Origin: Halalkalicoccus tibetensis
GTDB lineage: Archaea; Halobacteriota; Halobacteria; Halobacteriales; Halalkalicoccaceae
Direction of reading: 5' to 3'
NCBI RefSeq assembly: GCF_037996645.1
Contig: NZ_JBBMXV010000003.1
Span: 558,001 to 622,000 of the forward strand
DNA length: 64,000 nucleotides
The position numbers were made by a program, and so were the translations under genes. Positions 1 through 64,000 of the stretch are shown one piece after another. Positions within the stretch are counted from its first letter, which is position 1. Every line of letters starts with the position of its first letter. The notes beneath the pieces were generated by a model. It ran no database searches. It was not told the DNA's origin and worked only from the letters and a program-made list of their open reading frames with translations.

Positions 1-696
1 ACGGTGCTGGAACGTTGTTTTTGCTTCCCCGTGGTCGTACAACGCGCCGAAGACGTATTCATCGCTGCTGTGGACATACTCCTGTACAATCGGTGTGTGC
101 TCCATCTTTTCACACAGTACCGCCACATCCGGCTCTTCGCCCGGCTGGAGGTGTTCGATCGTCTTCACGATCCCCATGTCGTGTGGGGTATAGGAGTCGG
201 CGTACTCCTCGGCTAGTAGGTTGTACCGAGACTTGACGATGAGCTCGGGACTCCAATCGTCGACCTCATCGAGCAGCCGTGTCTCGGGGACAGGTACGCC
301 GGCTTCTTCGGCAATTTCGCTCAGACGCAACCGGTCATGAACGTTTTTGAGTGACTCGAATGAGGGGGTGACGACTGAGACGTACTCTTCGAACTCCTCT
401 TCATATTTCGAGAGCAGATAGGTGTCTTGGGGCTGTGCCGGGATGATGGTCCGAATATCTGGTCGAGCCGCAATTCCGACTAATGCGTCCTTGTACGCAA
501 TGAGGTCGTCCTCGGCGGCCGGAATGATGATCGTCTCGTTACTGTAGCGTCCTGCATAGACGGGAAGATCAGCCCGATCCGATGCGAGGACCGTATGAAT
601 TCCGTGCCGAGAAAGCGAACGCGCTGTAATGTAACTGTGGGAGTTCAACCCTGTTGGTAATAGAACGGCATCTCGTTCACTACCTGTATTCGACAT
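1..696 (-). CDS. ATP-grasp enzyme (partial, 3' end outside window)
   Basis: The first 232 codons of a minus-strand gene run off the left edge of the window. The N-terminus (AVLLPTGLNSHSYITARSLS) matches the pre-ATP-grasp fold of carbamoyl-phosphate-synthase-like ligases, with a central segment LIVKSRYNLL typical of the ATP-grasp lysine region. It resembles the complete ATP-grasp protein at 2053-3273 in layout, and both probably ligate a carboxylate to an amine or thiol using ATP; the substrate is unknown. In-frame ATGs also lie at 708 and 720. I chose 696 because MSNTGSERDAVLL is closest to the first beta strand. The catalytic C-terminal half is not visible. Confidence 0.75.
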   Translation of the reverse strand, partial: MSNTGSERDAVLLPTGLNSHSYITARSLSRHGIHTVLASDRADLPVYAGRYSNETIIIPAAEDDLIAYKDALVGIAARPDIRTIIPAQPQDTYLLSKYEEEFEEYVSVVTPSFESLKNVHDRLRLSEIAEEAGVPVPETRLLDEVDDWSPELIVKSRYNLLAEEYADSYTPHDMGIVKTIEHLQPGEEPDVAVLCEKMEHTPIVQEYVHSSDEYVFGALYDHGEAKTTFQHR

Positions 697-953
697 ATTA
701 CTTCCCATATTGTATACCATCTTATATGTATGTTGGTATTCGGGCTCCTACTCCGGTGTTGATTGCGAATAGCTGTAGTGTGATCTTCGGTAGCAAACAC
801 CCTTATTCTGATAGATCGTCTTCTTGGTAGCGATTTTCGACCAAAGAACTCGTGTAGCTCTCTGTGTGGAGTAGAGAGATCGGTCTGCGGTCTCCGCGTG
901 ATTGATTGTTCTTTACCAATCTATACCGACTGATTTTTTAGGTCCCATATGTA

Positions 954-1991
954 ATGGGATATATGGCATCCGATCGCGGCTGGTGGTTGCTATTGCCGGA
1001 GCCGCTTCGCCGCTTTCCGGCCGACCTTGTAGCCGTGATTATACTGACACTTCTGACGATGCTTGCGGTAGCATCGCCTATTGTTCGTGAGACACCGCTT
1101 CGCATTCTGCTTGGGCTGCCGTTCGTACTGTTTCTCCCTGGCTATGCTTTTATTGCTGCTCTCTTCCCCGAGCGGGGACGGCCACCTGTAGAGGATGAGG
1201 AAGAAACGAGTGGAGACCGGGGCATCGATCCGATCGAGCGAGTTGCACTCGCGATAGGGATGAGCATCGCGATCGTCCCTCTTCTGGGGCTTTTGCTGAA
1301 CTTCACACCATGGGGGATCCGGCTTGCGCCCATCGTATTGAGCGTCAGTGGCTTCACGATCGCGTGTGCAGTTATTGGGGCCGTTCGACGAAGAGAGCTT
1401 GAGCCTGAACAGCGCTTTTCAGTACCGTACCGTGAGTGGATTGCTACGGGACGAGCGGAGCTGTTTGAGCCCGATGATCGGTTAGACGGGGCGCTGAACG
1501 TCGCACTCGCACTGGCGATTCTTCTCGCGGTTGGGAGCGTCGGATTCGCTGTTGCAGTCCCGCAAGACGGCGAGCAGTTCACCGAGTTCTACCTGCTGAC
1601 CGAGGACGACGATGGCGACCTCGTAGCGGATGATTACCCCGAGGAGTTCCTTCAGGGTGAGCCCCAGTCGCTGATTATCGGCATCGAGAACAACGAGCAC
1701 GAGACGGTCGACTATTCAGTAGTGGTCCAACTCGAGCGGGTTGAAGGAGAGACTGTCGGTGAGGGTGATGAAGTAGAGACAGAAACGGAAGTAGTCGAAC
1801 GTGACGAGCTCGATCGGTTCACGACGACCGTTGATCACAATGAGACGGTTCACGAAGAGCAGACGATCACACCGACGATGCTTGGTGAGGATCTCCGGCT
1901 AACCTTCCTGCTCTACAACGATGAGGTGCCTGCGGAACCAACTCGTGAGAACGCCGACCGCGATCTTCACCTCTGGATCGATACCGCATAG
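954..1991 (+). CDS. DUF1616-type membrane protein
   Basis: A 345-residue protein with four hydrophobic segments in the first 200 residues (about 24-40, 48-66, 98-116 and 122-143) and a fifth at about 183-201. A long acidic extracytoplasmic C-terminal domain follows (about 203-345) that reads as beta-rich, with EFYLLTEDDDGDLVADDYPE at its start. This is the typical DUF1616 layout found in haloarchaeal surface-glycan clusters. The role is unknown; the outer domain probably binds or modifies an envelope component. It lies between two divergently placed ATP-grasp genes and upstream of the glycan island. The ATG at 954 or the one at residue 4 (963) could be the start. Confidence 0.8.
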   Translation: MGYMASDRGWWLLLPEPLRRFPADLVAVIILTLLTMLAVASPIVRETPLRILLGLPFVLFLPGYAFIAALFPERGRPPVEDEEETSGDRGIDPIERVALAIGMSIAIVPLLGLLLNFTPWGIRLAPIVLSVSGFTIACAVIGAVRRRELEPEQRFSVPYREWIATGRAELFEPDDRLDGALNVALALAILLAVGSVGFAVAVPQDGEQFTEFYLLTEDDDGDLVADDYPEEFLQGEPQSLIIGIENNEHETVDYSVVVQLERVEGETVGEGDEVETETEVVERDELDRFTTTVDHNETVHEEQTITPTMLGEDLRLTFLLYNDEVPAEPTRENADRDLHLWIDTA

Positions 1992-2052
1992 CGAATTACA
2001 TCTTATTCCGCCTCGAGCAGTATGAGGTCTACGACTGTCACCACTCTCCGGA

Positions 2053-3273
2053 TTATCGGTCGTTTATCGAATGGGCTGTTTTTTCGAGGACTCGTTTTCC
2101 AGCCCACGCTACTGATCCTACTGCCGGCAGTGGATCGTCGAGTTGGAGTACGTCATCGGTCGTGTCGAAGAACGACCGAATAAACGTCGGGACGGCACCG
2201 ATCTCTCCTGCAGAGAGCTTTGCGAGCATCCATTTGATATCGGTATAGAACAATCGCCGTTGTCGCACACCGATCCGATAGGAATAGTCCTTCTCGAAGT
2301 CGTCACCTCGTAGTTGCTGGTAATGATACCAGGGGAAGTCAATACCGCTGTTGACAGCCAAGCCAAGTGATCCCCAGTATCGACCGTTGACTTCGATCAG
2401 ATAAAACTCTCTATCTGGAGTCTGCATGAACTCGACGTAGACAGGACCCGTCCAGTCGAGCGCTGCAACGATATCCTGTGCGTATGCGAACATTTCTGGC
2501 TCATGTATCCCAGTTCGTACCGCACCAACACCGCCCTCGATTGGATACGTTCGGAGCCGCTTTTCCTGGAATGCTGCACGGATCTCCCCATTCTTGGCGA
2601 GAGCCCCTGTTGCTACCGTTTCCCCTGGAATTATTTCCTGAATGAATGGTGGGTCGTGCTGATAATACTCGCCTTCTTCGAGGAACGAATTGAACGTCGC
2701 GACTAACTCGGACGGTGACTCCACGTAGTTATCTTCCCCGATGCGTGCTTCTCGATATCTTCCGTTTGCGTCCTGTACGGTTGTGACTCGCGGCTTGAGC
2801 AAGACCGGGTACGAGATCTCGTCTTTCAGCTGTCGGATATCTTCGATCGAGTCCGGTGTATGGGTGTTGGGAACCGGTACCGAACACGTCTGGGCGATCT
2901 CAACGAGTGCTATCTTATTGTTTCCAATTGCGAATTTCTCCCAGTCTTCGACGCCGACGAGCGTATTCGTTTCGGCGATCCGGTCTTTGTGTTTCGAGAG
3001 AATCGTATGCGTTCGATCCGCCATCGGAATGACGGCGGTATGGGGCCTCTGTTGGAGAAACTGAATGAGGTGTTCGACAAACTGCTCCGCGTTTTCGTTC
3101 GGATCAGGATAGAGATATTTCTCGTCCGTGTGCTTTGTGAGCAGTCCTGGTGCTAGTCGTGATCGACAGCCTGCGGTCACTCCGATGCCCCGTTTGTTCA
3201 GTGATCGGGCGAAGTACAATGATTGGTTCCGGTGTGCATCGAGCAGAAGCACCCGCTCATTAAAGTCCCCCAT
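2053..3273 (-). CDS. ATP-grasp carboxylate-amine ligase family protein
   Basis: A complete 406-residue ATP-grasp protein. Residues about 1-110 form the N-terminal domain (LLLDAHRNQSLYFARSLNKR). The lysine strand VLLKPRVTTVQDANGRY lies near 157-173, and the Mg-binding strand YVEFMQ...FYLIEVNGRYWG lies near 300-325, carrying the Glu/Glu/Asn/Arg set expected for catalysis. The family joins a carboxylate to an amine via an acyl phosphate; the substrate cannot be read from sequence. Together with the partial gene at 1-696 and the DUF1616 gene it looks like part of an envelope or glycan-modification locus. It is convergent with the DUF1616 gene. The next gene upstream is nearly 2 kb away. Confidence 0.85.
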   Translation of the reverse strand: MGDFNERVLLLDAHRNQSLYFARSLNKRGIGVTAGCRSRLAPGLLTKHTDEKYLYPDPNENAEQFVEHLIQFLQQRPHTAVIPMADRTHTILSKHKDRIAETNTLVGVEDWEKFAIGNNKIALVEIAQTCSVPVPNTHTPDSIEDIRQLKDEISYPVLLKPRVTTVQDANGRYREARIGEDNYVESPSELVATFNSFLEEGEYYQHDPPFIQEIIPGETVATGALAKNGEIRAAFQEKRLRTYPIEGGVGAVRTGIHEPEMFAYAQDIVAALDWTGPVYVEFMQTPDREFYLIEVNGRYWGSLGLAVNSGIDFPWYHYQQLRGDDFEKDYSYRIGVRQRRLFYTDIKWMLAKLSAGEIGAVPTFIRSFFDTTDDVLQLDDPLPAVGSVAWAGKRVLEKTAHSINDR

Positions 3274-5180
3274 GTTCTAATATTCGCTCCTTCGTGTTTT
3301 TAAGTTACTGTATTTTCGTTCAATGTCTCAGTTGGATACTGGTGGCAGTGTTCTGGCTCCTCGCATGGCTACAGAGTGAGCTATCCGCGCCGAGGTTCGT
3401 TAAGGGGCCGTGAGTTGAGTTGTGGCAGTGAAAGCCGTTGAATCACCTATAAAACCCTGTCTCGGGATTAATTTCTGGATTCTAACAGATAGAAGATAAT
3501 AAGATAAGAATTAAATTTCTATATAGCCAGATTTAATACAGAGCAAGATAAGAAGTAAATAGCACACAGCGACGGAGGGTCTTCCCCCCCACCAGCGTCT
3601 ACCGACTATAACCCATATCGGTAGACGCAAACCCTTCGTCGTTGTGTGCACCTATTATCATAGCAGCTAGTGGTCACTATGCAATTCTGCCTTGATTAGT
3701 CTACAACAGGAAATGCGGGCGGCCAGTGTGTAGACGATCTTCTATAGTGGCTCATAGAGTGTGATTTCTGTGAACTGTTACTCCTCCTCTGATTTCATTT
3801 CAGATGGGACAATGACATCCGTTCATAGATGGCTGCAATCTTTATCTACAATAGATGACACTCGTTTCATATTCTGGCTATTGTAATAGATAGTAGATTA
3901 AAATTTGGACGGAATAGGAGGAATTAAGTACTACGGGACTGCATTGTCAGTTGGCGACCTGGGTTATATCAGTCGCCTGCTTAGTCGTGGTTGGTCACCG
4001 CTGTCGCTTAGCCTATCCATCCGGATAGGTTTTGAACGAACAGAGTGTTGTAGCCGTCTCTGCTGTCTCTGAGTAGGGCAAACTGGCATAGAGTAGCTCT
4101 GGTTTTGACCCGGTCCTTCTTTGACTCTCTATCTAGAGAACTATGACTGATATTATGTAACGCGCGTTACGCCAGAAAGCATATGCCCTAAGACTAGATA
4201 TCAGTACCTGGCGAGTGCTTCAGGTCTCGCCCAACCGCGGATAGGTGTCTCATGTTGCCCGGGCCTTTTTCGGTCCGGGTTAGCATTCTCATGCTATAGC
4301 AAACTGATAGTTGCGTAGTGATCCCCTGGACAACCGATCAGGATCATTTGGAACAATGGTCATAGGTAGGACTGTCACCAACAAGGACTGGAGTTCGACC
4401 ACTCACAGAGGCTCATTAACGACAGATACCATTATCTTTTACTTGCTTGAGATTGTATTATACATGGGCGCCCGGTTGATCCACCAGCGTCGTCGCACGG
4501 GTGCCCGTTGCATCAGTTCCACTGAGGATGGGAACCGCCAGTCCGGTTCCATCCCCGTGGTTCAGATTAGAAACGGAGTTCGAATACACCCACCACTGTT
4601 CATCTAGCAGTGCTGATCTCGATCAAGACGATTACTGGACCCGTATATTGCAGCGTTTTCGAGCTTGTGTACATGATCGCCTGTGTTTCAGCAGCTCTCT
4701 GATCCCATGGTTGTTCTCGGAGTCTCCTTGCTTCGTCTGCTGGTGCTCCTCTATAGCGGTGCCTCAAGGGCTATGACAACTCTCAGGGGATGGAGGATTA
4801 CTGGAGCGAACGCTGGTGTAGTTGCGTTGAAACTAGCTCGGTAAAAGTCACGCACAGCGATGAGAGGACTATGACATCCCTCGTGTGTTCCCTTGGCTCC
4901 GTCCCGTGAGTTAGCCCTTCTCGCTGTGCGTATCTTAACTAATAATTCTACCTTATTAAATTTAACTATTCTTCACTGTCAGTGCCTGCTATCAGTGGAC
5001 TGTCGTAGTGGTACGTATGCCGCAGGACGGTGTCCGGTACCTTTCCGGTAGGGCAGCCGACTTTCTGTACGATGTCTCTCCCAGTAGCCTTTCACTGCTT
5101 GTACTACTGCCCAGTCAGAGGTCTCTAGTTCGCCATCCAAAAAAGGCTAGAATTGGGCCGGGGGAAGCCGATTTCGCCGT
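3274..5180. other. Gene-poor 1.9-kb region
   Basis: I see no credible gene here. Open frames are short, lack haloarchaeal codon bias and carry no recognisable motif. The stretch holds an AT-rich block (about 3460-3560), a nested inverted repeat (3562-3649), a hairpin around CCTATCC/GGATAGG (about 4012-4032) that resembles one near 43540, and a GC-rich hairpin near 4256-4284 (CCGGGCC/GGTCCGG). It reads as decayed accessory DNA. Confidence 0.6.
3562..3649. repeat. Nested inverted repeat (88 bp)
   Basis: The outer arms are 19 bp (3562-3580 and 3631-3649) and match at 17 of 19 positions; both differences would still pair as G-U in RNA. Inside them is a second, perfect 11-bp repeat GCGTCTACCGA / TCGGTAGACGC (3595-3605 and 3618-3628). 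The whole unit can form a long hairpin or cruciform. It sits in gene-free DNA, so it could be a miniature transposable element, a small structured RNA or a transcription barrier. Confidence 0.7.
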
Positions 5181-5660
5181 CTAAGGCGTGTCTTCGTCGT
5201 CGGCTGCCGGGTCGTCCTCTTCCTCGTCACCCAGGCCGTCTTCCTCGTCGTCCGCGGCCGGGTCGTCCTCGTCGTCACCGAGGCCGTCTTCCTCGTCATC
5301 GGCGGCCGGGTCTTCTTCGTCGTCCGCGGCCGGGTCGTCCTCGGCCGGGTCTTCGTCATCGGCGGCCGGATCTTCTTCATCGTCCGCGGCCGGGTCTTCT
5401 TCGTCGTCCGCGGCCGGATCTTCTTCATCGTCCGCGGCCGGATCTTCTTCGTCGTCCGCGGCCGGGTCGTCCTCGGCCGGATCGTCTTCCATGTCGTCCT
5501 CGGCCGGATCGTCTGCAGCCGGGTCGTCCTCGGCGGGATCCTCCTCGTCGCCTGCGGGATCCTCTTCTTCTTCGCCCTCGTCAGTACATCCTGCGAGCGC
5601 GAAGACGCTTGCTGCACCTGCCGCTTCGACGAACCGTCGTCGGCTGAGTTTCTTTTGCAT
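5181..5660 (-). CDS. Asp/Glu-rich repeat Tat lipoprotein
   Basis: A 159-residue protein starting at the ATG at 5660. Its Tat signal is RRRFVEAAGAASVFALAGC, where the final Cys is a lipobox. The mature part is almost entirely a low-complexity repeat of DPAADDEE/DPAEDD units, encoded by imperfect tandem repeats of GTCCGCGGCCGGGTC-type DNA. It is probably exported folded through Tat and lipid-anchored to the outer face of the membrane as an extremely acidic brush; no enzymatic domain is visible. Its signal peptide is nearly identical to that of the gene at 31177-31788, so the two are paralogs. Length is probably variable through repeat slippage. Long antisense open frames here are artefacts of the repeat. 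Confidence 0.75.
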   Translation of the reverse strand: MQKKLSRRRFVEAAGAASVFALAGCTDEGEEEEDPAGDEEDPAEDDPAADDPAEDDMEDDPAEDDPAADDEEDPAADDEEDPAADDEEDPAADDEEDPAADDEDPAEDDPAADDEEDPAADDEEDGLGDDEDDPAADDEEDGLGDEEEDDPAADDEDTP

Positions 5661-7212
5661 GGTCTCTTACCTCATTACCCCCATGAACACCGAGGGGTTT
5701 TACTACTGGTGGTCTAATTGATTTCACTCATATTCGTGCATGAATTTCACTTGAAATGCGCCGAAAACGTCTGAATATGTCATACAAGTGTATATTGGGT
5801 GTCATACCACACCACCCTCTCAGAAAGAGCTACTCCAGGAGATAACCGGTGCCCTCTCCGATGAGTGGCTAACCGGTTGGGGAAAATCCCAACCGATAAC
5901 TCAGCGACGGTTAAGGGAGGCAGGCGACTCCCGAGCCGATGCCCGATCGCCGTCGAATATCGGTGTGATCAGGCATCTACTGTATCACGTGCTACGAATG
6001 TAAACCTGTTGGTAGATAATATGATAGCTGCGAACGTCGGTTCACCAGTCACTGTGGAAGACGACTGTAGTTCGACCCGAGGCTGTAACTAGTGACTACA
6101 CGTGAATGGGGAGAGTGGGCTGTCAGAGGCACATTCTCCCCACCGTAGTTATCCCTCTAATTATCAATAAGACTTTGGGCTATAACGGGGACGATGGGTG
6201 CCTCTGACAGCCTCTGACCGCATTGTCCATTCGAAGGGGGTTTATTTGATTCTTTTGTACGAAAAACAAATGATTGTCTGACGCAGAATCCGCTATTATT
6301 TGTAACTGTCAACTAAATCAAAAATGGCTGCAGAGTACTTCCAAAGATATTCTACGATTTTCTGAGCCGTTGTCATAAAAGAAAGGAGTTCACCAAGGAG
6401 CGGAGAGAAGCTACGAAGACTACTTGCGTCACATTAAGCGTTGAAGTAGTCCCTGAGATGCGGTCGGGACGATTCTCGATGTCGACTGTGCTGCTTCGTT
6501 GGCGAGATCTACCTAGTAGTGCATAGCTTCATCGTCTGTGATGACAGTACCGTTACATTCCGTGGGTTGCAGAGACTGTTTAGGAGTCGGTGACTAGGGT
6601 TTTACGGTGCTCGTGTCTGGCTTCGATACATCGATCGGCAACAGATCAAACCCGTTCAGCGACCGCCTCTCGAATGCAGCGATTCAGCATGCCGTCAAAG
6701 AAATTCGAGACGTCATTGACCTTGTGTTCGACGAGCACGGGGACTATCATCCTAAGATAATGGTAATGTGCTTCGCGCAGGCTTGCGTAGACGGCTTAGG
6801 CAGCTTTGAAGACATCGTTCCCTGGTAAATGCATGTGTTTGATGCAGACCCGCGCGCTTGATCGAGGTTCGACAGGCGAAAAATCGATTCGGGCCAACGA
6901 GCTTTGGGATTGTTGCTAGAGATTGATGTTGCTATTCCACGCTCGATACGCACAGATAGTGGGAATTGAAACCAATTGGTAGCTATACGGATAAACAGCA
7001 GAGCCCGATCATTCTGTATAGCGTCCGTAGTCCGGTCAGGATAACGTTTTACATGGGATTCAGTCAGTTATCTCGGATCTTGATGTCTTGGAAGAGCACG
7101 CGCTTGAAGCACTGATCCTCAGGGCCGAACTAGATAGGGATATGGTCAAACAGTACGCAACACAGGAGGAATCGATGCTGATAGCAGAGCCACCCTATAT
7201 ATTAGAAATTCA
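5661..7212. other. Gene-poor 1.5-kb region
   Basis: No convincing gene. The stretch contains a 15-bp inverted repeat (6118-6212) and a short plus-strand frame at 6607-6828 whose central segment (AVKEIRDVIDLVFDEHGDYH) reads like a decayed coding sequence, possibly a transposase, but I cannot name it. The rest looks like degraded DNA. Confidence 0.5.
6118..6212. repeat. Perfect 15-bp inverted repeat, MITE-like
   Basis: GGCTGTCAGAGGCAC at 6118-6132 is the exact reverse complement of 6198-6212. A smaller GGGGAGA / TCTCCCC repeat overlaps the left arm. The same TGCCTCTGACAG core recurs at about 43821-43832, in another gene-poor region. A 95-bp element with terminal inverted repeats and no coding capacity would fit a miniature inverted-repeat transposable element, but I found no clear target-site duplication. 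Confidence 0.5.
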
Positions 7213-7458
7213 TCAAGTAGTACTTTCGCCACGTGGGTCAGTCACCAACTGTACTTCGTATGCATCTGGATGGACTCGTTCTAAATGTCCATGCTCTAAT
7301 AGTCGCCCAACTCTGCTACTTATCCATTGTCGGCTTACGTCTTTAATTTCCTCACTATAGAGATGACGTAATAGATTTGGAGTGGCCCATTCGTGTTTAG
7401 AGAGGAACTCTAGGATCCAGCGGTCCATCTCGTTGAGATCATCGTCTGTTAACGCCAT
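7213..7458 (-). CDS. Small winged-helix DNA-binding protein (module copy A)
   Basis: An 81-residue protein from the ATG at 7458 (MALTDDDLNEMDRWILEFL). The sequence has the pattern of a winged helix-turn-helix: helix 1 (LNEMDRWILEFLSKH), helix 2 and a recognition helix (ISSRVGRLLEHGHLERV), and a hydrophobic wing. It is probably a transcription regulator. It is divergent from the three-gene operon that starts at 7667, so it may control that operon's promoter. A different small winged-helix gene (24337-24558) takes the same position beside module copy B. An upstream in-frame ATG at 7506 exists, but the conserved domain begins at 7458. Confidence 0.7.
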   Translation of the reverse strand: MALTDDDLNEMDRWILEFLSKHEWATPNLLRHLYSEEIKDVSRQWISSRVGRLLEHGHLERVHPDAYEVQLVTDPRGESTT

Positions 7459-7555
7459 ACTCGATTGGTTGTGGATTACTATACACCCCCGTAAGACTAT
7501 CGTCATCCCAGCCTTAATTTACTTCTGACTATCTACTTCCGAGATAGACATCCGT

Positions 7556-7564
7556 AAACTATAT
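7556..7564 (+). promoter_or_regulatory. Candidate TATA box for module A operon
   Basis: AAACTATAT lies about 28-30 bases before 7592, where the structured leader begins. That is the usual archaeal distance between TATA box and transcription start, so the transcript would begin at the base of the leader's outer stem. Confidence 0.45.
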
Positions 7565-7591
7565 CTTTCTGGTCTTCATAACACGTGGACA

Positions 7592-7666
7592 AGAAGCGCG
7601 TGATGCCATAGCAAAATTATGGCCGCGTGGTAGGACACGCGACCGCGCTTCTGGCTACCAGAAGCA
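7592..7666 (+). ncRNA. Structured 75-nt leader RNA (module copy A)
   Basis: The leader can fold as a three-way junction. The outer stem pairs AGAAGCGCG (7592-7600) with CGCGCTTCT (7644-7652). One inner hairpin is GCCATA/TATGGC (7605-7610/7618-7623) and the other is CGCGTG/CACGCG (7624-7629/7636-7641). A competing hairpin pairs GCTTCTGG (7647-7654) with CCAGAAGC (7658-7665). It uses the same 3' strand as the outer stem and ends one base before the ATG at 7667, so the two folds cannot coexist at full length. Copy B (24695-24769) has the same length and architecture, with compensatory changes in both inner helices. A translational switch or attenuator is the natural inference; no ligand is evident. 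Confidence 0.7.
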
Positions 7667-7873
7667 ATGAAGATTAATCACTCAACCCCAGAAAACAGTA
7701 TCGCCTTAACAACTAGTCTGCAGTACATCACCGGCCCCCATTGGGAACCGCCAACAATCCCCAACGCCACTACGTACTGGCGCTGCAGTTCTTGCGGTCG
7801 CGAATCCATCCGTGAACGGGATCTCCATCGAACCACGTTCCATGCCCCGAGCTGCGAGGTCCAGGAATGCTGA
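7667..7873 (+). CDS. Short Cys-rich protein, first gene of module A
   Basis: A 68-residue protein. Its C-terminal half has CSSC (residues about 43-46), two histidines, and a CEVQEC pair (63-68), a spacing that suggests a single zinc site. The family is not one I can name. The N-terminal segment (NHSTPENSIAL...TGPHWEPPT) is strongly conserved with the copy B protein (24770-24967). The start codon directly follows the leader hairpin and has no Shine-Dalgarno sequence. Its stop overlaps the next start in ATGCTGA, so translation of the second gene is probably coupled. A nucleic-acid or protein-binding adaptor is plausible, unproven. Confidence 0.75.
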   Translation: MKINHSTPENSIALTTSLQYITGPHWEPPTIPNATTYWRCSSCGRESIRERDLHRTTFHAPSCEVQEC

Positions 7874-8199
7874 TCACTGCGCCTGCCGAGCAGTTCCTCG
7901 CTGGCTACCAGCTTCGAGAAGAGCGCTGTAGCTACTGCAAAACCGCCCTCCAGGAGGGCCATTCAGTCAGTGCCTATGCGGTTCAGTATGCAGGCGACGA
8001 TGTTTGGTCGATCCCACGGGTCTACTGTCGCGACTGCCAATCGACCATTACTGAGCCCACACTCGGCGCAACCGAACTACTGGCCACGGGATACCTTGGC
8101 TGTACGATGGATGTCGCAACCCAACAGAGTACACTGACGCTTCTCGGCATCGAACAGATCATGAAGAGTCCAGCGGAGGAGGGCCATGCAACACTTTAA
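7867..8199 (+). CDS. Zinc-ribbon-like protein, second gene of module A
   Basis: A 110-residue protein with two CxxC knuckles: CSYC (about 23-26) and CRDC (about 54-57). This is the pattern of a zinc ribbon. The intervening stretch GHSVSAYAVQYAGDDVWSIP is nearly identical in copy B. Function unknown; it could bind DNA, RNA or the coiled-coil partner encoded next. The start overlaps the first gene by 7 nt. The 3' end carries GGAGGAGG, which serves as the ribosome-binding site of the third gene while encoding the conserved EEGHATL tail. Confidence 0.75.
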   Translation: MLITAPAEQFLAGYQLREERCSYCKTALQEGHSVSAYAVQYAGDDVWSIPRVYCRDCQSTITEPTLGATELLATGYLGCTMDVATQQSTLTLLGIEQIMKSPAEEGHATL

Positions 8200-8800
8200 G
8201 GACCGTGAGGCGACTGAGGCCCGCCTTGATCGAATCGAGCGCGAGATGCTTCGATCCGACTCCCTCGAGATGGCAGCCGTCCGTCGCTTACTCCATGGCC
8301 TGAGTGAAACGAATGGCGAGGCTGACCCTGTTGCAAAGGTCGACGCGATCGTCGAGCGCATCGAGACTCTCGAGACCGAAGTCAGTTCCTTGCGCGCCCA
8401 ACTGCGTGCCCAGCGTACCTCTCAAAAGGCCACCAAGAAGGAGCGTGCGAAACGACTGGCACGCAACGAAGTGCTTCGTCAGATCGATCGTGGGACGAAT
8501 CCGATCGGTGAGGGTGGGGCCGTCGACGTCCCGACAATGATCACGATGGGATACGGGCTAGGTGCCGAGTTCACTCACAAGACCGTCGGCGATGCGTTCG
8601 AAGCCCTAGCGACTGAGTGGGACGCATTCGAGCTCCAGGCTGGCAGCGGCACGAAGGAAGGGGCGAACAAACGGCTGGTCGCAACGAACAACGCGATCCC
8701 TGAGGTGCTCTGGCAGGCCTACGACAGCGAGACCAATATGGAAGCGACTCGGGAGGACACTGTCGCTGAAAGTAGCGACCGAAATAACGGGGGCGACTGA
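8186..8800 (+). CDS. Coiled-coil protein, third gene of module A
   Basis: A 204-residue protein. Residues about 1-95 form a strongly charged helical region with heptad character (EARLDRIEREMLRSDSLEMA and ERIETLETEVSSLRAQLRAQ), then a basic patch (KATKKERAKRLARNEVLR). A conserved globular part follows (about 100-185, INPIGEGGAVDVPT-like and KTVGDAFEALATEWDAFELQ). No known catalytic motif is visible. It is very similar to 25283-25903. It starts 14 nt inside the preceding gene with a strong GGAGGAGG ribosome-binding site. The last codons overlap the left arm of a conserved inverted repeat. A DNA- or RNA-binding scaffold is plausible. Confidence 0.75.
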   Translation: MQHFKDREATEARLDRIEREMLRSDSLEMAAVRRLLHGLSETNGEADPVAKVDAIVERIETLETEVSSLRAQLRAQRTSQKATKKERAKRLARNEVLRQIDRGTNPIGEGGAVDVPTMITMGYGLGAEFTHKTVGDAFEALATEWDAFELQAGSGTKEGANKRLVATNNAIPEVLWQAYDSETNMEATREDTVAESSDRNNGGD

Positions 8801-8801
8801 G

Positions 8802-8843
8802 ATGGCAGCATTCGAGCCAGTCGTCCCACCGCCTCCCTCCTAG
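8802..8843 (+). CDS. Conserved micro-ORF with PVVPPP core (module A)
   Basis: A 13-codon frame starts one base after the stop of the coiled-coil gene and encodes MAAFEPVVPPPPS. Copy B has the equivalent frame at 25905-25982 encoding MTVFQPVVPPPLP and more. The match M-x-x-F-(E/Q)-PVVPPP, at the same position relative to the preceding stop, suggests selection on the peptide. In copy A a TAG ends the frame early; reading through it would keep it aligned with copy B. No promoter or ribosome-binding site of its own is visible. It could be a translated peptide or a coincidence of conserved structured DNA. Confidence 0.45.
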   Translation: MAAFEPVVPPPPS

Positions 8844-8890
8844 TCCACTGCCACCGACGCACTACGTATTGTAATTAATATGGCAGTAGC

Positions 8891-8972
8891 GGTGGGTCTA
8901 CCGCCTCGCACCGCATCGCATGTCGTGTGCGAGGCGAGAGCCACCCTGCTCCTCGCTACTTTCACTGAAAGT
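8891..8972 (+). terminator. Conserved 3' hairpin pair (module A)
   Basis: The left arm starting at 8891 pairs with 8928-8945: CGCCTCGCA/TGCGAGGCG forms a 9-bp stem, extended by TCT/AGA and GGTGG/CCACC across a small internal loop. The 17-nt apical loop is nearly the same in copy B. A second small hairpin follows (ACTTTC act GAAAGT, 8958-8972). The segment 8952-8972 is also an imperfect inverted copy (17 of 21) of 8759-8779, in the end of the coiled-coil gene. It may act as a terminator, a 3'-end RNA element or a recombination site. Confidence 0.6.
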
Positions 8973-9530
8973 GAGTCCGGATCCTTTTCTTGGCTTATGC
9001 GATATCGACATTCCGTGGCAAGCCTCCTGATACGTACTCGGGCTCTTGAACCCGCTAACTGTCTTTCCTCTATCGGTGTGCTGAGTAAGTCAGGTTGTAC
9101 TGGGGACGTTTGATACGATTATTGGAGCGAACGTTACGATCCGCTACTCTGGAAGAGTGCCAGTATCCTCATACACCCCTGGATAACTCTGCTTCCCCAT
9201 CCATCGGAGATATAAAAGAACAAATGATATTAGCAAAAGGCAGGAACTCTTCGCCGTCGTATAAATACGATCCACTGGGAAATATTTTTTAGTATCTGTA
9301 TCAGAAGATATATATGTGCAGACGATATAGTTGTGGAAGAGTTACCAATTTAAGGTGATGAGAAATGATTACGAATGGACAAGTATATACGGCCCCATGA
9401 TAATAGCTTGGATAGAATTCGCTGATACACATGTCAAACTATAGCTTGGTGATTGGACTCATACGCTGGATCTCGTCCGTTAGCGGGTCAGCGTTGGGCC
9501 AATGCCTGAAATACCACGGAGGTCGATTCG
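8973..9530. other. Intergenic region before glycan island
   Basis: About 560 bases without a credible gene, becoming AT-rich from about 9210. The segment just before 9531 holds a clear Shine-Dalgarno sequence GGAGGT (9519-9524). No repeat or RNA gene recognised. Confidence 0.5.
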
Positions 9531-10601
9531 ATGTACCGTGATCATTCGATCGGTGTGATCGTCCCTGCTTACAACGAGGAGGGGTTCGTCGGAGATGTCA
9601 TTCATTCGATGCCCGGATTCGTCGACCGCATCTATGCGATCGACGATTGCTCGACCGACGGGACATGGGATGAAATCGAAGAGGCTGCCCAGGAAGATGC
9701 CGAAAGAGGGTCCGACGTCTCGGCTGAGATCGGCGAGGTCGGCACAGTCGCGACTGACGGCGGGTCAGTAGGAGCTCTGAGTCAGCGTGCAACAGTTCAT
9801 AGTTCGGTCGGGCGTGTCGTTCCGATTCAACACCACGAGAATCGTGGTGCAGGTGGAGCGATCAAAACGGGATATCTCGCAGCGCTTCAAGACAAAACTG
9901 ACATCACGGTGACCGTCGACGGCGACGGGCAGATGGATATGAGCCAGATGTCGAAGCTGCTCGACCCGATCGTCGAGGGTGACGCTGACTACGCGAAGGG
10001 CAACCGTCTCCTGTATAAGGAGTATCGGAGTAATATGCCCAAATGGCGTTTCTTCGGGAACTCGATCCTGACGTTCCTGACGAAGATCGCGAGTGGCTAC
10101 TGGAAGACGATGGACCCACAGAACGGATACACCGCCATTTCCCATCGCGCGCTCGACAACGCTGGAGTCGAGAAGATGTACGAGTACTACGGCTACTGTA
10201 ATGATCTCCTGGTGAAGCTGAACGCCAAAGGGATGCGCGTGGCTGACGTCGCGATGCCGGCCGTCTACGGGGAAGAAGAGAGTTCGATCGCCTATCCGGA
10301 GTATATTCGGAAGGTCTCGGGGATGCTCTTGAAGAACTTCCTCTGGAGACTGAAAACCAGATATCTCGTGTTGGACTTCCATCCGCTGGCGTTGTTCTAC
10401 TACTTCGGCGCAGCGACAGTCCTATTTGGACTCGTCGGCGGTGGCTGGTCGGTCTATGCAGGTCTATTCGGCTCCGAGTCGTTCTTCGTTCGAGCGTCGC
10501 TAAGCATGATGATCTTCATGATGGGCAGTATGTTCCTCATGTTTGCGATGATGTTCGATATGCAGGCGAACGAGAGTCGAGAGATACAGGTCCATGAGTA
10601 A
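9531..10601 (+). CDS. Family 2 glycosyltransferase with C-terminal membrane segments
   Basis: A 356-residue GT-A type glycosyltransferase. The N-terminus GVIVPAYNEEGFVGDVI and IDDCSTDGTWDE form the nucleotide-sugar pocket, and VDGDGQMD (near residue 128) is the DxD metal site. PQNGYTAISHRAL resembles dolichyl-phosphate sugar synthases. Two hydrophobic helices at about 285-310 and 320-345 anchor it in the membrane. It probably transfers a sugar from a nucleotide donor to a lipid carrier or glycan on the cytoplasmic face. An acidic insertion at about 55-90 is unusual relative to bacterial members. GGAGGT lies 6 bases before the ATG. It overlaps the next gene by 8 nt, indicating an operon. Confidence 0.88.
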   Translation: MYRDHSIGVIVPAYNEEGFVGDVIHSMPGFVDRIYAIDDCSTDGTWDEIEEAAQEDAERGSDVSAEIGEVGTVATDGGSVGALSQRATVHSSVGRVVPIQHHENRGAGGAIKTGYLAALQDKTDITVTVDGDGQMDMSQMSKLLDPIVEGDADYAKGNRLLYKEYRSNMPKWRFFGNSILTFLTKIASGYWKTMDPQNGYTAISHRALDNAGVEKMYEYYGYCNDLLVKLNAKGMRVADVAMPAVYGEEESSIAYPEYIRKVSGMLLKNFLWRLKTRYLVLDFHPLALFYYFGAATVLFGLVGGGWSVYAGLFGSESFFVRASLSMMIFMMGSMFLMFAMMFDMQANESREIQVHE

Positions 10602-11742
10602 GGGAACTTCTCCGGAGACGCTCGACATCCTCCGTCTCACGAACAGCCTTTATCCCGATAAGATGGGTGGGATTCCCCTCCATACTCACCAGATGTCGAA
10701 ATATCAGGCCAATCTTGGTCACAACGTTACGGTAGCGACCAGCGACAACGGAGATCGGGAACTACCAGCCAAAGAAGAGCGAGCAGGGTACACCATCAGA
10801 CGGTATCGAGAGCTAGTGAGACCCTTAGATAACAGTATCCCACCGAAAATAGTGCCTGATCTCTGGAACGAGATCGAGAACTACGATATCGTTCATGCTC
10901 ACTCCCATCTATATTTCTCTACCAATATCAGCTCCTTCATCTCTACTATCAAAGACACTCCACTCGTCATAACCAATCACGGTTTGTTCTCCCAAACTGC
11001 TCCCGACTGGATACAATCCGTGTTTCTGCCGCTGGTTGCACGCCCCACTCTCAACTCGTCCGATCTCATATTCAGCTATACGGAGAAGTCACGTGAGATG
11101 TTACGAGAGCGTGACATACAAACTCCAGTTGAGATCATTCATAACGGAATCGACTGTGACTACTTCAACCCTGACGTGAAGGAGCAGAACGAGAACCAGA
11201 TCCTGTTCGTTGGACGGTTCAAGAAGGGAAAGGGGGTCGATTATCTCTGCGATGCCCTTCCAGCTATTGTTGCTGAGTACCCGGATGCAACCGTGAAATT
11301 AGCAGGCGGTGGATCACTTCGCGACGAATTCCGTCAACAGTGCCGAAAGGCAGGAATCGCGGACAACGTGGAATTCCTCGGAAAAGTGCCTAACGACGAG
11401 ATGCCCGCTCTATATAACGAGAGTTCCCTGTTGGTGTCTCCGACTCTTACTGAAGCAGCCATCCCTCGAGTCGTCATGGAAGCATGGGCATGCAAGACCC
11501 CTGTCGTTATGACAGACATTCCAGAAGCCGATTCAGACGTGGTGCGCAAAGCGGGACTGGAGGTTCCCATGGAATCCTCCGATGCTATCGCAGAAAACGT
11601 GATTCGCCTTCTGGATGATGATAGCCTGAGAAAAAAGCTCGGAGAACAGGGCCGCGACCTCGTAACGGAGAAATACTCCTGGCAGGAGACCGTCGAACGG
11701 ACTACAGAATCGTACCACGACGTTCTCGAAACCTGCAACTGA
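10594..11742 (+). CDS. Family 4 glycosyltransferase
   Basis: A 382-residue GT-B glycosyltransferase. The N-terminal Rossmann domain begins DILRLTNSLYPDKMGGIPLH, a typical GT4 acceptor-side start. The C-terminal domain has ILFVGRFKKGKGVDYL near residue 208 and SPTLTEAAIPRVVMEAWACK near 288, the latter carrying the EX7E-like donor-binding region. It probably adds a sugar retaining anomeric configuration during surface-glycan assembly. It is co-transcribed with the GT2 gene (8-nt overlap) and convergent with the sulfatase-like gene, only 16 bases away. Confidence 0.88.
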   Translation: MSKGTSPETLDILRLTNSLYPDKMGGIPLHTHQMSKYQANLGHNVTVATSDNGDRELPAKEERAGYTIRRYRELVRPLDNSIPPKIVPDLWNEIENYDIVHAHSHLYFSTNISSFISTIKDTPLVITNHGLFSQTAPDWIQSVFLPLVARPTLNSSDLIFSYTEKSREMLRERDIQTPVEIIHNGIDCDYFNPDVKEQNENQILFVGRFKKGKGVDYLCDALPAIVAEYPDATVKLAGGGSLRDEFRQQCRKAGIADNVEFLGKVPNDEMPALYNESSLLVSPTLTEAAIPRVVMEAWACKTPVVMTDIPEADSDVVRKAGLEVPMESSDAIAENVIRLLDDDSLRKKLGEQGRDLVTEKYSWQETVERTTESYHDVLETCN

Positions 11743-11758
11743 ATCGGCGGATTACCGG

Positions 11759-13207
11759 CTAGAGATAGCCGAGGTCTTCTAACCGTTGTTCGGTTCGTGA
11801 GCCGACGTTACGGTCTTCGCTCTCAGATTTTTCTTCCACGTTTTTGATCGGCTCTGGCATCTGGTCACGCAGTTCAGTAACGACATCCTCGTGGTCTTCT
11901 CTCACATCGTGTCGTTCGTCAGGATCGGTTTGAAGATCGTAAAGGAGCTCCGAACCATCCGACCCGATGATCAGCTTCCAGTCTTGAGTCCGTATCGATG
12001 CCAGGGATCGGTCGTGTGCCCGGACTCTCTCCGAAAGATTGCCGAACCGGTCCTCCAACGTTTCCATGGCTGGCTGTGGCGTCAGATACTCCCCTAGTGT
12101 ATACCCCGATCCTTCTTCTGTAGCGATGTTTCGATCAGACTGAGTCGCATCCAGAGAGGTTTCAATATTACATAGATCAAGCAGGGTGGGATAGAGATCG
12201 CGTAGCTCGACCGACTGCTCGTATTCGCTCCCGGGGTCAAACGCCTCAGGGTATCGGATTATCAGTGGAACATGTAGAAGCGTATCGTGAAGGCTATACT
12301 GGTGATCCATCAGATCATGATCTCCGATATTTTCTCCGTGGTCTCCAGTGATCACGAGAATCGTATCATCGAGAATCCCGACTTCATCGAGTTTTTCATA
12401 GACGCTTTCGATCCGACTATCAAGATACCTGAGCTCGGCAGCATAGAGCGTCTTGAGATCATCGAAATCCCGGTCTGTTAACTCAAGATCACCTGCGAAG
12501 TGATCCCATGCGTCCTGCGGAACGGACCGCATTCTCTCGGTATCTGCCTCGCTCCCGTTGATCTGTTTGATCGCGTTCTCCGGTGGGTCATAGGGGAGAT
12601 GCGGCTCGAGATAGTTCAGAAACGCAAAGAACGATTGAGAGTTATCACGCGATTGTAACCAGCGAAAGAGGCGCTTGTTGGTAAGCCACGCACCGCTGTC
12701 GTAGCGCTTCCGAACGAAGAGCGCGAATAGGGAGTTTATGATCGTTTTTGGTGCATCGATTCGAAGCAACTCGTCTGCGATCGCACGCACTTGATCAGCC
12801 CTCGTATCCTGCTCTTTCGAGATTTGTCCGATATCAGCACCACCATCGACGAGCTGCCAACCCTTCTGGAAGGATTGGAACCCTCGATCGAATCCGAACT
12901 CTGGGCTGATCCAGATGTTATTCGATATCGCGCGGGTTTCGTAGTTCTCTTGTGCGAATACCTCTGCTAACGGCGATACATCCGGGTTGAACTGAGTCGA
13001 GCCAGCGTGAGTGTTGTGATGGGACGAGTACTGACCTGTGAAGATCGATGCGTGCGACGGTAGTGACCATGGGGCCGTGGTAAAGGCATTCTCAAAGGTC
13101 GCTCCCTCGTCCGCGATAGATGCGACCGTTGGCATTACTTCCTCGTTGAGGGCTATATTTGCCCGAGAGGTATCCATTACAATGAATAGTACGTTGGGAC
13201 CGTCCAT
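11759..13207 (-). CDS. Sulfatase / alkaline-phosphatase superfamily protein
   Basis: A 482-residue protein of the sulfatase fold: NVLFIVMDTSRA at the N-terminus (metal-binding Asp), APWSLPSHASIFTG near residue 45, and GDHGENIGDHDLMDHQYSLH near 290 with the second set of metal ligands. The usual Cys/Ser-x-Pro-x-Arg site reads S-L-P-S-H, so Ser is in the formylglycine position and the Arg is replaced. It may be a phosphodiesterase or phosphoglycan hydrolase/transferase rather than a true sulfatase. No signal peptide is apparent. It is last in a minus-strand series with 14976-16181 and 13267-14979, in the glycan island. Confidence 0.85.
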   Translation of the reverse strand: MDGPNVLFIVMDTSRANIALNEEVMPTVASIADEGATFENAFTTAPWSLPSHASIFTGQYSSHHNTHAGSTQFNPDVSPLAEVFAQENYETRAISNNIWISPEFGFDRGFQSFQKGWQLVDGGADIGQISKEQDTRADQVRAIADELLRIDAPKTIINSLFALFVRKRYDSGAWLTNKRLFRWLQSRDNSQSFFAFLNYLEPHLPYDPPENAIKQINGSEADTERMRSVPQDAWDHFAGDLELTDRDFDDLKTLYAAELRYLDSRIESVYEKLDEVGILDDTILVITGDHGENIGDHDLMDHQYSLHDTLLHVPLIIRYPEAFDPGSEYEQSVELRDLYPTLLDLCNIETSLDATQSDRNIATEEGSGYTLGEYLTPQPAMETLEDRFGNLSERVRAHDRSLASIRTQDWKLIIGSDGSELLYDLQTDPDERHDVREDHEDVVTELRDQMPEPIKNVEEKSESEDRNVGSRTEQRLEDLGYL

Positions 13208-13266
13208 ATCTTGAATTTATTATCAAATACTATAAATCTTGTCTGTTGCGATATTTCCTATAACCA

Positions 13267-14979
13267 TTAGGAGGGGCTGTGGTACGTGGATACTGCTCCG
13301 TTATCGTATACAGTGTGGTACTCCTGGGGGAGTTCATTACTTGGCTCCCATGTCAAGCGCCATCTATCTTCTAAACCGAGGTACACATCTACGTTATGGC
13401 GATAAACAACAACCCCATGTTCTGTAGGCTCTATTTCGGCATTATATAATGGATCTTCAGTCGTTCGTGATGTCCTTTCAAAATTGCCACAACTAGTGAA
13501 TGCTGCATATTCTTGATCAACATAGACTTCCTCCTCATTGTACGTACACATCGTCTCGGCACTTTGGACCTCCGGCTCATCTAAGTAGTAACGGGGTGTA
13601 TTGGGATAGTCAGCAGCTGCTGATGCTACAAAGACCTGAGAGACAACTAATAGAACTAACAAGGCGAAAATTATGTGTGAATACGAGTGAGCAGTATCTA
13701 CCTCATAACGTGAGTATACTACGTGGAGTAATCCAACAATTAACGCTATAAATATCGGTTCACCCAAGAGCAGAGGCCGTGTTGGGTTCATTGCTCCAAC
13801 GGCAACCTGTCCAAAAGCAATCAAAATAACGCATATTGAGGCAGAAGATAATATTATATGTATTTTACTTCGATGCTTAGTGTCTCTCTCAAATAAGTAG
13901 ATTGCTGCCCATCCTGCTCCACTAGCTAATAAGAGTATTATGGCATGAATTCGCTCAAAATAGAGCGCATATTCAATGGGATACTGATAGAGTTCTGCCA
14001 GCAAGCCAGGCCGAGCAGGTACCGCAGCTGTTGGTTCTACTGTTGTAGTTGTGCCAGATGGTTCTGTAAGACCGATCACAAATTCGTTGACTCTCAGGAC
14101 TATTTGATCAAGCAACAATCTAGCGTATAACCATTGTGCAACCGTTATTGCTGAAATAAGTATCAATATTCCAAACACTTGATTCACTGGATTTACCTGG
14201 TCAACTTGATTCCAAGCAAGTCGATCCGTATAATGTAGTATTAGAAGAATACCGCCAACTGCTACTATGATAGGCAACGGAAGTTTATGCGTAAATGCAA
14301 TAGAAATGACCAGTAATATGAGGAGTGCATAAAATCGCTTTGTGGCCGATCGAATATGCCACCCAAGAACTAATAGAAACAGCCACCAAAAGATGGACGC
14401 GTGTGTTTGTGCGATAGGCCAATATGTACGCCTCACTGCTTCAGTCGTTACAACTCCGAGAATTCCGGCTAGTGCCAGCAAACGTATGTTTTCTACACCG
14501 ATGAGTCTAGTCATCAAAACAGCGACTAGTGGTGCTATAATTCCTATAATAATAGCGTATATCTTGAGACTTTCTGATGGCTCAATACCCAAAAGAATAG
14601 AAGCTATTGCCCCAAGAAGATAATGTAACGGAGCATCGGCATAAAATCCAGAACTGATCGCCTCAGTAGTTCCTGCCTCAATTAGATCTTCTATCCAAAT
14701 GATATTCGAATTAGGATCATCACCAATAGCAGATGCTGGTATCTCCATAGAGACGAGTCTAAACCCAACTGAAAGGAGAATCGCACTACCAAGAATTGAG
14801 TAGAGGTCCTTTATATAATTCGTAGCAATTATCAGAGTAACAGCACCTAAAAAGAAAAATATGAGTAAACCAGGATAGATTTGTCCTGTTTGATGGCTTG
14901 AAAGGACCATACCAGTAATACCTAGCAATGCAACTGAGACCAGAAATCGGGGATCAGATAGAACTTTTTCTGAATTCAT
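13267..14979 (-). CDS. Multi-span membrane protein of glycan cluster
   Basis: A 570-residue integral membrane protein with about a dozen hydrophobic segments (first FLVSVALLGITGMVL near residue 12) and a soluble C-terminal tail of about 110 residues. An acidic loop after the second to fourth segments (SNIIWIEDLIEAG) and the YADAPLHYLLGAIASILLGI region recall GT-C enzymes, which transfer sugars from polyprenyl-phosphate donors, or related polymerases. I cannot assign it to a named family. It overlaps the upstream GT4 gene by ATGA, so the two are translationally coupled. The gene is distinctly AT-rich, unlike the flanking GT2/GT4 pair. Confidence 0.75.
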   Translation of the reverse strand: MNSEKVLSDPRFLVSVALLGITGMVLSSHQTGQIYPGLLIFFFLGAVTLIIATNYIKDLYSILGSAILLSVGFRLVSMEIPASAIGDDPNSNIIWIEDLIEAGTTEAISSGFYADAPLHYLLGAIASILLGIEPSESLKIYAIIIGIIAPLVAVLMTRLIGVENIRLLALAGILGVVTTEAVRRTYWPIAQTHASIFWWLFLLVLGWHIRSATKRFYALLILLVISIAFTHKLPLPIIVAVGGILLILHYTDRLAWNQVDQVNPVNQVFGILILISAITVAQWLYARLLLDQIVLRVNEFVIGLTEPSGTTTTVEPTAAVPARPGLLAELYQYPIEYALYFERIHAIILLLASGAGWAAIYLFERDTKHRSKIHIILSSASICVILIAFGQVAVGAMNPTRPLLLGEPIFIALIVGLLHVVYSRYEVDTAHSYSHIIFALLVLLVVSQVFVASAAADYPNTPRYYLDEPEVQSAETMCTYNEEEVYVDQEYAAFTSCGNFERTSRTTEDPLYNAEIEPTEHGVVVYRHNVDVYLGLEDRWRLTWEPSNELPQEYHTVYDNGAVSTYHSPS

Positions 14980-16181
14980 TTTATCTCATTATTTAACAGA
15001 CCAGATAGCTGTTCGGTAGCGCTTTGCCGAGTATATTGCTGACGCATTTTTTGGGTGCCTAATGTTTTTGGGCCGTTGTTTACGAAGAATTTGAGTATAG
15101 ATTCTATCTCATCTATATTCTCATGACTGGTCCGAAATGCAAACTCAAATGGCTTGAGGATTTGATCGAGTTCACCGCCTTTGGGTCCCAACGCAAGTAT
15201 GGGTGTATCACACGCAATATAGTCAAATGTTTTCTGTGGAACATGTGTCGGATCGTCTTTTCTAGTTACCACTAATCCTACATCGGAGTTATATATCTCT
15301 TTGACAATCTCCTCAAAATCTGCATACCCTCTCATGGTGATTGTATCTGATAAATCCAACTCTCTTGATCTATTATAAAACTTTCTAGTAAGTTCATTTT
15401 CTTCATTACCATAATGAATTAATCTTATATCAACATCATTATTAAGTCGATGATATGCCTGTAAGAATCCTTCCATGTTATCTCTGAACTTGCCTGGATA
15501 AATGAGGTTTATATCAGCCTCTTTTTCTGATTTACTATAATCAATGTCGTAGTCATCTGGATCATACCCATTTGGTATAGATACAAACTTATCAGAATAT
15601 TCAGGATATTCCTTTTGATATTGATCCTTCATCTCTCTTGTTGCTGTAGTTATTTTACTAGATTTTCTAATAGATATGTATTCCATCGCACGATTAAAAT
15701 ATGACCAGGGCGGATTTGATACAGATTTGCTACTATTAAATATACTTTTGCTTATATACCATGGATCTCTGAGATCAAAAATATATGGGATTTCAAGACG
15801 GTCTGAAAGTAAAGATACAGCAGGCAAGGTATAGAATGGTGGGGCTGTATGAAAAATAATATCTATGTCATTCTCTCTTACAATCTGGGGTAGGCATTTT
15901 AAAAGAGGAGGAATCCGGCGGAGGTCCCCTAGTGATTTATTTAGAGATGGCGCTAATACGTCAACATAGAATCTCTTCTTAGGAATATTTGCGATAGATG
16001 AGTACTGTGTCTCATCAATATCTGATGGTAGTAGCTGATTTTGCCTTTTTTGAGGGAGAGAAATGACATAAGGATCCCATCCATAGTTTGGAAGATATTT
16101 AACAAATTTTGCTGCTCGAAATGCACCTATTCCTCCCCCTGGCGGGAAATAACGGGTGATAATAAGTACGTTCTTTCTCAT
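14976..16181 (-). CDS. Family 4 glycosyltransferase (AT-rich)
   Basis: A 401-residue GT-B protein. The start VLIITRYFPPGGGIGAFRAA is a classic GT4 N-terminus with a glycine loop for acceptor and nucleotide binding. The C-terminal half has DINLIYPGKF and a FDYIACDTPILALGPKGGEL segment near residue 325 that corresponds to the donor site. It probably extends a lipid-linked or surface glycan. Its codon use is strongly A/T-biased compared with the GT4 at 10594, a sign of separate origin. It is the first gene of a minus-strand run (ATGA overlap with 13267-14979) and divergent from the GT2 at 16300. Confidence 0.87.
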   Translation of the reverse strand: MRKNVLIITRYFPPGGGIGAFRAAKFVKYLPNYGWDPYVISLPQKRQNQLLPSDIDETQYSSIANIPKKRFYVDVLAPSLNKSLGDLRRIPPLLKCLPQIVRENDIDIIFHTAPPFYTLPAVSLLSDRLEIPYIFDLRDPWYISKSIFNSSKSVSNPPWSYFNRAMEYISIRKSSKITTATREMKDQYQKEYPEYSDKFVSIPNGYDPDDYDIDYSKSEKEADINLIYPGKFRDNMEGFLQAYHRLNNDVDIRLIHYGNEENELTRKFYNRSRELDLSDTITMRGYADFEEIVKEIYNSDVGLVVTRKDDPTHVPQKTFDYIACDTPILALGPKGGELDQILKPFEFAFRTSHENIDEIESILKFFVNNGPKTLGTQKMRQQYTRQSATEQLSGLLNNEIK

Positions 16182-16299
16182 TGAATCAACAGAGATACTC
16201 GATTCACATCAATATTTCTATAGTAGGATAGTATAGGGGAAAACTGAATTTGATCGGCAGTTATATTATACACACTACCTCTATACCTCATTAAGAGCT

Positions 16300-17169
16300 A
16301 TGGTAAGTGTCTCAGTTATTGTCCCTTGTTATAATTCAGAAGGAACACTATCTGAATGCTTAGAATCTCTTGTTAATCAATCATATGATGATATCAATCA
16401 GATAATCGTCGTTGATAACGGATCTACTGATAATTCGAAGACCATAGCAAATAGTTACCCAGTCAATACCTTCGATTATACTGCAATTCAGGGGTCATAT
16501 GCCGCTAGAAATTTCGGGATAAAGCAAACAAACTCAGAATTGATTGCTTTTACCGATGCGGATTGTACTCCTCATCATGACTGGATCGCCCAGCTCGTTT
16601 CGTGTTATCAGTCTTCATCTGCTGATTTGGTCGGAGGAAGCGTTGATTTTAACTTTTCAACTAATTCTACCTTTGAGATTCATGACGCAACAACTAGTAT
16701 GAATAACAAGAGACTCGTTAAAGAACGTGGTTCTAGTGTAACTGCTAATCTCTTAGTGCGTGCGTCGATATTCGAAGATATTGGGCTGTTTCCAGCAGAT
16801 TTGAGATCCGGTGGAGATGTAAAATGGACCCGATCTGCCGTAAGAAGTGGATACGAGATCACTTATTGTGAAACTGCTACTATAAAACATCCTACAAGAA
16901 ACAGCATCGAACTCTTTAAAAAATACTATCGCCTTGGCTATGGCGAAGGACAAAAAATTAAAAATAGTGGTAATATAACTATATTGAAAAGAATCTCTAT
17001 TTCTCTTCTGCCCCGACCATTTAGCTATATTAGAAGAGACCTCAATTTTAATAATATGTCAGCAAGCAGACTTACTCTTCTCCAACTATTTTTTGTAGGA
17101 TGGATCTGCAGAATGATTCAGGGATATGGAAAAATAAATGGAATCAAGTCTAAAGTTGAAAGCAATTAA
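16300..17169 (+). CDS. Family 2 glycosyltransferase (AT-rich)
   Basis: A 289-residue GT-A glycosyltransferase: VSVIVPCYNSEGTLSECLES at the N-terminus, VVDNGSTDNSK near 45, and the metal-binding FTDADCTP near 88. The short C-terminal part is basic and amphipathic, so membrane association is peripheral. It resembles rhamnosyl/galactosyl-type GT2 enzymes of polysaccharide clusters; the sugar cannot be deduced. A TATA-like ATTATAC sits about 30-35 bases before the ATG at 16300, so the start is probably close to leaderless. It is the first gene of a plus-strand series running to the flippase. Confidence 0.87.
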   Translation: MVSVSVIVPCYNSEGTLSECLESLVNQSYDDINQIIVVDNGSTDNSKTIANSYPVNTFDYTAIQGSYAARNFGIKQTNSELIAFTDADCTPHHDWIAQLVSCYQSSSADLVGGSVDFNFSTNSTFEIHDATTSMNNKRLVKERGSSVTANLLVRASIFEDIGLFPADLRSGGDVKWTRSAVRSGYEITYCETATIKHPTRNSIELFKKYYRLGYGEGQKIKNSGNITILKRISISLLPRPFSYIRRDLNFNNMSASRLTLLQLFFVGWICRMIQGYGKINGIKSKVESN

Positions 17170-17249
17170 AATATATAACATAACATACGGGTAATTGAAT
17201 GCTGTCCGTTTTCAATGGAATTATGGTGGCTGGATACGAGTAGCTTCTT

Positions 17250-18551
17250 ATGAAGCGAAAACACAAGAGAGTAACTCGTAATATTTCTCTCATAGCTTCT
17301 GTAGAGACAGAACTCCTTTCGGAATTGACTTTCCCTACCTGTCGTGATTCATATTCTTCTAATGATCGCGATAGCATCGCAATCATTGGAGGGGAGTTAT
17401 TTAATAAAGGGGCGCAGGCAATGACGTTCACAGTAGTTGATCAACTGTCTGAGCGTTTTCCCGAGAAAGATATTTATCTACTTTCTCGCCGCGATTACGA
17501 ACGGCCGCCTGAGGAGAAGTCTCAGTACACCTTTGATATCTTGCCTTGGGGTCTGGAAGTCTATCTAGCTCTTTTCTCATCTACCCTAGACTATCTGAAC
17601 ACAACTGATTATTCCAGGAGGATAATAGATGATGTTCGTGAATTACTTCTTGATTGTTCATTTATTATTGATATTAATGGCTACGCTCTATCATCCCAAC
17701 AGGGATTTGATCTTTCATTTGAATATATAAATAACATAGTACTTGCTAGGAAATTCGATATCCCCATGTATATTTTCCCTCAATCGATCGGACCATTTGA
17801 CTATTCACAGTCTCAGAAATTACTACTCAATCCTCTTCTCCGTACATATCTTACTTATCCAGAACTCATCTGCCCACGAGAATCAGAAGGTATCAAATCA
17901 CTGACTCCCTATACACGGAACAATGTTCAACACGAATTTGATATCGTGCTCCAGAATCAAGATTATAACTTGAAAAACATCTTTACTACTGCACCGGATC
18001 TAAAACAAAAGGATATTAGATCTGACGCTGTTGGTATCGTACCAAATTCGAAAGTTTTTGAGCGCGCAGATCCTGAAGAACTCTACTTACTCTATGATGC
18101 GGTAATTGAGATGTTACTCAAGGAGAATCAAACAATCTACCTTCTTCGTCATTCGGTTGAAGATTTAGACCTCTGTGAGAACATCAAAAAGCGTTTTTCG
18201 GATGAAGATCACGTCGTACTGATTGGAGAGGAACTGAATGCTATTGAACTTGAATATATTATTGATCAGTTTGACTTCATGATTGGATCTCGCTATCATT
18301 CACTTATCCATGCATACAAAAATGCGACTCCTGTACTTGCTATTGGATGGGCAACGAAATATCAGGAGCTTCTTAGCGAGTTTGAACAATCCCAATACTT
18401 TTTCGAAGGAAGAAATGAAGTAAATACTGAAGACTTTCTAAAAAGTGTCTCGGAGATGGTCAATAATTATGAAAGAGAATCGATTAGTATAGGAAAGAAG
18501 CGTAATAAAATAACAAACGATGATTTATTTGATGATATAATACATAGTTAA
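17250..18551 (+). CDS. Polysaccharide pyruvyl transferase family protein
   Basis: A 433-residue protein. After a variable N-terminus of about 45 residues, IAIIGGELFNKGAQAMTF marks the start of the polysaccharide pyruvyl transferase domain. The C-terminal signature GSRYHSLIHAYKNATPVLAI (about 346-365), followed by KYQELL, is characteristic. Family members add a ketal-linked pyruvate from phosphoenolpyruvate to glycan sugars, but several act as glycosyltransferase-like proteins, so the reaction is uncertain. It lies 80 bases after the GT2 gene, in the AT-rich island. The N-terminal extension before residue 45 looks poorly conserved, so the true start may be further in. Confidence 0.82.
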   Translation: MKRKHKRVTRNISLIASVETELLSELTFPTCRDSYSSNDRDSIAIIGGELFNKGAQAMTFTVVDQLSERFPEKDIYLLSRRDYERPPEEKSQYTFDILPWGLEVYLALFSSTLDYLNTTDYSRRIIDDVRELLLDCSFIIDINGYALSSQQGFDLSFEYINNIVLARKFDIPMYIFPQSIGPFDYSQSQKLLLNPLLRTYLTYPELICPRESEGIKSLTPYTRNNVQHEFDIVLQNQDYNLKNIFTTAPDLKQKDIRSDAVGIVPNSKVFERADPEELYLLYDAVIEMLLKENQTIYLLRHSVEDLDLCENIKKRFSDEDHVVLIGEELNAIELEYIIDQFDFMIGSRYHSLIHAYKNATPVLAIGWATKYQELLSEFEQSQYFFEGRNEVNTEDFLKSVSEMVNNYERESISIGKKRNKITNDDLFDDIIHS

Positions 18552-18722
18552 CTATTTTATACACTAAAAGGATTTGTATTAGTTTATGATTCTTATGTTT
18601 CTTTAAATCTATCCAAAGTCGGATTTTACATGGATGTCAACATATAAAATATTTCTAAAATATAATTAGATAATATTGGCATCATCTATAAATGCTGGTA
18701 TTGGAAAGTTTTATATTCGAAT

Positions 18723-19550
18723 ATGAGGGAGTTTAAGAATGTGATGAGTAAAATCTCCAAGGCGTACAAAATATGGAAAGAGGGTGATTCTGGAGAATTG
18801 ATTGATCGGACATGGCATCAGGTTTCTAAAGATGTACTTCCTCCCGTTCATTCTGCTAAAAGACGAGTATACCAGCGAATAAGGAGCAAGCCAAGCACTT
18901 CAAAAGGTAAGACACTCTACCCTATAGAGGACTCAGAACCAAATTGGATCTCTCACGACGAAAATTGGAAAAAAGTAGTTCACCGATTCAAGCACCGTGA
19001 AGCCTTACAGAAAGGACGGTCAATCTCAGTCTCGGATGAGCCACAAGATCTGTCCGGTCAAGTATCCTGGGAGAGCCAGGATTCACTCTCAGTGAATGTA
19101 CCGGCAACTAAATCAGATCGATGGGTATGGCTTAGCCTTAATCCAGACGAACATCTATGGCAGAATTTTCGCTGGGAGTTTGACATAGCCCGTGAAAGCG
19201 CTTTCCGAGAGTTGCAGTTTGGCTTCAGATATAATGGATTTTATAATCGTCACCGATTCCAGCATGAATACGGAAAGCTTCGGTACGAAAAAGTTAAGAA
19301 TGGTGTATTCTATAAACATTTCCAAACTGAGCCGTTTGAGATGGAGATCGGGAAAAAGTACCATTTTACGATTGAAGCAGTCGGTAATTGGTTCACACTC
19401 AATGTAGATGGTGAAACCATTATTGAGGAATTCGACTTTGAAGGAGATTTTCCTTACGGATCATGTGCAATTATATTGTGGGACAAGGGTGATGATACTC
19501 CTATACAAGCTAATATTAGTAATATGGAGGTTACAGAGCTAATAATATAA
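18723..19550 (+). CDS. Hypothetical protein with lectin/laminin-G-like domain
   Basis: A 275-residue protein with no signal peptide. The N-terminal 90 residues are basic and helical. Residues about 115-272 read as an all-beta jelly roll, with alternating strands such as FRWEFDIARESAFRELQFGF and YHFTIEAVGNWFTLNVDGET, typical of concanavalin A-like or DUF1080-like folds. A carbohydrate-binding role fits its place between the pyruvyl transferase and flippase genes, but this is inference from fold pattern only. Codon use is A/T-rich like its upstream neighbours. Confidence 0.6.
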   Translation: MREFKNVMSKISKAYKIWKEGDSGELIDRTWHQVSKDVLPPVHSAKRRVYQRIRSKPSTSKGKTLYPIEDSEPNWISHDENWKKVVHRFKHREALQKGRSISVSDEPQDLSGQVSWESQDSLSVNVPATKSDRWVWLSLNPDEHLWQNFRWEFDIARESAFRELQFGFRYNGFYNRHRFQHEYGKLRYEKVKNGVFYKHFQTEPFEMEIGKKYHFTIEAVGNWFTLNVDGETIIEEFDFEGDFPYGSCAIILWDKGDDTPIQANISNMEVTELII

Positions 19551-19712
19551 TATTATAATTTAATTTATAGAAATAATGAAATTTGAACATAAATTCTATG
19601 AATTTCAGATCATAAGGATATAGTACTCTGTCATGATTTCCAGACCGGCTTGGGTAGAGTCCAGTGACTAAATATCATCAACTCTATCTCCTCTGAAAAT
19701 GAGGAGTCAACA

Positions 19713-21176
19713 ATGGCACTTGTAGACCAAATTGTCTCAGGCTTCAAGATAGATCTGGTCGCCCAGGTGACGAAAATGCTCTCAGGTGGCATACTGGCGA
19801 TTGTTCTTGCTCGCGTTTTGAGTCCTGACGAGTATGGCCTACTTTATCTGTCAATCTCTCTGTTTACAATTGCAACACTGGTCGGTACGCTCGGGCTTGC
19901 AAAATCCGGTTCTAGATACATTATTGAATATGAAGAAACCAATCCGGGACAAATTCCGCATATTGTAGAAACAGTAGCGATTATACTGGCGGTGCTACTT
20001 AGCGTTGTGGCCCTCGGATTAGTTATCCTCCGCGAGCCGCTTGCAATTATACTTGGAGATCCAGATCTTGCATTACTCATTCTCGTGGGATCACTCTACG
20101 TTATTAGTGGTGGTATAACGAGTTCAGCACGGCGTCTTTGTCAGGGATTCAAGCGTATTGAGTGGGGATCGTATATACAAATCATCGATTTATCAATAAG
20201 ACCTGTAGTCGCGATTGGCCTCGCCCTCGCGGGATTCGGCGCTGTTGGTGCTCTTTTTGGGTATGTAATCGGATCAATTATTGCAGCTGTCGTTGGTGTC
20301 ACTTTCCTGTACTCTCAGTATTCTGCTATTGAACGTAGTGAGCTTGAATCAGGGCTCCGGCGGCGGATTAGTGAATATGCCATTCCAATCACATTGACTG
20401 AACAAAGTGATACAATCCTTAAACGAGTAGACATTGTCCTCGTCGGTGTGTTTCTCGCGCCGCTTGCAGTAAGCTATTATGTTGTTGCAAAGCAGGTTAT
20501 GACTTTTCTCAAAGCACCTGCTACCTCGTTAGGATTTTCGATCTCGCCAAGATATAGCGAGCAAGTCCAGAAAGGAAATTTCGACATTGCTTCGAAACTC
20601 TATAGCGAAGCGCTCTCGAGTATGCTCATGCTCTATATTCCTGCTGCAGTCGGTTTAATTATCGTTGCAGAGCCAACACTAGCAATCATGTTCGGTCCAG
20701 AATATGTCGGTGGTGCAGTGGTTCTACAAATTCTCACACTTTACTTAGTTGCGCAGACGATTGCTTATATCACTGAAGGCGGTCTTGACTATCTTGGCCG
20801 GGCAAAACTAAGGGGATACGCTAAAGGTGGAGCAGCTATCATCAATTTAATTCTCAATATTATCTTGATCCCGACAATCGGAATAAGTGGTGCAGCTATC
20901 TCAACAGCAGTTGTCTACGCACTGTACGTCGGACTTTGCGTTTACCTAGTTGATCTTGAGTTAGATCTTAACCGAATTGAGATTGGTAGAAGACTTACAA
21001 AAATTAGTAGTATTACTGCAGTGATGTTGTTTATTATCTTACCTGCATCATCCGCAATTAGTGGCGCTTTCTCGCTTATTGCAGTTGTTGGACTTGGTGT
21101 CGTTATTTGGCTCTGTGGGTGTCTTGTAAGTGGTCTGATCGAGATAGGGCAGTTGAAATCGGTAATTCCAATTTGA
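19713..21176 (+). CDS. Polysaccharide flippase (Wzx/RfbX-like, MOP superfamily)
   Basis: A 487-residue membrane protein with about 14 hydrophobic helices. The N-terminus DLVAQVTKMLSGGILAIVLA and the RVLSPDEYGLLYLSISLFTI segment are typical of polysaccharide-type flippases of the multidrug/oligosaccharidyl-lipid/polysaccharide superfamily. It probably moves lipid-linked oligosaccharides built by the adjacent glycosyltransferases to the outer face. GAGGAG lies 9-14 bases before the ATG at 19713. It ends the plus-strand run of the AT-rich island. Confidence 0.9.
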   Translation: MALVDQIVSGFKIDLVAQVTKMLSGGILAIVLARVLSPDEYGLLYLSISLFTIATLVGTLGLAKSGSRYIIEYEETNPGQIPHIVETVAIILAVLLSVVALGLVILREPLAIILGDPDLALLILVGSLYVISGGITSSARRLCQGFKRIEWGSYIQIIDLSIRPVVAIGLALAGFGAVGALFGYVIGSIIAAVVGVTFLYSQYSAIERSELESGLRRRISEYAIPITLTEQSDTILKRVDIVLVGVFLAPLAVSYYVVAKQVMTFLKAPATSLGFSISPRYSEQVQKGNFDIASKLYSEALSSMLMLYIPAAVGLIIVAEPTLAIMFGPEYVGGAVVLQILTLYLVAQTIAYITEGGLDYLGRAKLRGYAKGGAAIINLILNIILIPTIGISGAAISTAVVYALYVGLCVYLVDLELDLNRIEIGRRLTKISSITAVMLFIILPASSAISGAFSLIAVVGLGVVIWLCGCLVSGLIEIGQLKSVIPI

Positions 21177-21687
21177 AACTGAAATGGTCGAGTAATCAAC
21201 AAACGAGGAGATTGTTAGGCCATTGTATCCGTACTCATCTACCTACTATAGAATGAAGAGGCGTGCCTCCAGTAAGTCGAAATGAACCTAACGTGAGACT
21301 ATTTAAAGCACACTCCGCATTGAATCGCTGAGCACGATGTTGGGTTCTCCCATTTAGAAACTTGCATTATGAAGGGCAACTTCGGCCGCAAAATCGTCGA
21401 GACCTATACCATCATCGGTGTAGGGGGGATCGGCGAGCTCTATCGCAGCAGTGTGATCGGCGATTTCATGAATGAGGGAAATATACTGATCAACGAGTGC
21501 CACTTAATATCGCACGAATATTTAACTGCTGATTCAAGTGCTCTCGAATCCTGATACTATTACGGAAAGTTGTCATGAACGGCGCAAGCGACTTCGAAAC
21601 ATTGAATCCGCGCGGCGTATTCGTGGACGGACGGTTCGCCCAGCTGAAAGTCGCCGAAGATTGAGGCTAAGACTGTGGTGTTGTCAG
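21177..21687. other. Intergenic region with short unrecognised frames
   Basis: Two short plus-strand frames (21369-21554 and about 21576-21662) read with haloarchaeal-like codons but end quickly; MKGNFGRKIVETYTIIGVGG and NPRGVFVDGRFAQLKVAED are their clearest parts. I do not recognise either. They may be fragments of one decayed gene downstream of the flippase. Confidence 0.4.
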
Positions 21688-22950
21688 TTACGGCTCACTC
21701 GCCTGCACAATCATCTCGAGTGATGTGAGCATTTGGATGTGGCCACCATGGTCACCCTTGCCAGCCCGGTGCTCGCGATACATCTCTGTCGGTGAGAGCC
21801 ACGGGACAATATTCCGACGTTTGAGCGAGACGAGTGCAGGCTCGACAAGCTCTTGGAGGGGGTCGGAGCGTCGCAGTTCCCGATTCCAGTCAAAGTGCGA
21901 AGCATGCTTCGAGGGGCGCGGCCAGCCGAGCACTGATAGTACGCGGGTCTCGATCATGTCCCTAATAATGCGCATCCTGACACGGGTTTTCGGGGCGTCT
22001 GGCGACAACCCCCATGTGTTCTCGGTTGGCACCTGGTAGAGTTCGGGAGCGACGCGCTCGCCAATCTCGGGATAGATCGGGTCGTCGACGCGGTACTCTC
22101 GTGGGAGGTTGAGCATAAATGAGAGGAACGGTTCGCGATGGAACGGCATCGCCATCTCATCACGGCCGAACAAGTCAGGGCCGATATAGTAGCGCTGTCG
22201 AAGCCCGATATCGAGTTGCTCGTCGTAGTTGAGCACGTCTCTGGGGAGTGCAGGTTCGTCGGCGACGTGCTCTTTAGGATCGTAGCCTGGTGCAGCAAGG
22301 TCGGGGAAGTAGTAGTTATCACCGACGAACACATTTTGTGCGCGTTCCCACGTTTCGGATTCAGTATCGGGGAGTCGCCCGCCAGAGACGACGCCACCGA
22401 GAAAGCCATGCCAATAGACACAGTTCTCGGTCAGCTCGTGCTGTTCGAATCCGCCCTTAAGAGAGTCCATATTTCTGAAAAGTTTGGTCGGCCACCCACA
22501 GTCCTCGGCGGATGAGATGAGCCGCTCGCGGCTCCAGTCAAACTCACCGGGTCGTACATCAATGTGGCGGTGATCAACGCCGGCTGCTCGGGCAACCCTT
22601 GCGCCGAGTTCCCAGTCAAACGTGCCGGGGATACCAAATGTAATACCGAGGATGCGCTCGCGTGGGACGTTATCGAGAATAGCCGCAAGGATATTTCGCG
22701 AGTCGAGCCCACCACTGAGCGGGACAACGTGTCTTACGTCATTGCTGCACTCAGCGACGATTGTACTGATGGTCTTGCGGAGAGCGTCGGCCCCACGTTC
22801 AATGAGTTCGACCCTCGACCCGCGGGTGGGGTCGCTATGGGCCGCTTTGACAACGCGCTCGCTGAGTTCGAGTTTACCCGGCAGGTAGCGATAACTCAAG
22901 AACGCGCTAACGTCTGATTCGTTCCGCAGTGTTGTGTTCATGTAATCCAT
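21688..22950 (-). CDS. Asparagine-synthase-like amidotransferase domain protein
   Basis: A 420-residue protein with the ATP-pyrophosphatase loop VVPLSGGLDSRNILAAI near residue 75 and the downstream ITFGIPGTFDWELGARVA segment of the asparagine synthase C-terminal domain. The N-terminal glutaminase domain (Cys2 nucleophile) is absent; only about 65 residues precede the PP-loop. It therefore probably uses ammonia or another amine, or acts in transfer of an amino group to a sugar or carboxylate. Such stand-alone forms are common in haloarchaeal glycosylation loci. The gene is GC-rich, unlike the preceding island, and convergent with the flippase. ATGs at 22950 and 22941 are both possible starts. 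Confidence 0.82.
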   Translation of the reverse strand: MDYMNTTLRNESDVSAFLSYRYLPGKLELSERVVKAAHSDPTRGSRVELIERGADALRKTISTIVAECSNDVRHVVPLSGGLDSRNILAAILDNVPRERILGITFGIPGTFDWELGARVARAAGVDHRHIDVRPGEFDWSRERLISSAEDCGWPTKLFRNMDSLKGGFEQHELTENCVYWHGFLGGVVSGGRLPDTESETWERAQNVFVGDNYYFPDLAAPGYDPKEHVADEPALPRDVLNYDEQLDIGLRQRYYIGPDLFGRDEMAMPFHREPFLSFMLNLPREYRVDDPIYPEIGERVAPELYQVPTENTWGLSPDAPKTRVRMRIIRDMIETRVLSVLGWPRPSKHASHFDWNRELRRSDPLQELVEPALVSLKRRNIVPWLSPTEMYREHRAGKGDHGGHIQMLTSLEMIVQASEP

Positions 22951-23682
22951 ATCCTAGACATAACCTGATAAGTACATTGGTGAAAAAATACTATAGTTGA
23001 TAAATTAAATTCACATGTAATTAGCGCAGACAGCGGGCCGACAGTATTCTAGCCTGCTTGATGACCTGACAATGACATAGCACAAGTCAAAGCTGACGGA
23101 GAATTCGAGTCATATTACTCGGTTGGTGATTTAAATGAATGCATCTTAGGTTCTAATTTCAAGATCTCCCCCACCCTCAAGCTAAAATGTCAGCCGATAC
23201 TTGGCAGACTTATCGAACAAATCCTTTGACAAGCGCAGTGGACTAAATGAGGAGCGTGCTTGCGCTCCTCAAGGAGATGTTGCGAACTATAACCCAAGAT
23301 AGGCGGGCTGCTTACCGATGACCACATCGAGCAAGGTCAACAATCGGATGGCGAGCCACTAACAGAGACACCAGGAATAGGACATCCAATTATGAAGTGT
23401 CGAACGATACTGTCATACCATGAGTGACATTATTCTACCCATTGTCCTGCCACCGTTGCCCTAGTCTCGTATTAACTCCGCTATGTTGTCTAAACCTTCG
23501 TTAGTGTCGGTGTCTTGCTTCACAGTACTTCGTATGGAGATCACGAGGCGCGCGCAGTCTGTACTTCACTATTGAGACTCACAGCCGGCCTCTTCACCAA
23601 GTGCAGGTGCGTCTTGCTGAGAGACTTTACACCCAACACACTACCATCCATTGTTAATAGAACCACAGGTATGGATAGCGGT
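22951..23682. other. Gene-poor region upstream of asparagine-synthase-like gene
   Basis: AT-rich promoter-like DNA just upstream of 22950 and then 600 bases with no gene I can support. No repeat or RNA structure stood out. Confidence 0.5.
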
Positions 23683-24162
23683 ATGGCAACAGAATTCCAT
23701 CCACAGGCCAAAGCACTACTCCATGAACTCTCGAAGGACGGCATTCCACCGCTCTATCGTCAGTCAACTGCCAGGCTCGCGAGACGTATCTCGAGTTGAC
23801 CGTCCCCTGATCAGGAAGCCGAATCCACCGAACTGATCGATCGAGTCAGCGCCACAGTGATCGACGGACCGAACGGATCAATCCCAATCCGAAACTACGA
23901 TCCCGATAGTACTACCGAGGATTCCCAATCTGCACTTCTCTTCTTCCATGGTGGAGGCTGGGTTGTCGGTGACCTCGAGACCCACGACCTCGTTGCACAC
24001 GCACTAGCAAACGCCGCCGACTGTCTCGTTGTCACCGTCGACTACCATCGTACACCCGAAACGCCGTTCCCCGTGCCCCTTGAGGACTGCTACGCTATCG
24101 ACTGACTCGCCGATAACCCCAATCTCGGCTTCAAGATGGGTGTCAAGGTCGACTCCGATTAA
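23683..24162 (+). pseudogene. Decayed alpha/beta-hydrolase (esterase, HSL-like)
   Basis: The frame starting MATEFHPQAKALLHELSKDG is interrupted near 23780-23810 by frame changes, then resumes as RVSATVIDGPNGSIPIRNYD and ALLFFHGGGWVVGDLETHDL. The HGGGW oxyanion-hole motif and VDYHRTPETPFPVPLEDCYA are diagnostic of the hormone-sensitive-lipase-like esterases. A stop follows at 24105, and the catalytic GDSAG serine motif and the remaining half are missing. A second remnant of the same 5' end lies at 43039-43157. Confidence 0.85.
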
Positions 24163-24336
24163 CGAGTTCGCCAAGCCTGGTGCGGTTAATCGCGAACAAC
24201 CGACGAATCAGCAATTTCAGGTGCGGTGAGCGGTTCGTCAGGCTCGTCTTATACTCACTCAATCAGCTCAATCTAATCTATATTTAAATTTTATAGGAAA
24301 TAAATACCACATGTAGTGGGGTATACATGTATATTC

Positions 24337-24558
24337 CTATGAAATCCACTCACTACCTTTGTTCGTCAGCTTGTACAGTCCTGTCTCTTGGTGATGATAG
24401 CTAACTAAACCGTACGCGCGTAGCCACTTCAGTCGTTCTCCGATGTAATTTTCGTGTTTGTCGATTTGGTCCGCTAATGATCCTCTCGTTTCTCGCCCAT
24501 CAGAGAGTAAGATGAGGATTTTTTTGTCAGTGTCGTTGAGGTCGGAGGGTGCATCCAT
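24337..24558 (-). CDS. Small winged-helix protein (module copy B)
   Basis: A 73-residue protein, LNDTDKKILILLSDGRETRG then KWLRAYGLVSYHHQETGLYK and a Gly/Thr wing: a winged helix of the kind common in haloarchaeal viruses and plasmids. It is divergent from the three-gene operon at 24770, just as the unrelated-looking winged-helix gene 7213-7458 is divergent from copy A. It is probably a local transcription regulator. The two regulators share fold and position but little sequence, so either they diverged fast or were exchanged. Confidence 0.75.
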   Translation of the reverse strand: MDAPSDLNDTDKKILILLSDGRETRGSLADQIDKHENYIGERLKWLRAYGLVSYHHQETGLYKLTNKGSEWIS

Positions 24559-24661
24559 TTAGCAAGTATTCGGCTGCCTTTGATTTCATACTTGTGTGTA
24601 CTACCTACTTACTAAGACACTCTTGATGGGAGCGTTCTATAGCAACACTTGCACCACAAAG

Positions 24662-24668
24662 CTTTAGA
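24662..24668 (+). promoter_or_regulatory. Candidate TATA-like element for module B operon
   Basis: CTTTAGA lies about 27-33 bases before the start of the structured leader at 24695, matching the spacing seen in copy A. The match to a TATA box is weak. Confidence 0.3.
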
Positions 24669-24694
24669 GAGAACACCGTCTACTAGGTGCTGTA

Positions 24695-24769
24695 AAGCGC
24701 GGAGTGCCAGTAGGTAGAACTGGCCCGGTGGTATCACACCGGACCGCGCTTCCCCGATCAGGAGAAGCA
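24695..24769 (+). ncRNA. Structured 75-nt leader RNA (module copy B)
   Basis: Same length and fold as 7592-7666. The outer stem is AAGCGCGG (24695-24702) with CCGCGCTT (24744-24751). Hairpin 1 is GCCAG/CTGGC (24706-24710/24720-24724). Hairpin 2 is CCGGTG/CACCGG (24725-24730/24737-24742). Against copy A, hairpin 2 has two swapped pairs (G-C to C-G and C-G to G-C) and hairpin 1 has T-A changed to G-C; all three keep pairing. The competing start-proximal hairpin is also kept: GCTTC (24748-24752) with GAAGC (24764-24768), plus an inner CC/GG. The ATG follows one base later. Confidence 0.7.
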
Positions 24770-24967
24770 ATGAGAACTAGTCACCCAATCCCAGAAAACA
24801 GTATCGCCTTCGACCACCCTATTACTGGTCCCCATCAGGAACCACCGACAGTTTCTAACGCAACCACTTACTGGCGGTGCCGTTCCTGCAATCGCGAATC
24901 TATCCATAAACGAGATCTCTATCGTGCCTCGTTCCACACCTCGACCTGTGAGGTCCACGGATGCTGA
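24770..24967 (+). CDS. Short Cys-rich protein, first gene of module B
   Basis: A 65-residue protein beginning MRTSHPIPENSIAF at the ATG directly after the leader hairpin. The pattern CRSC ... CEVHGC matches the copy A protein and would form one zinc site. An upstream in-frame ATG at 24704 would put the structured leader inside the coding region; conservation with copy A begins only at 24770, so I prefer that start. The end overlaps the next gene by 7 nt in ATGCTGA exactly as in copy A. Confidence 0.75.
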   Translation: MRTSHPIPENSIAFDHPITGPHQEPPTVSNATTYWRCRSCNRESIHKRDLYRASFHTSTCEVHGC

Positions 24968-25296
24968 TCACGGCTCCCGCCGAACAGCTCCTCGAGGGCT
25001 ACCAGCTCCGGGAGGGCCGCTGTAGCTACTGCAAGACCACTCTCAACGAAGGCGATTCCGTCAGCGCCTACGCGGTCCAATACGCCGGCGACGAGACATG
25101 GTCAGTACCACGACTGTACTGTCGTGACTGCCAATCTACAGGGATCACTGAACCCACCCTTGGCGCGACCGAACTGTTAGCCAACGGACGACTCGGTTGT
25201 ACAACCGATACCGCGACCCAACGATCAACCCTTACGCTGCTTGGTATCGAACGCGTCATCGAGAGCACGCCGGAGGAGGGCCATGCCACACTCTGA
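24961..25296 (+). CDS. Zinc-ribbon-like protein, second gene of module B
   Basis: A 111-residue protein with CSYC and CRDC knuckles, largely identical to 7867-8199 (MLITAPAEQLLEGYQLREGR and SVSAYAVQYAGDETWSVPR). It carries a one-residue insertion after CRDCQST. It is translationally coupled to the gene before it. The GGAGGAGG near its 3' end is the ribosome-binding site for the third gene. Function unknown; the family is not one I recognise by name. Confidence 0.75.
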   Translation: MLITAPAEQLLEGYQLREGRCSYCKTTLNEGDSVSAYAVQYAGDETWSVPRLYCRDCQSTGITEPTLGATELLANGRLGCTTDTATQRSTLTLLGIERVIESTPEEGHATL

Positions 25297-25903
25297 AAGT
25301 CCCACAGAGGAGACGACTGAAGCCCGCCTCGACCGACTTGAACGCGAGATGCTCCGATCCGATTCCCTGGAGATGGCCGCCGTCCGTAGACTGCTCCACG
25401 GGCTGAGTGACACCGAAAGCGAGACTGACCCTATCGCGAAGGTTGACGCGATCGTTGAGCGAATCGAAGACCTCGAAACGGAAGTCACCCACTTGCGAGC
25501 CCAGCTGCGCGCCCAGCGCACTCACCAGAACGGCACCAAAAAAGAGCGCGCCAAACGCCTCGCGCGCAATGACGTCCTTCGACAGATCGACCAGGGGACG
25601 AACCTGATCGGCGAGGGCGGGGCCGTCGATGTGCCAACGGTGATCACGATGGGCCGTGGCCTCGACCTTGAGCTCACCCACAAGACCGTCGGCGACGCCT
25701 TCCAGTCGCTCACCACTGAGTGGAACGCCTTCAAACTCCAGGCGGGGAGCGGTACGAAAGAGGGCACAAACAAACGGCTGGTTGCAACGAACGACGAGAT
25801 CCCCGAGGCACTCTGGCAGGTCTACGAGGCCGAAACGGGTCAGGAAGTGATCGAAGAGAGCACTTTCGTCGAAAGTAGCGACCAGACAAACGAGGGCCAC
25901 TAG
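25283..25903 (+). CDS. Coiled-coil protein, third gene of module B
   Basis: A 206-residue protein from the ATG at 25283, homologous over its whole length to 8186-8800. Heptad-like stretches TEARLDRLEREMLRSDSLEM and VERIEDLETEVTHLRAQLRA are followed by a basic patch and a conserved globular segment (GEGGAVDVPTVITMG, HKTVGDAFQSLTTEWNAFKL, GTNKRLVATN). The start is fixed by GGAGGAGG about 6 bases upstream and by the identical 14-nt overlap with gene 2. A longer upstream frame (25241) merely reads into gene 2. The last codons contain ACTTTC gtc GAAAGT, the left arm of a long inverted repeat. Confidence 0.75.
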   Translation: MPHSESPTEETTEARLDRLEREMLRSDSLEMAAVRRLLHGLSDTESETDPIAKVDAIVERIEDLETEVTHLRAQLRAQRTHQNGTKKERAKRLARNDVLRQIDQGTNLIGEGGAVDVPTVITMGRGLDLELTHKTVGDAFQSLTTEWNAFKLQAGSGTKEGTNKRLVATNDEIPEALWQVYEAETGQEVIEESTFVESSDQTNEGH

Positions 25904-25904
25904 A

Positions 25905-25982
25905 ATGACCGTTTTTCAGCCCGTCGTCCCGCCGCCATTGCCCCACTCGTCTTCTCGTCGCTACCGCATTGCTAGTAACTAA
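25905..25982 (+). CDS. Conserved micro-ORF with PVVPPP core (module B)
   Basis: A 25-codon frame starting one base after the coiled-coil stop, MTVFQPVVPPPLPHSSS and onward, ending in TAA. Its first 11 residues match the copy A micro-ORF (8802-8843) as M-x-x-F-(E/Q)-PVVPPP. The rest is Ser/Arg-rich. It could encode a short peptide that docks on a partner through its polyproline stretch, but expression is unproven. Confidence 0.45.
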   Translation: MTVFQPVVPPPLPHSSSRRYRIASN

Positions 25983-25995
25983 TTTCTCGATAGCA

Positions 25996-26076
25996 GTGGG
26001 TCTACCGCCTCGCACCGCATCGTATGCCGAATGCGAGGCGGGACCCACCCTGCTTCTCGCTACTTTCGCCGAAAGT
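25996..26076 (+). terminator. Conserved 3' hairpin pair (module B)
   Basis: GTGGGTC plus CCGCCTCGCA (25996-26014, with a TA bulge) pairs with TGCGAGGCGG plus GACCCAC (26032-26048), giving 17 base pairs around a 17-nt loop that is almost the same as in copy A. ACTTTC gcc GAAAGT (26062-26076) follows. The segment 26056-26076 is an inverted copy of 25862-25882 with 19 of 21 positions matching, so the micro-ORF and hairpin are enclosed by inverted repeats. Confidence 0.6.
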
Positions 26077-26463
26077 GTCCCGCTGGAATCATCCCCCTCT
26101 ACTAGAAGTGATTTCGATGAGAGTTCAGTCTCATCACGGAAAGTACACCGCCACCACCGGAAAATTGAAATCAATTGCATCGAACCCGTAGTCAGAAGCC
26201 CACATGGTATCATCTCCCACGACTTCACAACCGATCCGATCGTTCCGGATGGGGTCCCAGGATCGCATCCGACGGAACATGTGGGCGATCATCGTCCCAC
26301 GAGACGACAGCGAGAAGCGCAACGAGATGGTCGATACGCTGATCAACTAACCGGTAGCGCGGAGTCCCCTTCCTCAAGCGCGAGCGGTAGGGAGGGGAGG
26401 AGCGCGTTCGTATAGCTGGGCATTTACGTTACCTATAAATAGCCACGAGGCTACATTGAACAC
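26077..26463. other. Intergenic region with TnpB-type end hairpin
   Basis: No intact gene. A short plus-strand frame ending at 26350 reads GSQDRIRRNMWAIIVPRDDS, a possible fragment of an unidentified gene. CCCCTTCC (26366-26373) pairs with GGGAGGGG (26390-26397) around CTCAAGCGCGAGCGGTA; the loop resembles the CTCAAGCGCGAG found at the decayed TnpB end near 55872, so this is probably an orphan right end of an older TnpB element. Confidence 0.45.
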
Positions 26464-27717
26464 GTGGCAGACGACTACGTGCGTCGGACGGCAATCACCC
26501 GCCTCTCAGTAGATGGTAAGCAACGCGACTTACTCGAAGACACCATCGCCGAGTGGAAACGGGGCTGCCAAATCGCCACAGACCTCGCGTGGGGACGGTG
26601 CAACACCAAGAGTGACGTGCAACCCCTCGCCTACGATTCTGTGCGCGAAGATACCGACCTCGGTAGTCAGCACGCGATTCTCGCCACCCACCAAGCTGCA
26701 CAAGCCATCACCGGCTGTATCGAACGCCAGTCGAAGGGTAAGAAGGTCAGCAAGCCAACGTTCACCGCTCCGACCGTGAAGTACGATACGCGGACGATGA
26801 CGGTGTTCGATGACGATACCGTGTCCCTCTCTACAACGGAGAGTCGGGTCCGGTGTCCACTCGACCTTCCTGACGCCGACGATGGCTACCAGCGACAGTA
26901 TCTCGACTCGGACGAATGGAGTGTTACGGAAAGTACGCTTACCGCCCGCGACGGCGAGTTCTTCTTGCATATCGGCTTCCGCCGGTACAAGAACGATACC
27001 GAACGGAACACCGCCGAGGACGGAACGGTCCTCGGGATTGACCTCGGTATCGAAAACCTCGCCGTCACCAGCACCGCCTACTTCCTCAGCGGACGAGAGC
27101 TAACCCACGACCTCCGTGAGTTCGAGAAGGTACGCGCCGGGTTGCAACAGACCGGAACTCGAAGCGCCCACCGGACGCTCGTACAGTCGAGTGGTCGGGA
27201 ACTTCGCTACGTCCGCGACGTTCTCCACCGAGCGTCGAACGCGCTGATAGACGAAGCACTCCGCTACGACTGCGACGTAATTGCGTTCGAGAACCTAACC
27301 CACATCCGCGACCGAACCGGTGCATCGTGGGGTCACAAGTGGGCGTTCCGAACACTCTACGAATACGTCGAGTACAAAGCCGAATCGGTCGGTATCTCGG
27401 TGAAGCAAGTCGGGTCGGCGTACACGTCCCAACGATGTGCCGAGTGTGGATTCACGGCAGACGAGAATCGACCGTCGCGTAACGACTTCCGGTGCGCGAA
27501 GTGCGGGTCGGGAGCGAACGCGGACTACAACGCGGCGAAGAACATCGGTATGCGGTACGTCCGTCGAGGCCAACAGTCGTCTCGGCGGACGGGTGACAGT
27601 CAGCTCGCCCTAAAGTCTGGAACGGTGACGCCGAACGCCGGATTTACCGGCTACCCTGATGGGTTCGAGGCCGAGTTCACGGACAAGCTCCACCCTCAAC
27701 ACGCCGAAGGCGTGTAG
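26464..27717 (+). CDS. tnpB: TnpB RNA-guided nuclease (IS200/IS605, IS1341-type), intact
   Basis: A 417-residue TnpB starting at a GTG. The RuvC-like catalytic centre is complete: GIDLGIENLA (first Asp, about residue 198), VIAFENL (Glu, about 278), and NADYNAAKNIG (last Asp, about 360). A zinc ribbon CAEC...CAKC lies between the last two. TnpB is the nuclease that uses an RNA from the element's right end to cut matching DNA and so promote retention of the transposon. No TnpA transposase accompanies it, as usual for IS1341-type elements. The 3' end sits beside an interrupted regulator gene at 27742-27919. It is the only intact TnpB among six loci here. Confidence 0.93.
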   Translation: MADDYVRRTAITRLSVDGKQRDLLEDTIAEWKRGCQIATDLAWGRCNTKSDVQPLAYDSVREDTDLGSQHAILATHQAAQAITGCIERQSKGKKVSKPTFTAPTVKYDTRTMTVFDDDTVSLSTTESRVRCPLDLPDADDGYQRQYLDSDEWSVTESTLTARDGEFFLHIGFRRYKNDTERNTAEDGTVLGIDLGIENLAVTSTAYFLSGRELTHDLREFEKVRAGLQQTGTRSAHRTLVQSSGRELRYVRDVLHRASNALIDEALRYDCDVIAFENLTHIRDRTGASWGHKWAFRTLYEYVEYKAESVGISVKQVGSAYTSQRCAECGFTADENRPSRNDFRCAKCGSGANADYNAAKNIGMRYVRRGQQSSRRTGDSQLALKSGTVTPNAGFTGYPDGFEAEFTDKLHPQHAEGV

Positions 27718-27735
27718 GGCGGGGTAGTTGACTGG
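27691..27735 (+). ncRNA. Predicted omegaRNA scaffold end / transposon right end
   Basis: ACACGCC gaa GGCGTGT (27699-27715) forms a 7-bp hairpin overlapping the tnpB stop, with CCCT/AGGG (27693-27696/27716-27719) extending it. It is followed by GGGGTAGTTGAC. Related GGGTAG(T/C)T(C/G)A sequences end the decayed TnpB copies at about 33165, 51970 and 55900. In this family the guide begins just beyond the right end, here the regulator fragment. Confidence 0.55.
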
Positions 27736-27919
27736 CGTGTACCTGCCCGAATTCAACGAGCATCTCTAGTTCGTCTTTTGCGGTTTGCCAGGAGGAGACC
27801 TGTGCTTCGGTCCGGACCCAGTCAACAGAGCGTGGCTGGGTGAGCGTCATCGCGATCTCTCTTACACGCTCGCGAGACGAGAGTCCTTCTGTCCACGGAT
27901 CGAGCCCAGCGTCGGTCAT
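27736..27919 (-). pseudogene. Truncated haloarchaeal regulator (DUF7342-like), N-terminal half
   Basis: From the ATG at 27919 the frame reads MTDAGLDPWTEGLSSRERVR, then IAMTLTQPRSVDWVRTEAQV and SSWQTAKDELEMLVEFGQV, the helix-turn-helix N-terminus of a common haloarchaeal ArsR-like regulator. About 60 residues in, the frame runs into the TnpB right end and reads nonsense. The C-terminal half is not on the other side of the TnpB gene, so the insertion was accompanied or followed by deletion. Confidence 0.7.
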
Positions 27920-28213
27920 ACAGGATAGTACGTATCCTGGTCTATTATACCTATTGAGTGCTCTCATATATACGAGACCAGCTGCACGCCCAGAAGGGTG
28001 GCCGTGGTTGTGATCGGATCGTCTGGATCGTCTGGATCGGAGACGCTTGCCTTGACCACCCTCTTGGTACGGAAAATCAGGGAGGAGTCAACAGAGTGTT
28101 GAGTCGATTCCGATCCTCGCTCTCATGGCTAACGGGACAGACCGCGACAACGAGTACGCGTCGATGATACGATTTCGTCAATCTAGCGTTGAAACCATTA
28201 ACAAGTATTTTGT

Positions 28214-28235
28214 GTTTGTGTGTTCATACACAAAC
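28214..28235 (+). promoter_or_regulatory. Inverted-repeat operator before vapBC
   Basis: GTTTGTGT (28214-28221) and ACACAAAC (28228-28235) form a perfect 8-bp inverted repeat with a 6-base spacer, ending one base before the antitoxin ATG. This is the place expected for autoregulation by the VapB-VapC complex. Confidence 0.6.
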
Positions 28236-28236
28236 C

Positions 28237-28515
28237 ATGGGAACAAAAACCATCGGGATTCGAGAGGAGGTGTATGAGCGATTAAAAGCCCGAAAACGAG
28301 AGGATGAGAGCTTTACGGACCTCATGAACCGCATATTAGATGACACGACTGTCGATTGGCGCGAGGGATTTGGAACACTCTCCGAAGGAGAAGCCGACGA
28401 ACTCGAACAAATCGTTGAGGACTCCCGTGACCAAACGAGTGACGGGCTTTCCGCACGGCAACAAGAGGCCCTCGATGAGTTCGCGGATCTAGAGGCAGAC
28501 GATGAAACTGCTTGA
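28237..28515 (+). CDS. vapB: VapB-like antitoxin
   Basis: A 92-residue acidic protein. The N-terminus TKTIGIREEVYERLKARKRE, then FTDLMNRIL, is the DNA-binding antitoxin pattern found in archaeal VapB proteins. The C-terminal half (GLSARQQEALDEFADLEADD) is the probable toxin-neutralising tail. It overlaps the toxin gene by 14 nt. I placed the start at the ATG at 28237 immediately after the operator; an upstream in-frame start at 28189 would read through the operator. Confidence 0.85.
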   Translation: MGTKTIGIREEVYERLKARKREDESFTDLMNRILDDTTVDWREGFGTLSEGEADELEQIVEDSRDQTSDGLSARQQEALDEFADLEADDETA

Positions 28516-28903
28516 TACAACGTTTCTCATCCATTATTGGGCGGGATGGGAGGCGGTTGGGGACTATCTTAAAACGCATGAGGAAGAGGAATTCGTAACG
28601 ACGACACTGAACATCAAAGAAATTGCCGTCGGGCGGGAGATTCAAGGAAAGCTCAACCCAGTTGAGATCCAGTCGAAATTCGAGTGGACGACTATCCTCC
28701 CGTTTCAGGTGGAACACGCCGTTATTGCTGGTCAGTTAGAAGCGGAACTTCACCGGGATGAGAATGTGAACCAGGACAAAATAAATTCCCTTTTTGGAGA
28801 TTTATTGATTGCCGCCGTTGCTAAAGAGGTAGACGCAACAGTTGTCACGCAAAACACGGACGACTTCCAAACATTCGATGGGGTGTCTGTAGATACGTAT
28901 TAG
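28502..28903 (+). CDS. vapC: VapC-like PIN-domain ribonuclease toxin
   Basis: A 133-residue PIN-domain protein. Catalytic acidic residues fall where expected: KLLDTTFLIHYW (Asp5), TLNIKEIAVG (Glu near 40), FGDLLIAAVAKE (Asp near 100), and VVTQNTDDFQTFDGV at the end. VapC toxins cut RNA, often tRNA or rRNA, when antitoxin is lost. Co-located with vapB it may stabilise this accessory region. A second, decayed PIN remnant lies close by at 29053-29208. Confidence 0.87.
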   Translation: MKLLDTTFLIHYWAGWEAVGDYLKTHEEEEFVTTTLNIKEIAVGREIQGKLNPVEIQSKFEWTTILPFQVEHAVIAGQLEAELHRDENVNQDKINSLFGDLLIAAVAKEVDATVVTQNTDDFQTFDGVSVDTY

Positions 28904-29052
28904 TTACCTATCTATCCTGGGCGCTGAAGTCGTTGGTCTCGAACCTCCGAATTCGGAAAATACGCACGCGATGATTTGATTTAACTCTATTTAGATGTTC
29001 GAATCAGAGAGCAGTGGCAGGTATATCGACGCGAGAGGACGAACGAGCTCTC

Positions 29053-29208
29053 TCAGAACGCAGTCCAGTCAACGACCTGGACGTCGTCGATTCGTTCGAA
29101 GTGGTCGACGTTCGCCGTGAGGACAGCGAGCCGTTCGGTACGAGCGGCCGCACCGATATAGACGTCGTGGAGGTCGTGTAACGACTCTCCCTGATCCCGT
29201 AAACCCAT
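29053..29208 (-). pseudogene. C-terminal remnant of a VapC-like PIN toxin
   Basis: Minus strand reads GLRDQGESLHDLHDVYIGAA, then ARTERLAVLTANVDHFERID, ending DVQVVDWTAF and a stop. That is the last third of a PIN domain (Asp in LHDVYIG and the VLTANVDHF strand). Its start is replaced by the 3' part of a dead orc1/cdc6 gene, so a deletion joined two genes. Confidence 0.75.
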
Positions 29209-30349
29209 TCTGGATCGAAGGCCGTCCGAACCTGCTTTGCACGGCCTTCATCTCCCTTCGATTCGATCCACGTTTCGACTAAGCCCATCGTTTCGAGCTC
29301 CGTAATGACGGTCCGTACCGCTCGGTCTCCGAGCTCGAGTTCAGCGAGGTGCTTGCTCTCCTGGATCTCGGCGGCCGTAACGGGCTGGACGATCTCTCCG
29401 CTGGATTCCCTCCAGTTCGTGACGCCCGCGAGTACTGCGAAATGCTTCACAGGCAGTGAGAGCAGCTTCTCGATCGTCGCCTCTCGCTCGGTTTCCTCAA
29501 GGTTTGTGTCGAGACAGTCAGTAGTCACCTGCTCGAGCCCACGGTCGTTTGCCGTCTCGCCCGCCCGTCGAAAGAGCCGAAGCGCTCGACGCGCGTCGCC
29601 CCAATGAAAGGCTGCCTTATGAGCTCCGTACCGAAAGGCTTCTTCGGGCACCGCCCCGTCGCGAAACGCGCGCTCGACGCGTGGCTGCAGAATGGCCTTG
29701 AGCGTATCACGTCCGTAGGGCGGAAAGAAGAGTTCCGTGTCGCCGAGGACGCTCCCGACTCGGCTGTCGAGTCGGAGATCGACTGTCACCAGCTCGTTGC
29801 TGAGCAGCCAACACGAGAGGTGAATATCTCGGGCAAGCTTGCTCTCTCCTCGGAGGAGCCGATAGAAGAACTCGTTGGGATCATAGTTAGTGTCGTGTCT
29901 GACATGGTCGATCTCATCGAGGATCAACACGGTCCACTCGGGATAGTCCTCAAGAGCGGTCCAGATTCCCTTAAAGACGCCGTCAAGGCCTTCATATGAC
30001 TTCTTTCGGTCGCCGGTCAGTTCGAGATGGATCTCGTTGGCCGCGCTGAAGATCGTCCGACATTCCTTGAGATTGACGTACTCGACGGCAAGCTCCTCGG
30101 TGCGGGCAGCGACCTCCTCAGCGACCCGTCGCGTAGTCATGGTTTTCCCGTCCCGGGTGGTCCGTGAATCGAGACGGTCGGTGGGAGATACCCCTCGTGG
30201 ATGCTATTGAGAATCGTTGCGAGTTCGCGTTCCTGTTTATCGCGAGCAACGATTTCATCGGCGGGAGCCAACGGATCGAGCGCGCTCTTGTCGGCGAAGA
30301 CGCTGTCGGTCGGGCTCGTTTCAGCGAAGAGATCGTCGTATTTGCTCAT
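29209..30349 (-). pseudogene. Decayed Orc1/Cdc6 replication initiator
   Basis: The frame from the ATG at 30349 (MSKYDDLFAETSPTDSVFAD) runs to GPPGTGK and then stops, because one base is missing in the A-run of the Walker A lysine-threonine codons near 30140. The remainder continues in another frame (TRRVAEEVAARTEELAVEYV) with Walker B VLILDEIDH and the initiator motif LRLDSRVGSVLGDTELFFPP, to FDPEW, where it switches to a PIN-toxin remnant. It is very similar to the intact initiator at 45516-46727. The single-base loss could be a sequencing artefact, but the altered 3' end is not. Confidence 0.88.
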
Positions 30350-30659
30350 GATGCCATGGGGTTGTTTTCGTTCACATTCAGCGGAACTACGTGTCTATAT
30401 CTCCGCGAGCAGGATAAAGCGTGCACTCGGTCAGTGTGCCAAAGCCCGCGTTTTGGCCCGATCAGCGTCCTAGCTACGTTCGATTTCGAATGTCTCTATC
30501 GTCCCGACAGCCGATCCGCGTCCTGGCCGGAGCCGACTTCGAGGACGTGCGCAGATGGCACTCGAGTTCCGGGAGCGTCTACCGGCCGTTTCACGCTTGT
30601 CATCCCCTACAGCGATTCGTGGTGTGTTCAGTTCAGCGTAGTTTTGTCGCCTCATAGCC
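30350..30659. other. Former promoter region of dead orc1/cdc6
   Basis: Contains CAGCGGAACTACGTGTCTAT (about 30380-30399) and a minus-strand TATA-like GCTTTATCC near 30412-30420. Both match the region upstream of the intact initiator (46760-46813). No gene. Confidence 0.5.
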
Positions 30660-31020
30660 TGCCGTGACCTTCACACCCTCGGGCGCTCACTCGGTCATTC
30701 CCTGTTCCTTTTCGTCCCGCTCTCGATGCTCGTCTACGCGCTCGTCGTCCGATATCGCGATACGACGTGGAGTGATGCGTTCGTGCTCGGCGCCCTCTCG
30801 CACACCGTCATCGACGTCCTGCCGGCCTGGTTCGCGGCGAGCTCGTCTACACCACGTTCCTCATCTGGCCGTTATTACCCCTATCACCATACGACAAATA
30901 GGGGCGAACGATCCTCGGACACTTCCTCTCGCTGGAACCGACGCCGATGATGGTATCCGAACTCGCACTCACGCTCGTCGTGCTCGGCATCTGGTGGCAC
31001 CAGGGGCGGCCGGAATCGAG
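30660..31020 (+). pseudogene. Decayed membrane-bound metal-dependent hydrolase (DUF457/YdjM-like)
   Basis: Three frames together spell DLHTLGRSLGHSLFLFVPLS, LVYALVVRYRDTTWSDAFVL, GALSHTVIDVLPAWFAGELV, then TTFLIWPLLPLSPY and SLEPTPMMVSELALTLVVLG. This is the histidine-containing helical pattern (HSLF, LSHTVIDVLP) of DUF457 proteins. At least two frameshifts and the missing N-terminus make it a pseudogene. Confidence 0.65.
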
Positions 31021-31176
31021 ACGATCCGGGCTGTCGTGGTCGGTACGCGGGATCGGGGAAGGTGAGATGGAGCCGATCGATTTGACGACCCTGAGGGATC
31101 GCGGCGTCGAAACATCGGTTTCCGCGTTCGGCTGTCGCCGCTTGGCTCAAATGGGGGATCGCTGAAGAACACAGAG

Positions 31177-31788
31177 CTAGTTGACCCATCTCAGATGATA
31201 TCCGCGCAGGGTATCGTCGATCCCCTCAATATCCTCTTCATCGATGTCGTCTTCGTCAATCCCCTCAATATCCTCTTCATCAATGTCGTCCTCGTCGATC
31301 TCCTCAATATCCTCTTCATCGATGTCGTCCTCGTCAATCCCTTCAATATCCTCTTCGTCGATCTCGTCCTCATTAGCATCGTCTTCATCGGTGTCATCCT
31401 CATTTCCGTCAGCACCGCCTCCAGTATCCTCATTAGCGTTGTCTTCATCAGTGTCATCCTCGTCTTCATCACCATTGTCTCCACCATCCTCCTCGTCGAT
31501 GTTGTCCTCGTCTTCGTCACTATCACCCTCATTAGCGTCATCCTCATTGGTACCGGTTCCATCCTCCTCAGGAGGAGTTTCTTCGTCGTCATTGGAAAGG
31601 TCCTCTTCCATCTCGTCTTCGTCCGTCTCGTCAGCTGCCGGATCCTCTTCCATGTCATCTTCGGCAGGATCCTCCCCTCCCTCGTCGGAATCTTCTCCTC
31701 CGTTCTCATCAGTACATCCCGCGAATGCGAAGACGCTTGCTGCACCTGCGGCTTCAACGAATCGTCGTCGATTGATTTTCCATTGCAT
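31177..31788 (-). CDS. Asp/Glu-rich repeat Tat lipoprotein (paralog)
   Basis: A 203-residue protein starting at the ATG at 31788, MQWKINRRRFVEAAGAASVF followed by AFAGCTDENG: Tat signal plus lipobox. The mature part is low-complexity Asp/Glu, and its end consists of 13-residue units such as IEGIDEDDIDEED encoded by 39-bp tandem DNA repeats (about 31216-31360). The C-terminal tail DTLRGYHLRWVN leaves the repeat and may be a frameshift product. The signal peptide matches 5181-5660 almost exactly. Probably an exported acidic surface brush; no catalytic domain. Confidence 0.72.
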   Translation of the reverse strand: MQWKINRRRFVEAAGAASVFAFAGCTDENGGEDSDEGGEDPAEDDMEEDPAADETDEDEMEEDLSNDDEETPPEEDGTGTNEDDANEGDSDEDEDNIDEEDGGDNGDEDEDDTDEDNANEDTGGGADGNEDDTDEDDANEDEIDEEDIEGIDEDDIDEEDIEEIDEDDIDEEDIEGIDEDDIDEEDIEGIDDTLRGYHLRWVN

Positions 31789-31830
31789 GGGCTTGGTCCC
31801 ACTTACTCTATCACTACCAGACCTTATCAA

Positions 31831-32438
31831 CTAACTGCCAATTATTATATTAATTCAATATACATATCTATCCGGATCGTAGCCGGGAATGTAGCAGCAG
31901 CAATCAAGAGTGCGTAGAGTGCACTACCTGTTGATGTCTCGGGCGGGGCATAGGACGGGAGCAGAACGTGAATATGCTGCCGATGGTTTCGCCAGCCTTG
32001 CTGCCCTTCAACTCCTTGCCAACTTTGTTATCCAGATCGACCCCTCAGTTTGTGGCGGTTAACTGGCCCTGAGGCGCTTGATCCCCTTTGTGAGCCCAGT
32101 GCGTTCATAGAACGGATGAATATCCTTCATATTAACATTCGTTTTCCGTACAAAAGATCAAATGAACTGGCCGTGAATGGGTCATGCGGCCACGGTGTCG
32201 TCAGAAGCACCCACCGTCCCTGTTACGAGCCGAAGCCTTATCGAAAAACAGAGAGATAATTATCTTGGGAGAGATGTGTCTCTGACAATACCATCTCACT
32301 CTATCCAATTGTATACAATTGTTGCAGCTGCACAATGAGTAACACGTGTTCCAGCAGGAACCACAATCAAGGAAGTGATCGTGAAGCAAGAACCGACCGG
32401 CAAGTAGTTCGCCATTCTGAGGAGCGAAACCGAGAACG
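31831..32438. other. Intergenic region
   Basis: No gene I can support. It holds a perfect 16-bp palindrome (32306-32321) close to the start of the decayed TnpB sequence. Confidence 0.5.
32306..32321. promoter_or_regulatory. Palindrome CAATTGTATACAATTG
   Basis: A perfect 16-bp palindrome; three near-identical sites occur at 40057-40072, 45435-45450 and 57569-57584. It may be a binding site of a dimeric regulator. The factor is unknown. Confidence 0.55.
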
Positions 32439-33153
32439 ATGCGCCACCGAACCCGAGAATCCCGAGAAGTGTGTCGGGATCAACGTGGGTATCCTGAAGT
32501 ACGCCCACGACAGCGACGGAACTGCCATCAGAGGTCCCGATCTCTCAGAGGAACGCGAGCGGTTAGAGTGAGAGCAACGGAAACTCTCGCGGAAAGATCA
32601 CGGATCAGTGAACTACCGCAAATAACAATGCGTTGTCGCGCAACGCCATGCCGATCTGAAGCGAAAGCGTCGGGACTTCCTGCACAAGCTCTCGGCGTAC
32701 TACGCTCGGGAATACGACCTCGTAGCCGTCAAGGACCTCGATGCAAATGGATTGATGGAACTTCCGTCGAACAGCCGCAACCGCGCCGGAGTGGCATGGG
32801 AAACGTACCTCCGAATGTCGGAGTATAAGTGCGAACGCGAAGGAACGCACTTCGTCGCGGTCGATTCGCGAGGGACGATCAAGGAATGTTCCAACTGCGG
32901 TATCTCGGCCGACAAACCGCTGTGGGTGCGCGAGCACTCGTGTCTCTCGTGCGGGTTCGAGTTGGACCGAGACCTCAACGCGGCGTACAACATCCATTCA
33001 CGCGGACTCATCGAAGTAGGGGTGGTTCACCCCGATTTAATGCCTGCGGAGACCGCGCTCCCTACGGGAACTGATTCGGTTCCTGCACAGCGTGTTATCG
33101 AAACAGGAAACCCCGTCCTCAAGGAGCGAACAGCGTCGGCCGTGAGCGAGTAG
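32439..33153 (+). pseudogene. Decayed TnpB (IS1341-type)
   Basis: Translation gives CVGINVGILKYAHDSDGTAI (RuvC I with Asp changed to Asn), frame breaks and stops near 32570-32630, then RKRRDFLHKLSAYYAREYDL, VAVKDLDANGLMELPSNSRN, and the zinc ribbon CSNCG...CLSCG with DRDLNAAYNIHSRG. The N-terminal third is missing. The right end GGATGGGGTAGCTCACTGG directly abuts the remnant at 33184-33297. Confidence 0.88.
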
Positions 33154-33183
33154 GATGGGGTAGCTCACTGGAGCGATCGTTGG

Positions 33184-33297
33184 TCATTCTGTGAGCTGCT
33201 CGCTCGCCTCGTCATAGGCGAGGGCCGCCCGCGCGACTGCGAGGTTCTGGCGTGTCGTCTTCCATGCAGTGGTGCCTTCCAACTCTCTATACACCAT
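33184..33297 (-). pseudogene. C-terminal remnant of a haloarchaeal regulator
   Basis: The minus strand reads MVYRELEGTTAWKTTRQNLA then VARAALAYDEASEQLTE and a stop. This looks like the C-terminal helix of the DUF7342-like regulators whose N-terminal half is at 27736-27919. It begins abruptly and lies next to a TnpB right end. The assignment rests on pattern memory. Confidence 0.4.
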
Positions 33298-33342
33298 GAA
33301 TGAAACCAAAACATATTTAACAAAATAGGGAAAAGTAAGAGT

Positions 33343-34080
33343 ATGAAAGCCGTTGTACTAGCTGCTGGAAAAGGAACTCGTCTGCAGCCACTCACCGAGG
33401 ACAAACCGAAAGCGATGGTTGAGGTCGATGGACAGCCGCTCGTCGCGCATTGTTTCGACCAGCTCGCTGATCTAGGTGCTGAAGAGTTCGTCGTCGTCGT
33501 CGGTCACATGAAAGAACACATCATTGACCACTTCGGCGACAGTTACGAAGGGATCCCGATCACCTACACCCATCAGCGCGAACAGTTGGGACTCGCCCAT
33601 GCGCTGTTAACAGTCGAGGAGCACATCGACGACGACTTCATGCTGATGCTGGGAGATAACGTCTTTCAATCGAACCTGGAGGATATCGTTCGCCGACAGC
33701 AGGAAGAACGCACCGATGCTGCCTTCCTCGTCGAGGAAGTGCCGTGGGAGGAAGCCTCTCGGTACGGTGTCTGCAATACCAACGATTATGGCGAGGTCAT
33801 AGGGGTGGTTGAGAAGCCCGACGATCCGCCGACAAATCTCGTCATGACCGGCTTCTACACGTTCAGTCCGGAGATATTCCATGCTTGTCACCTCGTTCAA
33901 CCCTCGGATCGAGGGGAGTACGAGATCAGCGAGGCGATCGACCTCCTCATTCAGTCAGGCCGGACAATCGATGCGATTGGGCTCGATGGCTGGCGGATCG
34001 ACGTCGGTTACCCGGAAGACCGTGACGAGGCCGAACACCGTCTACAGGACGAGCTGGGAGCGGAAGCCACAGCGGACTAA
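33343..34080 (+). CDS. Sugar-1-phosphate nucleotidyltransferase
   Basis: A 245-residue nucleotidyltransferase. The signature LAAGKGTRLQPLTEDKPKAM at residues 6-25 binds the nucleotide triphosphate. LMLGDNVFQ near 106 supplies the metal-binding Asp, and GVVEKPDDPPTNLVMTGFYT near 150 is the sugar-binding region. It makes an NDP-sugar (UDP- or dTDP-glucose type) for glycan assembly. It lacks the C-terminal left-handed helix of bifunctional enzymes. It is the only intact glycan gene in this mobile-element-rich stretch and may supply the 9.5-23 kb island. Confidence 0.9.
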   Translation: MKAVVLAAGKGTRLQPLTEDKPKAMVEVDGQPLVAHCFDQLADLGAEEFVVVVGHMKEHIIDHFGDSYEGIPITYTHQREQLGLAHALLTVEEHIDDDFMLMLGDNVFQSNLEDIVRRQQEERTDAAFLVEEVPWEEASRYGVCNTNDYGEVIGVVEKPDDPPTNLVMTGFYTFSPEIFHACHLVQPSDRGEYEISEAIDLLIQSGRTIDAIGLDGWRIDVGYPEDRDEAEHRLQDELGAEATAD

Positions 34081-34400
34081 GGGAAAGGGGGGAGATTGAC
34101 GGTGGATTCCAGTTTCGGCTCGCCGTTCCCGTTCACCGCCCCAACTTCAGGACAAGGTGACGTGTTGCCCTCCGTGCGGAGACTTTTGGCTCTCCACGGA
34201 GCATCTTGAACCCGATATTCTTCGCGTCACAAAGTCACTACGCGACTTTGCTGCTCGGCAGATGTAATCCGACGACCGCATTGTGATCCGTGTTCACCTC
34301 GTAGCCGCACTTCTGGTCACAGAACTCCGCTTACGATGGTTGGTTCTCGCGAAGCGTCATCCCATACTGCGAGCACCGCTGACTCATCTAGGCAGGATCG
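34081..34400 (-). pseudogene. C-terminal remnant of a TnpB
   Basis: The minus strand reads CSQYGMTLRENQPS, stop, AEFCDQKCGYEVNTDHNA, then KNIGFKMLRGEPKVSARRAT: the zinc ribbon and last RuvC motif with Asp and Asn still visible. In-frame stops and an internal inverted duplication (AAAGTCACTACGCGACTTT, near 34231) disrupt it. Its sequence is from a different TnpB lineage than the copies at 26464 and 32439. Confidence 0.8.
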
Positions 34401-34436
34401 ATTTGCGCTGTTCGATTTCTGATCGGATATCTCGCC

Positions 34437-35015
34437 TCAGTACGTGAGCCGGTTCCCGTCGAGCCACTGCTCGTCGGCGTTAGCCATCCAGTCGACCAGC
34501 CCAATGACCTCACGGATCGTCGTGAAGTTATACGAGGCGTTCGACGGGTAGTCGATGTCATAATCGGCGCTCCCGTCGTCCTGGAGGACGGCACAGAGAC
34601 ACTGATGGACGCCTTGAACATCGCTAAACGTCTGGTCGCGGACGTCCCGGAGTGCGGAGTTGCGCGCGCGCCATTTCTCCTCGTGGATTGCGTCGACGAT
34701 GGCCTGGAGGGCTGTGTTCTGATCCGAAATACCATCGGGAAGGAACACGCGTGGCTGGCCGAAGTCGTTCGCCGCAAAGCCGATCAGCTGCCCGTCGAAC
34801 CGACCTTGGTTCTCTTGGAGCACCGATCGAACGCCGTCCTCGTCCATATTCGGATCGTTGTCGTCCCGGAGGCGTAGCTGGTGCTCGATCGATTCGATGT
34901 ACTCCTGGTTTGGGTCGTCGTGGTCTGCTGTCGCGCGGCCACCCATACCGAGTCCAACGATGCCAAGGCCGGCTGTACTCAAGATCTGTCGTCTGTTAAT
35001 GTCGTTTCTGTCCAT
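34437..35015 (-). CDS. Tat-exported protein of unknown function
   Basis: A 192-residue protein with a clear twin-arginine signal, NRRQILSTAGLGIVGLGMGG then ATADH (cleavage likely). There is no lipobox Cys, so it is probably soluble outside the cell. The mature part is acidic, with helical segments (EYIESIEHQLRLRDDNDPNM, TALQAIVDAIHEEKWRARNS) and two cysteines in HQCLCAV that could form a disulfide or bind metal. No family recognised. A TnpB remnant lies directly downstream. Confidence 0.72.
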   Translation of the reverse strand: MDRNDINRRQILSTAGLGIVGLGMGGRATADHDDPNQEYIESIEHQLRLRDDNDPNMDEDGVRSVLQENQGRFDGQLIGFAANDFGQPRVFLPDGISDQNTALQAIVDAIHEEKWRARNSALRDVRDQTFSDVQGVHQCLCAVLQDDGSADYDIDYPSNASYNFTTIREVIGLVDWMANADEQWLDGNRLTY

Positions 35016-35328
35016 TACTTACTCTCGTCCCGTCTCCAGTGCATAGCGGGGACGTTGTAGCCACCCGCCAGCAGGGACTTCAGTCTTCTCGATCTATCCG
35101 TAGTATGTCAGTCGGGGTTCACGACGCCATCGTACAGTTCTAGTGCTTGCTGAATGAGACGACACTGGACAGGGAGTCGCGGACTTTGACGATACGGCGT
35201 CTCGGTTTCATATCTGAGGATACGAACCACTCGCAGTTGATCTCTTATCGACAGCGATCTGTGCATCGCAGCAGCAAGGAATCTGCAGGAGAGTCAAGCC
35301 GATGATTCGACGATGACAGATACTTAAC
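35016..35328. other. Intergenic region
   Basis: About 310 bases without a supported gene. Nothing distinctive apart from promoter-like AT stretches upstream of 35015. Confidence 0.4.
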
Positions 35329-35487
35329 TTATACACTCCGCACAGGAACAGTCCAGTCTTCAGTGCAGCGTGGATTGGAACAGAAAAACACCCATTCAGA
35401 TCGGTTGTTACTCGGTAGATATACTTGATTAGTGCTTGTTGATCTAGTTCCACAATCACCACAGTCGTCATATCTTATATTGTACAT
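35329..35487 (-). CDS. Small zinc-ribbon-like protein
   Basis: A 52-residue protein MYNIRYDDCGDCGTRSTSTN...FCSNPRCTEDW. Two cysteine pairs (CGDC and CSNPRC) about 25 residues apart suggest a single zinc ribbon, like the many tiny zinc proteins of haloarchaea. TTTATA on the minus strand (35515-35520) lies about 30 bases before the ATG at 35487, which fits a leaderless transcript and supports this start over upstream ATGs. Confidence 0.55.
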   Translation of the reverse strand: MYNIRYDDCGDCGTRSTSTNQVYLPSNNRSEWVFFCSNPRCTEDWTVPVRSV

Positions 35488-35712
35488 GTACGATAAAGTT
35501 AGCATTTCTAATAGTATAAATCTTACTGCATGATAGAGGAAGCTATACCCAGACGACGGATACAAGTCTAATGATGGTTGCAGAAGGGGGTGTCGCTATC
35601 AGAGCAAGATATAGATTTTTGATAATAGGTTCGTATCGAAGAAAATATCAAATAAACTGGTGGAATAGAGGGCGGTAGTTGAGACACTATTGTTCCCTTC
35701 GGTGGGTAGCTC

Positions 35713-37038
35713 TCACCAACGGCTCCCACCTTGATCGTCACAGAGTTCACTTGTCACTGCGCAATCGACGTCCACCTCATCGATATATGCCATTGTCTTC
35801 TCAAAATCCGTAGGATTGATCCAGACATCGTGATCCTCAACTACATCATGATAGTAAAGCACTAGGGTGTCAGTCGGTATCTTATCATCGAGCAATAAAT
35901 CAATCAGGTCCATTGATCGTTCAGCGTTATCACCAGGATGGCGATTTGCCGATAGTGAAGAACTGTACTGCCGGTTCATTGCGCCGCGCTGGCCGTGAGT
36001 TGCGAAATCATAGTAATCAACGGCGATATCCATCGTCTCAGTAGTGAAAGACCCAAAGGGGTAAGCAAGCATCGAGGCAGCCTGTTCAAAACCGTGATCA
36101 AGCAACCATTGTTTCGACTCTCTGAGCTCTGCCCGCTGTTCTTCTAAAGGAAGTTCACCCGTCCGTCGATGGGTATGAGTGTGACTCGCAAACTCCCACC
36201 CGACATCCTGCATCTCAGTCATCTGATCAAGGGTGAGACTGTCTGTGTTGCCGATCCGACCAGTGATCGTATAGACAGTCGCAGGAATATCGTACTGGCG
36301 CATGATCGGAAACGCAGTATCGTACGTTGACCGAAGTGAGTCATCAAACTGAACAAACAAGCATGGAGTGTGAGTAACAGGAATCGTTCGAAAATCGCTG
36401 ATATACCAGTCGACATCACTACCCTCCCAGGAGATCGTCATATACGATTCCGTGGTTGATTCGAGATCAGAAACATGACTGACACCTAGATCATAACGGA
36501 TCCAACCAGGCTCATCGATTTTGTGCCGAGTTCGGTAATGGAGCATCTGCTCACATTCTGGTGCATTAACATCAAACGACGGCGTGTAGTGGTTTCCGGG
36601 TGTGTCGACATACATGGCGAGTGAAAATGACGTTTGTGTCAGATCATACCCCTCAAGTGGGATTCGGACCGCCACCCCGTCGTTACCTGTAGCGGTTAAC
36701 CGAATGGACTTGTAATTCCGGTACAAACGCTCTGTCGAAAGGTCAATTGACCCTGAGAGTACTTCCCACTCATCAATTGATGTCCCCGCTTGCCATTGGT
36801 GGCCAGTATCCCATGCGTTTTCACGAGAGTCGCCATCAATAGTCAGTGTGGGACTCTCCGTTTCCCCTTCAGAGGATGGCTCTGGATCAGCAAGAGAGTC
36901 ACTTTCAGTATCATCCTCCTGATGTTGGTCTGACTGATCACTCGTCTGCGAAATGGGATCTCCTAGACAGCCTGGGATAACCGCTGCACCAGTCGCCGCA
37001 AGAAACGCTCGTTTTGTCGTCGACCAGTCTTCATCCAT
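35713..37038 (-). CDS. Polysaccharide deacetylase (NodB-like) lipoprotein
   Basis: A 441-residue protein from the ATG at 37038 (MDEDWSTTKRAFLAATGAAV, then IPGCLGD with a lipobox Cys). A Ser/Glu-rich linker follows, then a beta-sandwich region (about 70-215), then the NodB domain. PCLFVQFDDSLRSTYDTAFP gives the Asp-Asp motif, and FASHTHTHRRTG gives the His-x3-His metal site. It should remove acetyl (or formyl) groups from surface polysaccharide on the outside of the cell. The classical twin Arg is reduced to KR, so export may be Tat- or Sec-dependent. It fits with envelope remodelling genes nearby. Confidence 0.85.
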   Translation of the reverse strand: MDEDWSTTKRAFLAATGAAVIPGCLGDPISQTSDQSDQHQEDDTESDSLADPEPSSEGETESPTLTIDGDSRENAWDTGHQWQAGTSIDEWEVLSGSIDLSTERLYRNYKSIRLTATGNDGVAVRIPLEGYDLTQTSFSLAMYVDTPGNHYTPSFDVNAPECEQMLHYRTRHKIDEPGWIRYDLGVSHVSDLESTTESYMTISWEGSDVDWYISDFRTIPVTHTPCLFVQFDDSLRSTYDTAFPIMRQYDIPATVYTITGRIGNTDSLTLDQMTEMQDVGWEFASHTHTHRRTGELPLEEQRAELRESKQWLLDHGFEQAASMLAYPFGSFTTETMDIAVDYYDFATHGQRGAMNRQYSSSLSANRHPGDNAERSMDLIDLLLDDKIPTDTLVLYYHDVVEDHDVWINPTDFEKTMAYIDEVDVDCAVTSELCDDQGGSRW

Positions 37039-37427
37039 ATTACAACGTAGTGATATATTTTTCACACTGATAATTACTCTGACTCTAACCACCGGGAACG
37101 ATTCTCGAGGTTGTCTGCGCAGCTTACTAGATGGATGGAGTTCCTACGATCTATCCTCATTTGGCCGAGACAGCTGTGCGAATTATATTTAAACGGAATA
37201 TCGATAGACGGTTATCTTATATCTGTGTTGTCACTATACGTTTGGATATTACTAATCGAAGACGACAAGGAACCAACTAGATTGGGCCGCAGTATCTCAA
37301 AGCGGACAAGACAGATCATCCAAGAACGTCTGCCTTACCGACTTACTCCTATAGAGTACGACCCTTCCCATCAACAACGAGCGTCTGGTTGAGCTTTTGT
37401 TCTATATGACGATTCCAATGGAGCATC
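37039..37427. other. Intergenic region
   Basis: About 390 bases, AT-rich near 37180-37260. Short plus-strand frames have no recognisable features. Confidence 0.4.
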
Positions 37428-37715
37428 TCAAGGACCGTTTTCCGATTCACTACTCTCCCTCAAAGCCATCGGAGATACAACACCAGTCTCTAGTACCCAC
37501 ATCTCGATTGCAGTAGCAGTCAGCTCGACAGCATTGTCATCAGCAGGATCGATAGCAGATTCCTCTATCTCGAGGATGGTTGTCAGAGTATGGTCCTCGA
37601 GAAGCGTATCCGTAACCCACGCTGCGATATGTGGATTGGTCGCTTGCAAATGCGCGATAACTGCTTGATCGAACTCGGATTTGGGATTGTCCTCTTCATG
37701 TGAATTAGTGTTCAT
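37428..37715 (-). CDS. Hypothetical acidic protein
   Basis: A 95-residue acidic cytoplasmic protein, SEFDQAVIAHLQATNPHIAA then WVTDTLLEDHTLTTILEIEE. It is predicted helical with no cysteines or signal peptide. Not recognised. It is isolated, on the same strand as the deacetylase and carboxypeptidase genes. Confidence 0.6.
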   Translation of the reverse strand: MNTNSHEEDNPKSEFDQAVIAHLQATNPHIAAWVTDTLLEDHTLTTILEIEESAIDPADDNAVELTATAIEMWVLETGVVSPMALRESSESENGP

Positions 37716-37913
37716 GAGTTCTGATTATTTCTCTCAAGCTGTTGTAAGCGTCGTAGATGTATTACTATCAATTTCCTAACTAATCAGAACGGATGAAGAA
37801 GATACGGTGTCTGATATCCGTCCGACAGAGGAGTGATCTTCCTATTGCGGCTACTACTGCCCACAATAACGAGATGAATTTGGTAGAGCGACCGTTTATT
37901 GTCAGGTTAGTGG

Positions 37914-39011
37914 TTAAAGGTTCAACGTTGTACCCCATTCTTCAGGGATCTGTTCGACAGTAGTAGGATCAACATCGTACAGAGATCCATCCGCTGTTGC
38001 CTTCGCAGCAATCAACAGCGATTCTGCAACTAACTGAATGCGATAGCCAATCCCACCGCGTGTAGCTGTGCATATCTCATATAGGATGCTTCCACGATCT
38101 GCAAGGGCATGGGCGTTAGTCGCGGTTCCCGCATACTCACCGGCGGGCGTAAACTCAGTAATGTTACTTTGGATCGCTTCGGGAATTTCCTGGTAGAATA
38201 ACCCCGCAAGTTGCTGAGAGAGGGCCTGTGCATCGCTTGAGACGTCCGGATGCTGGGGCCATGCAAGCGAGACGTCAATCAAATCGCCGTTTGAATCGAC
38301 GTGAGGGCCTTGACGGTGGTAATCAATGACGAGCTCTGGGTCGACCTCACGTATATAATCAAGCAGAACACGCAGCTCCGAAACCGGATTCTCCGGATAC
38401 TCATCAGGATGACTCTGATAGAGTGTGCTTTCTTTCCAGTCATACCAGTGATACCGATTTGGATCCCAGCCCCCCTCACGCGTGTGTAATCCCACATCAG
38501 GATTCTCCTCGGGAACGTCCGGATCGTGATTCACCCGCTGGCGCTTGGCAAACCCGTCTGGATTAACACGAGGAACGATCGAGAGCGAAACATTGTCGAT
38601 AATTTCCTTAACGTCGCTGTGATCCGATGAGGCGAGATAGTCAAGCGCAGCAACACAACCCTCGGCAGTGAATGGTTCATGACCATGCTGTTCACTGATA
38701 GCGAAGATACTCGTCTCCCCAGTACCAACCGTCGCCGCATATATATCGCGTCCTTCGTTCGATTCGCCAATTACTTCGAGGGAGACACTGTTTTCGCTTG
38801 CTTCAACTCTCCGGAGCAGTTCGCCAAGCTCTTCGTTCGTCAATAGATCGTTTGCACCGATGCCAGCAAGCTCGGTTCCAAGATCATCGCGTTGGTCTGG
38901 CTCAGGTTCCTCTTCCTCCAAATCCCTTTCTCCACCTTCAGCTGCAGGGGTTCCAAGAGCTGTAGCTCCTGCAGCCACACCGACCATTTTGAGTAACGTT
39001 CTCCGTTCCAT
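37914..39011 (-). CDS. M14-family zinc carboxypeptidase, Tat-exported
   Basis: A 365-residue protein from the ATG at 39011: MERRTLLKMVGVAAGATALG is a Tat signal. The M14 domain follows: ISEQHGHEPFTAEGCVAALD carries the His-x-x-Glu zinc pair, VIDYHRQGPH the third ligand, and RGSILYEICTA the catalytic Glu. RVNPDGFAKRQRVNHDPDVP is the substrate-binding Asn/Arg region. It removes C-terminal residues from peptides outside the cell. A longer frame starting at 39092 lacks the twin-arginine at its N-terminus, so 39011 is preferred. Confidence 0.87.
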   Translation of the reverse strand: MERRTLLKMVGVAAGATALGTPAAEGGERDLEEEEPEPDQRDDLGTELAGIGANDLLTNEELGELLRRVEASENSVSLEVIGESNEGRDIYAATVGTGETSIFAISEQHGHEPFTAEGCVAALDYLASSDHSDVKEIIDNVSLSIVPRVNPDGFAKRQRVNHDPDVPEENPDVGLHTREGGWDPNRYHWYDWKESTLYQSHPDEYPENPVSELRVLLDYIREVDPELVIDYHRQGPHVDSNGDLIDVSLAWPQHPDVSSDAQALSQQLAGLFYQEIPEAIQSNITEFTPAGEYAGTATNAHALADRGSILYEICTATRGGIGYRIQLVAESLLIAAKATADGSLYDVDPTTVEQIPEEWGTTLNL

Positions 39012-39221
39012 TAACACACAAAAATAGAAGAAATAATATAATATTTTCTCAGCATCGTATACATTACTGAATGTCATATCTGTTCCAGTCATACAGGGAA
39101 CTGAATACTGGAATGGAGGTTACGGTATAAGTGGGCGCAACTCCTCACCTTTGCGGGCAGGAGACGTCACTACAGTCTTGGAACGGTTATCAACTGAGTT
39201 ACTATATTAAATACTTTCCAG

Positions 39222-39488
39222 ATGAATACCTCTCCTATGGAAGATCTGACCGGCTTTCAGCGAGACCTTCTCTGTGTTATCGCGGGACTGGACGATCCAT
39301 CCGGATTAGCAATAAAAAGCCATCTTGAAGAATACTATGAGACAGCAGTGTACCATGGCCGGCTCTATCCTAATCTTGACATACTCGTTGATCAGAGATT
39401 GATCAAAAAAGAAGCGATGGATAAGCGAACGAACGTGTATCTGCTCACTGATAATGGAAAACAGGAACTCTCTATGCGCCGGAAATAG
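39222..39488 (+). CDS. PadR-type winged-helix regulator
   Basis: An 88-residue protein: LTGFQRDLLCVIAGLDDPSG, LAIKSHLEEYYETAVYHGRL, YPNLDILVDQRLIKKEAMDK, RTNVYLLTDNG, the PadR winged helix. A second in-frame ATG at 39237 (MEDLTGF) lies 27-33 bases after TATATTAA (39204-39210) and would be leaderless, so the true start may be there. It is paralogous to 40268-40630, with which it shares the HGRLYPNLD core. Confidence 0.85.
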   Translation: MNTSPMEDLTGFQRDLLCVIAGLDDPSGLAIKSHLEEYYETAVYHGRLYPNLDILVDQRLIKKEAMDKRTNVYLLTDNGKQELSMRRK

Positions 39489-39624
39489 GAAAACAAGTAT
39501 CTACACGCTGAACCCCTTTCTTGATCACGTAGCGGACCTTTCTTGCTAGAGAAGGATTCTAAGCCGTTTGTATAACTGAATTGCAGTGGTAGTGTGTATC
39601 AGTTAGGTTGTTTGTGGGTCGAGT

Positions 39625-39813
39625 TCAATTGTCACCAGATGAACTGGTGGCTTTCTCACTATTATATTGTGGATCGCTCCCCCAGCGACCGTGAGTAGAC
39701 GGGGCCCAACCAGTGGGAACGACTCGATCCGGATTCTCTGGGCAGACCGCCAAGTGACCATTCAGAGCTCTGATTGTTAGAAACGATTTGCCACACTCCA
39801 GGCACTCTTCCAT
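39625..39813 (-). CDS. Small C2H2-like zinc-finger protein
   Basis: A 62-residue protein, MEECLECGKSFLTIRALNGH followed by LAVCPENP. The Cys-x2-Cys ... His-x3-Cys spacing is that of the short zinc fingers found in haloarchaea. The tail is disordered and ends in SSSGDN. It is probably a nucleic-acid-binding regulator. It is placed between two PadR genes. Confidence 0.7.
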   Translation of the reverse strand: MEECLECGKSFLTIRALNGHLAVCPENPDRVVPTGWAPSTHGRWGSDPQYNSEKATSSSGDN

Positions 39814-40267
39814 GAGTAACCACCTTACTTATTCAACCGTCATTAATATACGGATTCTGGGATTGGTCGAGTTCTTTGACTATGCCACCAATCATATCCA
39901 CTTCAAGAGAGCTCTCAAATGAGATCCCGTGTTCGTTTATTGCAGCGATCCCAGAACGTGGTGACTCTATACACGACCAGGATCCTCAACTCTGAATGAC
40001 GTCTAATCATGCTGATCCGATCTCCAACGCCGTATCGTCCCCGTCTTGAGTAATTCCAATTGCATACAATTGAATGATGGACCGCAATCAGCCGTGCAGA
40101 AAGAGAGTCCGGGCGATCTATTGGAGAAAGTGACGTACAGTCGGGAATCAATTGCCCTACCTACCCGACTTCAGTGAGTTGAAAGGGGGCTTATTCATGA
40201 ACGTAGGCGAGACCTCCAGCAGGAGGAAACCCGGCGTTCACGGCGGGAAGAATGTCATTGAGAGAGA
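39814..40267. other. Intergenic region with palindrome
   Basis: About 450 bases without a gene. It holds CAATTGCATACAATTG (40057-40072), one mismatch from the perfect palindrome at 32306. The GTGACGTACA segment at 40131 recurs at 40730. Confidence 0.5.
40057..40072. promoter_or_regulatory. Palindrome CAATTGCATACAATTG
   Basis: Second occurrence of the AATTG(T/C)ATACAATT motif. It is more than 200 bases from any confident start codon, so it is not an obvious promoter operator. Confidence 0.45.
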
Positions 40268-40630
40268 CTAAGCAGCCTTTTCGAGTAAGTGGTTAATATC
40301 ATCGGCGCGCCCATTGCTGTTCACGACTTTTGAAAAAGTCCAATCCAGTTGGCCGAGAAGGTGATTGTATCCTTCCTCAGTCAGGCTATACTCGTTTGTT
40401 CGCTTATCGCGTTCACTTTTTGTGATGAGTCCCTGCTCGACAAGGTCATCTAAGTTCGGATAGAGACGTCCATGATTGATGGCATTCCCGTAGTATTCCT
40501 CTAAATCGTTCTTGATGGCGAGCCCGTATTCGGGTTCCTCGCTGAGAATCACGAGGATGCTTTGCTGGAATGCAGTTAAGTCATGTACGGTCGGATTATC
40601 GGTTTTACGAGACGATTGTGCCTCTGACAT
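40268..40630 (-). CDS. PadR-type winged-helix regulator
   Basis: A 120-residue PadR protein. After a short disordered N-terminus comes VHDLTAFQQSILVILSEEPE, YGLAIKNDLEEYYGNAINHG, RLYPNLDDLVEQGLITKSER, RTNEYSLTEEG, then a C-terminal helix for dimerisation. It is longer than its paralog 39222-39488, which ends after the wing. PadR proteins usually repress neighbouring or self promoters. Confidence 0.87.
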   Translation of the reverse strand: MSEAQSSRKTDNPTVHDLTAFQQSILVILSEEPEYGLAIKNDLEEYYGNAINHGRLYPNLDDLVEQGLITKSERDKRTNEYSLTEEGYNHLLGQLDWTFSKVVNSNGRADDINHLLEKAA

Positions 40631-41178
40631 GGTGTGAATTATGACAGCACAGCCAACCAGATAATACTTTCTTTTGCATTCTGAAAAGAAAAATCCGATG
40701 TAGATACTATAGTGATTATTACCTCGAAGTGACGTACACCAGTTTTGCCTTCAGTAAGGCTATTTGCTAGTGGATTTGTATTGAGTTTTCAGTAAATAAA
40801 AATAGAAATATGATTATATTTATATACCTCATGATCAGGCGATTCGACCTACTTCTCGTCCAGTTTCATCGTTCCAAGATCGATCAGTGCCCCTCAGAGA
40901 ACCCAGTTGCTCATCTCGAATTCGCCAGTGAACTCTTGTTCAACGCCTGTGGATCTCTGCCGTCGACATTGGCTGCTGATCTCGCTGTTCTTTGCTACGC
41001 AGAGCGAGGTATCCCTAGCAGTAGAGACACTGCGTAGGCGATCTATAGATGATATCTGATAAGACGTGAGAGATCTCTACTCACTACCCACCCGTGGCCT
41101 CTCCCCTCACTCAAATATAGTCGGCGAAGTTTAATTATAGCCATAATGACTATTACTACAGAGTTACATGTTTGGTAT
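40631..41178. other. Intergenic region
   Basis: About 550 bases, AT-rich at 40780-40840, with no supported gene. The last 60 bases include the promoter of the lipoprotein gene at 41179. Confidence 0.4.
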
Positions 41179-42453
41179 ATGGAACGTAGACGGTTCATTG
41201 CGGCATCGGCAGCAACGATCGGCTCAGGCGCCATGCTTGCGGGATGTATAGGTATTCAAGACACAGAACCAACTGATAACTCAGATGATGAGAGCGACGA
41301 ATCTAGCAGTACGGAACCAGAAGAACAGGAGCCTGAGCCGGAACCGGAAGGTGGTGATGGAGAACCGTTCTATCACTACGACCTCGATATCCACGACGAG
41401 CGCGAAAACGGGCAGCCAGTATGGATCGACCAGAACGAACGAATGTACGGCCGGAACGGACTCGACGTGATCGTCAGCGATGACTGGTGGGAAACGACTG
41501 ACGTTCTGTACTCCTTTGACGACCGCGAGGAAGGACGAGTCGAGACGGTTATCGTCCCTGACAGCGGCACCATCATCGTCGCTGTCGGTGGCCGAGACAA
41601 AACCGGCGGACGAGTCTATCGACTGACCGACGATCTCAATGACCATAAAGAACTCTTCCAGTTCGAGTATGGTCGGGTCTCAAACAGCATGGGTCACGCT
41701 GTTCATGACGACGTGATCGTCATCTCCTGTTATGGGCGATCGGATTACGAGGCAGATCTCCATCCCGATGAGGTGATCCTTTCGACCGATGGAGGCGAGA
41801 GCTTCGAGAAGGTGCTTGACGTGTCGCTCAACACGACTGACGCAGCGAACCATCACGTTCATGACGTCGAATACGATCCGTATGCTGAGCGAATCTGGGT
41901 GGCTCACGGCGACCACGGCAACTCCCAACTCTTCTGGAGTGACGATCACGGAGAGTCCTGGGAGGAGATCGATGAACAGGGAGCGATCACGATGGTGACA
42001 CAGGTCGCCGCCTTCGAAGACTGTGTGGTACTGGGAACCGACGGCACTCCAGAAGGCATCATGCGATGGGAACGCGAGAGTGCAAACGATGAACCCGAGC
42101 AGGCAAGCGATTTCGAACGGGTTCACGTCCAGATCCAGACCGATCCTGACGACGATACGATGGAGATGTACGCACGTCGTCGGTGGCATATTCGTGAGGA
42201 CGACGGTCGGGAGCTCTGTATCATACCCTTCGGTTATTCTCCGATGCACGACACCGCCGAGGATTCGGTCGTGCTTGCAAGTGTTGACGGCGATGAGTGG
42301 TACGAACTTCATCGAACCGAAACCCGAGAGATTCTACTGACGAACATCATGGGTCCACTCTCGATGGACGGCGATCTCAGAACGCTCGTTTCGGACAGCA
42401 ATCAGGGGGATGGCTATCAGATCGATGCCACAGTACCGACGTTCTGGGAATGA
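41179..42453 (+). CDS. BNR/Asp-box beta-propeller lipoprotein
   Basis: A 424-residue protein from the ATG at 41179: MERRRFIAASAATIGSGAML then AGCIG, a Tat lipoprotein signal. An acidic linker of about 45 residues follows. The rest is a predicted beta-propeller with Asp boxes STDGGESF (about residue 205) and SDDHGESW (about 255), as in sialidase-like and exo-alpha folds. No sialidase catalytic Arg triad is evident, so it may bind glycans rather than cleave them. It is lipid-anchored on the cell surface. Confidence 0.8.
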   Translation: MERRRFIAASAATIGSGAMLAGCIGIQDTEPTDNSDDESDESSSTEPEEQEPEPEPEGGDGEPFYHYDLDIHDERENGQPVWIDQNERMYGRNGLDVIVSDDWWETTDVLYSFDDREEGRVETVIVPDSGTIIVAVGGRDKTGGRVYRLTDDLNDHKELFQFEYGRVSNSMGHAVHDDVIVISCYGRSDYEADLHPDEVILSTDGGESFEKVLDVSLNTTDAANHHVHDVEYDPYAERIWVAHGDHGNSQLFWSDDHGESWEEIDEQGAITMVTQVAAFEDCVVLGTDGTPEGIMRWERESANDEPEQASDFERVHVQIQTDPDDDTMEMYARRRWHIREDDGRELCIIPFGYSPMHDTAEDSVVLASVDGDEWYELHRTETREILLTNIMGPLSMDGDLRTLVSDSNQGDGYQIDATVPTFWE

Positions 42454-42561
42454 GATCCTCTCGTACCTAAAGAAGCGGGAGTTCACGAGATATTACGGGA
42501 ATGAATTTACTAAATATAATAGGAAAGATTATATTATTTCGATCTAATGCTGTAGTATAGT

Positions 42562-42951
42562 ATGCCTCGTAGCGACTCCGAATATGCGAGAATTGTCTCC
42601 GAACATGTCCCAAACGAAGCGAATCGGTATCGCTGGCACATCCTTCGATATCTCAGTATGTGTACCTACCCCGCCGGACTCACTGAAATCAGTGAATATG
42701 TCGGATCACAGGTCGGGACTCAGTCTCCGGCCGTGAGGAAAACGATTCGTGAGCGGGATGTGCCGGCCTTAGAGAGATGTGGGTCTATCAAATACGACCC
42801 CGAATCCAGATTAGTCTGTCTACAGAATGAGGAGGGATCGCTTGCGGACAATGTCCGACCAGCACTCGCTGCAGGGGTGATTTCACATCTAAAACCCCTC
42901 CGACTCGCTCGATTCGTTCATCACACTAAAGCCAAAGAAAACAGTCATTAA
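42562..42951 (+). CDS. DUF7344-like winged-helix protein
   Basis: A 129-residue protein: RYRWHILRYLSMCTYPAGLT, EISEYVGSQVGTQSPAVRKT, LERCGSIKYDPESRLVCLQN. This is a winged helix of the haloarchaeal DUF7344 kind. It is probably a transcription regulator. It is about 100 bases after the lipoprotein gene but with its own AT-rich promoter (about 42510-42540). Confidence 0.7.
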   Translation: MPRSDSEYARIVSEHVPNEANRYRWHILRYLSMCTYPAGLTEISEYVGSQVGTQSPAVRKTIRERDVPALERCGSIKYDPESRLVCLQNEEGSLADNVRPALAAGVISHLKPLRLARFVHHTKAKENSH

Positions 42952-43038
42952 ATATACCATTCCTTAGTTAGAAATACACTTCGCACTCGAATGGCATCTA
43001 ATTGAACCCGTTAGCAGACACGTGAATATGGGTACAGG

Positions 43039-43157
43039 ATGGCGACGGAACTCCACTCCTAGTCCGAAACACTGCTCCAACCGCTTTCGGAGGGCGGCGT
43101 CCCACCGCTCTGTCGCCAGTCAACTACCCAAGCTCGCGAGACATATGTAACTGCTCG
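43039..43157 (+). pseudogene. Remnant of an esterase 5' end
   Basis: MATELHS, stop, SETLLQPLSEGGVPPLCRQS, TTQARETYV matches the start of the decayed esterase at 23683-24162 (MATEFHPQAKALLHELSKDG, IPPLYRQST). Only the first 40 codons remain. Confidence 0.7.
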
Positions 43158-44198
43158 AATCGGCCAGAAAGCCTATGCCATGCGCACCAGTAGCATAGAT
43201 TGGCGAGGCCCCCCCTAAACTCGCCAGCTTCATCAGCATGGTTGTTGAGCCCGTCAATTAGGGACCTGCCCTTAAGGCCGGGGCAGGTTACCCCATGAGC
43301 TAAGTTACCTGTCCTCATAGTATAGCGTGGCGGACGTGGTAACTCGTCAGTGCTGTCAGGGTCGCCCAGCAACCCCTGGGCGACTTCCGTGTTCTCCTGT
43401 TGATGGTCAAGTCATACGGTCTGAACCAAGCACGTACCCGTATCATGCAAGCCAATAAGCTAAGTCATGTAAGATACTCTCAACCATTGGCGATCTTCCC
43501 CCACCCCTGATCGCCATGGTTAGTGCTGTTGTTCAACCTATCCGCCTTGGATAGGTTTCTGCGGAAACCTGGTGTGCACAGAACATGGGATATTGAGAGT
43601 AGAGTAAAACCACAAATAGGATATGGGTTTCTGAAAGGAACGCTTCGATTGACCTCTCTCTGAGCCAAAAATCACAAGACAGGTACTAGATACAATATTA
43701 CTGCCAGCACAACTGTCACGGATATATTTAGATGGGTTGTGAATACAACCCCTAGCACTATCATTATAGACTCCCATTATTGATTGGACGCTGTGAAGCG
43801 TCCGAGGGGGACAATTTGAGATGCCTCTGACAGAATCCGGATTCCTCCCCTAGCGATGAAGTGGATGAGCTCCCGTGGCTTACGATCCTGCCACGGGTTT
43901 TCTCTGGTGGTCCTCGAATGGCTAGTTGGATATCCGTCTCCGCTTACGATCTCCAAGAGAATGGTTCACTGGCGGACTGGGATCCTCTATGAGCGATACA
44001 AGCTACTGGTAGAGATCCGTTGCTCATCCTCTGACCACTTTGTAAAATTGGTTCCCCCTACCTTGCTATCCATATGCTATCGATCAGTTCACAATTAGGG
44101 GCTTTGCCTTTATACGCGAAGGATACCTGATGAGATGTTAACCCTACACGGCATAAATCGTCCATCATAACGAACGCAGCGCGTTTCACATCGTAGCA
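43158..44198. other. Gene-poor 1-kb region
   Basis: No supported gene. Contains a hairpin ACCTGCCC/GGGCAGGT (about 43264-43290), a CCTATCC/GGATAGG hairpin near 43541 that resembles one near 4012, and a TGCCTCTGACAG segment at about 43821 shared with the inverted repeat at 6118-6212. Confidence 0.5.
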
Positions 44199-44558
44199 CT
44201 ACCCTCCGTTATCCCAACTAGGTAGATTATGTCTCCCTGTAACCTTGAGGTTGAGATACTCCATATCGGTGCCGAGGTGGACCCCCAGCTCTTCGAAGTC
44301 GGATGGATCGACTGACAGACCCCTCGTTTCATACGCCCCTCTTGAGCTGTCTCCATCTTGACGATGGCTGTCCGGCCCAGTTCTAATTTGATGTTTCGAC
44401 AAACTGTTTCCGAACAGTTCCCGTGGCTTCTCGCCGAGCGATACAGCTAAGCTGTCGAATGGCCAGATCTGCCATGGGGTGAGATGGGAGAATTCGATCT
44501 TTCTCGAGCTGCTGACCTTTTCAGCGAGATCGTCGACAACGTTCTGCCAGGCGCTCAC
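44199..44558 (-). CDS. Fragment of an unrecognised haloarchaeal protein
   Basis: A 119-residue frame with haloarchaeal composition: IEFSHLTPWQIWPFDSLAVS, EKPRELFGNSLSKHQIRTGP, SVDPSDFEELGVHLGTDMEY. It looks like a real coding sequence, but it starts and ends in gene-free DNA and may be a truncated internal piece of a longer gene. I cannot name the family. Confidence 0.4.
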   Translation of the reverse strand: MSAWQNVVDDLAEKVSSSRKIEFSHLTPWQIWPFDSLAVSLGEKPRELFGNSLSKHQIRTGPDSHRQDGDSSRGAYETRGLSVDPSDFEELGVHLGTDMEYLNLKVTGRHNLPSWDNGG

Positions 44559-45515
44559 GGCGAGGAACTGTCGGTGGAGGCTCCTTCAAGCGGAGCGATG
44601 ATGACAGAGCGCCCGAGAGAGCCTCCACGGAACGTTTGAATCATTGAGAGATGCTCGACAGGCCGGACTCAGTACGAGTTAGCATCGTTTGGGTTGATCG
44701 CCAATGATACATCCTGTCAACGAGGCGCCCGACAATCCATCAATTCAACCTCTCTGTGGAGCGACTGATGTCCGACACGAAGAAACGGCGTTGAAGGTCT
44801 TGTGGAGCTATTCTACGTTCCATAGCTGAGGCGGCTTCATCCTGAACAGTGGCACCGTCCATGGTCTATCGGCATCCGATCTCAAAGACAATGGAGAGTG
44901 GACACAGGTGACTCACTCGGGGTAGTGATCGCCGCAGCGGAGAGAACTGCGTTGAGATCACCGTAATCCCGACCACACCCTCTCCGACTGCGGTGTTCTA
45001 CTGACTAAAATCTCAATGCAACGATACAACCAATGTACTATACAGTTCCATCCACAAAGGGATAGTAGCCCTGTCAGGGGCTACAGAGCTCATCCATGGG
45101 GGGCACAGGTGATGTCAGAGGCGGCCTAAGCCCTCATCCCTTTCGAACACGTTTCACGCCCGAAAAGCGGTGCGATACTCAGTGTCCGAGCAACAGTCGC
45201 CCCTTTGTAGGTGAACGAGTGGCGGCTGCATACGCCACCGAATTAATACGGGGCAGTAATAGATAGCAAGCGATTTCAAGAGACTATCGCTACGCCACCG
45301 TCCGTCGCCCTTCTGGGAGTTGGACAGCACAGTACTACAGCCCTGCCACTGCTACAACTACCACTGACAAAAAGCAGCCACACTACTGCCTTCGAACTCG
45401 CTCGTAGGACCACCTACGGCGTCTTGTACGGATGGAATTGTATACAATTGACCCTACCCGTATAGGTATCTTTTCGATACCAGGGTACTCCCCCAGTACA
45501 CCACTGGAACCGCTC
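44559..45515. other. Gene-poor region downstream of orc1/cdc6
   Basis: No supported gene. A perfect 10-bp inverted repeat GTGGAGGCTC/GAGCCTCCAC (44574-44583 and 44619-44628) and the palindrome at 45435-45450 are the only distinct structures. I looked for repeated origin boxes and found none I could defend. Confidence 0.45.
45435..45450. promoter_or_regulatory. Palindrome GAATTGTATACAATTG
   Basis: Third occurrence of the AATTGTATACAATT motif, about 66 bases beyond the 3' end of the intact orc1/cdc6. Confidence 0.5.
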
Positions 45516-46727
45516 TCAATCCCCGCCCGATGAAAGGGTATCCGACGCTTCGAGATACGGGTCGGCTGCCTCGCGGACCCATTGTGGATCGAAGGTGGTC
45601 TGAATCTGCTTCACACGGCCCTCATCTCCCTTTGAGTCGATCCATGTCTCAACGAGACCCATGGTTTCGAGCTCTGTGATGACAGTGCGTATCGCCCGAT
45701 CTCCGAGATCGAGTTGGGTGAGTGTACCGTCTTCTTGAATCTTAGCAGCCGTGACAGGTTGGACGATCTCTCCTGTTTGGGTCTGTTTCCAATCAGTGAC
45801 ACCCACGAGTACAGTGAAATGCTTCGGGGGCAATGAGAGCAGCTTCTCGATGGTCGCTTCCCGCTCCGTTTCCTCGATATTCGCGTCGAGACAGTCAATC
45901 GTCACCTGATCGAGCCCACGATCATTGGCCATTTCCCCTGCCCGTCGGAAAAGCCGAAGCGCTCGCCGTGCGTCACCCCAATGAAAGGCCGCCTTCCGAA
46001 CGCCATGCTCGAAGGAGTCCTCGGGCACTGCTCCGTCGCAAAACGCTCGCTCGATGCGGGGCTCCAGAATAGCTCTCAACGTATCGCGCCCATAGGGCGG
46101 GAAGAACAGCTCCTCATCGCCCAGGACGCTCTCGACGCGGCTGTCGAGTCGGAGATCGACCGTCACCAGCTCGTTACTGAGCAGCCAACATGAGAGGTGA
46201 ATATCTCGGACAAGCTTGCCTTCCCCACGCAACAGCCGATAGAAGAACTCGTTGGGATCGTAGTTGGTATCGTGTTGAACGTGGTCGATCTCATCGAGAA
46301 GGAGTACAGTCCACTCGGGATAGTCAGCCAGCTCCGTCCAGATCCCCTCGAAGACGCCGTCAAGTCCCTCATAGGCCCCACGTTTCTCACCGGTGAGTGC
46401 AAAATGGATCTCATTAGCCGCACTAAAGATCGATCGGCAGTCCTTGAGATTGACGTACTCGACGGCCAGGAGATCAGTCCGGGCAGCGAACTCGCTGGTG
46501 ATTCGCCGTGTAGTCATAGTCTTACCCGTCCCGGGTGGCCCATGGATCGAAACGGTCGGCGGTAGATATCCTTCGTGAACGCCGTTGAGAATCGTCGCGA
46601 GAGTACGCTCTTGATTCTCACGAGCGATGATTTCGTCGGCTTCGGCCAGCGGATCAAGCACGTCCTTCTGGGCGAAGACGCTGTCAGTCGGTGCCGTTTC
46701 GTCGAAGAGGTCGTCGTACTTACTCAT
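45516..46727 (-). CDS. Orc1/Cdc6-family replication initiator, intact
   Basis: A 403-residue AAA+ initiator from the ATG at 46727 (MSKYDDLFDETAPTDSVFAQ). Walker A is GPPGTGKT (about residue 61), Walker B VLLLDEIDH (about 132), and the initiator-specific region is VDLRLDSRVESVLGDEELFF (about 190). A C-terminal winged helix (about 305-390) binds origin DNA. It probably starts replication of this replicon or of an integrated plasmid. It is short compared with chromosomal Orc1 proteins and belongs to the small type common on haloarchaeal plasmids. The longer frame to 46808 includes the promoter region. A dead copy lies at 29209-30349. Confidence 0.9.
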   Translation of the reverse strand: MSKYDDLFDETAPTDSVFAQKDVLDPLAEADEIIARENQERTLATILNGVHEGYLPPTVSIHGPPGTGKTMTTRRITSEFAARTDLLAVEYVNLKDCRSIFSAANEIHFALTGEKRGAYEGLDGVFEGIWTELADYPEWTVLLLDEIDHVQHDTNYDPNEFFYRLLRGEGKLVRDIHLSCWLLSNELVTVDLRLDSRVESVLGDEELFFPPYGRDTLRAILEPRIERAFCDGAVPEDSFEHGVRKAAFHWGDARRALRLFRRAGEMANDRGLDQVTIDCLDANIEETEREATIEKLLSLPPKHFTVLVGVTDWKQTQTGEIVQPVTAAKIQEDGTLTQLDLGDRAIRTVITELETMGLVETWIDSKGDEGRVKQIQTTFDPQWVREAADPYLEASDTLSSGGD

Positions 46728-46813
46728 TGTACTGGTAGGGAAGGGAGGGGGGTTTGTTTTCTCTGCGCCCAGCGGAACTACATGTCTGTATGTTAGCGCA
46801 GGCAGCATAAAAG
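46728..46813 (-). promoter_or_regulatory. orc1/cdc6 promoter and 5' leader
   Basis: CTTTTATG on the minus strand (46806-46813) is a plausible TATA box; transcription would start near 46780, leaving a leader of about 50 nt. The leader contains CAGCGGAACTACATGTCTGT (plus-strand sense, about 46773-46792), which is also kept upstream of the dead copy at about 30380. The conservation suggests a regulatory role. Confidence 0.5.
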
Positions 46814-47086
46814 ATACAGTCAGTCCTCGAGTTGGTCCTATTCATCGAATCGGCCCCAACGAGCAGGGAGACCACTCTAGTCTGGGCCCTCCCTGTTACC
46901 TACTTTATTGTGTCGTCATAACTATAGAGAGATACACGTATCTGTCAATGAGTGACCGTCGCTGCCAACTGGATGCGTCCTCGATCGTATGCCGTTCGAT
47001 ACTCGTCTCAGATACCACGGGTGAGAGTGAGATACACTTCAACGAATGCCTGCTTTTCAGATCGGTCGGTGTAGGCGTGTCACCTC
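46814..47086. other. Intergenic region upstream of orc1/cdc6
   Basis: Candidate origin position by analogy with other haloarchaeal replicons, where the origin lies beside the initiator gene. GATACAC-type words recur (near 46930 and 47030), but no convincing set of origin recognition boxes is visible. Confidence 0.3.
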
Positions 47087-47755
47087 CTATTCGATGGCTT
47101 CCATTAGGTCGAAAATACGATCCTGCTCGTCGTCACCGAGGAAGTACGGGTAGAGTCCAACCAGTGTAATATAATCTGTCTCTCGAACAGCCCTTGCAAC
47201 GTGGAGATGCACATCGACTTTGTAATCACTTGCCTCAGCCACCCCCGGATACTGGTATACTGTCACTTCGTTCTCGAATGGAACGACTGAATGAGTTGTG
47301 CTCGCCTGGTCCTCGATTTCGATAGTCTCATATCCAATCTGAAGACTATTCTCTATGACCTCGTTCGTCACCCGTTCAGCAAAATCGACTTTCTGAGAGA
47401 CAGTCTCGATTTCAGGTGTCCCAACGGCGGTAAATGCCGCTACTGGCTGTTCGCCATCTATACGGTCGATAGTCCGAACGCACTCAATGAGATGATTCGA
47501 CGCCTCAATTATATATGACTCATCCTTCATCGATATTGTTTGTGTTAGTTCAAATATGATATCCCGTGTCTTCTCGTAGTCCGTTTCTTCGAGTGTAGCG
47601 CCATCGATAGCAATGGGGGTGGGTTCGGCTGAAATGACGTTTTCCCTGCTGGATTCCGGTTCAGTGTCGGAATCGTCCTCGGTATCAAGCTCCATACAAC
47701 CGGCTGATCCGACTGTTGTGATCGGAATGACTTGGATAAACTGCCTCCGGTTCAT
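47087..47755 (-). CDS. DUF6517-like haloarchaeal lipoprotein
   Basis: A 222-residue protein: MNRRQFIQVIPITTVGSAGC is a Tat signal with a lipobox Cys. After an acidic linker, the conserved part includes VISAEPTPIAIDGATLEETD, YPGVAEASDYKVDVHLHVAR, and LVGLYPYFLGDDEQDRIFDL. This matches the DUF6517 family of surface lipoproteins; function unknown. It is clearly paralogous to 53511-54182. The pair brackets the ABC-transporter/UppS block on the same strand. Confidence 0.82.
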   Translation of the reverse strand: MNRRQFIQVIPITTVGSAGCMELDTEDDSDTEPESSRENVISAEPTPIAIDGATLEETDYEKTRDIIFELTQTISMKDESYIIEASNHLIECVRTIDRIDGEQPVAAFTAVGTPEIETVSQKVDFAERVTNEVIENSLQIGYETIEIEDQASTTHSVVPFENEVTVYQYPGVAEASDYKVDVHLHVARAVRETDYITLVGLYPYFLGDDEQDRIFDLMEAIE

Positions 47756-47993
47756 CTAACATATACTCTCCTTATATCCTATTATTTTTATCTAGTTATA
47801 ACAGATTTTTAATACGAAGGTCGCGACTGATGTTTGTCACCTCAGTGGCTGTCTCTCCTCGATATTATAAACGGCTCACTGAATTTTCCGGAACCTTCAA
47901 CGGACCTCGTATCTGCTGGGTACTTGTCACTCCTCAGTCTAGTAAATATAGTAAGAAAAAGAGTTATATTTTATAGATCAGTACTCGTTACTA

Positions 47994-48722
47994 GTGACGC
48001 AGAATCTATTGCAGGCTGATGACCTCTTCATTCGCCGTGGGGACCAAACTATCCTAGATGGGGTGTCAGTTACGATCAGTCGGAACAGTAGTACGTTGAT
48101 TCAAGGACTCAGCGGGTCAGGAAAGACAACCCTCTTCAACGTGTTGGGGTTGCTCAACCCGCCGTCAGCAGGGACGCTTATTATTGACGACATCGACGTC
48201 AGCGAAAGCTCGGAACGCACACGAGCACGGATCCGACGAGAGACAGTGGGGTTTGTTTTCCAGGACTTTCGTCTTATTGATGATCTAACTGCACGCGAGA
48301 ACGCAGCCGTTCCCCAAGAACACCGGGGAGAACGTGACGAAGCGTGGCTCGATACGCTTTTTGAAGCACTCGCGATCACTGATCTGGCCGACCAGTATCC
48401 AGCAACACTCAGTGGCGGCGAGAAACAGCGCGTTGCCATTGCACGAGCACTGGCAAATAAACCAGATATCATCTTTGCTGACGAACCGACCGGCCAGCTC
48501 GACCCGCGAACGGCGACCCAGGTTCTTGATCTCCTTTTCGGTCTGCGAGACCAGATGGAGATGGCACTCGTCGTGATCAGTCATGACCGTGATCTCGCCC
48601 GGCGGTTCGATCGGGTTCTCCTCCTCAATGACGGTGAACTAAACGAGCAACCGCCGGTTAGCGATGATGTTCCAGCCGAGCGATCGTCGGCCGAACCTGA
48701 ACATCCACTTACTCTTCAGTAA
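47994..48722 (+). CDS. ABC transporter ATPase (LolD/MacB type)
   Basis: A 242-residue nucleotide-binding protein with a GTG start at 47994, about 30 bases after TATATTTTATAG, so probably leaderless. Walker A is QGLSGSGKTTLFNV, the Q-loop is in VFQDFRL, the signature is LSGGEKQRVAIARALA, Walker B is IIFADEPTGQLD, and the switch His is in VVISHDRDL. It energises the large FtsX-like permease encoded next, presumably for lipoprotein or envelope-substrate movement rather than import, as no binding protein is present. Confidence 0.92.
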   Translation: MTQNLLQADDLFIRRGDQTILDGVSVTISRNSSTLIQGLSGSGKTTLFNVLGLLNPPSAGTLIIDDIDVSESSERTRARIRRETVGFVFQDFRLIDDLTARENAAVPQEHRGERDEAWLDTLFEALAITDLADQYPATLSGGEKQRVAIARALANKPDIIFADEPTGQLDPRTATQVLDLLFGLRDQMEMALVVISHDRDLARRFDRVLLLNDGELNEQPPVSDDVPAERSSAEPEHPLTLQ

Positions 48723-48826
48723 TGTCCCTATTCGAGCCCTGTACTCGCTTTTATCGTTGCTCATGCTGGGACGAACACCGCTCCTATCGAGTTATAAAAC
48801 GGCAACCGTGTCGAGGGTCACTCTAA

Positions 48827-51800
48827 ATGGGATATCAGCACACGCTGATTCGAGACTGGTCGCGTCGAGATTGGTTGACGGTAGCCATCATCGCAGTCAG
48901 CACTGCGTTTCTCGTCGGGACGACGCTGCTACTTCTGACTGTAGGGACGCAGTTCGCAGCGATCACCGGCGATGTATCGACCTCCACGACCGCAACTTAC
49001 CATGATTCAGTGGCTGACGCTGAAAACGCCACTGGTGACGGCGCGATCGTCTTCCCGGTCGCAATCGTCGACGATGAATCGGGCACAGAACACACTGTAA
49101 TCGGTATTCCAGCAGATGCGCCACGCGAACTGGATGATGCATCGACTGGTCCGAATGAAGCGACTATTCCGCCTCCCGGCGAGTCCCAAACCCTCTCCGG
49201 TCCCAGCTCCGAGGACCAAACCGTTCAGTTTGCGGGTCAACAAGGAGAGATAACGGCCACAGTAACGCCCCACGATGAGGACACGCTCTTCCCATCATGG
49301 TGGTATACAGCTGAGAGTTCAACGGTCGAAACTCTTGGACCGACAGAAGCGATTGCTATTGAAACCAGTGGTGAAATCACCGACGAGGAACCAACGATCT
49401 TCAACCTCGAGCAATTCGATACCGGTGTCCCACTCGTGTCCGCACACGCGTTTTTGCTCACCGGCATGAGTGAAGTCCTCCAAGTACTGGCGGTCGCGAC
49501 CGGCGCTGGGGCGGTTGTTATCATGGTCGTTCTCTATAGTGTAACTCGTATCAGCGTCTGGGAGCGTCTTGAGACGCTTGCGATTATCCGTTCGACTGGT
49601 GGGACACCACTCAGCGTTCTCTCGCTCTTTGGAATCCGGTCTACACTTCTTGCACTCGTCGGTGTCTTTGGAGGATTCCTTATTGGGAGTATTACTCCGC
49701 CACTCGTAGTCGCCCTTGCAAGCTGGGCGGGGCTGTCAGTTACATTAGAGCCGCGACTAACCTGGCCAATCCTTCGTGTTCTCATCCCAATGCTCACTGT
49801 GCTCGTGGTTGTGGGCGCTCTTGCCGGTGTACTTGCAGCCCGGCCCGCGGTGACCGTTGCACCTACCGCACTCCAGGGCTTGTCCGGACAGCGCCAAACC
49901 TCTTCTCTTGTCCATCAGCTCACAACATGTGTCCCGTCGTCGCTGTCACCGACCCTCTTAGACTGGCGAACGCTCATTCCGACGGGGGCTACACTCACCG
50001 TATTCATCCTTCTCGTCCTCTTGATCGGTGGAATCGGCGCTGCAGCAGCACCGCTGGATACCACCGAGACTGGGACAGTAACGTCTGCAGATGCCTCACA
50101 TCCGATTGATAGTCGTCTCGATATAGAGACTGCTGACGCATTCCGTGCAGAGGGAATCGATGCTAGTCCGGAGCTCATGATTGGGCAAGTGAATGATGGT
50201 GAGTCATATCTCGCTCGAGGAGCGAATTATTCCGACTTTGCTGCTGTGACTGATGCCGAGCTTATCGACGGTCATGAGCCGGCTGCACCGGACGAAGCAG
50301 TCATCGGGAGTAGTCTTGCAGAAACCCAGGACGTAAGCATCGGTGAGACACGGATGCTTGGCGGGAGCGACCGTCCTGGTGTCTCTCAAGTGACGATCGT
50401 CGGCGTCTATGAAACCGACAGTATGGCCGACGATCAACTCATCGTCCCACTTGAAACTGGCCATGAACTCGCACTTGATACGGGAACAGTGCATGTTATT
50501 CGGACTGCAGGGGATGCTGACGCCGCACTCGGTAGTCCGGATGAATCTACGGGGATTATAGACACCGTATTTGACACCAGAGACGGCTCTGAAGATACAA
50601 CTGATGCGGAGATGGTCCAGGAGGTGCGTGCCCCAGAAACCGCTGCCAGCGACGAATCCGTACCGATCTCAGTCTATCTGCGCAATGATGAATCGGCCGC
50701 CGTCACAGAAACTCTTGAGATCGAGGCCGGTGACCAGACTGTCGAACGCGAGGTAACACTCGAACCCAATAAAGAGGCCCAGATCGAGATCAACCATACG
50801 TTCGACTCGACAGGATCTCAGACGGTAGCTGTTGGCGATCATTCACAGAATATCACTGTTCTCGCACCAGATACCCTTGTGTTCCCTGAGACACTTCCCG
50901 CCGAAGCACCCCCTGGTGAGACTCTTCTCGTCCCGGTGACGACACCGGACGACGACCCTGTTTCGGATGCGACTGTCTCCCTCGATGGGGTCCAAGCAAC
51001 GACTAATGACGATGGCATCGCTCAGATCGAACTCCCCGAGACCGAAGGTGAGTACGAGCTCAGCGCGACACAGGCCGACCAGGATAGTGTAAGCCACGAA
51101 ATAGAGGTTATCGACGGCCAGCAACGTCTGTTCGGAGCTGATCTCGAGATAACACCCCAGACTGGAACCCCGAGTACTGCCCCCGAGACGACAGTGACGC
51201 TGATGAATCACTGGATGGAGGGGCAAACACAGGAAATACAGGTCAACTCTCCGGCAGACGAACAAACAGAAACTGTAACGCTCGCTCCAGGCGAATCTAT
51301 GAGTACGGATCGTACTGTCGGTGACGGAGACGCCAAACAAGAGATCCCACCTGGTGAGTACCAGATCGAAATGACCGCGGACGAGGAGCCGATCGCAACT
51401 GAGACCTACGAAGTGCTGGATGGTGACTTCGACCTTGAGTCGATCGCCGGTGACGCACAGTATCAGTCCGGAGCAGCTATGGGACAGCTCATCGACCAGA
51501 CACTCGGCAATATGCAGGTTCTGTTCGGAACGATGATCATCCTCGCAGGATTGATGACAGTTGGGAGTACAACAGCGGTGTTCGCACAGGCGGTTCACGC
51601 TCGCCGAAAGGCGATCGCGATCCACCGATCGACGGGCGCACGTCCGATCCGAGTGCTACGCATTATCGTTCTTGATGCCTGCAAATTGGCAATTCCGGCT
51701 GTTCTTCTTGCTGCAATTGGCGCACTTCTCACGCTCTTTCTTCTGCGTGCCGTAGGTCTGTTGAGCGTCTTTGGAATTCAGTTAACAACTGATTTATCTC

Positions 51801-51973
51801 CCGTGCTCGTCCTCCTGACTCTTCTTGGAGCGGTGGCTATTGCTGTCTGTAGTGCTGTACTCGCGGTCCTTCCGGCACTGCGCTCATCACCGACAGCTGT
51901 ATGGCACGGCACACCGGATGAGAAGGATTCTCGAAAATCCAACAATGATACTCTGTCGGACGAGCAACTGTGA
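48827..51973 (+). CDS. FtsX-like ABC transporter permease with large extracytoplasmic region
   Basis: A 1048-residue permease. One helix near residues 15-37, a first extracytoplasmic domain (about 45-225), then three helices typical of FtsX/MacB (VATGAGAVVIMVVLYSVTRI, LLALVGVFGGFLIGSITPPL, VLIPMLTVLVVVGALAGVLA), another helix near 385-405, a second very long outer domain (about 410-890), and three final helices. The second outer domain contains Ig-like or CARDB-like stretches (ISVYLRNDESAAVTETLEIE, DATVSLDGVQATTNDDGIAQ). A TATA box GTTATAAAAC lies about 30 bases before the ATG, so it also has its own leaderless promoter. It works with 47994-48722. Confidence 0.88.
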   Translation: MGYQHTLIRDWSRRDWLTVAIIAVSTAFLVGTTLLLLTVGTQFAAITGDVSTSTTATYHDSVADAENATGDGAIVFPVAIVDDESGTEHTVIGIPADAPRELDDASTGPNEATIPPPGESQTLSGPSSEDQTVQFAGQQGEITATVTPHDEDTLFPSWWYTAESSTVETLGPTEAIAIETSGEITDEEPTIFNLEQFDTGVPLVSAHAFLLTGMSEVLQVLAVATGAGAVVIMVVLYSVTRISVWERLETLAIIRSTGGTPLSVLSLFGIRSTLLALVGVFGGFLIGSITPPLVVALASWAGLSVTLEPRLTWPILRVLIPMLTVLVVVGALAGVLAARPAVTVAPTALQGLSGQRQTSSLVHQLTTCVPSSLSPTLLDWRTLIPTGATLTVFILLVLLIGGIGAAAAPLDTTETGTVTSADASHPIDSRLDIETADAFRAEGIDASPELMIGQVNDGESYLARGANYSDFAAVTDAELIDGHEPAAPDEAVIGSSLAETQDVSIGETRMLGGSDRPGVSQVTIVGVYETDSMADDQLIVPLETGHELALDTGTVHVIRTAGDADAALGSPDESTGIIDTVFDTRDGSEDTTDAEMVQEVRAPETAASDESVPISVYLRNDESAAVTETLEIEAGDQTVEREVTLEPNKEAQIEINHTFDSTGSQTVAVGDHSQNITVLAPDTLVFPETLPAEAPPGETLLVPVTTPDDDPVSDATVSLDGVQATTNDDGIAQIELPETEGEYELSATQADQDSVSHEIEVIDGQQRLFGADLEITPQTGTPSTAPETTVTLMNHWMEGQTQEIQVNSPADEQTETVTLAPGESMSTDRTVGDGDAKQEIPPGEYQIEMTADEEPIATETYEVLDGDFDLESIAGDAQYQSGAAMGQLIDQTLGNMQVLFGTMIILAGLMTVGSTTAVFAQAVHARRKAIAIHRSTGARPIRVLRIIVLDACKLAIPAVLLAAIGALLTLFLLRAVGLLSVFGIQLTTDLSPVLVLLTLLGAVAIAVCSAVLAVLPALRSSPTAVWHGTPDEKDSRKSNNDTLSDEQL

Positions 51974-51974
51974 A

Positions 51975-52390
51975 CTACCCCACCCTGTTCGACCTTACGG
52001 ACTCGTTGCGAACGGGGCTTCCTGTCTTGATGACGCACTTTGCAGGGACCGGATTGGTCCCCACAGGGGGCGCAATCTCCGCAAGTCGTTCGAAAGGCGC
52101 GAAGTGTCTTTCGTGATCATGAAAGAGCCTCACCCTCTCGGATGATATTGAATCGGAGTGTAGCACTCCTGCTATCGTGAGACCACGAGCAAGGATATGG
52201 TACATGGGGTTGAGATCCCTGTCTGCCTCGAACCCACCCGCAGGACACTCATTTGGTTGTCCTTTTCGGATCGGTCACGACGAAGTGCACCCCTTTGCGG
52301 TTGCAGTTGTGATCCAACATACGGAGGACCGTTCCTCATGACGCCGACGCTTGGTTCCGGCTGTTGGACAGACGTAGAATATCCGTAATT
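51975..52390 (-). pseudogene. C-terminal remnant of a TnpB
   Basis: The minus strand reads NECPAGGFEADRDLNPMYHI, then ILARGLTIAGVLHSD and PAKCVIKTGSPVRNESV, the zinc-ribbon and tail region of the TnpB lineage seen at 32439. Upstream codons are frameshifted. The right end GTGGGGTAGTTCAC touches the stop of the permease gene. Confidence 0.82.
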
Positions 52391-52445
52391 CATATCATGG
52401 AATAAAAATAAAAATTATATGCTTGGTCTCTCTTGTTAGACTACA

Positions 52446-53387
52446 ATGCGGGACTGGTTTAGACAACGCGCTTACTCAGTCTATGAAGAGGTGCTTAAAC
52501 GTGAAGTCAGTAGCACACCAACCCACATTGCAGTTATTCAGGATGGTAATCGGCGATACGCACGGCAGAATGACGATAGTGCTACAGAAGGCCATCATGC
52601 TGGTGCTGAAACTACTGAACAGATCTTGAAGTGGTGTCAAGAGATCGGTGTCGAAGAGCTCACACTTTATACATTTTCAGTCGAGAATTTCAATAGACCA
52701 TCGGATCAAGTTGAAGCACTTTTCGATCTTATTTGTGAAAAATGCAGAGAGTTTGCTGACAACGAGCGCGTTCACGAAAACGAGGTTGCGATTCAAGCTG
52801 TTGGGGAGATCGATCAGCTTCCCGATCGGGTCCAAGACGCGATTGATTACGCTGAATCCCGTACTGAAGATTACGACGAGTTCGTTCTCAATATTGCGGT
52901 TGCTTACGGTGGTCGCACAGAGCTTTTGAGTGCTGCTCAGACGATCGCGCATAAAGTAGACGAAGGTGAACTTGCGCCGGATGATATTAATGTCTCCACT
53001 GTCGAGCGCTCTCTATACAAGGGCTCTTCCTCGGATGTGGATCTCATACTGCGTCCAGGCGGTGACAAACGTACATCGAACTTTCTTCCGTGGCAGGCAA
53101 ACGGCAATGAAGCTGCAGTTTACTTCTGTACACCATACTGGCCAGAGTTTCGTAAAGTCGACTTTCTCCGTGCGATCAGAACCTATGAGAACCGCGAAGC
53201 ATCCTGGCAACGAGCTCGTAGTAGACGCGCACTCACGCTACTACGTTCTTTCAATGAGACAAACCTTCCAGATGCGAGAGCTATTGTCGAAGATTTCTAT
53301 GAAACTATACCGGCTGATGTACGAACAGAGGATAACGAATTAGCCTTCACATCGACTAATTCCGAAAGCCACAGCTCAACAGACTAA
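52446..53387 (+). CDS. uppS: Cis-prenyltransferase (undecaprenyl/dolichyl diphosphate synthase family)
   Basis: A 313-residue enzyme. HIAVIQDGNRRYARQ carries the catalytic Asp and the DGNRR motif, LTLYTFSVENFNRP is the second region, and LRPGGDKRTSNFLPWQ is the C-terminal motif in which the usual Glu of RxGGE is Asp. It condenses isopentenyl diphosphate in cis to make the polyprenyl carrier for glycans. TTATAT lies about 29 bases before the ATG, indicating a leaderless transcript. An extra copy in an accessory region would increase or specialise lipid carrier supply for the glycan island. Confidence 0.9.
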   Translation: MRDWFRQRAYSVYEEVLKREVSSTPTHIAVIQDGNRRYARQNDDSATEGHHAGAETTEQILKWCQEIGVEELTLYTFSVENFNRPSDQVEALFDLICEKCREFADNERVHENEVAIQAVGEIDQLPDRVQDAIDYAESRTEDYDEFVLNIAVAYGGRTELLSAAQTIAHKVDEGELAPDDINVSTVERSLYKGSSSDVDLILRPGGDKRTSNFLPWQANGNEAAVYFCTPYWPEFRKVDFLRAIRTYENREASWQRARSRRALTLLRSFNETNLPDARAIVEDFYETIPADVRTEDNELAFTSTNSESHSSTD

Positions 53388-53510
53388 CGGTCTCTGGAGC
53401 TAGGCATAGCTCTCGAGCTGAATTTGGATCAAGCTACTGCTCTCGGTGCGCTCGTTACGACGTGGTGTCATTTCTCGTACTACTTTCAGGCAGTAGCTAG
53501 CTGATTTTGA

Positions 53511-54182
53511 TCATTTGACTGCTTCCATCAGATCCAAGACTCGATGTTGTTCATTAGCAACGAAGGCCTGTGGATATATTCCAGCTAACGTAATGTAGTC
53601 TGACTCACGAACTGTCCTTGCAACGTGGAGGTAGACGTACACTACATAGTCATCTACCTCAGCGGTCCCTGGATACTGGTATACCTTTGTCTCGCGCTCA
53701 AATGGAGTAACTGAATCAGTTTCGTGTACCTCGTCGCCGATTTCCACGTTCTCATACCCTATCTGAAGACCATTCCCAATGACCTCATCGGTTACCTGCT
53801 CAGTGAAATTGATCTCCTGGGAGAAGGCCTCAACTTTCGGTGTTGCGACGGCAGTAAATCGTGCTATCGGCGCTTTTCCTACTTCTGGATGGTCAACGGA
53901 CCGCTCGTATTCAATGAGGTGATTCGCGGCTCGAACTACGTACGATTCATCACCTACTGCCATCGTTTGAGTCACCTCGAACACGATATCTCGTGTTTCT
54001 TCATAGCCCGCTCTTTCGACTGCTGTAGTATCAACGGCAATTGGCGAAGGTTCGGCTGAAACGAGTTCCTCTCCTTCCGCTTCTGACTCGAATTCTGGGC
54101 TCACATCAAGATCAAGCCCTACACAACCAGTCGACCCTACTGCTATAATGGGGAGCGCTCGAATGAATTGTCTTCTATTCAT
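53511..54182 (-). CDS. DUF6517-like haloarchaeal lipoprotein
   Basis: A 223-residue paralog of 47087-47755: MNRRQFIRALPIIAVGSTGC is the Tat/lipobox signal, and VSAEPSPIAVDTTAVERAGY and YPGTAEVDDYVVYVYLHVAR are the conserved parts. The mature chain is predicted to be a beta-rich globule on the cell surface. It is on the opposite strand to uppS, convergent with it. Confidence 0.82.
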   Translation of the reverse strand: MNRRQFIRALPIIAVGSTGCVGLDLDVSPEFESEAEGEELVSAEPSPIAVDTTAVERAGYEETRDIVFEVTQTMAVGDESYVVRAANHLIEYERSVDHPEVGKAPIARFTAVATPKVEAFSQEINFTEQVTDEVIGNGLQIGYENVEIGDEVHETDSVTPFERETKVYQYPGTAEVDDYVVYVYLHVARTVRESDYITLAGIYPQAFVANEQHRVLDLMEAVK

Positions 54183-54396
54183 ATGTCGTTACATCCATTT
54201 TTAGAGTATTAGTCCTATCTGGAAGTAAATAAGAGTTACTATTATTTCTACTTGATATTGCATCTACTCATAGCCTTATTTCCACTAGAGGGTTAGTCTA
54301 CACTCGGATCGCCTACAGCATCCAAGCGCCCCTAGTATCATACAGATAGTAATAGCAAACAAAAGATATAAACTAACGTAGAGGTAATAGATATAT

Positions 54397-54759
54397 ATGA
54401 CCACTATGAACAAAAGCGCACAACTCGATCTCACACTACAAGTACTAACGCCACGTTACCGACGCTGGATTCTTCACCTCTTGATTTCGCGAGACATATC
54501 AACAGTCGATAAACTTCTCACAGAACTCGCTATTGTTACTGACAACACAGATGATACGCTGACAGAATCAGAGTTGATGGTTCGTCTTCAACAGATTGAT
54601 CTTCCAAAGCTAGAGAGTGCCGATCTCATTATGTATGACCACGAAGATGGTGAGATCCATTTGCGAGATTTATCTGACGAAGCTCAAGAATTGCTTTCAA
54701 TGACGAAACAATGGGAGAATCAGGCCGTTCAGGAGAGACTCTCTGAGGAGATGCATTGA
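54397..54759 (+). CDS. DUF7344-like winged-helix protein
   Basis: A 120-residue protein, LTPRYRRWILHLLISRDIST, ELMVRLQQIDLPKLESADLI, MYDHEDGEIHLRDLSDEAQE. This is the haloarchaeal DUF7344 winged-helix pattern, probably a transcription factor. It is divergent from the DUF6517-like gene 53511-54182, with an AT-rich intergenic region between. Confidence 0.75.
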   Translation: MTTMNKSAQLDLTLQVLTPRYRRWILHLLISRDISTVDKLLTELAIVTDNTDDTLTESELMVRLQQIDLPKLESADLIMYDHEDGEIHLRDLSDEAQELLSMTKQWENQAVQERLSEEMH

Positions 54760-54980
54760 TATGTTTCTGTCGCTAGAATGGAGATCGCTTAACTGAGGAC
54801 CAGCAACAACTCGCAGGACTTCCATACGCTTCTATAGAGCAGGCGTATGTTTGTTTTAACCGCAAACCTCATTCAATAGCATTAAAACGATAGAGCCCTG
54901 AAGTGTACTTGGCTATGGGGAACGCCCAGAAAGACGGCACACGTTCCACCTAAACGGTGAAGGCTAGTATCTACATTATA

Positions 54981-55229
54981 TTACTCGAGATCGATAGACC
55001 CATCCGAAGCAACTGTGACATCGTATCCCTCAATTCTAAAACACACTGTTAGATCAGTCGAACTTGCCGAAATAAGGGTATCGAGCGCCTCAAAATCGAT
55101 CTCCTGAGCGTATGAGGGGATATCTTCTGGCTCAGTATCTTCTGCAGTAGCGAGCCGTCTCACTAATTGTAGACTCACCGGATTAGACTGACCTCTTTCC
55201 TTTCCTTCGTTGTATCCTCTCATAGCCAT
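54981..55229 (-). CDS. HalOD1 domain protein
   Basis: An 82-residue protein: NPVSLQLVRRLATAEDTEPE, DIPSYAQEIDFEALDTLISA, VCFRIEGYDVTVASDGSIDL. This is the HalOD1 output domain, a small haloarchaeal signalling-associated fold with unknown ligand. The stand-alone form covers the whole protein. It is near a TnpB remnant but appears intact. Confidence 0.82.
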   Translation of the reverse strand: MAMRGYNEGKERGQSNPVSLQLVRRLATAEDTEPEDIPSYAQEIDFEALDTLISASSTDLTVCFRIEGYDVTVASDGSIDLE

Positions 55230-55450
55230 TGGTTCACTAATAACAGAATTTGCGTAAATATATTTTGTCGACTCAGCTACGTGAAATCATTCCTAACGAG
55301 AATATTTAACACTATACTGCCTTTATATGACAATCTTTTATCGTTTCAATAATGTGAATAAGGACCAAGCTGAGTGGGTAGAGGAAAACCACCACAACCT
55401 CCGTTGTTCGTCCGTAATCGACTTGACCAACTCATGGCGGAACGGGAGTA

Positions 55451-55900
55451 GTGGATGTACTACGTCTACAGGATCGACCCGGACCGTCTGACTCTCACTG
55501 GGAGGGGTTGGACTGCCATCGAGATATTTGTAGGCAAGTCTACAACCACCTTCTGTACCGACTCAACGAATACGACCGAGACAAGATCGTATCGATGTCC
55601 GCGCTTCGGTCGGAACTGCTGGACCTCAAGCAGTGGTTGTGACGATCTCACTGAGGGATACTCCCGAACTACAGGTCGTCGCAGATGGATCTACGACAAC
55701 CGCAATAGCCTCTCCCTGCTCAATCGGACGGATACGGCGTCGGGTTCGCTCCAGTGGAAAGCGCCACGGGACTACCGATCATTCATCTATAGCCAAAGCG
55801 GCTTCAAGCCCGACAAGTGGATATACATCAGTATCTGCAAAGCGCGTCGTTGAAACAGGAAGCCTACCCTCAAGCGCGAGTCATCAGGCGAGCAGTAGGG
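55451..55900 (+). pseudogene. TnpB remnant with internal deletion
   Basis: The start reads RDICRQVYNHLLYRLNEYDR and ALRSELLDLKQWL (TnpB N-terminus). In another frame come APRDYRSFIYSQSGFKPDK, then a jump to the very C-terminus (RVVETGSLPSS). The RuvC core is deleted. The right end AGTAGGGTAGTTCA lies at about 55894. Confidence 0.85.
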
Positions 55901-55998
55901 TAGTTCATTGCTGCAGCTCAGTAGAATATAGGTTCACAGCTAAAATGGGGGTTGATTAAGACTCTACTGCCCCGTGTCAACACCGGTATATTCTATTG

Positions 55999-56562
55999 TT
56001 ATGTATCCCCGATCTCGTCGAGCATTTCATCCACGAGCTCGTCATTCGAAATATCGTCATCGATGAACTGCTGGAGCCATCTCACATCGATAAAGAACGC
56101 AAACCGGACGTTCTTGTCTTCATCATAGAGCGTGAAGTGAAGTTCCTCGACCTCCGTGAAGAATTCATCAGCATCGGCATCACGGATCGCGTCTTCGAAA
56201 GCAGGCCCGAGAGCGCGAAGTTCTTCAACTAATTCGTCTCGATCATTCGTTGTTACCTTCACATCGATGGTAAGCTTCCGATTTTCGCATGTGATACGTT
56301 TCACATGAATGGTCTCACTATCGATCTCGAAGTTCTCGCGATCGAACCCCGGGATTTCATCCTGTTCTTTTTCCTTATCGTCTGACTCTGACTCATCCTC
56401 TTCGGTAGAATCCTCTTCTTCGTCACCCTCGCTTACCTTGTCTTGCATTTCCAACTCCGTTTCGCTGGGTGAATCTGTATCTTCTTCCCCGCTGGCAGTA
56501 CAACCAGCCAAGATGGTAGCTATCGCGGCACCGCTTCCGAGGAGTACTTTTCTTCTCTCCAT
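55999..56562 (-). CDS. Tat lipoprotein, tandem paralog 1
   Basis: A 187-residue protein: MERRKVLLGSGAAIATILAG then C is a Tat lipoprotein signal. An acidic linker of about 50 residues follows. The conserved domain IPGFDRENFEIDSETIHVKR, VTTNDRDELVEELRALGPAF, RDADADEFFTEVEELHFTLY probably forms a small alpha/beta module on the outer face. The family is not one I can name. It is the same as 56787-57383 in layout; the two genes are about 225 bases apart in tandem, a local duplication. Confidence 0.75.
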   Translation of the reverse strand: MERRKVLLGSGAAIATILAGCTASGEEDTDSPSETELEMQDKVSEGDEEEDSTEEDESESDDKEKEQDEIPGFDRENFEIDSETIHVKRITCENRKLTIDVKVTTNDRDELVEELRALGPAFEDAIRDADADEFFTEVEELHFTLYDEDKNVRFAFFIDVRWLQQFIDDDISNDELVDEMLDEIGDT

Positions 56563-56786
56563 ACAGGGACAATATTAGGACACAAGATAAGCTTATTGAA
56601 AAAGATAGAAGAATTGAAATTAAGAAATACAAAAATGCCCATACAATACGATGAGAGACCAGTGGCCTCAGACGCCACGAATCTCTACTGGGATTGCTAG
56701 TGCTACTAACGGCTATCTACTAGGCATAGTCAAAAATCGGTAACCGAGTCGACCGCCTTTACAGCAGTAACGAGTTGGAACTCAGC

Positions 56787-57383
56787 TCAGTCTTGATCCA
56801 TCTCGTCGAGGAACTCTGCCATTTCATCAAGCATCTCATCAATGAACTCGTCGCTCGTGATATCATCATCGACGAACTGGCGCAGCCATCCGATGTCGAC
56901 GAAGATCGAGATACGCGTGTTCTTGTCCTCGTCCAAGAGCGTGAACTGAAGCTCCTCAACCTCCGCGAAGAATTCATCGGCGTCGGCATCACGAATCGCG
57001 TCTTCGAAGGCGGGTCCGAGAGCTTCAAGTTCCTCGACGAGTTCGTCTCGGTCAGTCGTCGACAGCATTAGGCGAACCTCGAGCTTCTGCTTCCGATATG
57101 TGAGCTCCTTCACTTCGATAACATCGCTATCGATCTCGAAGTTCTCACGGTCAAACCCGGGGATTTCTTCCTGCTCTTCATCCTCGTCTTCTTCATCCTC
57201 TTCGTCCGGTTCCTCTGGCTCCTCTTCATCTTCAGGCTCTTCTGGTTCGTCTCCGTTTTCCCCATTATCGGGATCTAGCTCGGTCTCTTCTTCTTCGCCC
57301 TCTTCATCTCCTTCACTAGCACAGCCAGCTAGGATGGTTGCAATTGCGGTACCGCTTCCCAGGAGTACTTTTCTTCGCTCCAT
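56787..57383 (-). CDS. Tat lipoprotein, tandem paralog 2
   Basis: A 198-residue protein from the ATG at 57383 (MERRKVLLGSGTAIATILAG then CASEG). The linker is longer and even more acidic than in paralog 1 (EEPDEEDEEDEDEEQEEIPG). The conserved domain is nearly superposable: FDRENFEIDSDVIEVKELTY, ALGPAFEDAIRDADADEFFA, FVDIGWLRQFVDDDITSDEF. It is probably a surface-anchored protein. An upstream start at 57392 adds three residues before the signal. Confidence 0.75.
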   Translation of the reverse strand: MERRKVLLGSGTAIATILAGCASEGDEEGEEEETELDPDNGENGDEPEEPEDEEEPEEPDEEDEEDEDEEQEEIPGFDRENFEIDSDVIEVKELTYRKQKLEVRLMLSTTDRDELVEELEALGPAFEDAIRDADADEFFAEVEELQFTLLDEDKNTRISIFVDIGWLRQFVDDDITSDEFIDEMLDEMAEFLDEMDQD

Positions 57384-57918
57384 ACATAACATAATACATG
57401 CTTGGTAAATAAATTTATTGGCTGGCAGCCAATATTAAATTAGCAAGAATTAACGAAGATAATAGCCTGGAGCAATGATCTACTACCCTTTTTCTGCTAT
57501 TTGATCAAATAGGAGTTGATATCTCTAAAACAATCACTTTTCCCAAGAAAGTTGGAGAGATACGTATGCAATTGCATACAATTTCCTATCATAGACTAAG
57601 TGTGGGTACTTCACGTACACGGTATTAGTTCTCTCATCTATAAACCACTAGTACCAGACAAGGTGAATGCCAACCTAATCCTGTAGTAGAGCTCTCTGGT
57701 GTCCTAGCCGTATCTCTTGCATTCGCTATAGACGGGACCAATGAACCACAGAAGAGACCACTAGTTTTGATGGTTGCAAGTGACCTAACTCCAAATTTAT
57801 GAGTGATCTGCAGTCGTTTACTGTATTATTGCTGCGTCTCGTCATTAAAAGTCGACATAAAACAACCATCTTGTCACACTACCCTAGTTTTATATCTATA
57901 TAAATCCATATTAAAAAC
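57384..57918. other. Intergenic region with palindrome
   Basis: About 535 bases without a supported gene. It holds CAATTGCATACAATTT (57569-57584), the fourth and least perfect copy of the AATTG(T/C)ATACAATT motif. Confidence 0.45.
57569..57584. promoter_or_regulatory. Palindrome CAATTGCATACAATTT
   Basis: Fourth occurrence of the recurring palindrome; two positions differ from the perfect version at 32306. Confidence 0.4.
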
Positions 57919-58251
57919 ATGAATTCCAATATAGACTACGAGCACTATCCTGATTTGGCTCCTATAACCGGTGAGAGTGGTTATAGACTCCCCGATCCCG
58001 ATTACTGGCACGCAATTGCAGGATTATCAGACGGTACGCGAATTGGGCAACTAGGGGCATTTTGGTATATCCTCGACCAAGACAACCGTGCAGTCAGTGA
58101 CGGATATCACAAACTCTACTGTGACGAAAGTGGTGACTACAAAGGACAGCGGGGGTCTCGAACAGAAGAAGTCGCACTTTACGCAGAACCCCATCGAGCG
58201 CCTACTGACGTTCGGAGACTATCTTTACGTTCTAATCACAATCACCAATAA
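57919..58251 (+). CDS. Hypothetical protein
   Basis: A 110-residue frame: YEHYPDLAPITGESGYRLPD, YWHAIAGLSDGTRIGQLGAF, WYILDQDNRAVSDGYHKLYC. The first two thirds look like a genuine protein. The last third (EPHRAPTDVRRLSLRSNHNH) is compositionally different and may result from a frameshift. TTTATATC lies about 30 bases upstream. No family recognised. Confidence 0.45.
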   Translation: MNSNIDYEHYPDLAPITGESGYRLPDPDYWHAIAGLSDGTRIGQLGAFWYILDQDNRAVSDGYHKLYCDESGDYKGQRGSRTEEVALYAEPHRAPTDVRRLSLRSNHNHQ

Positions 58252-58518
58252 TTACAGGTACCACATAAAAAGTCCGCTCAGGTCTTCCTTCCATTACGTG
58301 AGAAATCTTTCGAGCGTCTCCATCTCGCCCGCTTCGGCAAGACGGTGACGTGTAGTCACTGTGGGAGGCATCATCTCCAGAAGTATCTCGACTTCCTCAC
58401 ATTAAAACTCAACTCACCCGTGGATTGGTTCGAGAAACTCCTATTTTACACTATGTCGAAATGAGCGCTGTGGAAATTCGGTTTGGTTAGTTCGTAAAAA
58501 CATTTCGCCAGAGCAGAC
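58252..58518. other. Short region with possible gene fragment
   Basis: In one plus-strand frame the stretch near 58340-58460 reads FGKTVTCSHCGRHHLQKYLD, which might be a fragment of a zinc-binding protein or transposase. Too short to assign. Confidence 0.3.
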
Positions 58519-59640
58519 CTACGCTTCTAGGGCGGTGAGTCGCTGCTCTAACTCCGCGATCCAGTCGTCCCTTTTGGCGAGCTTCTTGGACAGCCCTTGA
58601 ATCGCAGCAAGTGCGACCCCTTCGGCATCGACAGTCGAAATTGATTCATCGTCGTCGCCAAGATCGAACGTTTTGGCGAACTCCTCAGCCATCGGTTCGA
58701 TATGCTTTCCGGTGCCGTTGTGTTTGAACTTCCACGTGGTGATTTCCAAGTTCTCAACGCCGTCAAGCACCGTTTCGGGATCGACCGATTCGACGTTCGT
58801 CTTCGCTGATCTAGCGCTCGTCGAGTTGAATGCTGGCGCGAAAACCGGCATCTGTGATCTGACCTCGTTCTCGCGTTCCGACCTAGGCGGGGTATCGCTG
58901 GAGTCAGCAAACACGACTGCCCCCTCGTGCATTGCGTATGCTCTCCGACCAACTGCGAACGAATGATCACGGAATGCGTAATTGAAGAAACCTCCAGGTA
59001 CCACCGCAAAATCGCCCCTAGCGTGATTTCTCTGCCCGCCACCAACAGTCGCATGTGAACCCTCTGCCGAGTTCCGCGTCTACTAATCCCGCCTCCTCCT
59101 CCGATCGTCGATCGGAAGCCGAGAGCTCTGTTACCGACGCCACTGCTGACCGTCGTATTGGTGCTGCTGGCTTCGTTGGCTGCGCCGCCGCTAATCGTCG
59201 CCGCCTCACCATCGGCGATGTTGCGCCATCCTCCGGCGACTGTATCGTACCTCCCTCGGGCCTCGTTGTCTCGACCACCACCGACCGTCGCGTGGTTGCC
59301 GCTGGCCCGAAGGCCGATTCCGAGAGCATCGGCCATTTCCGCCTCCATATCGGACGCCTGTTCGGATAGCGTGATGTCCAGCGTCTCCGTTGTATCGTCA
59401 CTGATAGTGACGGATTGCTCATCGGTTTCGAACCTGATCTGCTCGCATCGCATGTCGTATGTACCAGATCCGATCAAGACTGAGTACGTACCGCTCTCCT
59501 CGGTCGTGGTTATCGCTTCGAGTTCCTCCGTTTCGGTATCAGTAACGGTTATCACTGCCGCTTCGACGCTATCGTTTTCGTCAGTCGAGACGGTCCATCT
59601 GAGATTGTTGAATCCCCTTACAAAAGTGGATACATTAATG
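58519..59640 (-). pseudogene. Adhesin-like protein with YadA-type head repeats and S74-like C-terminus (frameshifted)
   Basis: Read across two frames, the gene has a carboxypeptidase-regulatory-like N-terminal module (EAITTTEESGTYSVLIGSGT), then head repeats with a SGNHATVGGG...NEARGRYDTVAGG rhythm as in trimeric adhesins. The C-terminal VDPETVLDGVENLEITTWKF, KHIEPMAEEFAKTFDLGDDD, plus a terminal coiled coil, resembles the S74 tail-fibre chaperone domain. A frame change lies near 59080-59100 in a GGAGGAGGAGG run, and no start codon precedes the N-terminal module, so it is broken or 5'-truncated. It may come from a virus or a surface adhesin. Confidence 0.7.
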
Positions 59641-60675
59641 GATTTCTGAATATTGTATCATTTCGTGCTCTTCCCAATCAGTCATAACATTACACAGCAT
59701 CAAAGCAACCTTGCTCCAGAATTGAGCCCCACAGTGCCACCCTCTGAGTATCAGGATATCAGCAATTTCGCCGATCCATCATGTTACGATTATTATATGA
59801 GTAAGAGGTCGAAATAACGTTGGCAATTTCCGGGTTATGCGACCATCTCTCCACGAATGATCTCAGGGCGCGATAGAGGATCTATTCTCACCTATGAAGC
59901 TCGGTAGAGGGAGGTCTCAGCGGTGGTACTCAAGATTCAGTACGAGATGTGGGTCATCTATCCGAATTGATAGCCGGGACCCCCATCCTGCATCTTGGGT
60001 GTCGTAGATGATGACCCGATCTCGACAATTCTGGGAGACTATTGAACTCGCTGGCCCTGGTGCTTCGAGCGGCGTTTTGACATTACTTGTATCCACTATC
60101 CTCTCTTTAATTTGTTTCGTATTAAGATTTATCTAGCGCCATAGTACAAGAATAATGATATATCCTGGAACAAAGCCCTATCCATCTTGACAGAGAATAC
60201 ATTCTCTCATAAGAATACCCCTCCTATGGCGAATTGGTTCATTACATTGGTGACAATATTCTGGAATCTTCGTCTCAAGAATGGCTTGAGCCTTTTCTTT
60301 GATTCTATGTCTCATCTAATAAACAAACTCGTTTGCACTCTATTAATAATTTCTCCTATAGTTAATACATTGATATTAGAGAAGTAGATATTCAATCTGG
60401 CTCCTGCGTCTTTACTTACGAACGACCTCCTGTGCATTCTGTCGACTGTTGCTCTATGGCTTCTCACGCCTAGGTCTCACTATAGTCTTCTTCTAATCTC
60501 GAACCACTCTGAATCCCTCGTATTCGGCAGATTAATTTATTTCGATAATAGCCACTCATTATAATACTCCACTAACCAGAGACTTCTTCTAAACCGGTTA
60601 CTTCACAGTAACCACCCACTTTCATCCATCTTAGCTAACATATATTTATAGATACTACCTTTGTGGATATAGAAG
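59641..60675. other. Gene-poor 1-kb region
   Basis: No supported gene. The DNA becomes increasingly AT-rich toward 60650, where TATATTTATAG precedes the start at 60676. No repeats recognised. Confidence 0.5.
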
Positions 60676-61341
60676 ATGGTTGAACAATCTACCATTGATG
60701 AGGCGGAGCCGAGCAACAACTGGACTCGACGAACATTTGTTGCAGCCCTTGGCGCAACGGGTTTTGCAGCCGTTGCTGGTAATGCACAAGCGAATGATAA
60801 CGATGCTATCGCTGAGATCGAAGAGGCTGATAACGGGAATGTGGACCTCCGGGCGTTCGACGAGGTGCTTGGTCGACTCGAGGACGCTGCCGACGCACTT
60901 GAGTTCCCAGCCCGCCGTATCGGAGCGTCACCGCGGGGCGAACAACACGGTGCAGCTCAATGGGGTATTCACTTCGAGACCGAACGAGCGGTTCACCTTG
61001 GCGAGACAACTGTCGACGCTGGCGAATCGGGCACGTTCACCGCAGTTGTCGGTGAGTACGATGGCGATGAGGGCTTTAGTACGGTCCATGAGCGTGACGT
61101 CAGCGTCGATTCGGGAATCAATACGATCGATCTCGATATGGCACTTGAACCCGGTGAGTACCTTCTAACGCGTGAGGGGGACTTCCCGTTGCGCCGCGGT
61201 GGGTGGGCGGGCTGGGAAAGCCAAAGCCGCGACGGGCTCGAGCTCAGAGGCGGTTCGAAACCTGGCGATTACAGTGACAATCGCTTCTGGTACTACTACT
61301 TCGACCTGCACATCGCAGCACATGAAGGAGCTCACCTATAG
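60676..61341 (+). CDS. Tat-exported protein, first of two-gene operon
   Basis: A 221-residue protein with a twin-arginine signal after a short leader (NWTRRTFVAALGATGFAAVA then GNAQAN). No lipobox. The mature part is acidic and predicted beta-rich (WGIHFETERAVHLGETTVDA, VSVDSGINTIDLDMALEPGE). It contains SRDGLELRGGSKPGDYSDNR near the end, reminiscent of repeat-binding loops. The family is not recognised. The next gene follows three bases later, so the products probably act together outside the cell. Confidence 0.75.
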   Translation: MVEQSTIDEAEPSNNWTRRTFVAALGATGFAAVAGNAQANDNDAIAEIEEADNGNVDLRAFDEVLGRLEDAADALEFPARRIGASPRGEQHGAAQWGIHFETERAVHLGETTVDAGESGTFTAVVGEYDGDEGFSTVHERDVSVDSGINTIDLDMALEPGEYLLTREGDFPLRRGGWAGWESQSRDGLELRGGSKPGDYSDNRFWYYYFDLHIAAHEGAHL

Positions 61342-61344
61342 ACC

Positions 61345-62568
61345 ATGACACAATACTTTACTAACGAACGGATCCTCGAATGTCTCGAGGATCGCGTTCT
61401 CGCTGGCGGCAACGGCTATCGATCAGATGTTCGGCTTGAAGACGCTGACGTAATCGTCGAGAACCGCTCGGCATTTCTTGATGCAGTTGACTCTTCAGCC
61501 GATGTCATCGGTATCCCTGGTAACATTCAAATCAATCTCTCGGGTCAAGATTTCACCCTTTCCGGCCAGACGATCGTCTCCGATCGGGGCGTCGACGGCT
61601 CAGCCGGTGCTCTCTTGTACACAACGGATCGGGGCGAAAGTTCCCCTGCTTGGGATGGTGGTTCGAACGGTCGCGGTGTTCTCACTATGCAGAATGGATC
61701 GCGCCTCTCAGGTGTTCGCTATCGTGGTCCCTTCCATGATTACTACGATGACCCACGTTACCCCGGATATATTCCGCTGGATGACGGCGACAGCTATGCG
61801 GAACGCCAGGAGATGCGCCGAGAACGCTATGCACGTGGCATCCACATTTTGGGTGACGGTGTTGAAATCGACAACTGTGAGATCTATGGGTGGCCTATGC
61901 AAGCTATTGCGATCGGCTCCTCCTCGATCGTCGTGTCCCCCCACCTTCATCACCTCTACGGTCATGACTGTATGATGGTCGGCGCGGGGTACGTCATCGA
62001 CGTGTTCAACGGCCATCCGACCATCGAAATGAGCTATTTCAACGCGACGCGCCACGCAATCAATGGATTCGGCCATACCGAATGTGGCTATACCCTCGAG
62101 GACTCCGTCATCGGTCCGTCAACACTTTCACATGCTGTTGATATGCACGCACTGGCCGAGAACGATTTTGGTGATGACCTTACCGCGGGCAATCGTGTTG
62201 AAGTGCGTCGATGCACGTTTACCTTCACGCACGGGATTACAGATACTGCCACACAAGCGATTGCGTTCCGTGGGTATCCTGAAGACGAGTATATTACTGA
62301 AAACTGCCGATTCGTTCACGAAATCGATGGTCAGGAACCGCCTGAGAACGTCTCAAACGATGGTGGCTATGCGCCGTATCGACAAGTGAATGTTCCGCAC
62401 GGAGAATGGCACGATTGGTTGTTCCAAAATAATCAGTATGGCATCAGCGAACCTCATGAACCTGGAGTCGGCGCTCCAGTCAACCTCGATGATCCGATGG
62501 CTGGACAGCCACTGATCGATGAGGAACGCCGCCGCGGCCTACGAATTGCCCTCAGATCGCTCGAATGA
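61345..62568 (+). CDS. Right-handed beta-helix protein
   Basis: A 407-residue protein. Repeating short strands with turn asparagines (DGVEIDNCEIYGWPMQAIAI, GNRVEVRRCTFTFTHGITDT, YITENCRFVHEI) indicate a parallel beta-helix as in pectate lyases and polysaccharide-cleaving tail proteins. The middle part has histidine-rich turns (SPHLHHLYGHDCMMV) that may bind metal. It has no signal peptide of its own, which is odd since its operon partner is Tat-exported; it could be co-exported as a folded complex, or act inside the cell. Probably polysaccharide-active; substrate unknown. Confidence 0.72.
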   Translation: MTQYFTNERILECLEDRVLAGGNGYRSDVRLEDADVIVENRSAFLDAVDSSADVIGIPGNIQINLSGQDFTLSGQTIVSDRGVDGSAGALLYTTDRGESSPAWDGGSNGRGVLTMQNGSRLSGVRYRGPFHDYYDDPRYPGYIPLDDGDSYAERQEMRRERYARGIHILGDGVEIDNCEIYGWPMQAIAIGSSSIVVSPHLHHLYGHDCMMVGAGYVIDVFNGHPTIEMSYFNATRHAINGFGHTECGYTLEDSVIGPSTLSHAVDMHALAENDFGDDLTAGNRVEVRRCTFTFTHGITDTATQAIAFRGYPEDEYITENCRFVHEIDGQEPPENVSNDGGYAPYRQVNVPHGEWHDWLFQNNQYGISEPHEPGVGAPVNLDDPMAGQPLIDEERRRGLRIALRSLE

Positions 62569-62890
62569 ACTGTCAGCCCTGCTCACGCTGAGAACGGGGC
62601 TTCTAGTTTCACGATGCGCCTTGCGGATACCAAGAGATTATCCATAGAAAGCGTAGTTTTTCAGATGTAAGATTGGAACAAGCCATTTCTTCGCTGGTCA
62701 CGGAAAAAGCTGTAAGCGGTGTCGGTCGCAGTCTGCCTTAATTTGTATAGTGGCATCGATGTTTTGACCTTATAGTGGTTTCTTAGCTGAAACGCCGGTA
62801 CTCGTATACTCCCTTGCATCCCTGATTGATTGGCGGCAAATGACGTATTCCTTCGCGTTCGCACTGTGTTCCAACATCCGAGTTATTCTC
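62569..62890 (-). pseudogene. Highly decayed TnpB remnant
   Basis: On the minus strand, RMLEH and the DNA TGCGAACGCGAAGGAA match the zinc-ribbon region of the TnpB at 32439. The end CGTGAAACTAGAAGCCCCGT, then CTGACAGTTCAT, matches the TnpB right-end lineage at 51975 and 55900. The intervening sequence is unreadable. Confidence 0.65.
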
Positions 62891-63027
62891 TCTAGGTAGC
62901 TTGAGCACGATTTTGGGTGTTCGATGAGCGATGCAGTGGTTCTCCTCACTCAGCATGGTTCTTCTGTCCTCTCTTTACACGATATATTTGGGCCACAAGA
63001 TCTATTATAATAGAATAAAATTAATAC

Positions 63028-63651
63028 ATGATGAAAAGAAACATAATAGTGGTCCTTCTCGTTTGTGTAATGGTTGTTTCTGCTGGTTGCACTGGTTTGG
63101 GGGCCAATGAGTCTGAAGAGGAATTTAATATGGATCCGGATGAATCCGACGATCCCACAGAGATAGAAGACGGATCCCAGGACGAGGCTGACGAAGCCAA
63201 TAACTCGGATAACAATAGCGGTACTGAAGACGTTAGTAACGAGACTGAAGGTAGCAGCACCTCTAATGAGGCAGCCACTACTTCCTCAGAAGGTAGTGCA
63301 GACGCAGATTCTAAGACTGTAGATACTACACGAACTAATGAGGAGGAGAACTCTGTTGAGAAGAACCGAAATACCGGAGATAACGGTAGTAATGGGGGAC
63401 TCTATATGGCAGAGGAGGTATATATTTTGACCGTCTACGTTGATGAGAGCACCGATATCGATGAGACCACTATTACACTCCAGCAGGACGGTGATAACAC
63501 AACAACTACTCAGGAAATATCTGAGAATGGCTTAGTTGAGTTTGATGTAGTCGATGGCGACTACACCATCAGTAGTACTGATCAGAATAGTAATTCTAGT
63601 GACGTAGATATCACAATCGACGGCAGCGATCGCGAAGTGACACTTGAGTAA
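63028..63651 (+). CDS. Ser/Thr/Asn-rich lipoprotein
   Basis: A 207-residue protein: MMKRNIIVVLLVCVMVVSAG then C is a Sec-type lipoprotein signal (no twin Arg, unlike most neighbours). A long Ser/Asn/Glu-rich linker (about 25-125) with many N-glycosylation sequons (NNS, NET, NSS, NGS) follows. A C-terminal beta module comes last (VYILTVYVDESTDIDETTIT, ISENGLVEFDVVDGDYTISS). It is probably a heavily glycosylated surface protein, a possible substrate of the glycan machinery in this window. Confidence 0.75.
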   Translation: MMKRNIIVVLLVCVMVVSAGCTGLGANESEEEFNMDPDESDDPTEIEDGSQDEADEANNSDNNSGTEDVSNETEGSSTSNEAATTSSEGSADADSKTVDTTRTNEEENSVEKNRNTGDNGSNGGLYMAEEVYILTVYVDESTDIDETTITLQQDGDNTTTTQEISENGLVEFDVVDGDYTISSTDQNSNSSDVDITIDGSDREVTLE

Positions 63652-63923
63652 CTCACCCCTCGAGGGTACGACTATTTCTTGAAGATATCTATTGATGGCA
63701 TCTAAATAGGCTAAGGGCCTACCGATTATCCCTCATTCAGATTAGCAATTTCTACCTATCATACATAACTATCGGTCAATTACTGATTCGTCGGAACGAA
63801 CTGAAAAGAATTTTACAATAATGGCTCATACTTTGTATTCGTTATAAATACGAGTTAGACCCAGTGTGACTATCTCCATACTCTATAGAATGGCCTCTAA
63901 CATATAGACTACAGAGAGATCAC

Positions 63924-64000
63924 TCAATTCCACTCCACTTGATCTTCGATCGTTTCTAAAAATGGCTCAACATCTTCAATACCCTTGACATTCACAATAG
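63924..64000 (-). CDS. C-terminal end of a gene running off the right edge
   Basis: The last 24 codons of a minus-strand frame read IVNVKGIEDVEPFLETIEDQ then VEWN and a stop. Composition is haloarchaeal and the frame is open to the window edge. Too short to identify. Confidence 0.5.
   Translation of the reverse strand, partial: IVNVKGIEDVEPFLETIEDQVEWN

Follow-up and report, generated by a model that had tools for sequence, protein, structure and literature searches.

A widespread structured leader with alternative pairings at the start codon may act as a translational switch in virus- and plasmid-derived operons of haloarchaea

The 64,000-nucleotide stretch of Halalkalicoccus tibetensis DNA analyzed here (the window; positions 558,001 to 622,000 of contig NZ_JBBMXV010000003.1) contains two copies, A and B, of a structured leader that stops one base short of a start codon. 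In copy A, the leader is followed by three open reading frames (ORFs) and a conserved 3′ structured element, and each leader has a divergently oriented gene for a small winged-helix protein of the RepR type on its upstream side (Table 1). The copy A regulator had no match above the cut-off in Pfam, and its true start may be internal (MALTDDD...). Membership of an Rfam family was rejected: no family of the Rfam 15 covariance models reached its gathering score anywhere in the window, the leader itself gave just one chance miRNA match (E 0.11), and the 3′ element gave none. One haloarchaeal homolog (L046) consists of a SWIM finger and a C-terminal domain resembling ORF1, which ties the module to SWIM proteins of haloarchaeal viruses (phrog_17897). 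Neither the 204-aa protein nor one SWIM fragment nor the L100 query found a match among plasmids and phages.

Table 1. Features of the two leader copies and their neighborhoods (window coordinates)
Feature	Position	Strand	Basis or remarks
Winged-helix (RepR-type) gene, copy A, small	7213..7506	-	divergent; profile match 4.5e-25
TATA-like box AAACTATATC	7556..7565	+	predicted transcription start about 7590 (+/-3)
P1 5′ strand AGAAGCGCG	7592..7600	+	string search and by eye; P1 covariation
P2 hairpin	7605..7623	+	GCCATA 7605-7610 / TATGGC 7618-7623; string search, covariation
P3 hairpin	7624..7641	+	CGCGTG 7624-7629 / CACGCG 7636-7641, 6-nt loop; 3′ arm by string search, 5′ arm by eye
P1 3′ strand CGCGCTTCT	7644-7652	+	9 bp with 7592-7600
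Common middle strand CGCGCTTCTGG	7644..7654	+	P1 3′ strand 7644-7652 plus P4 5′ strand 7647-7654
P4 5′ strand GCTTCTGG	7647-7654	+	followed by loop CTA 7655-7657
P4 3′ strand CCAGAAGC	7658..7665	+	1 base short of start codon (A 7666, ATG 7667)
ORF1, 68 aa, Zn-finger-like	7667..7873	+	related to C-terminal part of haloarchaeal SWIM protein (L046)
Conserved motif GAAAACAGTATCG in ORF1	7691..7703 (+24..+36)	+	retained across unrelated genes
ORF2, 110 aa, Zn-ribbon-like	7867..8199	+	CxxC pairs
ORF3, 204 aa, predicted coiled coil	8186..8800	+	
Conserved 3′ structured element of module	8871..8973	+	inverted repeat together with ORF3 end
Winged-helix gene, copy B	24337..24558	-	divergent
Copy B leader	24695..24768	+	string search, folding; ATG 24770
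Copy B P1	24695-24702/24744-24751	+	
Copy B P2	24706-24711/24719-24724	+	
Copy B P3	24725-24730/24737-24742	+	
Copy B P4	24748-24755/24761-24768	+	one C-A mismatch

The copy A leader occupies 7592–7665. Helix P1 closes a three-way junction with P2 and P3, and its 3′ strand overlaps the first strand of P4, the hairpin next to the start codon. A sequence-only reading of the locus had described these as mutually exclusive folds. String search and inspection by eye found the proposed pairings base for base, and the shared strand can indeed pair in P1 or in P4. The exclusivity is partial: the two helices truly compete for only about 5 nt in the middle strand, and folding of copy B showed P4 to be compatible with upper P1, P2, and P3. 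The exchange would therefore be a branch migration between lower P1 and P4, in which upper P1, P2, and P3 may persist. When each state was forced in copy A, the computed ensemble energies were equal (−35.8 and −35.9 kcal/mol), and a 98-nt stretch folded better than its shuffles (z −4.1). All folding energies given here are model values at 1 M NaCl, and cells have molar KCl. As had been claimed, copy B keeps both P1 and P4, the latter with a single C-A mismatch.

The three-gene module is present in 10 copies in six of seven Halalkalicoccus genomes. All 10 copies have both P1 and P4, together with the junction, an invariant GCTTC middle strand, and GAAGCAATG. In an alignment of eight copies, 91.7% of the junction cells were paired, with covariation of 0.236 versus 0.101 in shuffled alignments, and RNAalifold recovered the junction fold unprompted from the first eight copies. 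The seventh pair of P4 is exchanged from G-C to C-G within the genus. State I (closed P1) was preferred by about 6 kcal/mol in two of the 10 copies (L006 and L015). The absence of a Shine-Dalgarno sequence, noted earlier for the first gene, holds for copy A and for L003 (H. paucihalophilus), but the other eight copies carry GGAG inside the 3′ strand of P4.

Homology between module copies ends sharply (L003, L006, L007, L015, and copy A of the window), and related copies have only one flank in common (A and L006 upstream; L003 and L015 downstream), which looks as though module and neighbors had been swapped around. The 3′ structured region (window 8740–8973 and 25880–26077) is conserved and contains a self-complementary inverted repeat (ACTTTCGNCGAAAGTAGCGA ... 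TCGCTACTTTCGNCGAAAGT), whose motif occurs as one extra single copy in the same genome (C3:636540). Given these sharp boundaries, the module, with the 5′ leader at one end and the 3′ inverted repeat at the other, is a candidate mobile cassette. Genes judged by eye to be Orc1/Cdc6-like lie near several module copies (window 29004–30140 and 45516–46808; also L006, L008, L014, and L015), which suggests plasmid- or virus-derived replicon regions. A TnpB-like gene, also identified by eye, is located directly 3′ of copy B (26464–27717). Elsewhere in the window, two lipoprotein-like ORFs (5181–5660 and 31177–31830) have similar signal regions and long Asp/Glu-rich tandem repeats.

A covariance model (R1) built from the Halalkalicoccus copies was searched at a threshold of E 0.1. 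It matched 152 of 392 haloarchaeal genomes, in 58 of 86 genera, and its matches in other genera exclude a module confined to Halalkalicoccus. The training set contained GAAGCAATG, so these matches are biased toward that strand. With 80 further loci added, 83 matches were full length, and a second model (R2) was built from these; at E 1e-4, it matched 60 of 116 haloarchaeal genomes (31 of 45 genera). Among 197 genomes sampled across the phylum, 12 were positive, all haloarchaeal and of the same order. The leader is also found in six IMG/VR contigs, in Halorubrum tailed viruses, in BJ1, and in H. jeotgali plasmids, plasmid 3 of strain B3 among them; an R2 search of HF2 and HVTV-1 found none. No earlier description was found in Rfam or in a literature search that took in work on phiH and phiCh1, the original 1992–94 phiH papers lying outside its scope. 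We are highly confident that the leader structure is real and widespread; the initial observation is correct and much larger in extent than stated.

Conservation of the junction was measured on 82 distinct leaders. In P1–P3, 94.5% of cells were paired, a value biased upward because the alignment was fitted to the model, compared with 76.8% after shuffling and 36–50% when strands were slid. Compensatory changes were seen at 20 of the 21 pairs, and covariation was 0.472 versus 0.158 in shuffled alignments. The sequence of P2 drifts freely while its pairing is kept. Among non-Watson-Crick cells, G-U outnumbers A-C (102 versus 32), indicating that the folding molecule is the sense RNA. The loops and junction are mostly variable.

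The test of P4 was restricted to leaders with a start-proximal strand other than GAAGC. In 28 distinct leaders of this type, that strand fitted the middle strand of the same leader at 5.55 of 6 positions, versus 4.44 ± 0.12 when partners were permuted, and none of 10,000 permutations did as well. The result was the same for 14 leaders less than 70% identical (0 of 5,000 permutations), and the six non-GAAGC leaders of the <70%-identity set gave 33 of 5,000. Pairs have been exchanged in L045 (GGGG/CCCC), L119 (GGTCTTG/CAAGACC), L111 (GTCCT/AGGAC), and virus OP630575 (GCTGTC/GACAGC). P1 overlaps P4 in the middle strand by a mean of 5.1 of the 6 P4 nucleotides. Covariation thus maintains the pairings of all three strands, which bears out the proposal of shared-strand alternatives reaching the start codon. 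Departures from pairing in P4 are mainly A-C (25, versus 4 G-U), so it is under looser constraint than P1–P3. The two states are no more than 3 kcal/mol apart in 67 of 117 leaders; the median gap is 2 kcal/mol, with closed P1 preferred. GGAG occurs in just 28 of the 117, which rules out Shine-Dalgarno sequestration as the general mechanism. Most leaders have no such sequence, so the P4 helix abuts the AUG itself, unlike in switches that bury a Shine-Dalgarno sequence.

Across the 117 leaders, a conserved TATA box is located at −31 to −27 relative to P1, about 29 nt upstream. The spacing from TATA to transcription start was calibrated on the mapped start of phiH1 transcript T4. Both T4 and the conserved TATA box so far place the expected start at the 5′ boundary of the outer helix, rather than downstream of it, where the sequence-only reading had held that a switch would be untenable. 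The annotated start codon coincides exactly with the leader end in virus OP630575 and the H. jeotgali plasmids. In BJ1 ORF7 (L193, record 3547–3600), the annotated Val start falls within the leader; this start appears to be wrong, and the likely true one is ATG 3598, where the leader ends. Conservation extends into the coding sequence as far as +36 (GAAAANNGTAYCG; G at +36 in 95%). It persists when each protein cluster contributes a single leader. Third codon positions are about as conserved as the others, which suggests a nucleic-acid motif, and the +24 to +36 stretch is kept although the proteins are unrelated. Inspection by eye for pairing of the 5′ end with the ACTAC motif at +6 revealed no consistent partner. 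The downstream proteins fall into 26 clusters, including SWIM zinc fingers, small Zn-like proteins, HNH nucleases, an integrase, and a DNA methylase. They represent at least 20 unrelated families, many without zinc motifs, and this diversity makes the earlier suggestion that zinc-binding products feed back on the leader unlikely.

A divergent RepR-type winged-helix gene precedes the leader at 95 of 115 loci, a count that measures recurrence at that place, since the profile was trained on such genes. Within the 5-kb loci, 65 of the 78 matches to the profile occupy the divergent slot. Repressor activity is established just for phiH and phiCh1 (PMC4284463). In known viruses, such a repressor maintains dormancy. 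In phiH1, the mapped start of the early lytic transcript T4 (34556; L196:3057) lies opposite RepR, and a weak R2 match (E 0.012) begins 3 nt past it, at L196:3060. The phiCh1 match (E 0.0005) is located between ORF48 (Rep) and ORF49. Both viruses resemble the window in having a divergent region between repressor and early operon, a TATA box, a P1-P2-P3 fold of putative common origin, and the coding motif. In phiH1, the mapped start is at the 5′ edge of the junction, whereas that of the window is predicted from its TATA box. The two viruses differ in their weak match to the model and their longer leader, in which extra hairpins follow and the AUG is about 65 nt farther on, away from P4. Together with their strong preference for P1, this marks them as distant variants and indicates that an AUG-proximal P4 is not universal. 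Regions of the lambda type also have a repressor gene divergent from the first operon, an analogy already drawn for phiH (PMC4284463); here, the early transcript additionally has a conserved structured leader. The class I and II intergenic repeats of haloviruses HF1 and HF2 (PMC7230728, PMC8707807) are likewise conserved and associated with promoters. Unlike the leader, they are AT-rich, are 58 and 29 bp long, and have been described as promoters, and HF2 has no R2 match.

We lean toward the view that the element is a bistable leader at the 5′ end of operons derived from viruses or plasmids, placed opposite a repressor, and a translational switch is its best reading on the sequence evidence. 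Translation would probably be set by covering or freeing the start codon. The leader, about 80 nt, would form the 5′ end of the first transcript and face the divergent winged-helix repressor gene, in the position of the phiH1 T4 promoter opposite RepR. With P1 closed, the start codon would be free (ON); with the middle strand shifted to P4, the ribosome landing site would be covered (OFF). Because P1 is the first of the two to form during transcription, nascent RNA would start in the ON state. Any loss of the 5′ strand, be it through capture by a protein or an antisense RNA, through trimming, or through transcription starting a few bases downstream, would turn the leader OFF, so that the extreme 5′ strand would serve as the handle. 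Such a leader would add a translational layer on top of repressor-controlled transcription. Synthetic leaders that mask the Shine-Dalgarno sequence and AUG regulate expression in Haloferax (PMC8241225), which makes the proposed mode workable. Rather more tentatively, and with the balance slightly against it, we suggest that the strand exchange constitutes a second, translational layer of the decision between dormant and active states in haloarchaeal viruses and their remnants, re-used throughout the class before mobile-element genes of many unrelated kinds.

Also conceivable, if unlikely, is a structured 5′ untranslated region that acts constitutively: its junction would stabilize the 5′ end or serve to recruit the ribosome or a host protein, P4 would be a minor alternative, and no switching would occur. 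The strongest covariation lies in P1–P3, state I is preferred by the median of 2 kcal/mol, departures in P4 are A-C mismatches, and phiH1 and phiCh1 retain the junction and not an AUG-proximal P4, all as this explanation would have it. A mere by-product, however, has no need of the covariation between start-proximal and middle strands seen in the 28 non-GAAGC leaders and in the non-redundant set. Quite improbable, in our judgment, is a leader that serves as the target of a trans-acting partner, for example an antisense RNA with cleavage of the double strand or an RNA-binding protein encoded by virus or host, which captures the extreme 5′ strand and opens P1, the P1/P4 exchange reporting the event. 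The 5′ extremity of the transcript is formed by the first strand of P1, the variable loops offer no evident small-molecule pocket, and there is a precedent in phiH, in which an antisense RNA directs processing of the early transcript T1 (PMC4284463). That RNA targets T1 and not T4, however; no conserved antisense promoter was identified near the leaders, the divergent promoter points away from the leader, toward the regulator gene, and no universal trans factor is known.

The palindromes might instead act in DNA, as operators of the divergent regulator or as recombination sites. P3 resembles an operator dyad and the regulator gene adjoins it, module boundaries in Halalkalicoccus are sharp and the flanks swapped, and the coding sequence contains a conserved motif. 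This explanation is very doubtful given the excess of G-U over A-C in the stems, the free variation of P2 while paired, and a promoter upstream of every stem; nor would an operator have any use for a three-strand exchange at the start codon. Translational riboswitches and thermosensors, such as the synthetic theophylline switch in Haloferax (PMC8241225), resemble the leader in having a shared strand and one state that covers the start region, and at the level of structure the leader does place an alternative helix there; unlike them, it has neither a highly conserved, aptamer-like ligand-binding core nor a known ligand. A metabolite or metal riboswitch, such as the zinc sensor suggested earlier, is scarcely credible despite the bistable shape and the Zn-motif proteins downstream at many loci, because loops and junction are mostly variable in the 82 leaders, the downstream genes are unrelated and non-metabolic, and no Rfam riboswitch matches.

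In archaea, hardly any natural RNA switch has been established, with one riboswitch demonstrated by experiment (PMC8241225), and control of the phiH/phiCh1 lysogeny region has so far been discussed mainly in terms of repressors and an antisense RNA. The leader, present in about half of the sampled haloarchaeal genomes and mostly beside a RepR-type gene, provides a defined RNA part for early gene expression in archaeal viruses and proviruses, and possibly a level, so far undescribed, at which RNA controls virus-like genes. It can guide annotation of first operons and their true start codons, as in BJ1 ORF7. If the switch reading is true, these leaders would count among the first known cases of a natural RNA decision device in archaeal viruses and would provide natural start-codon switches for haloarchaeal genetics.
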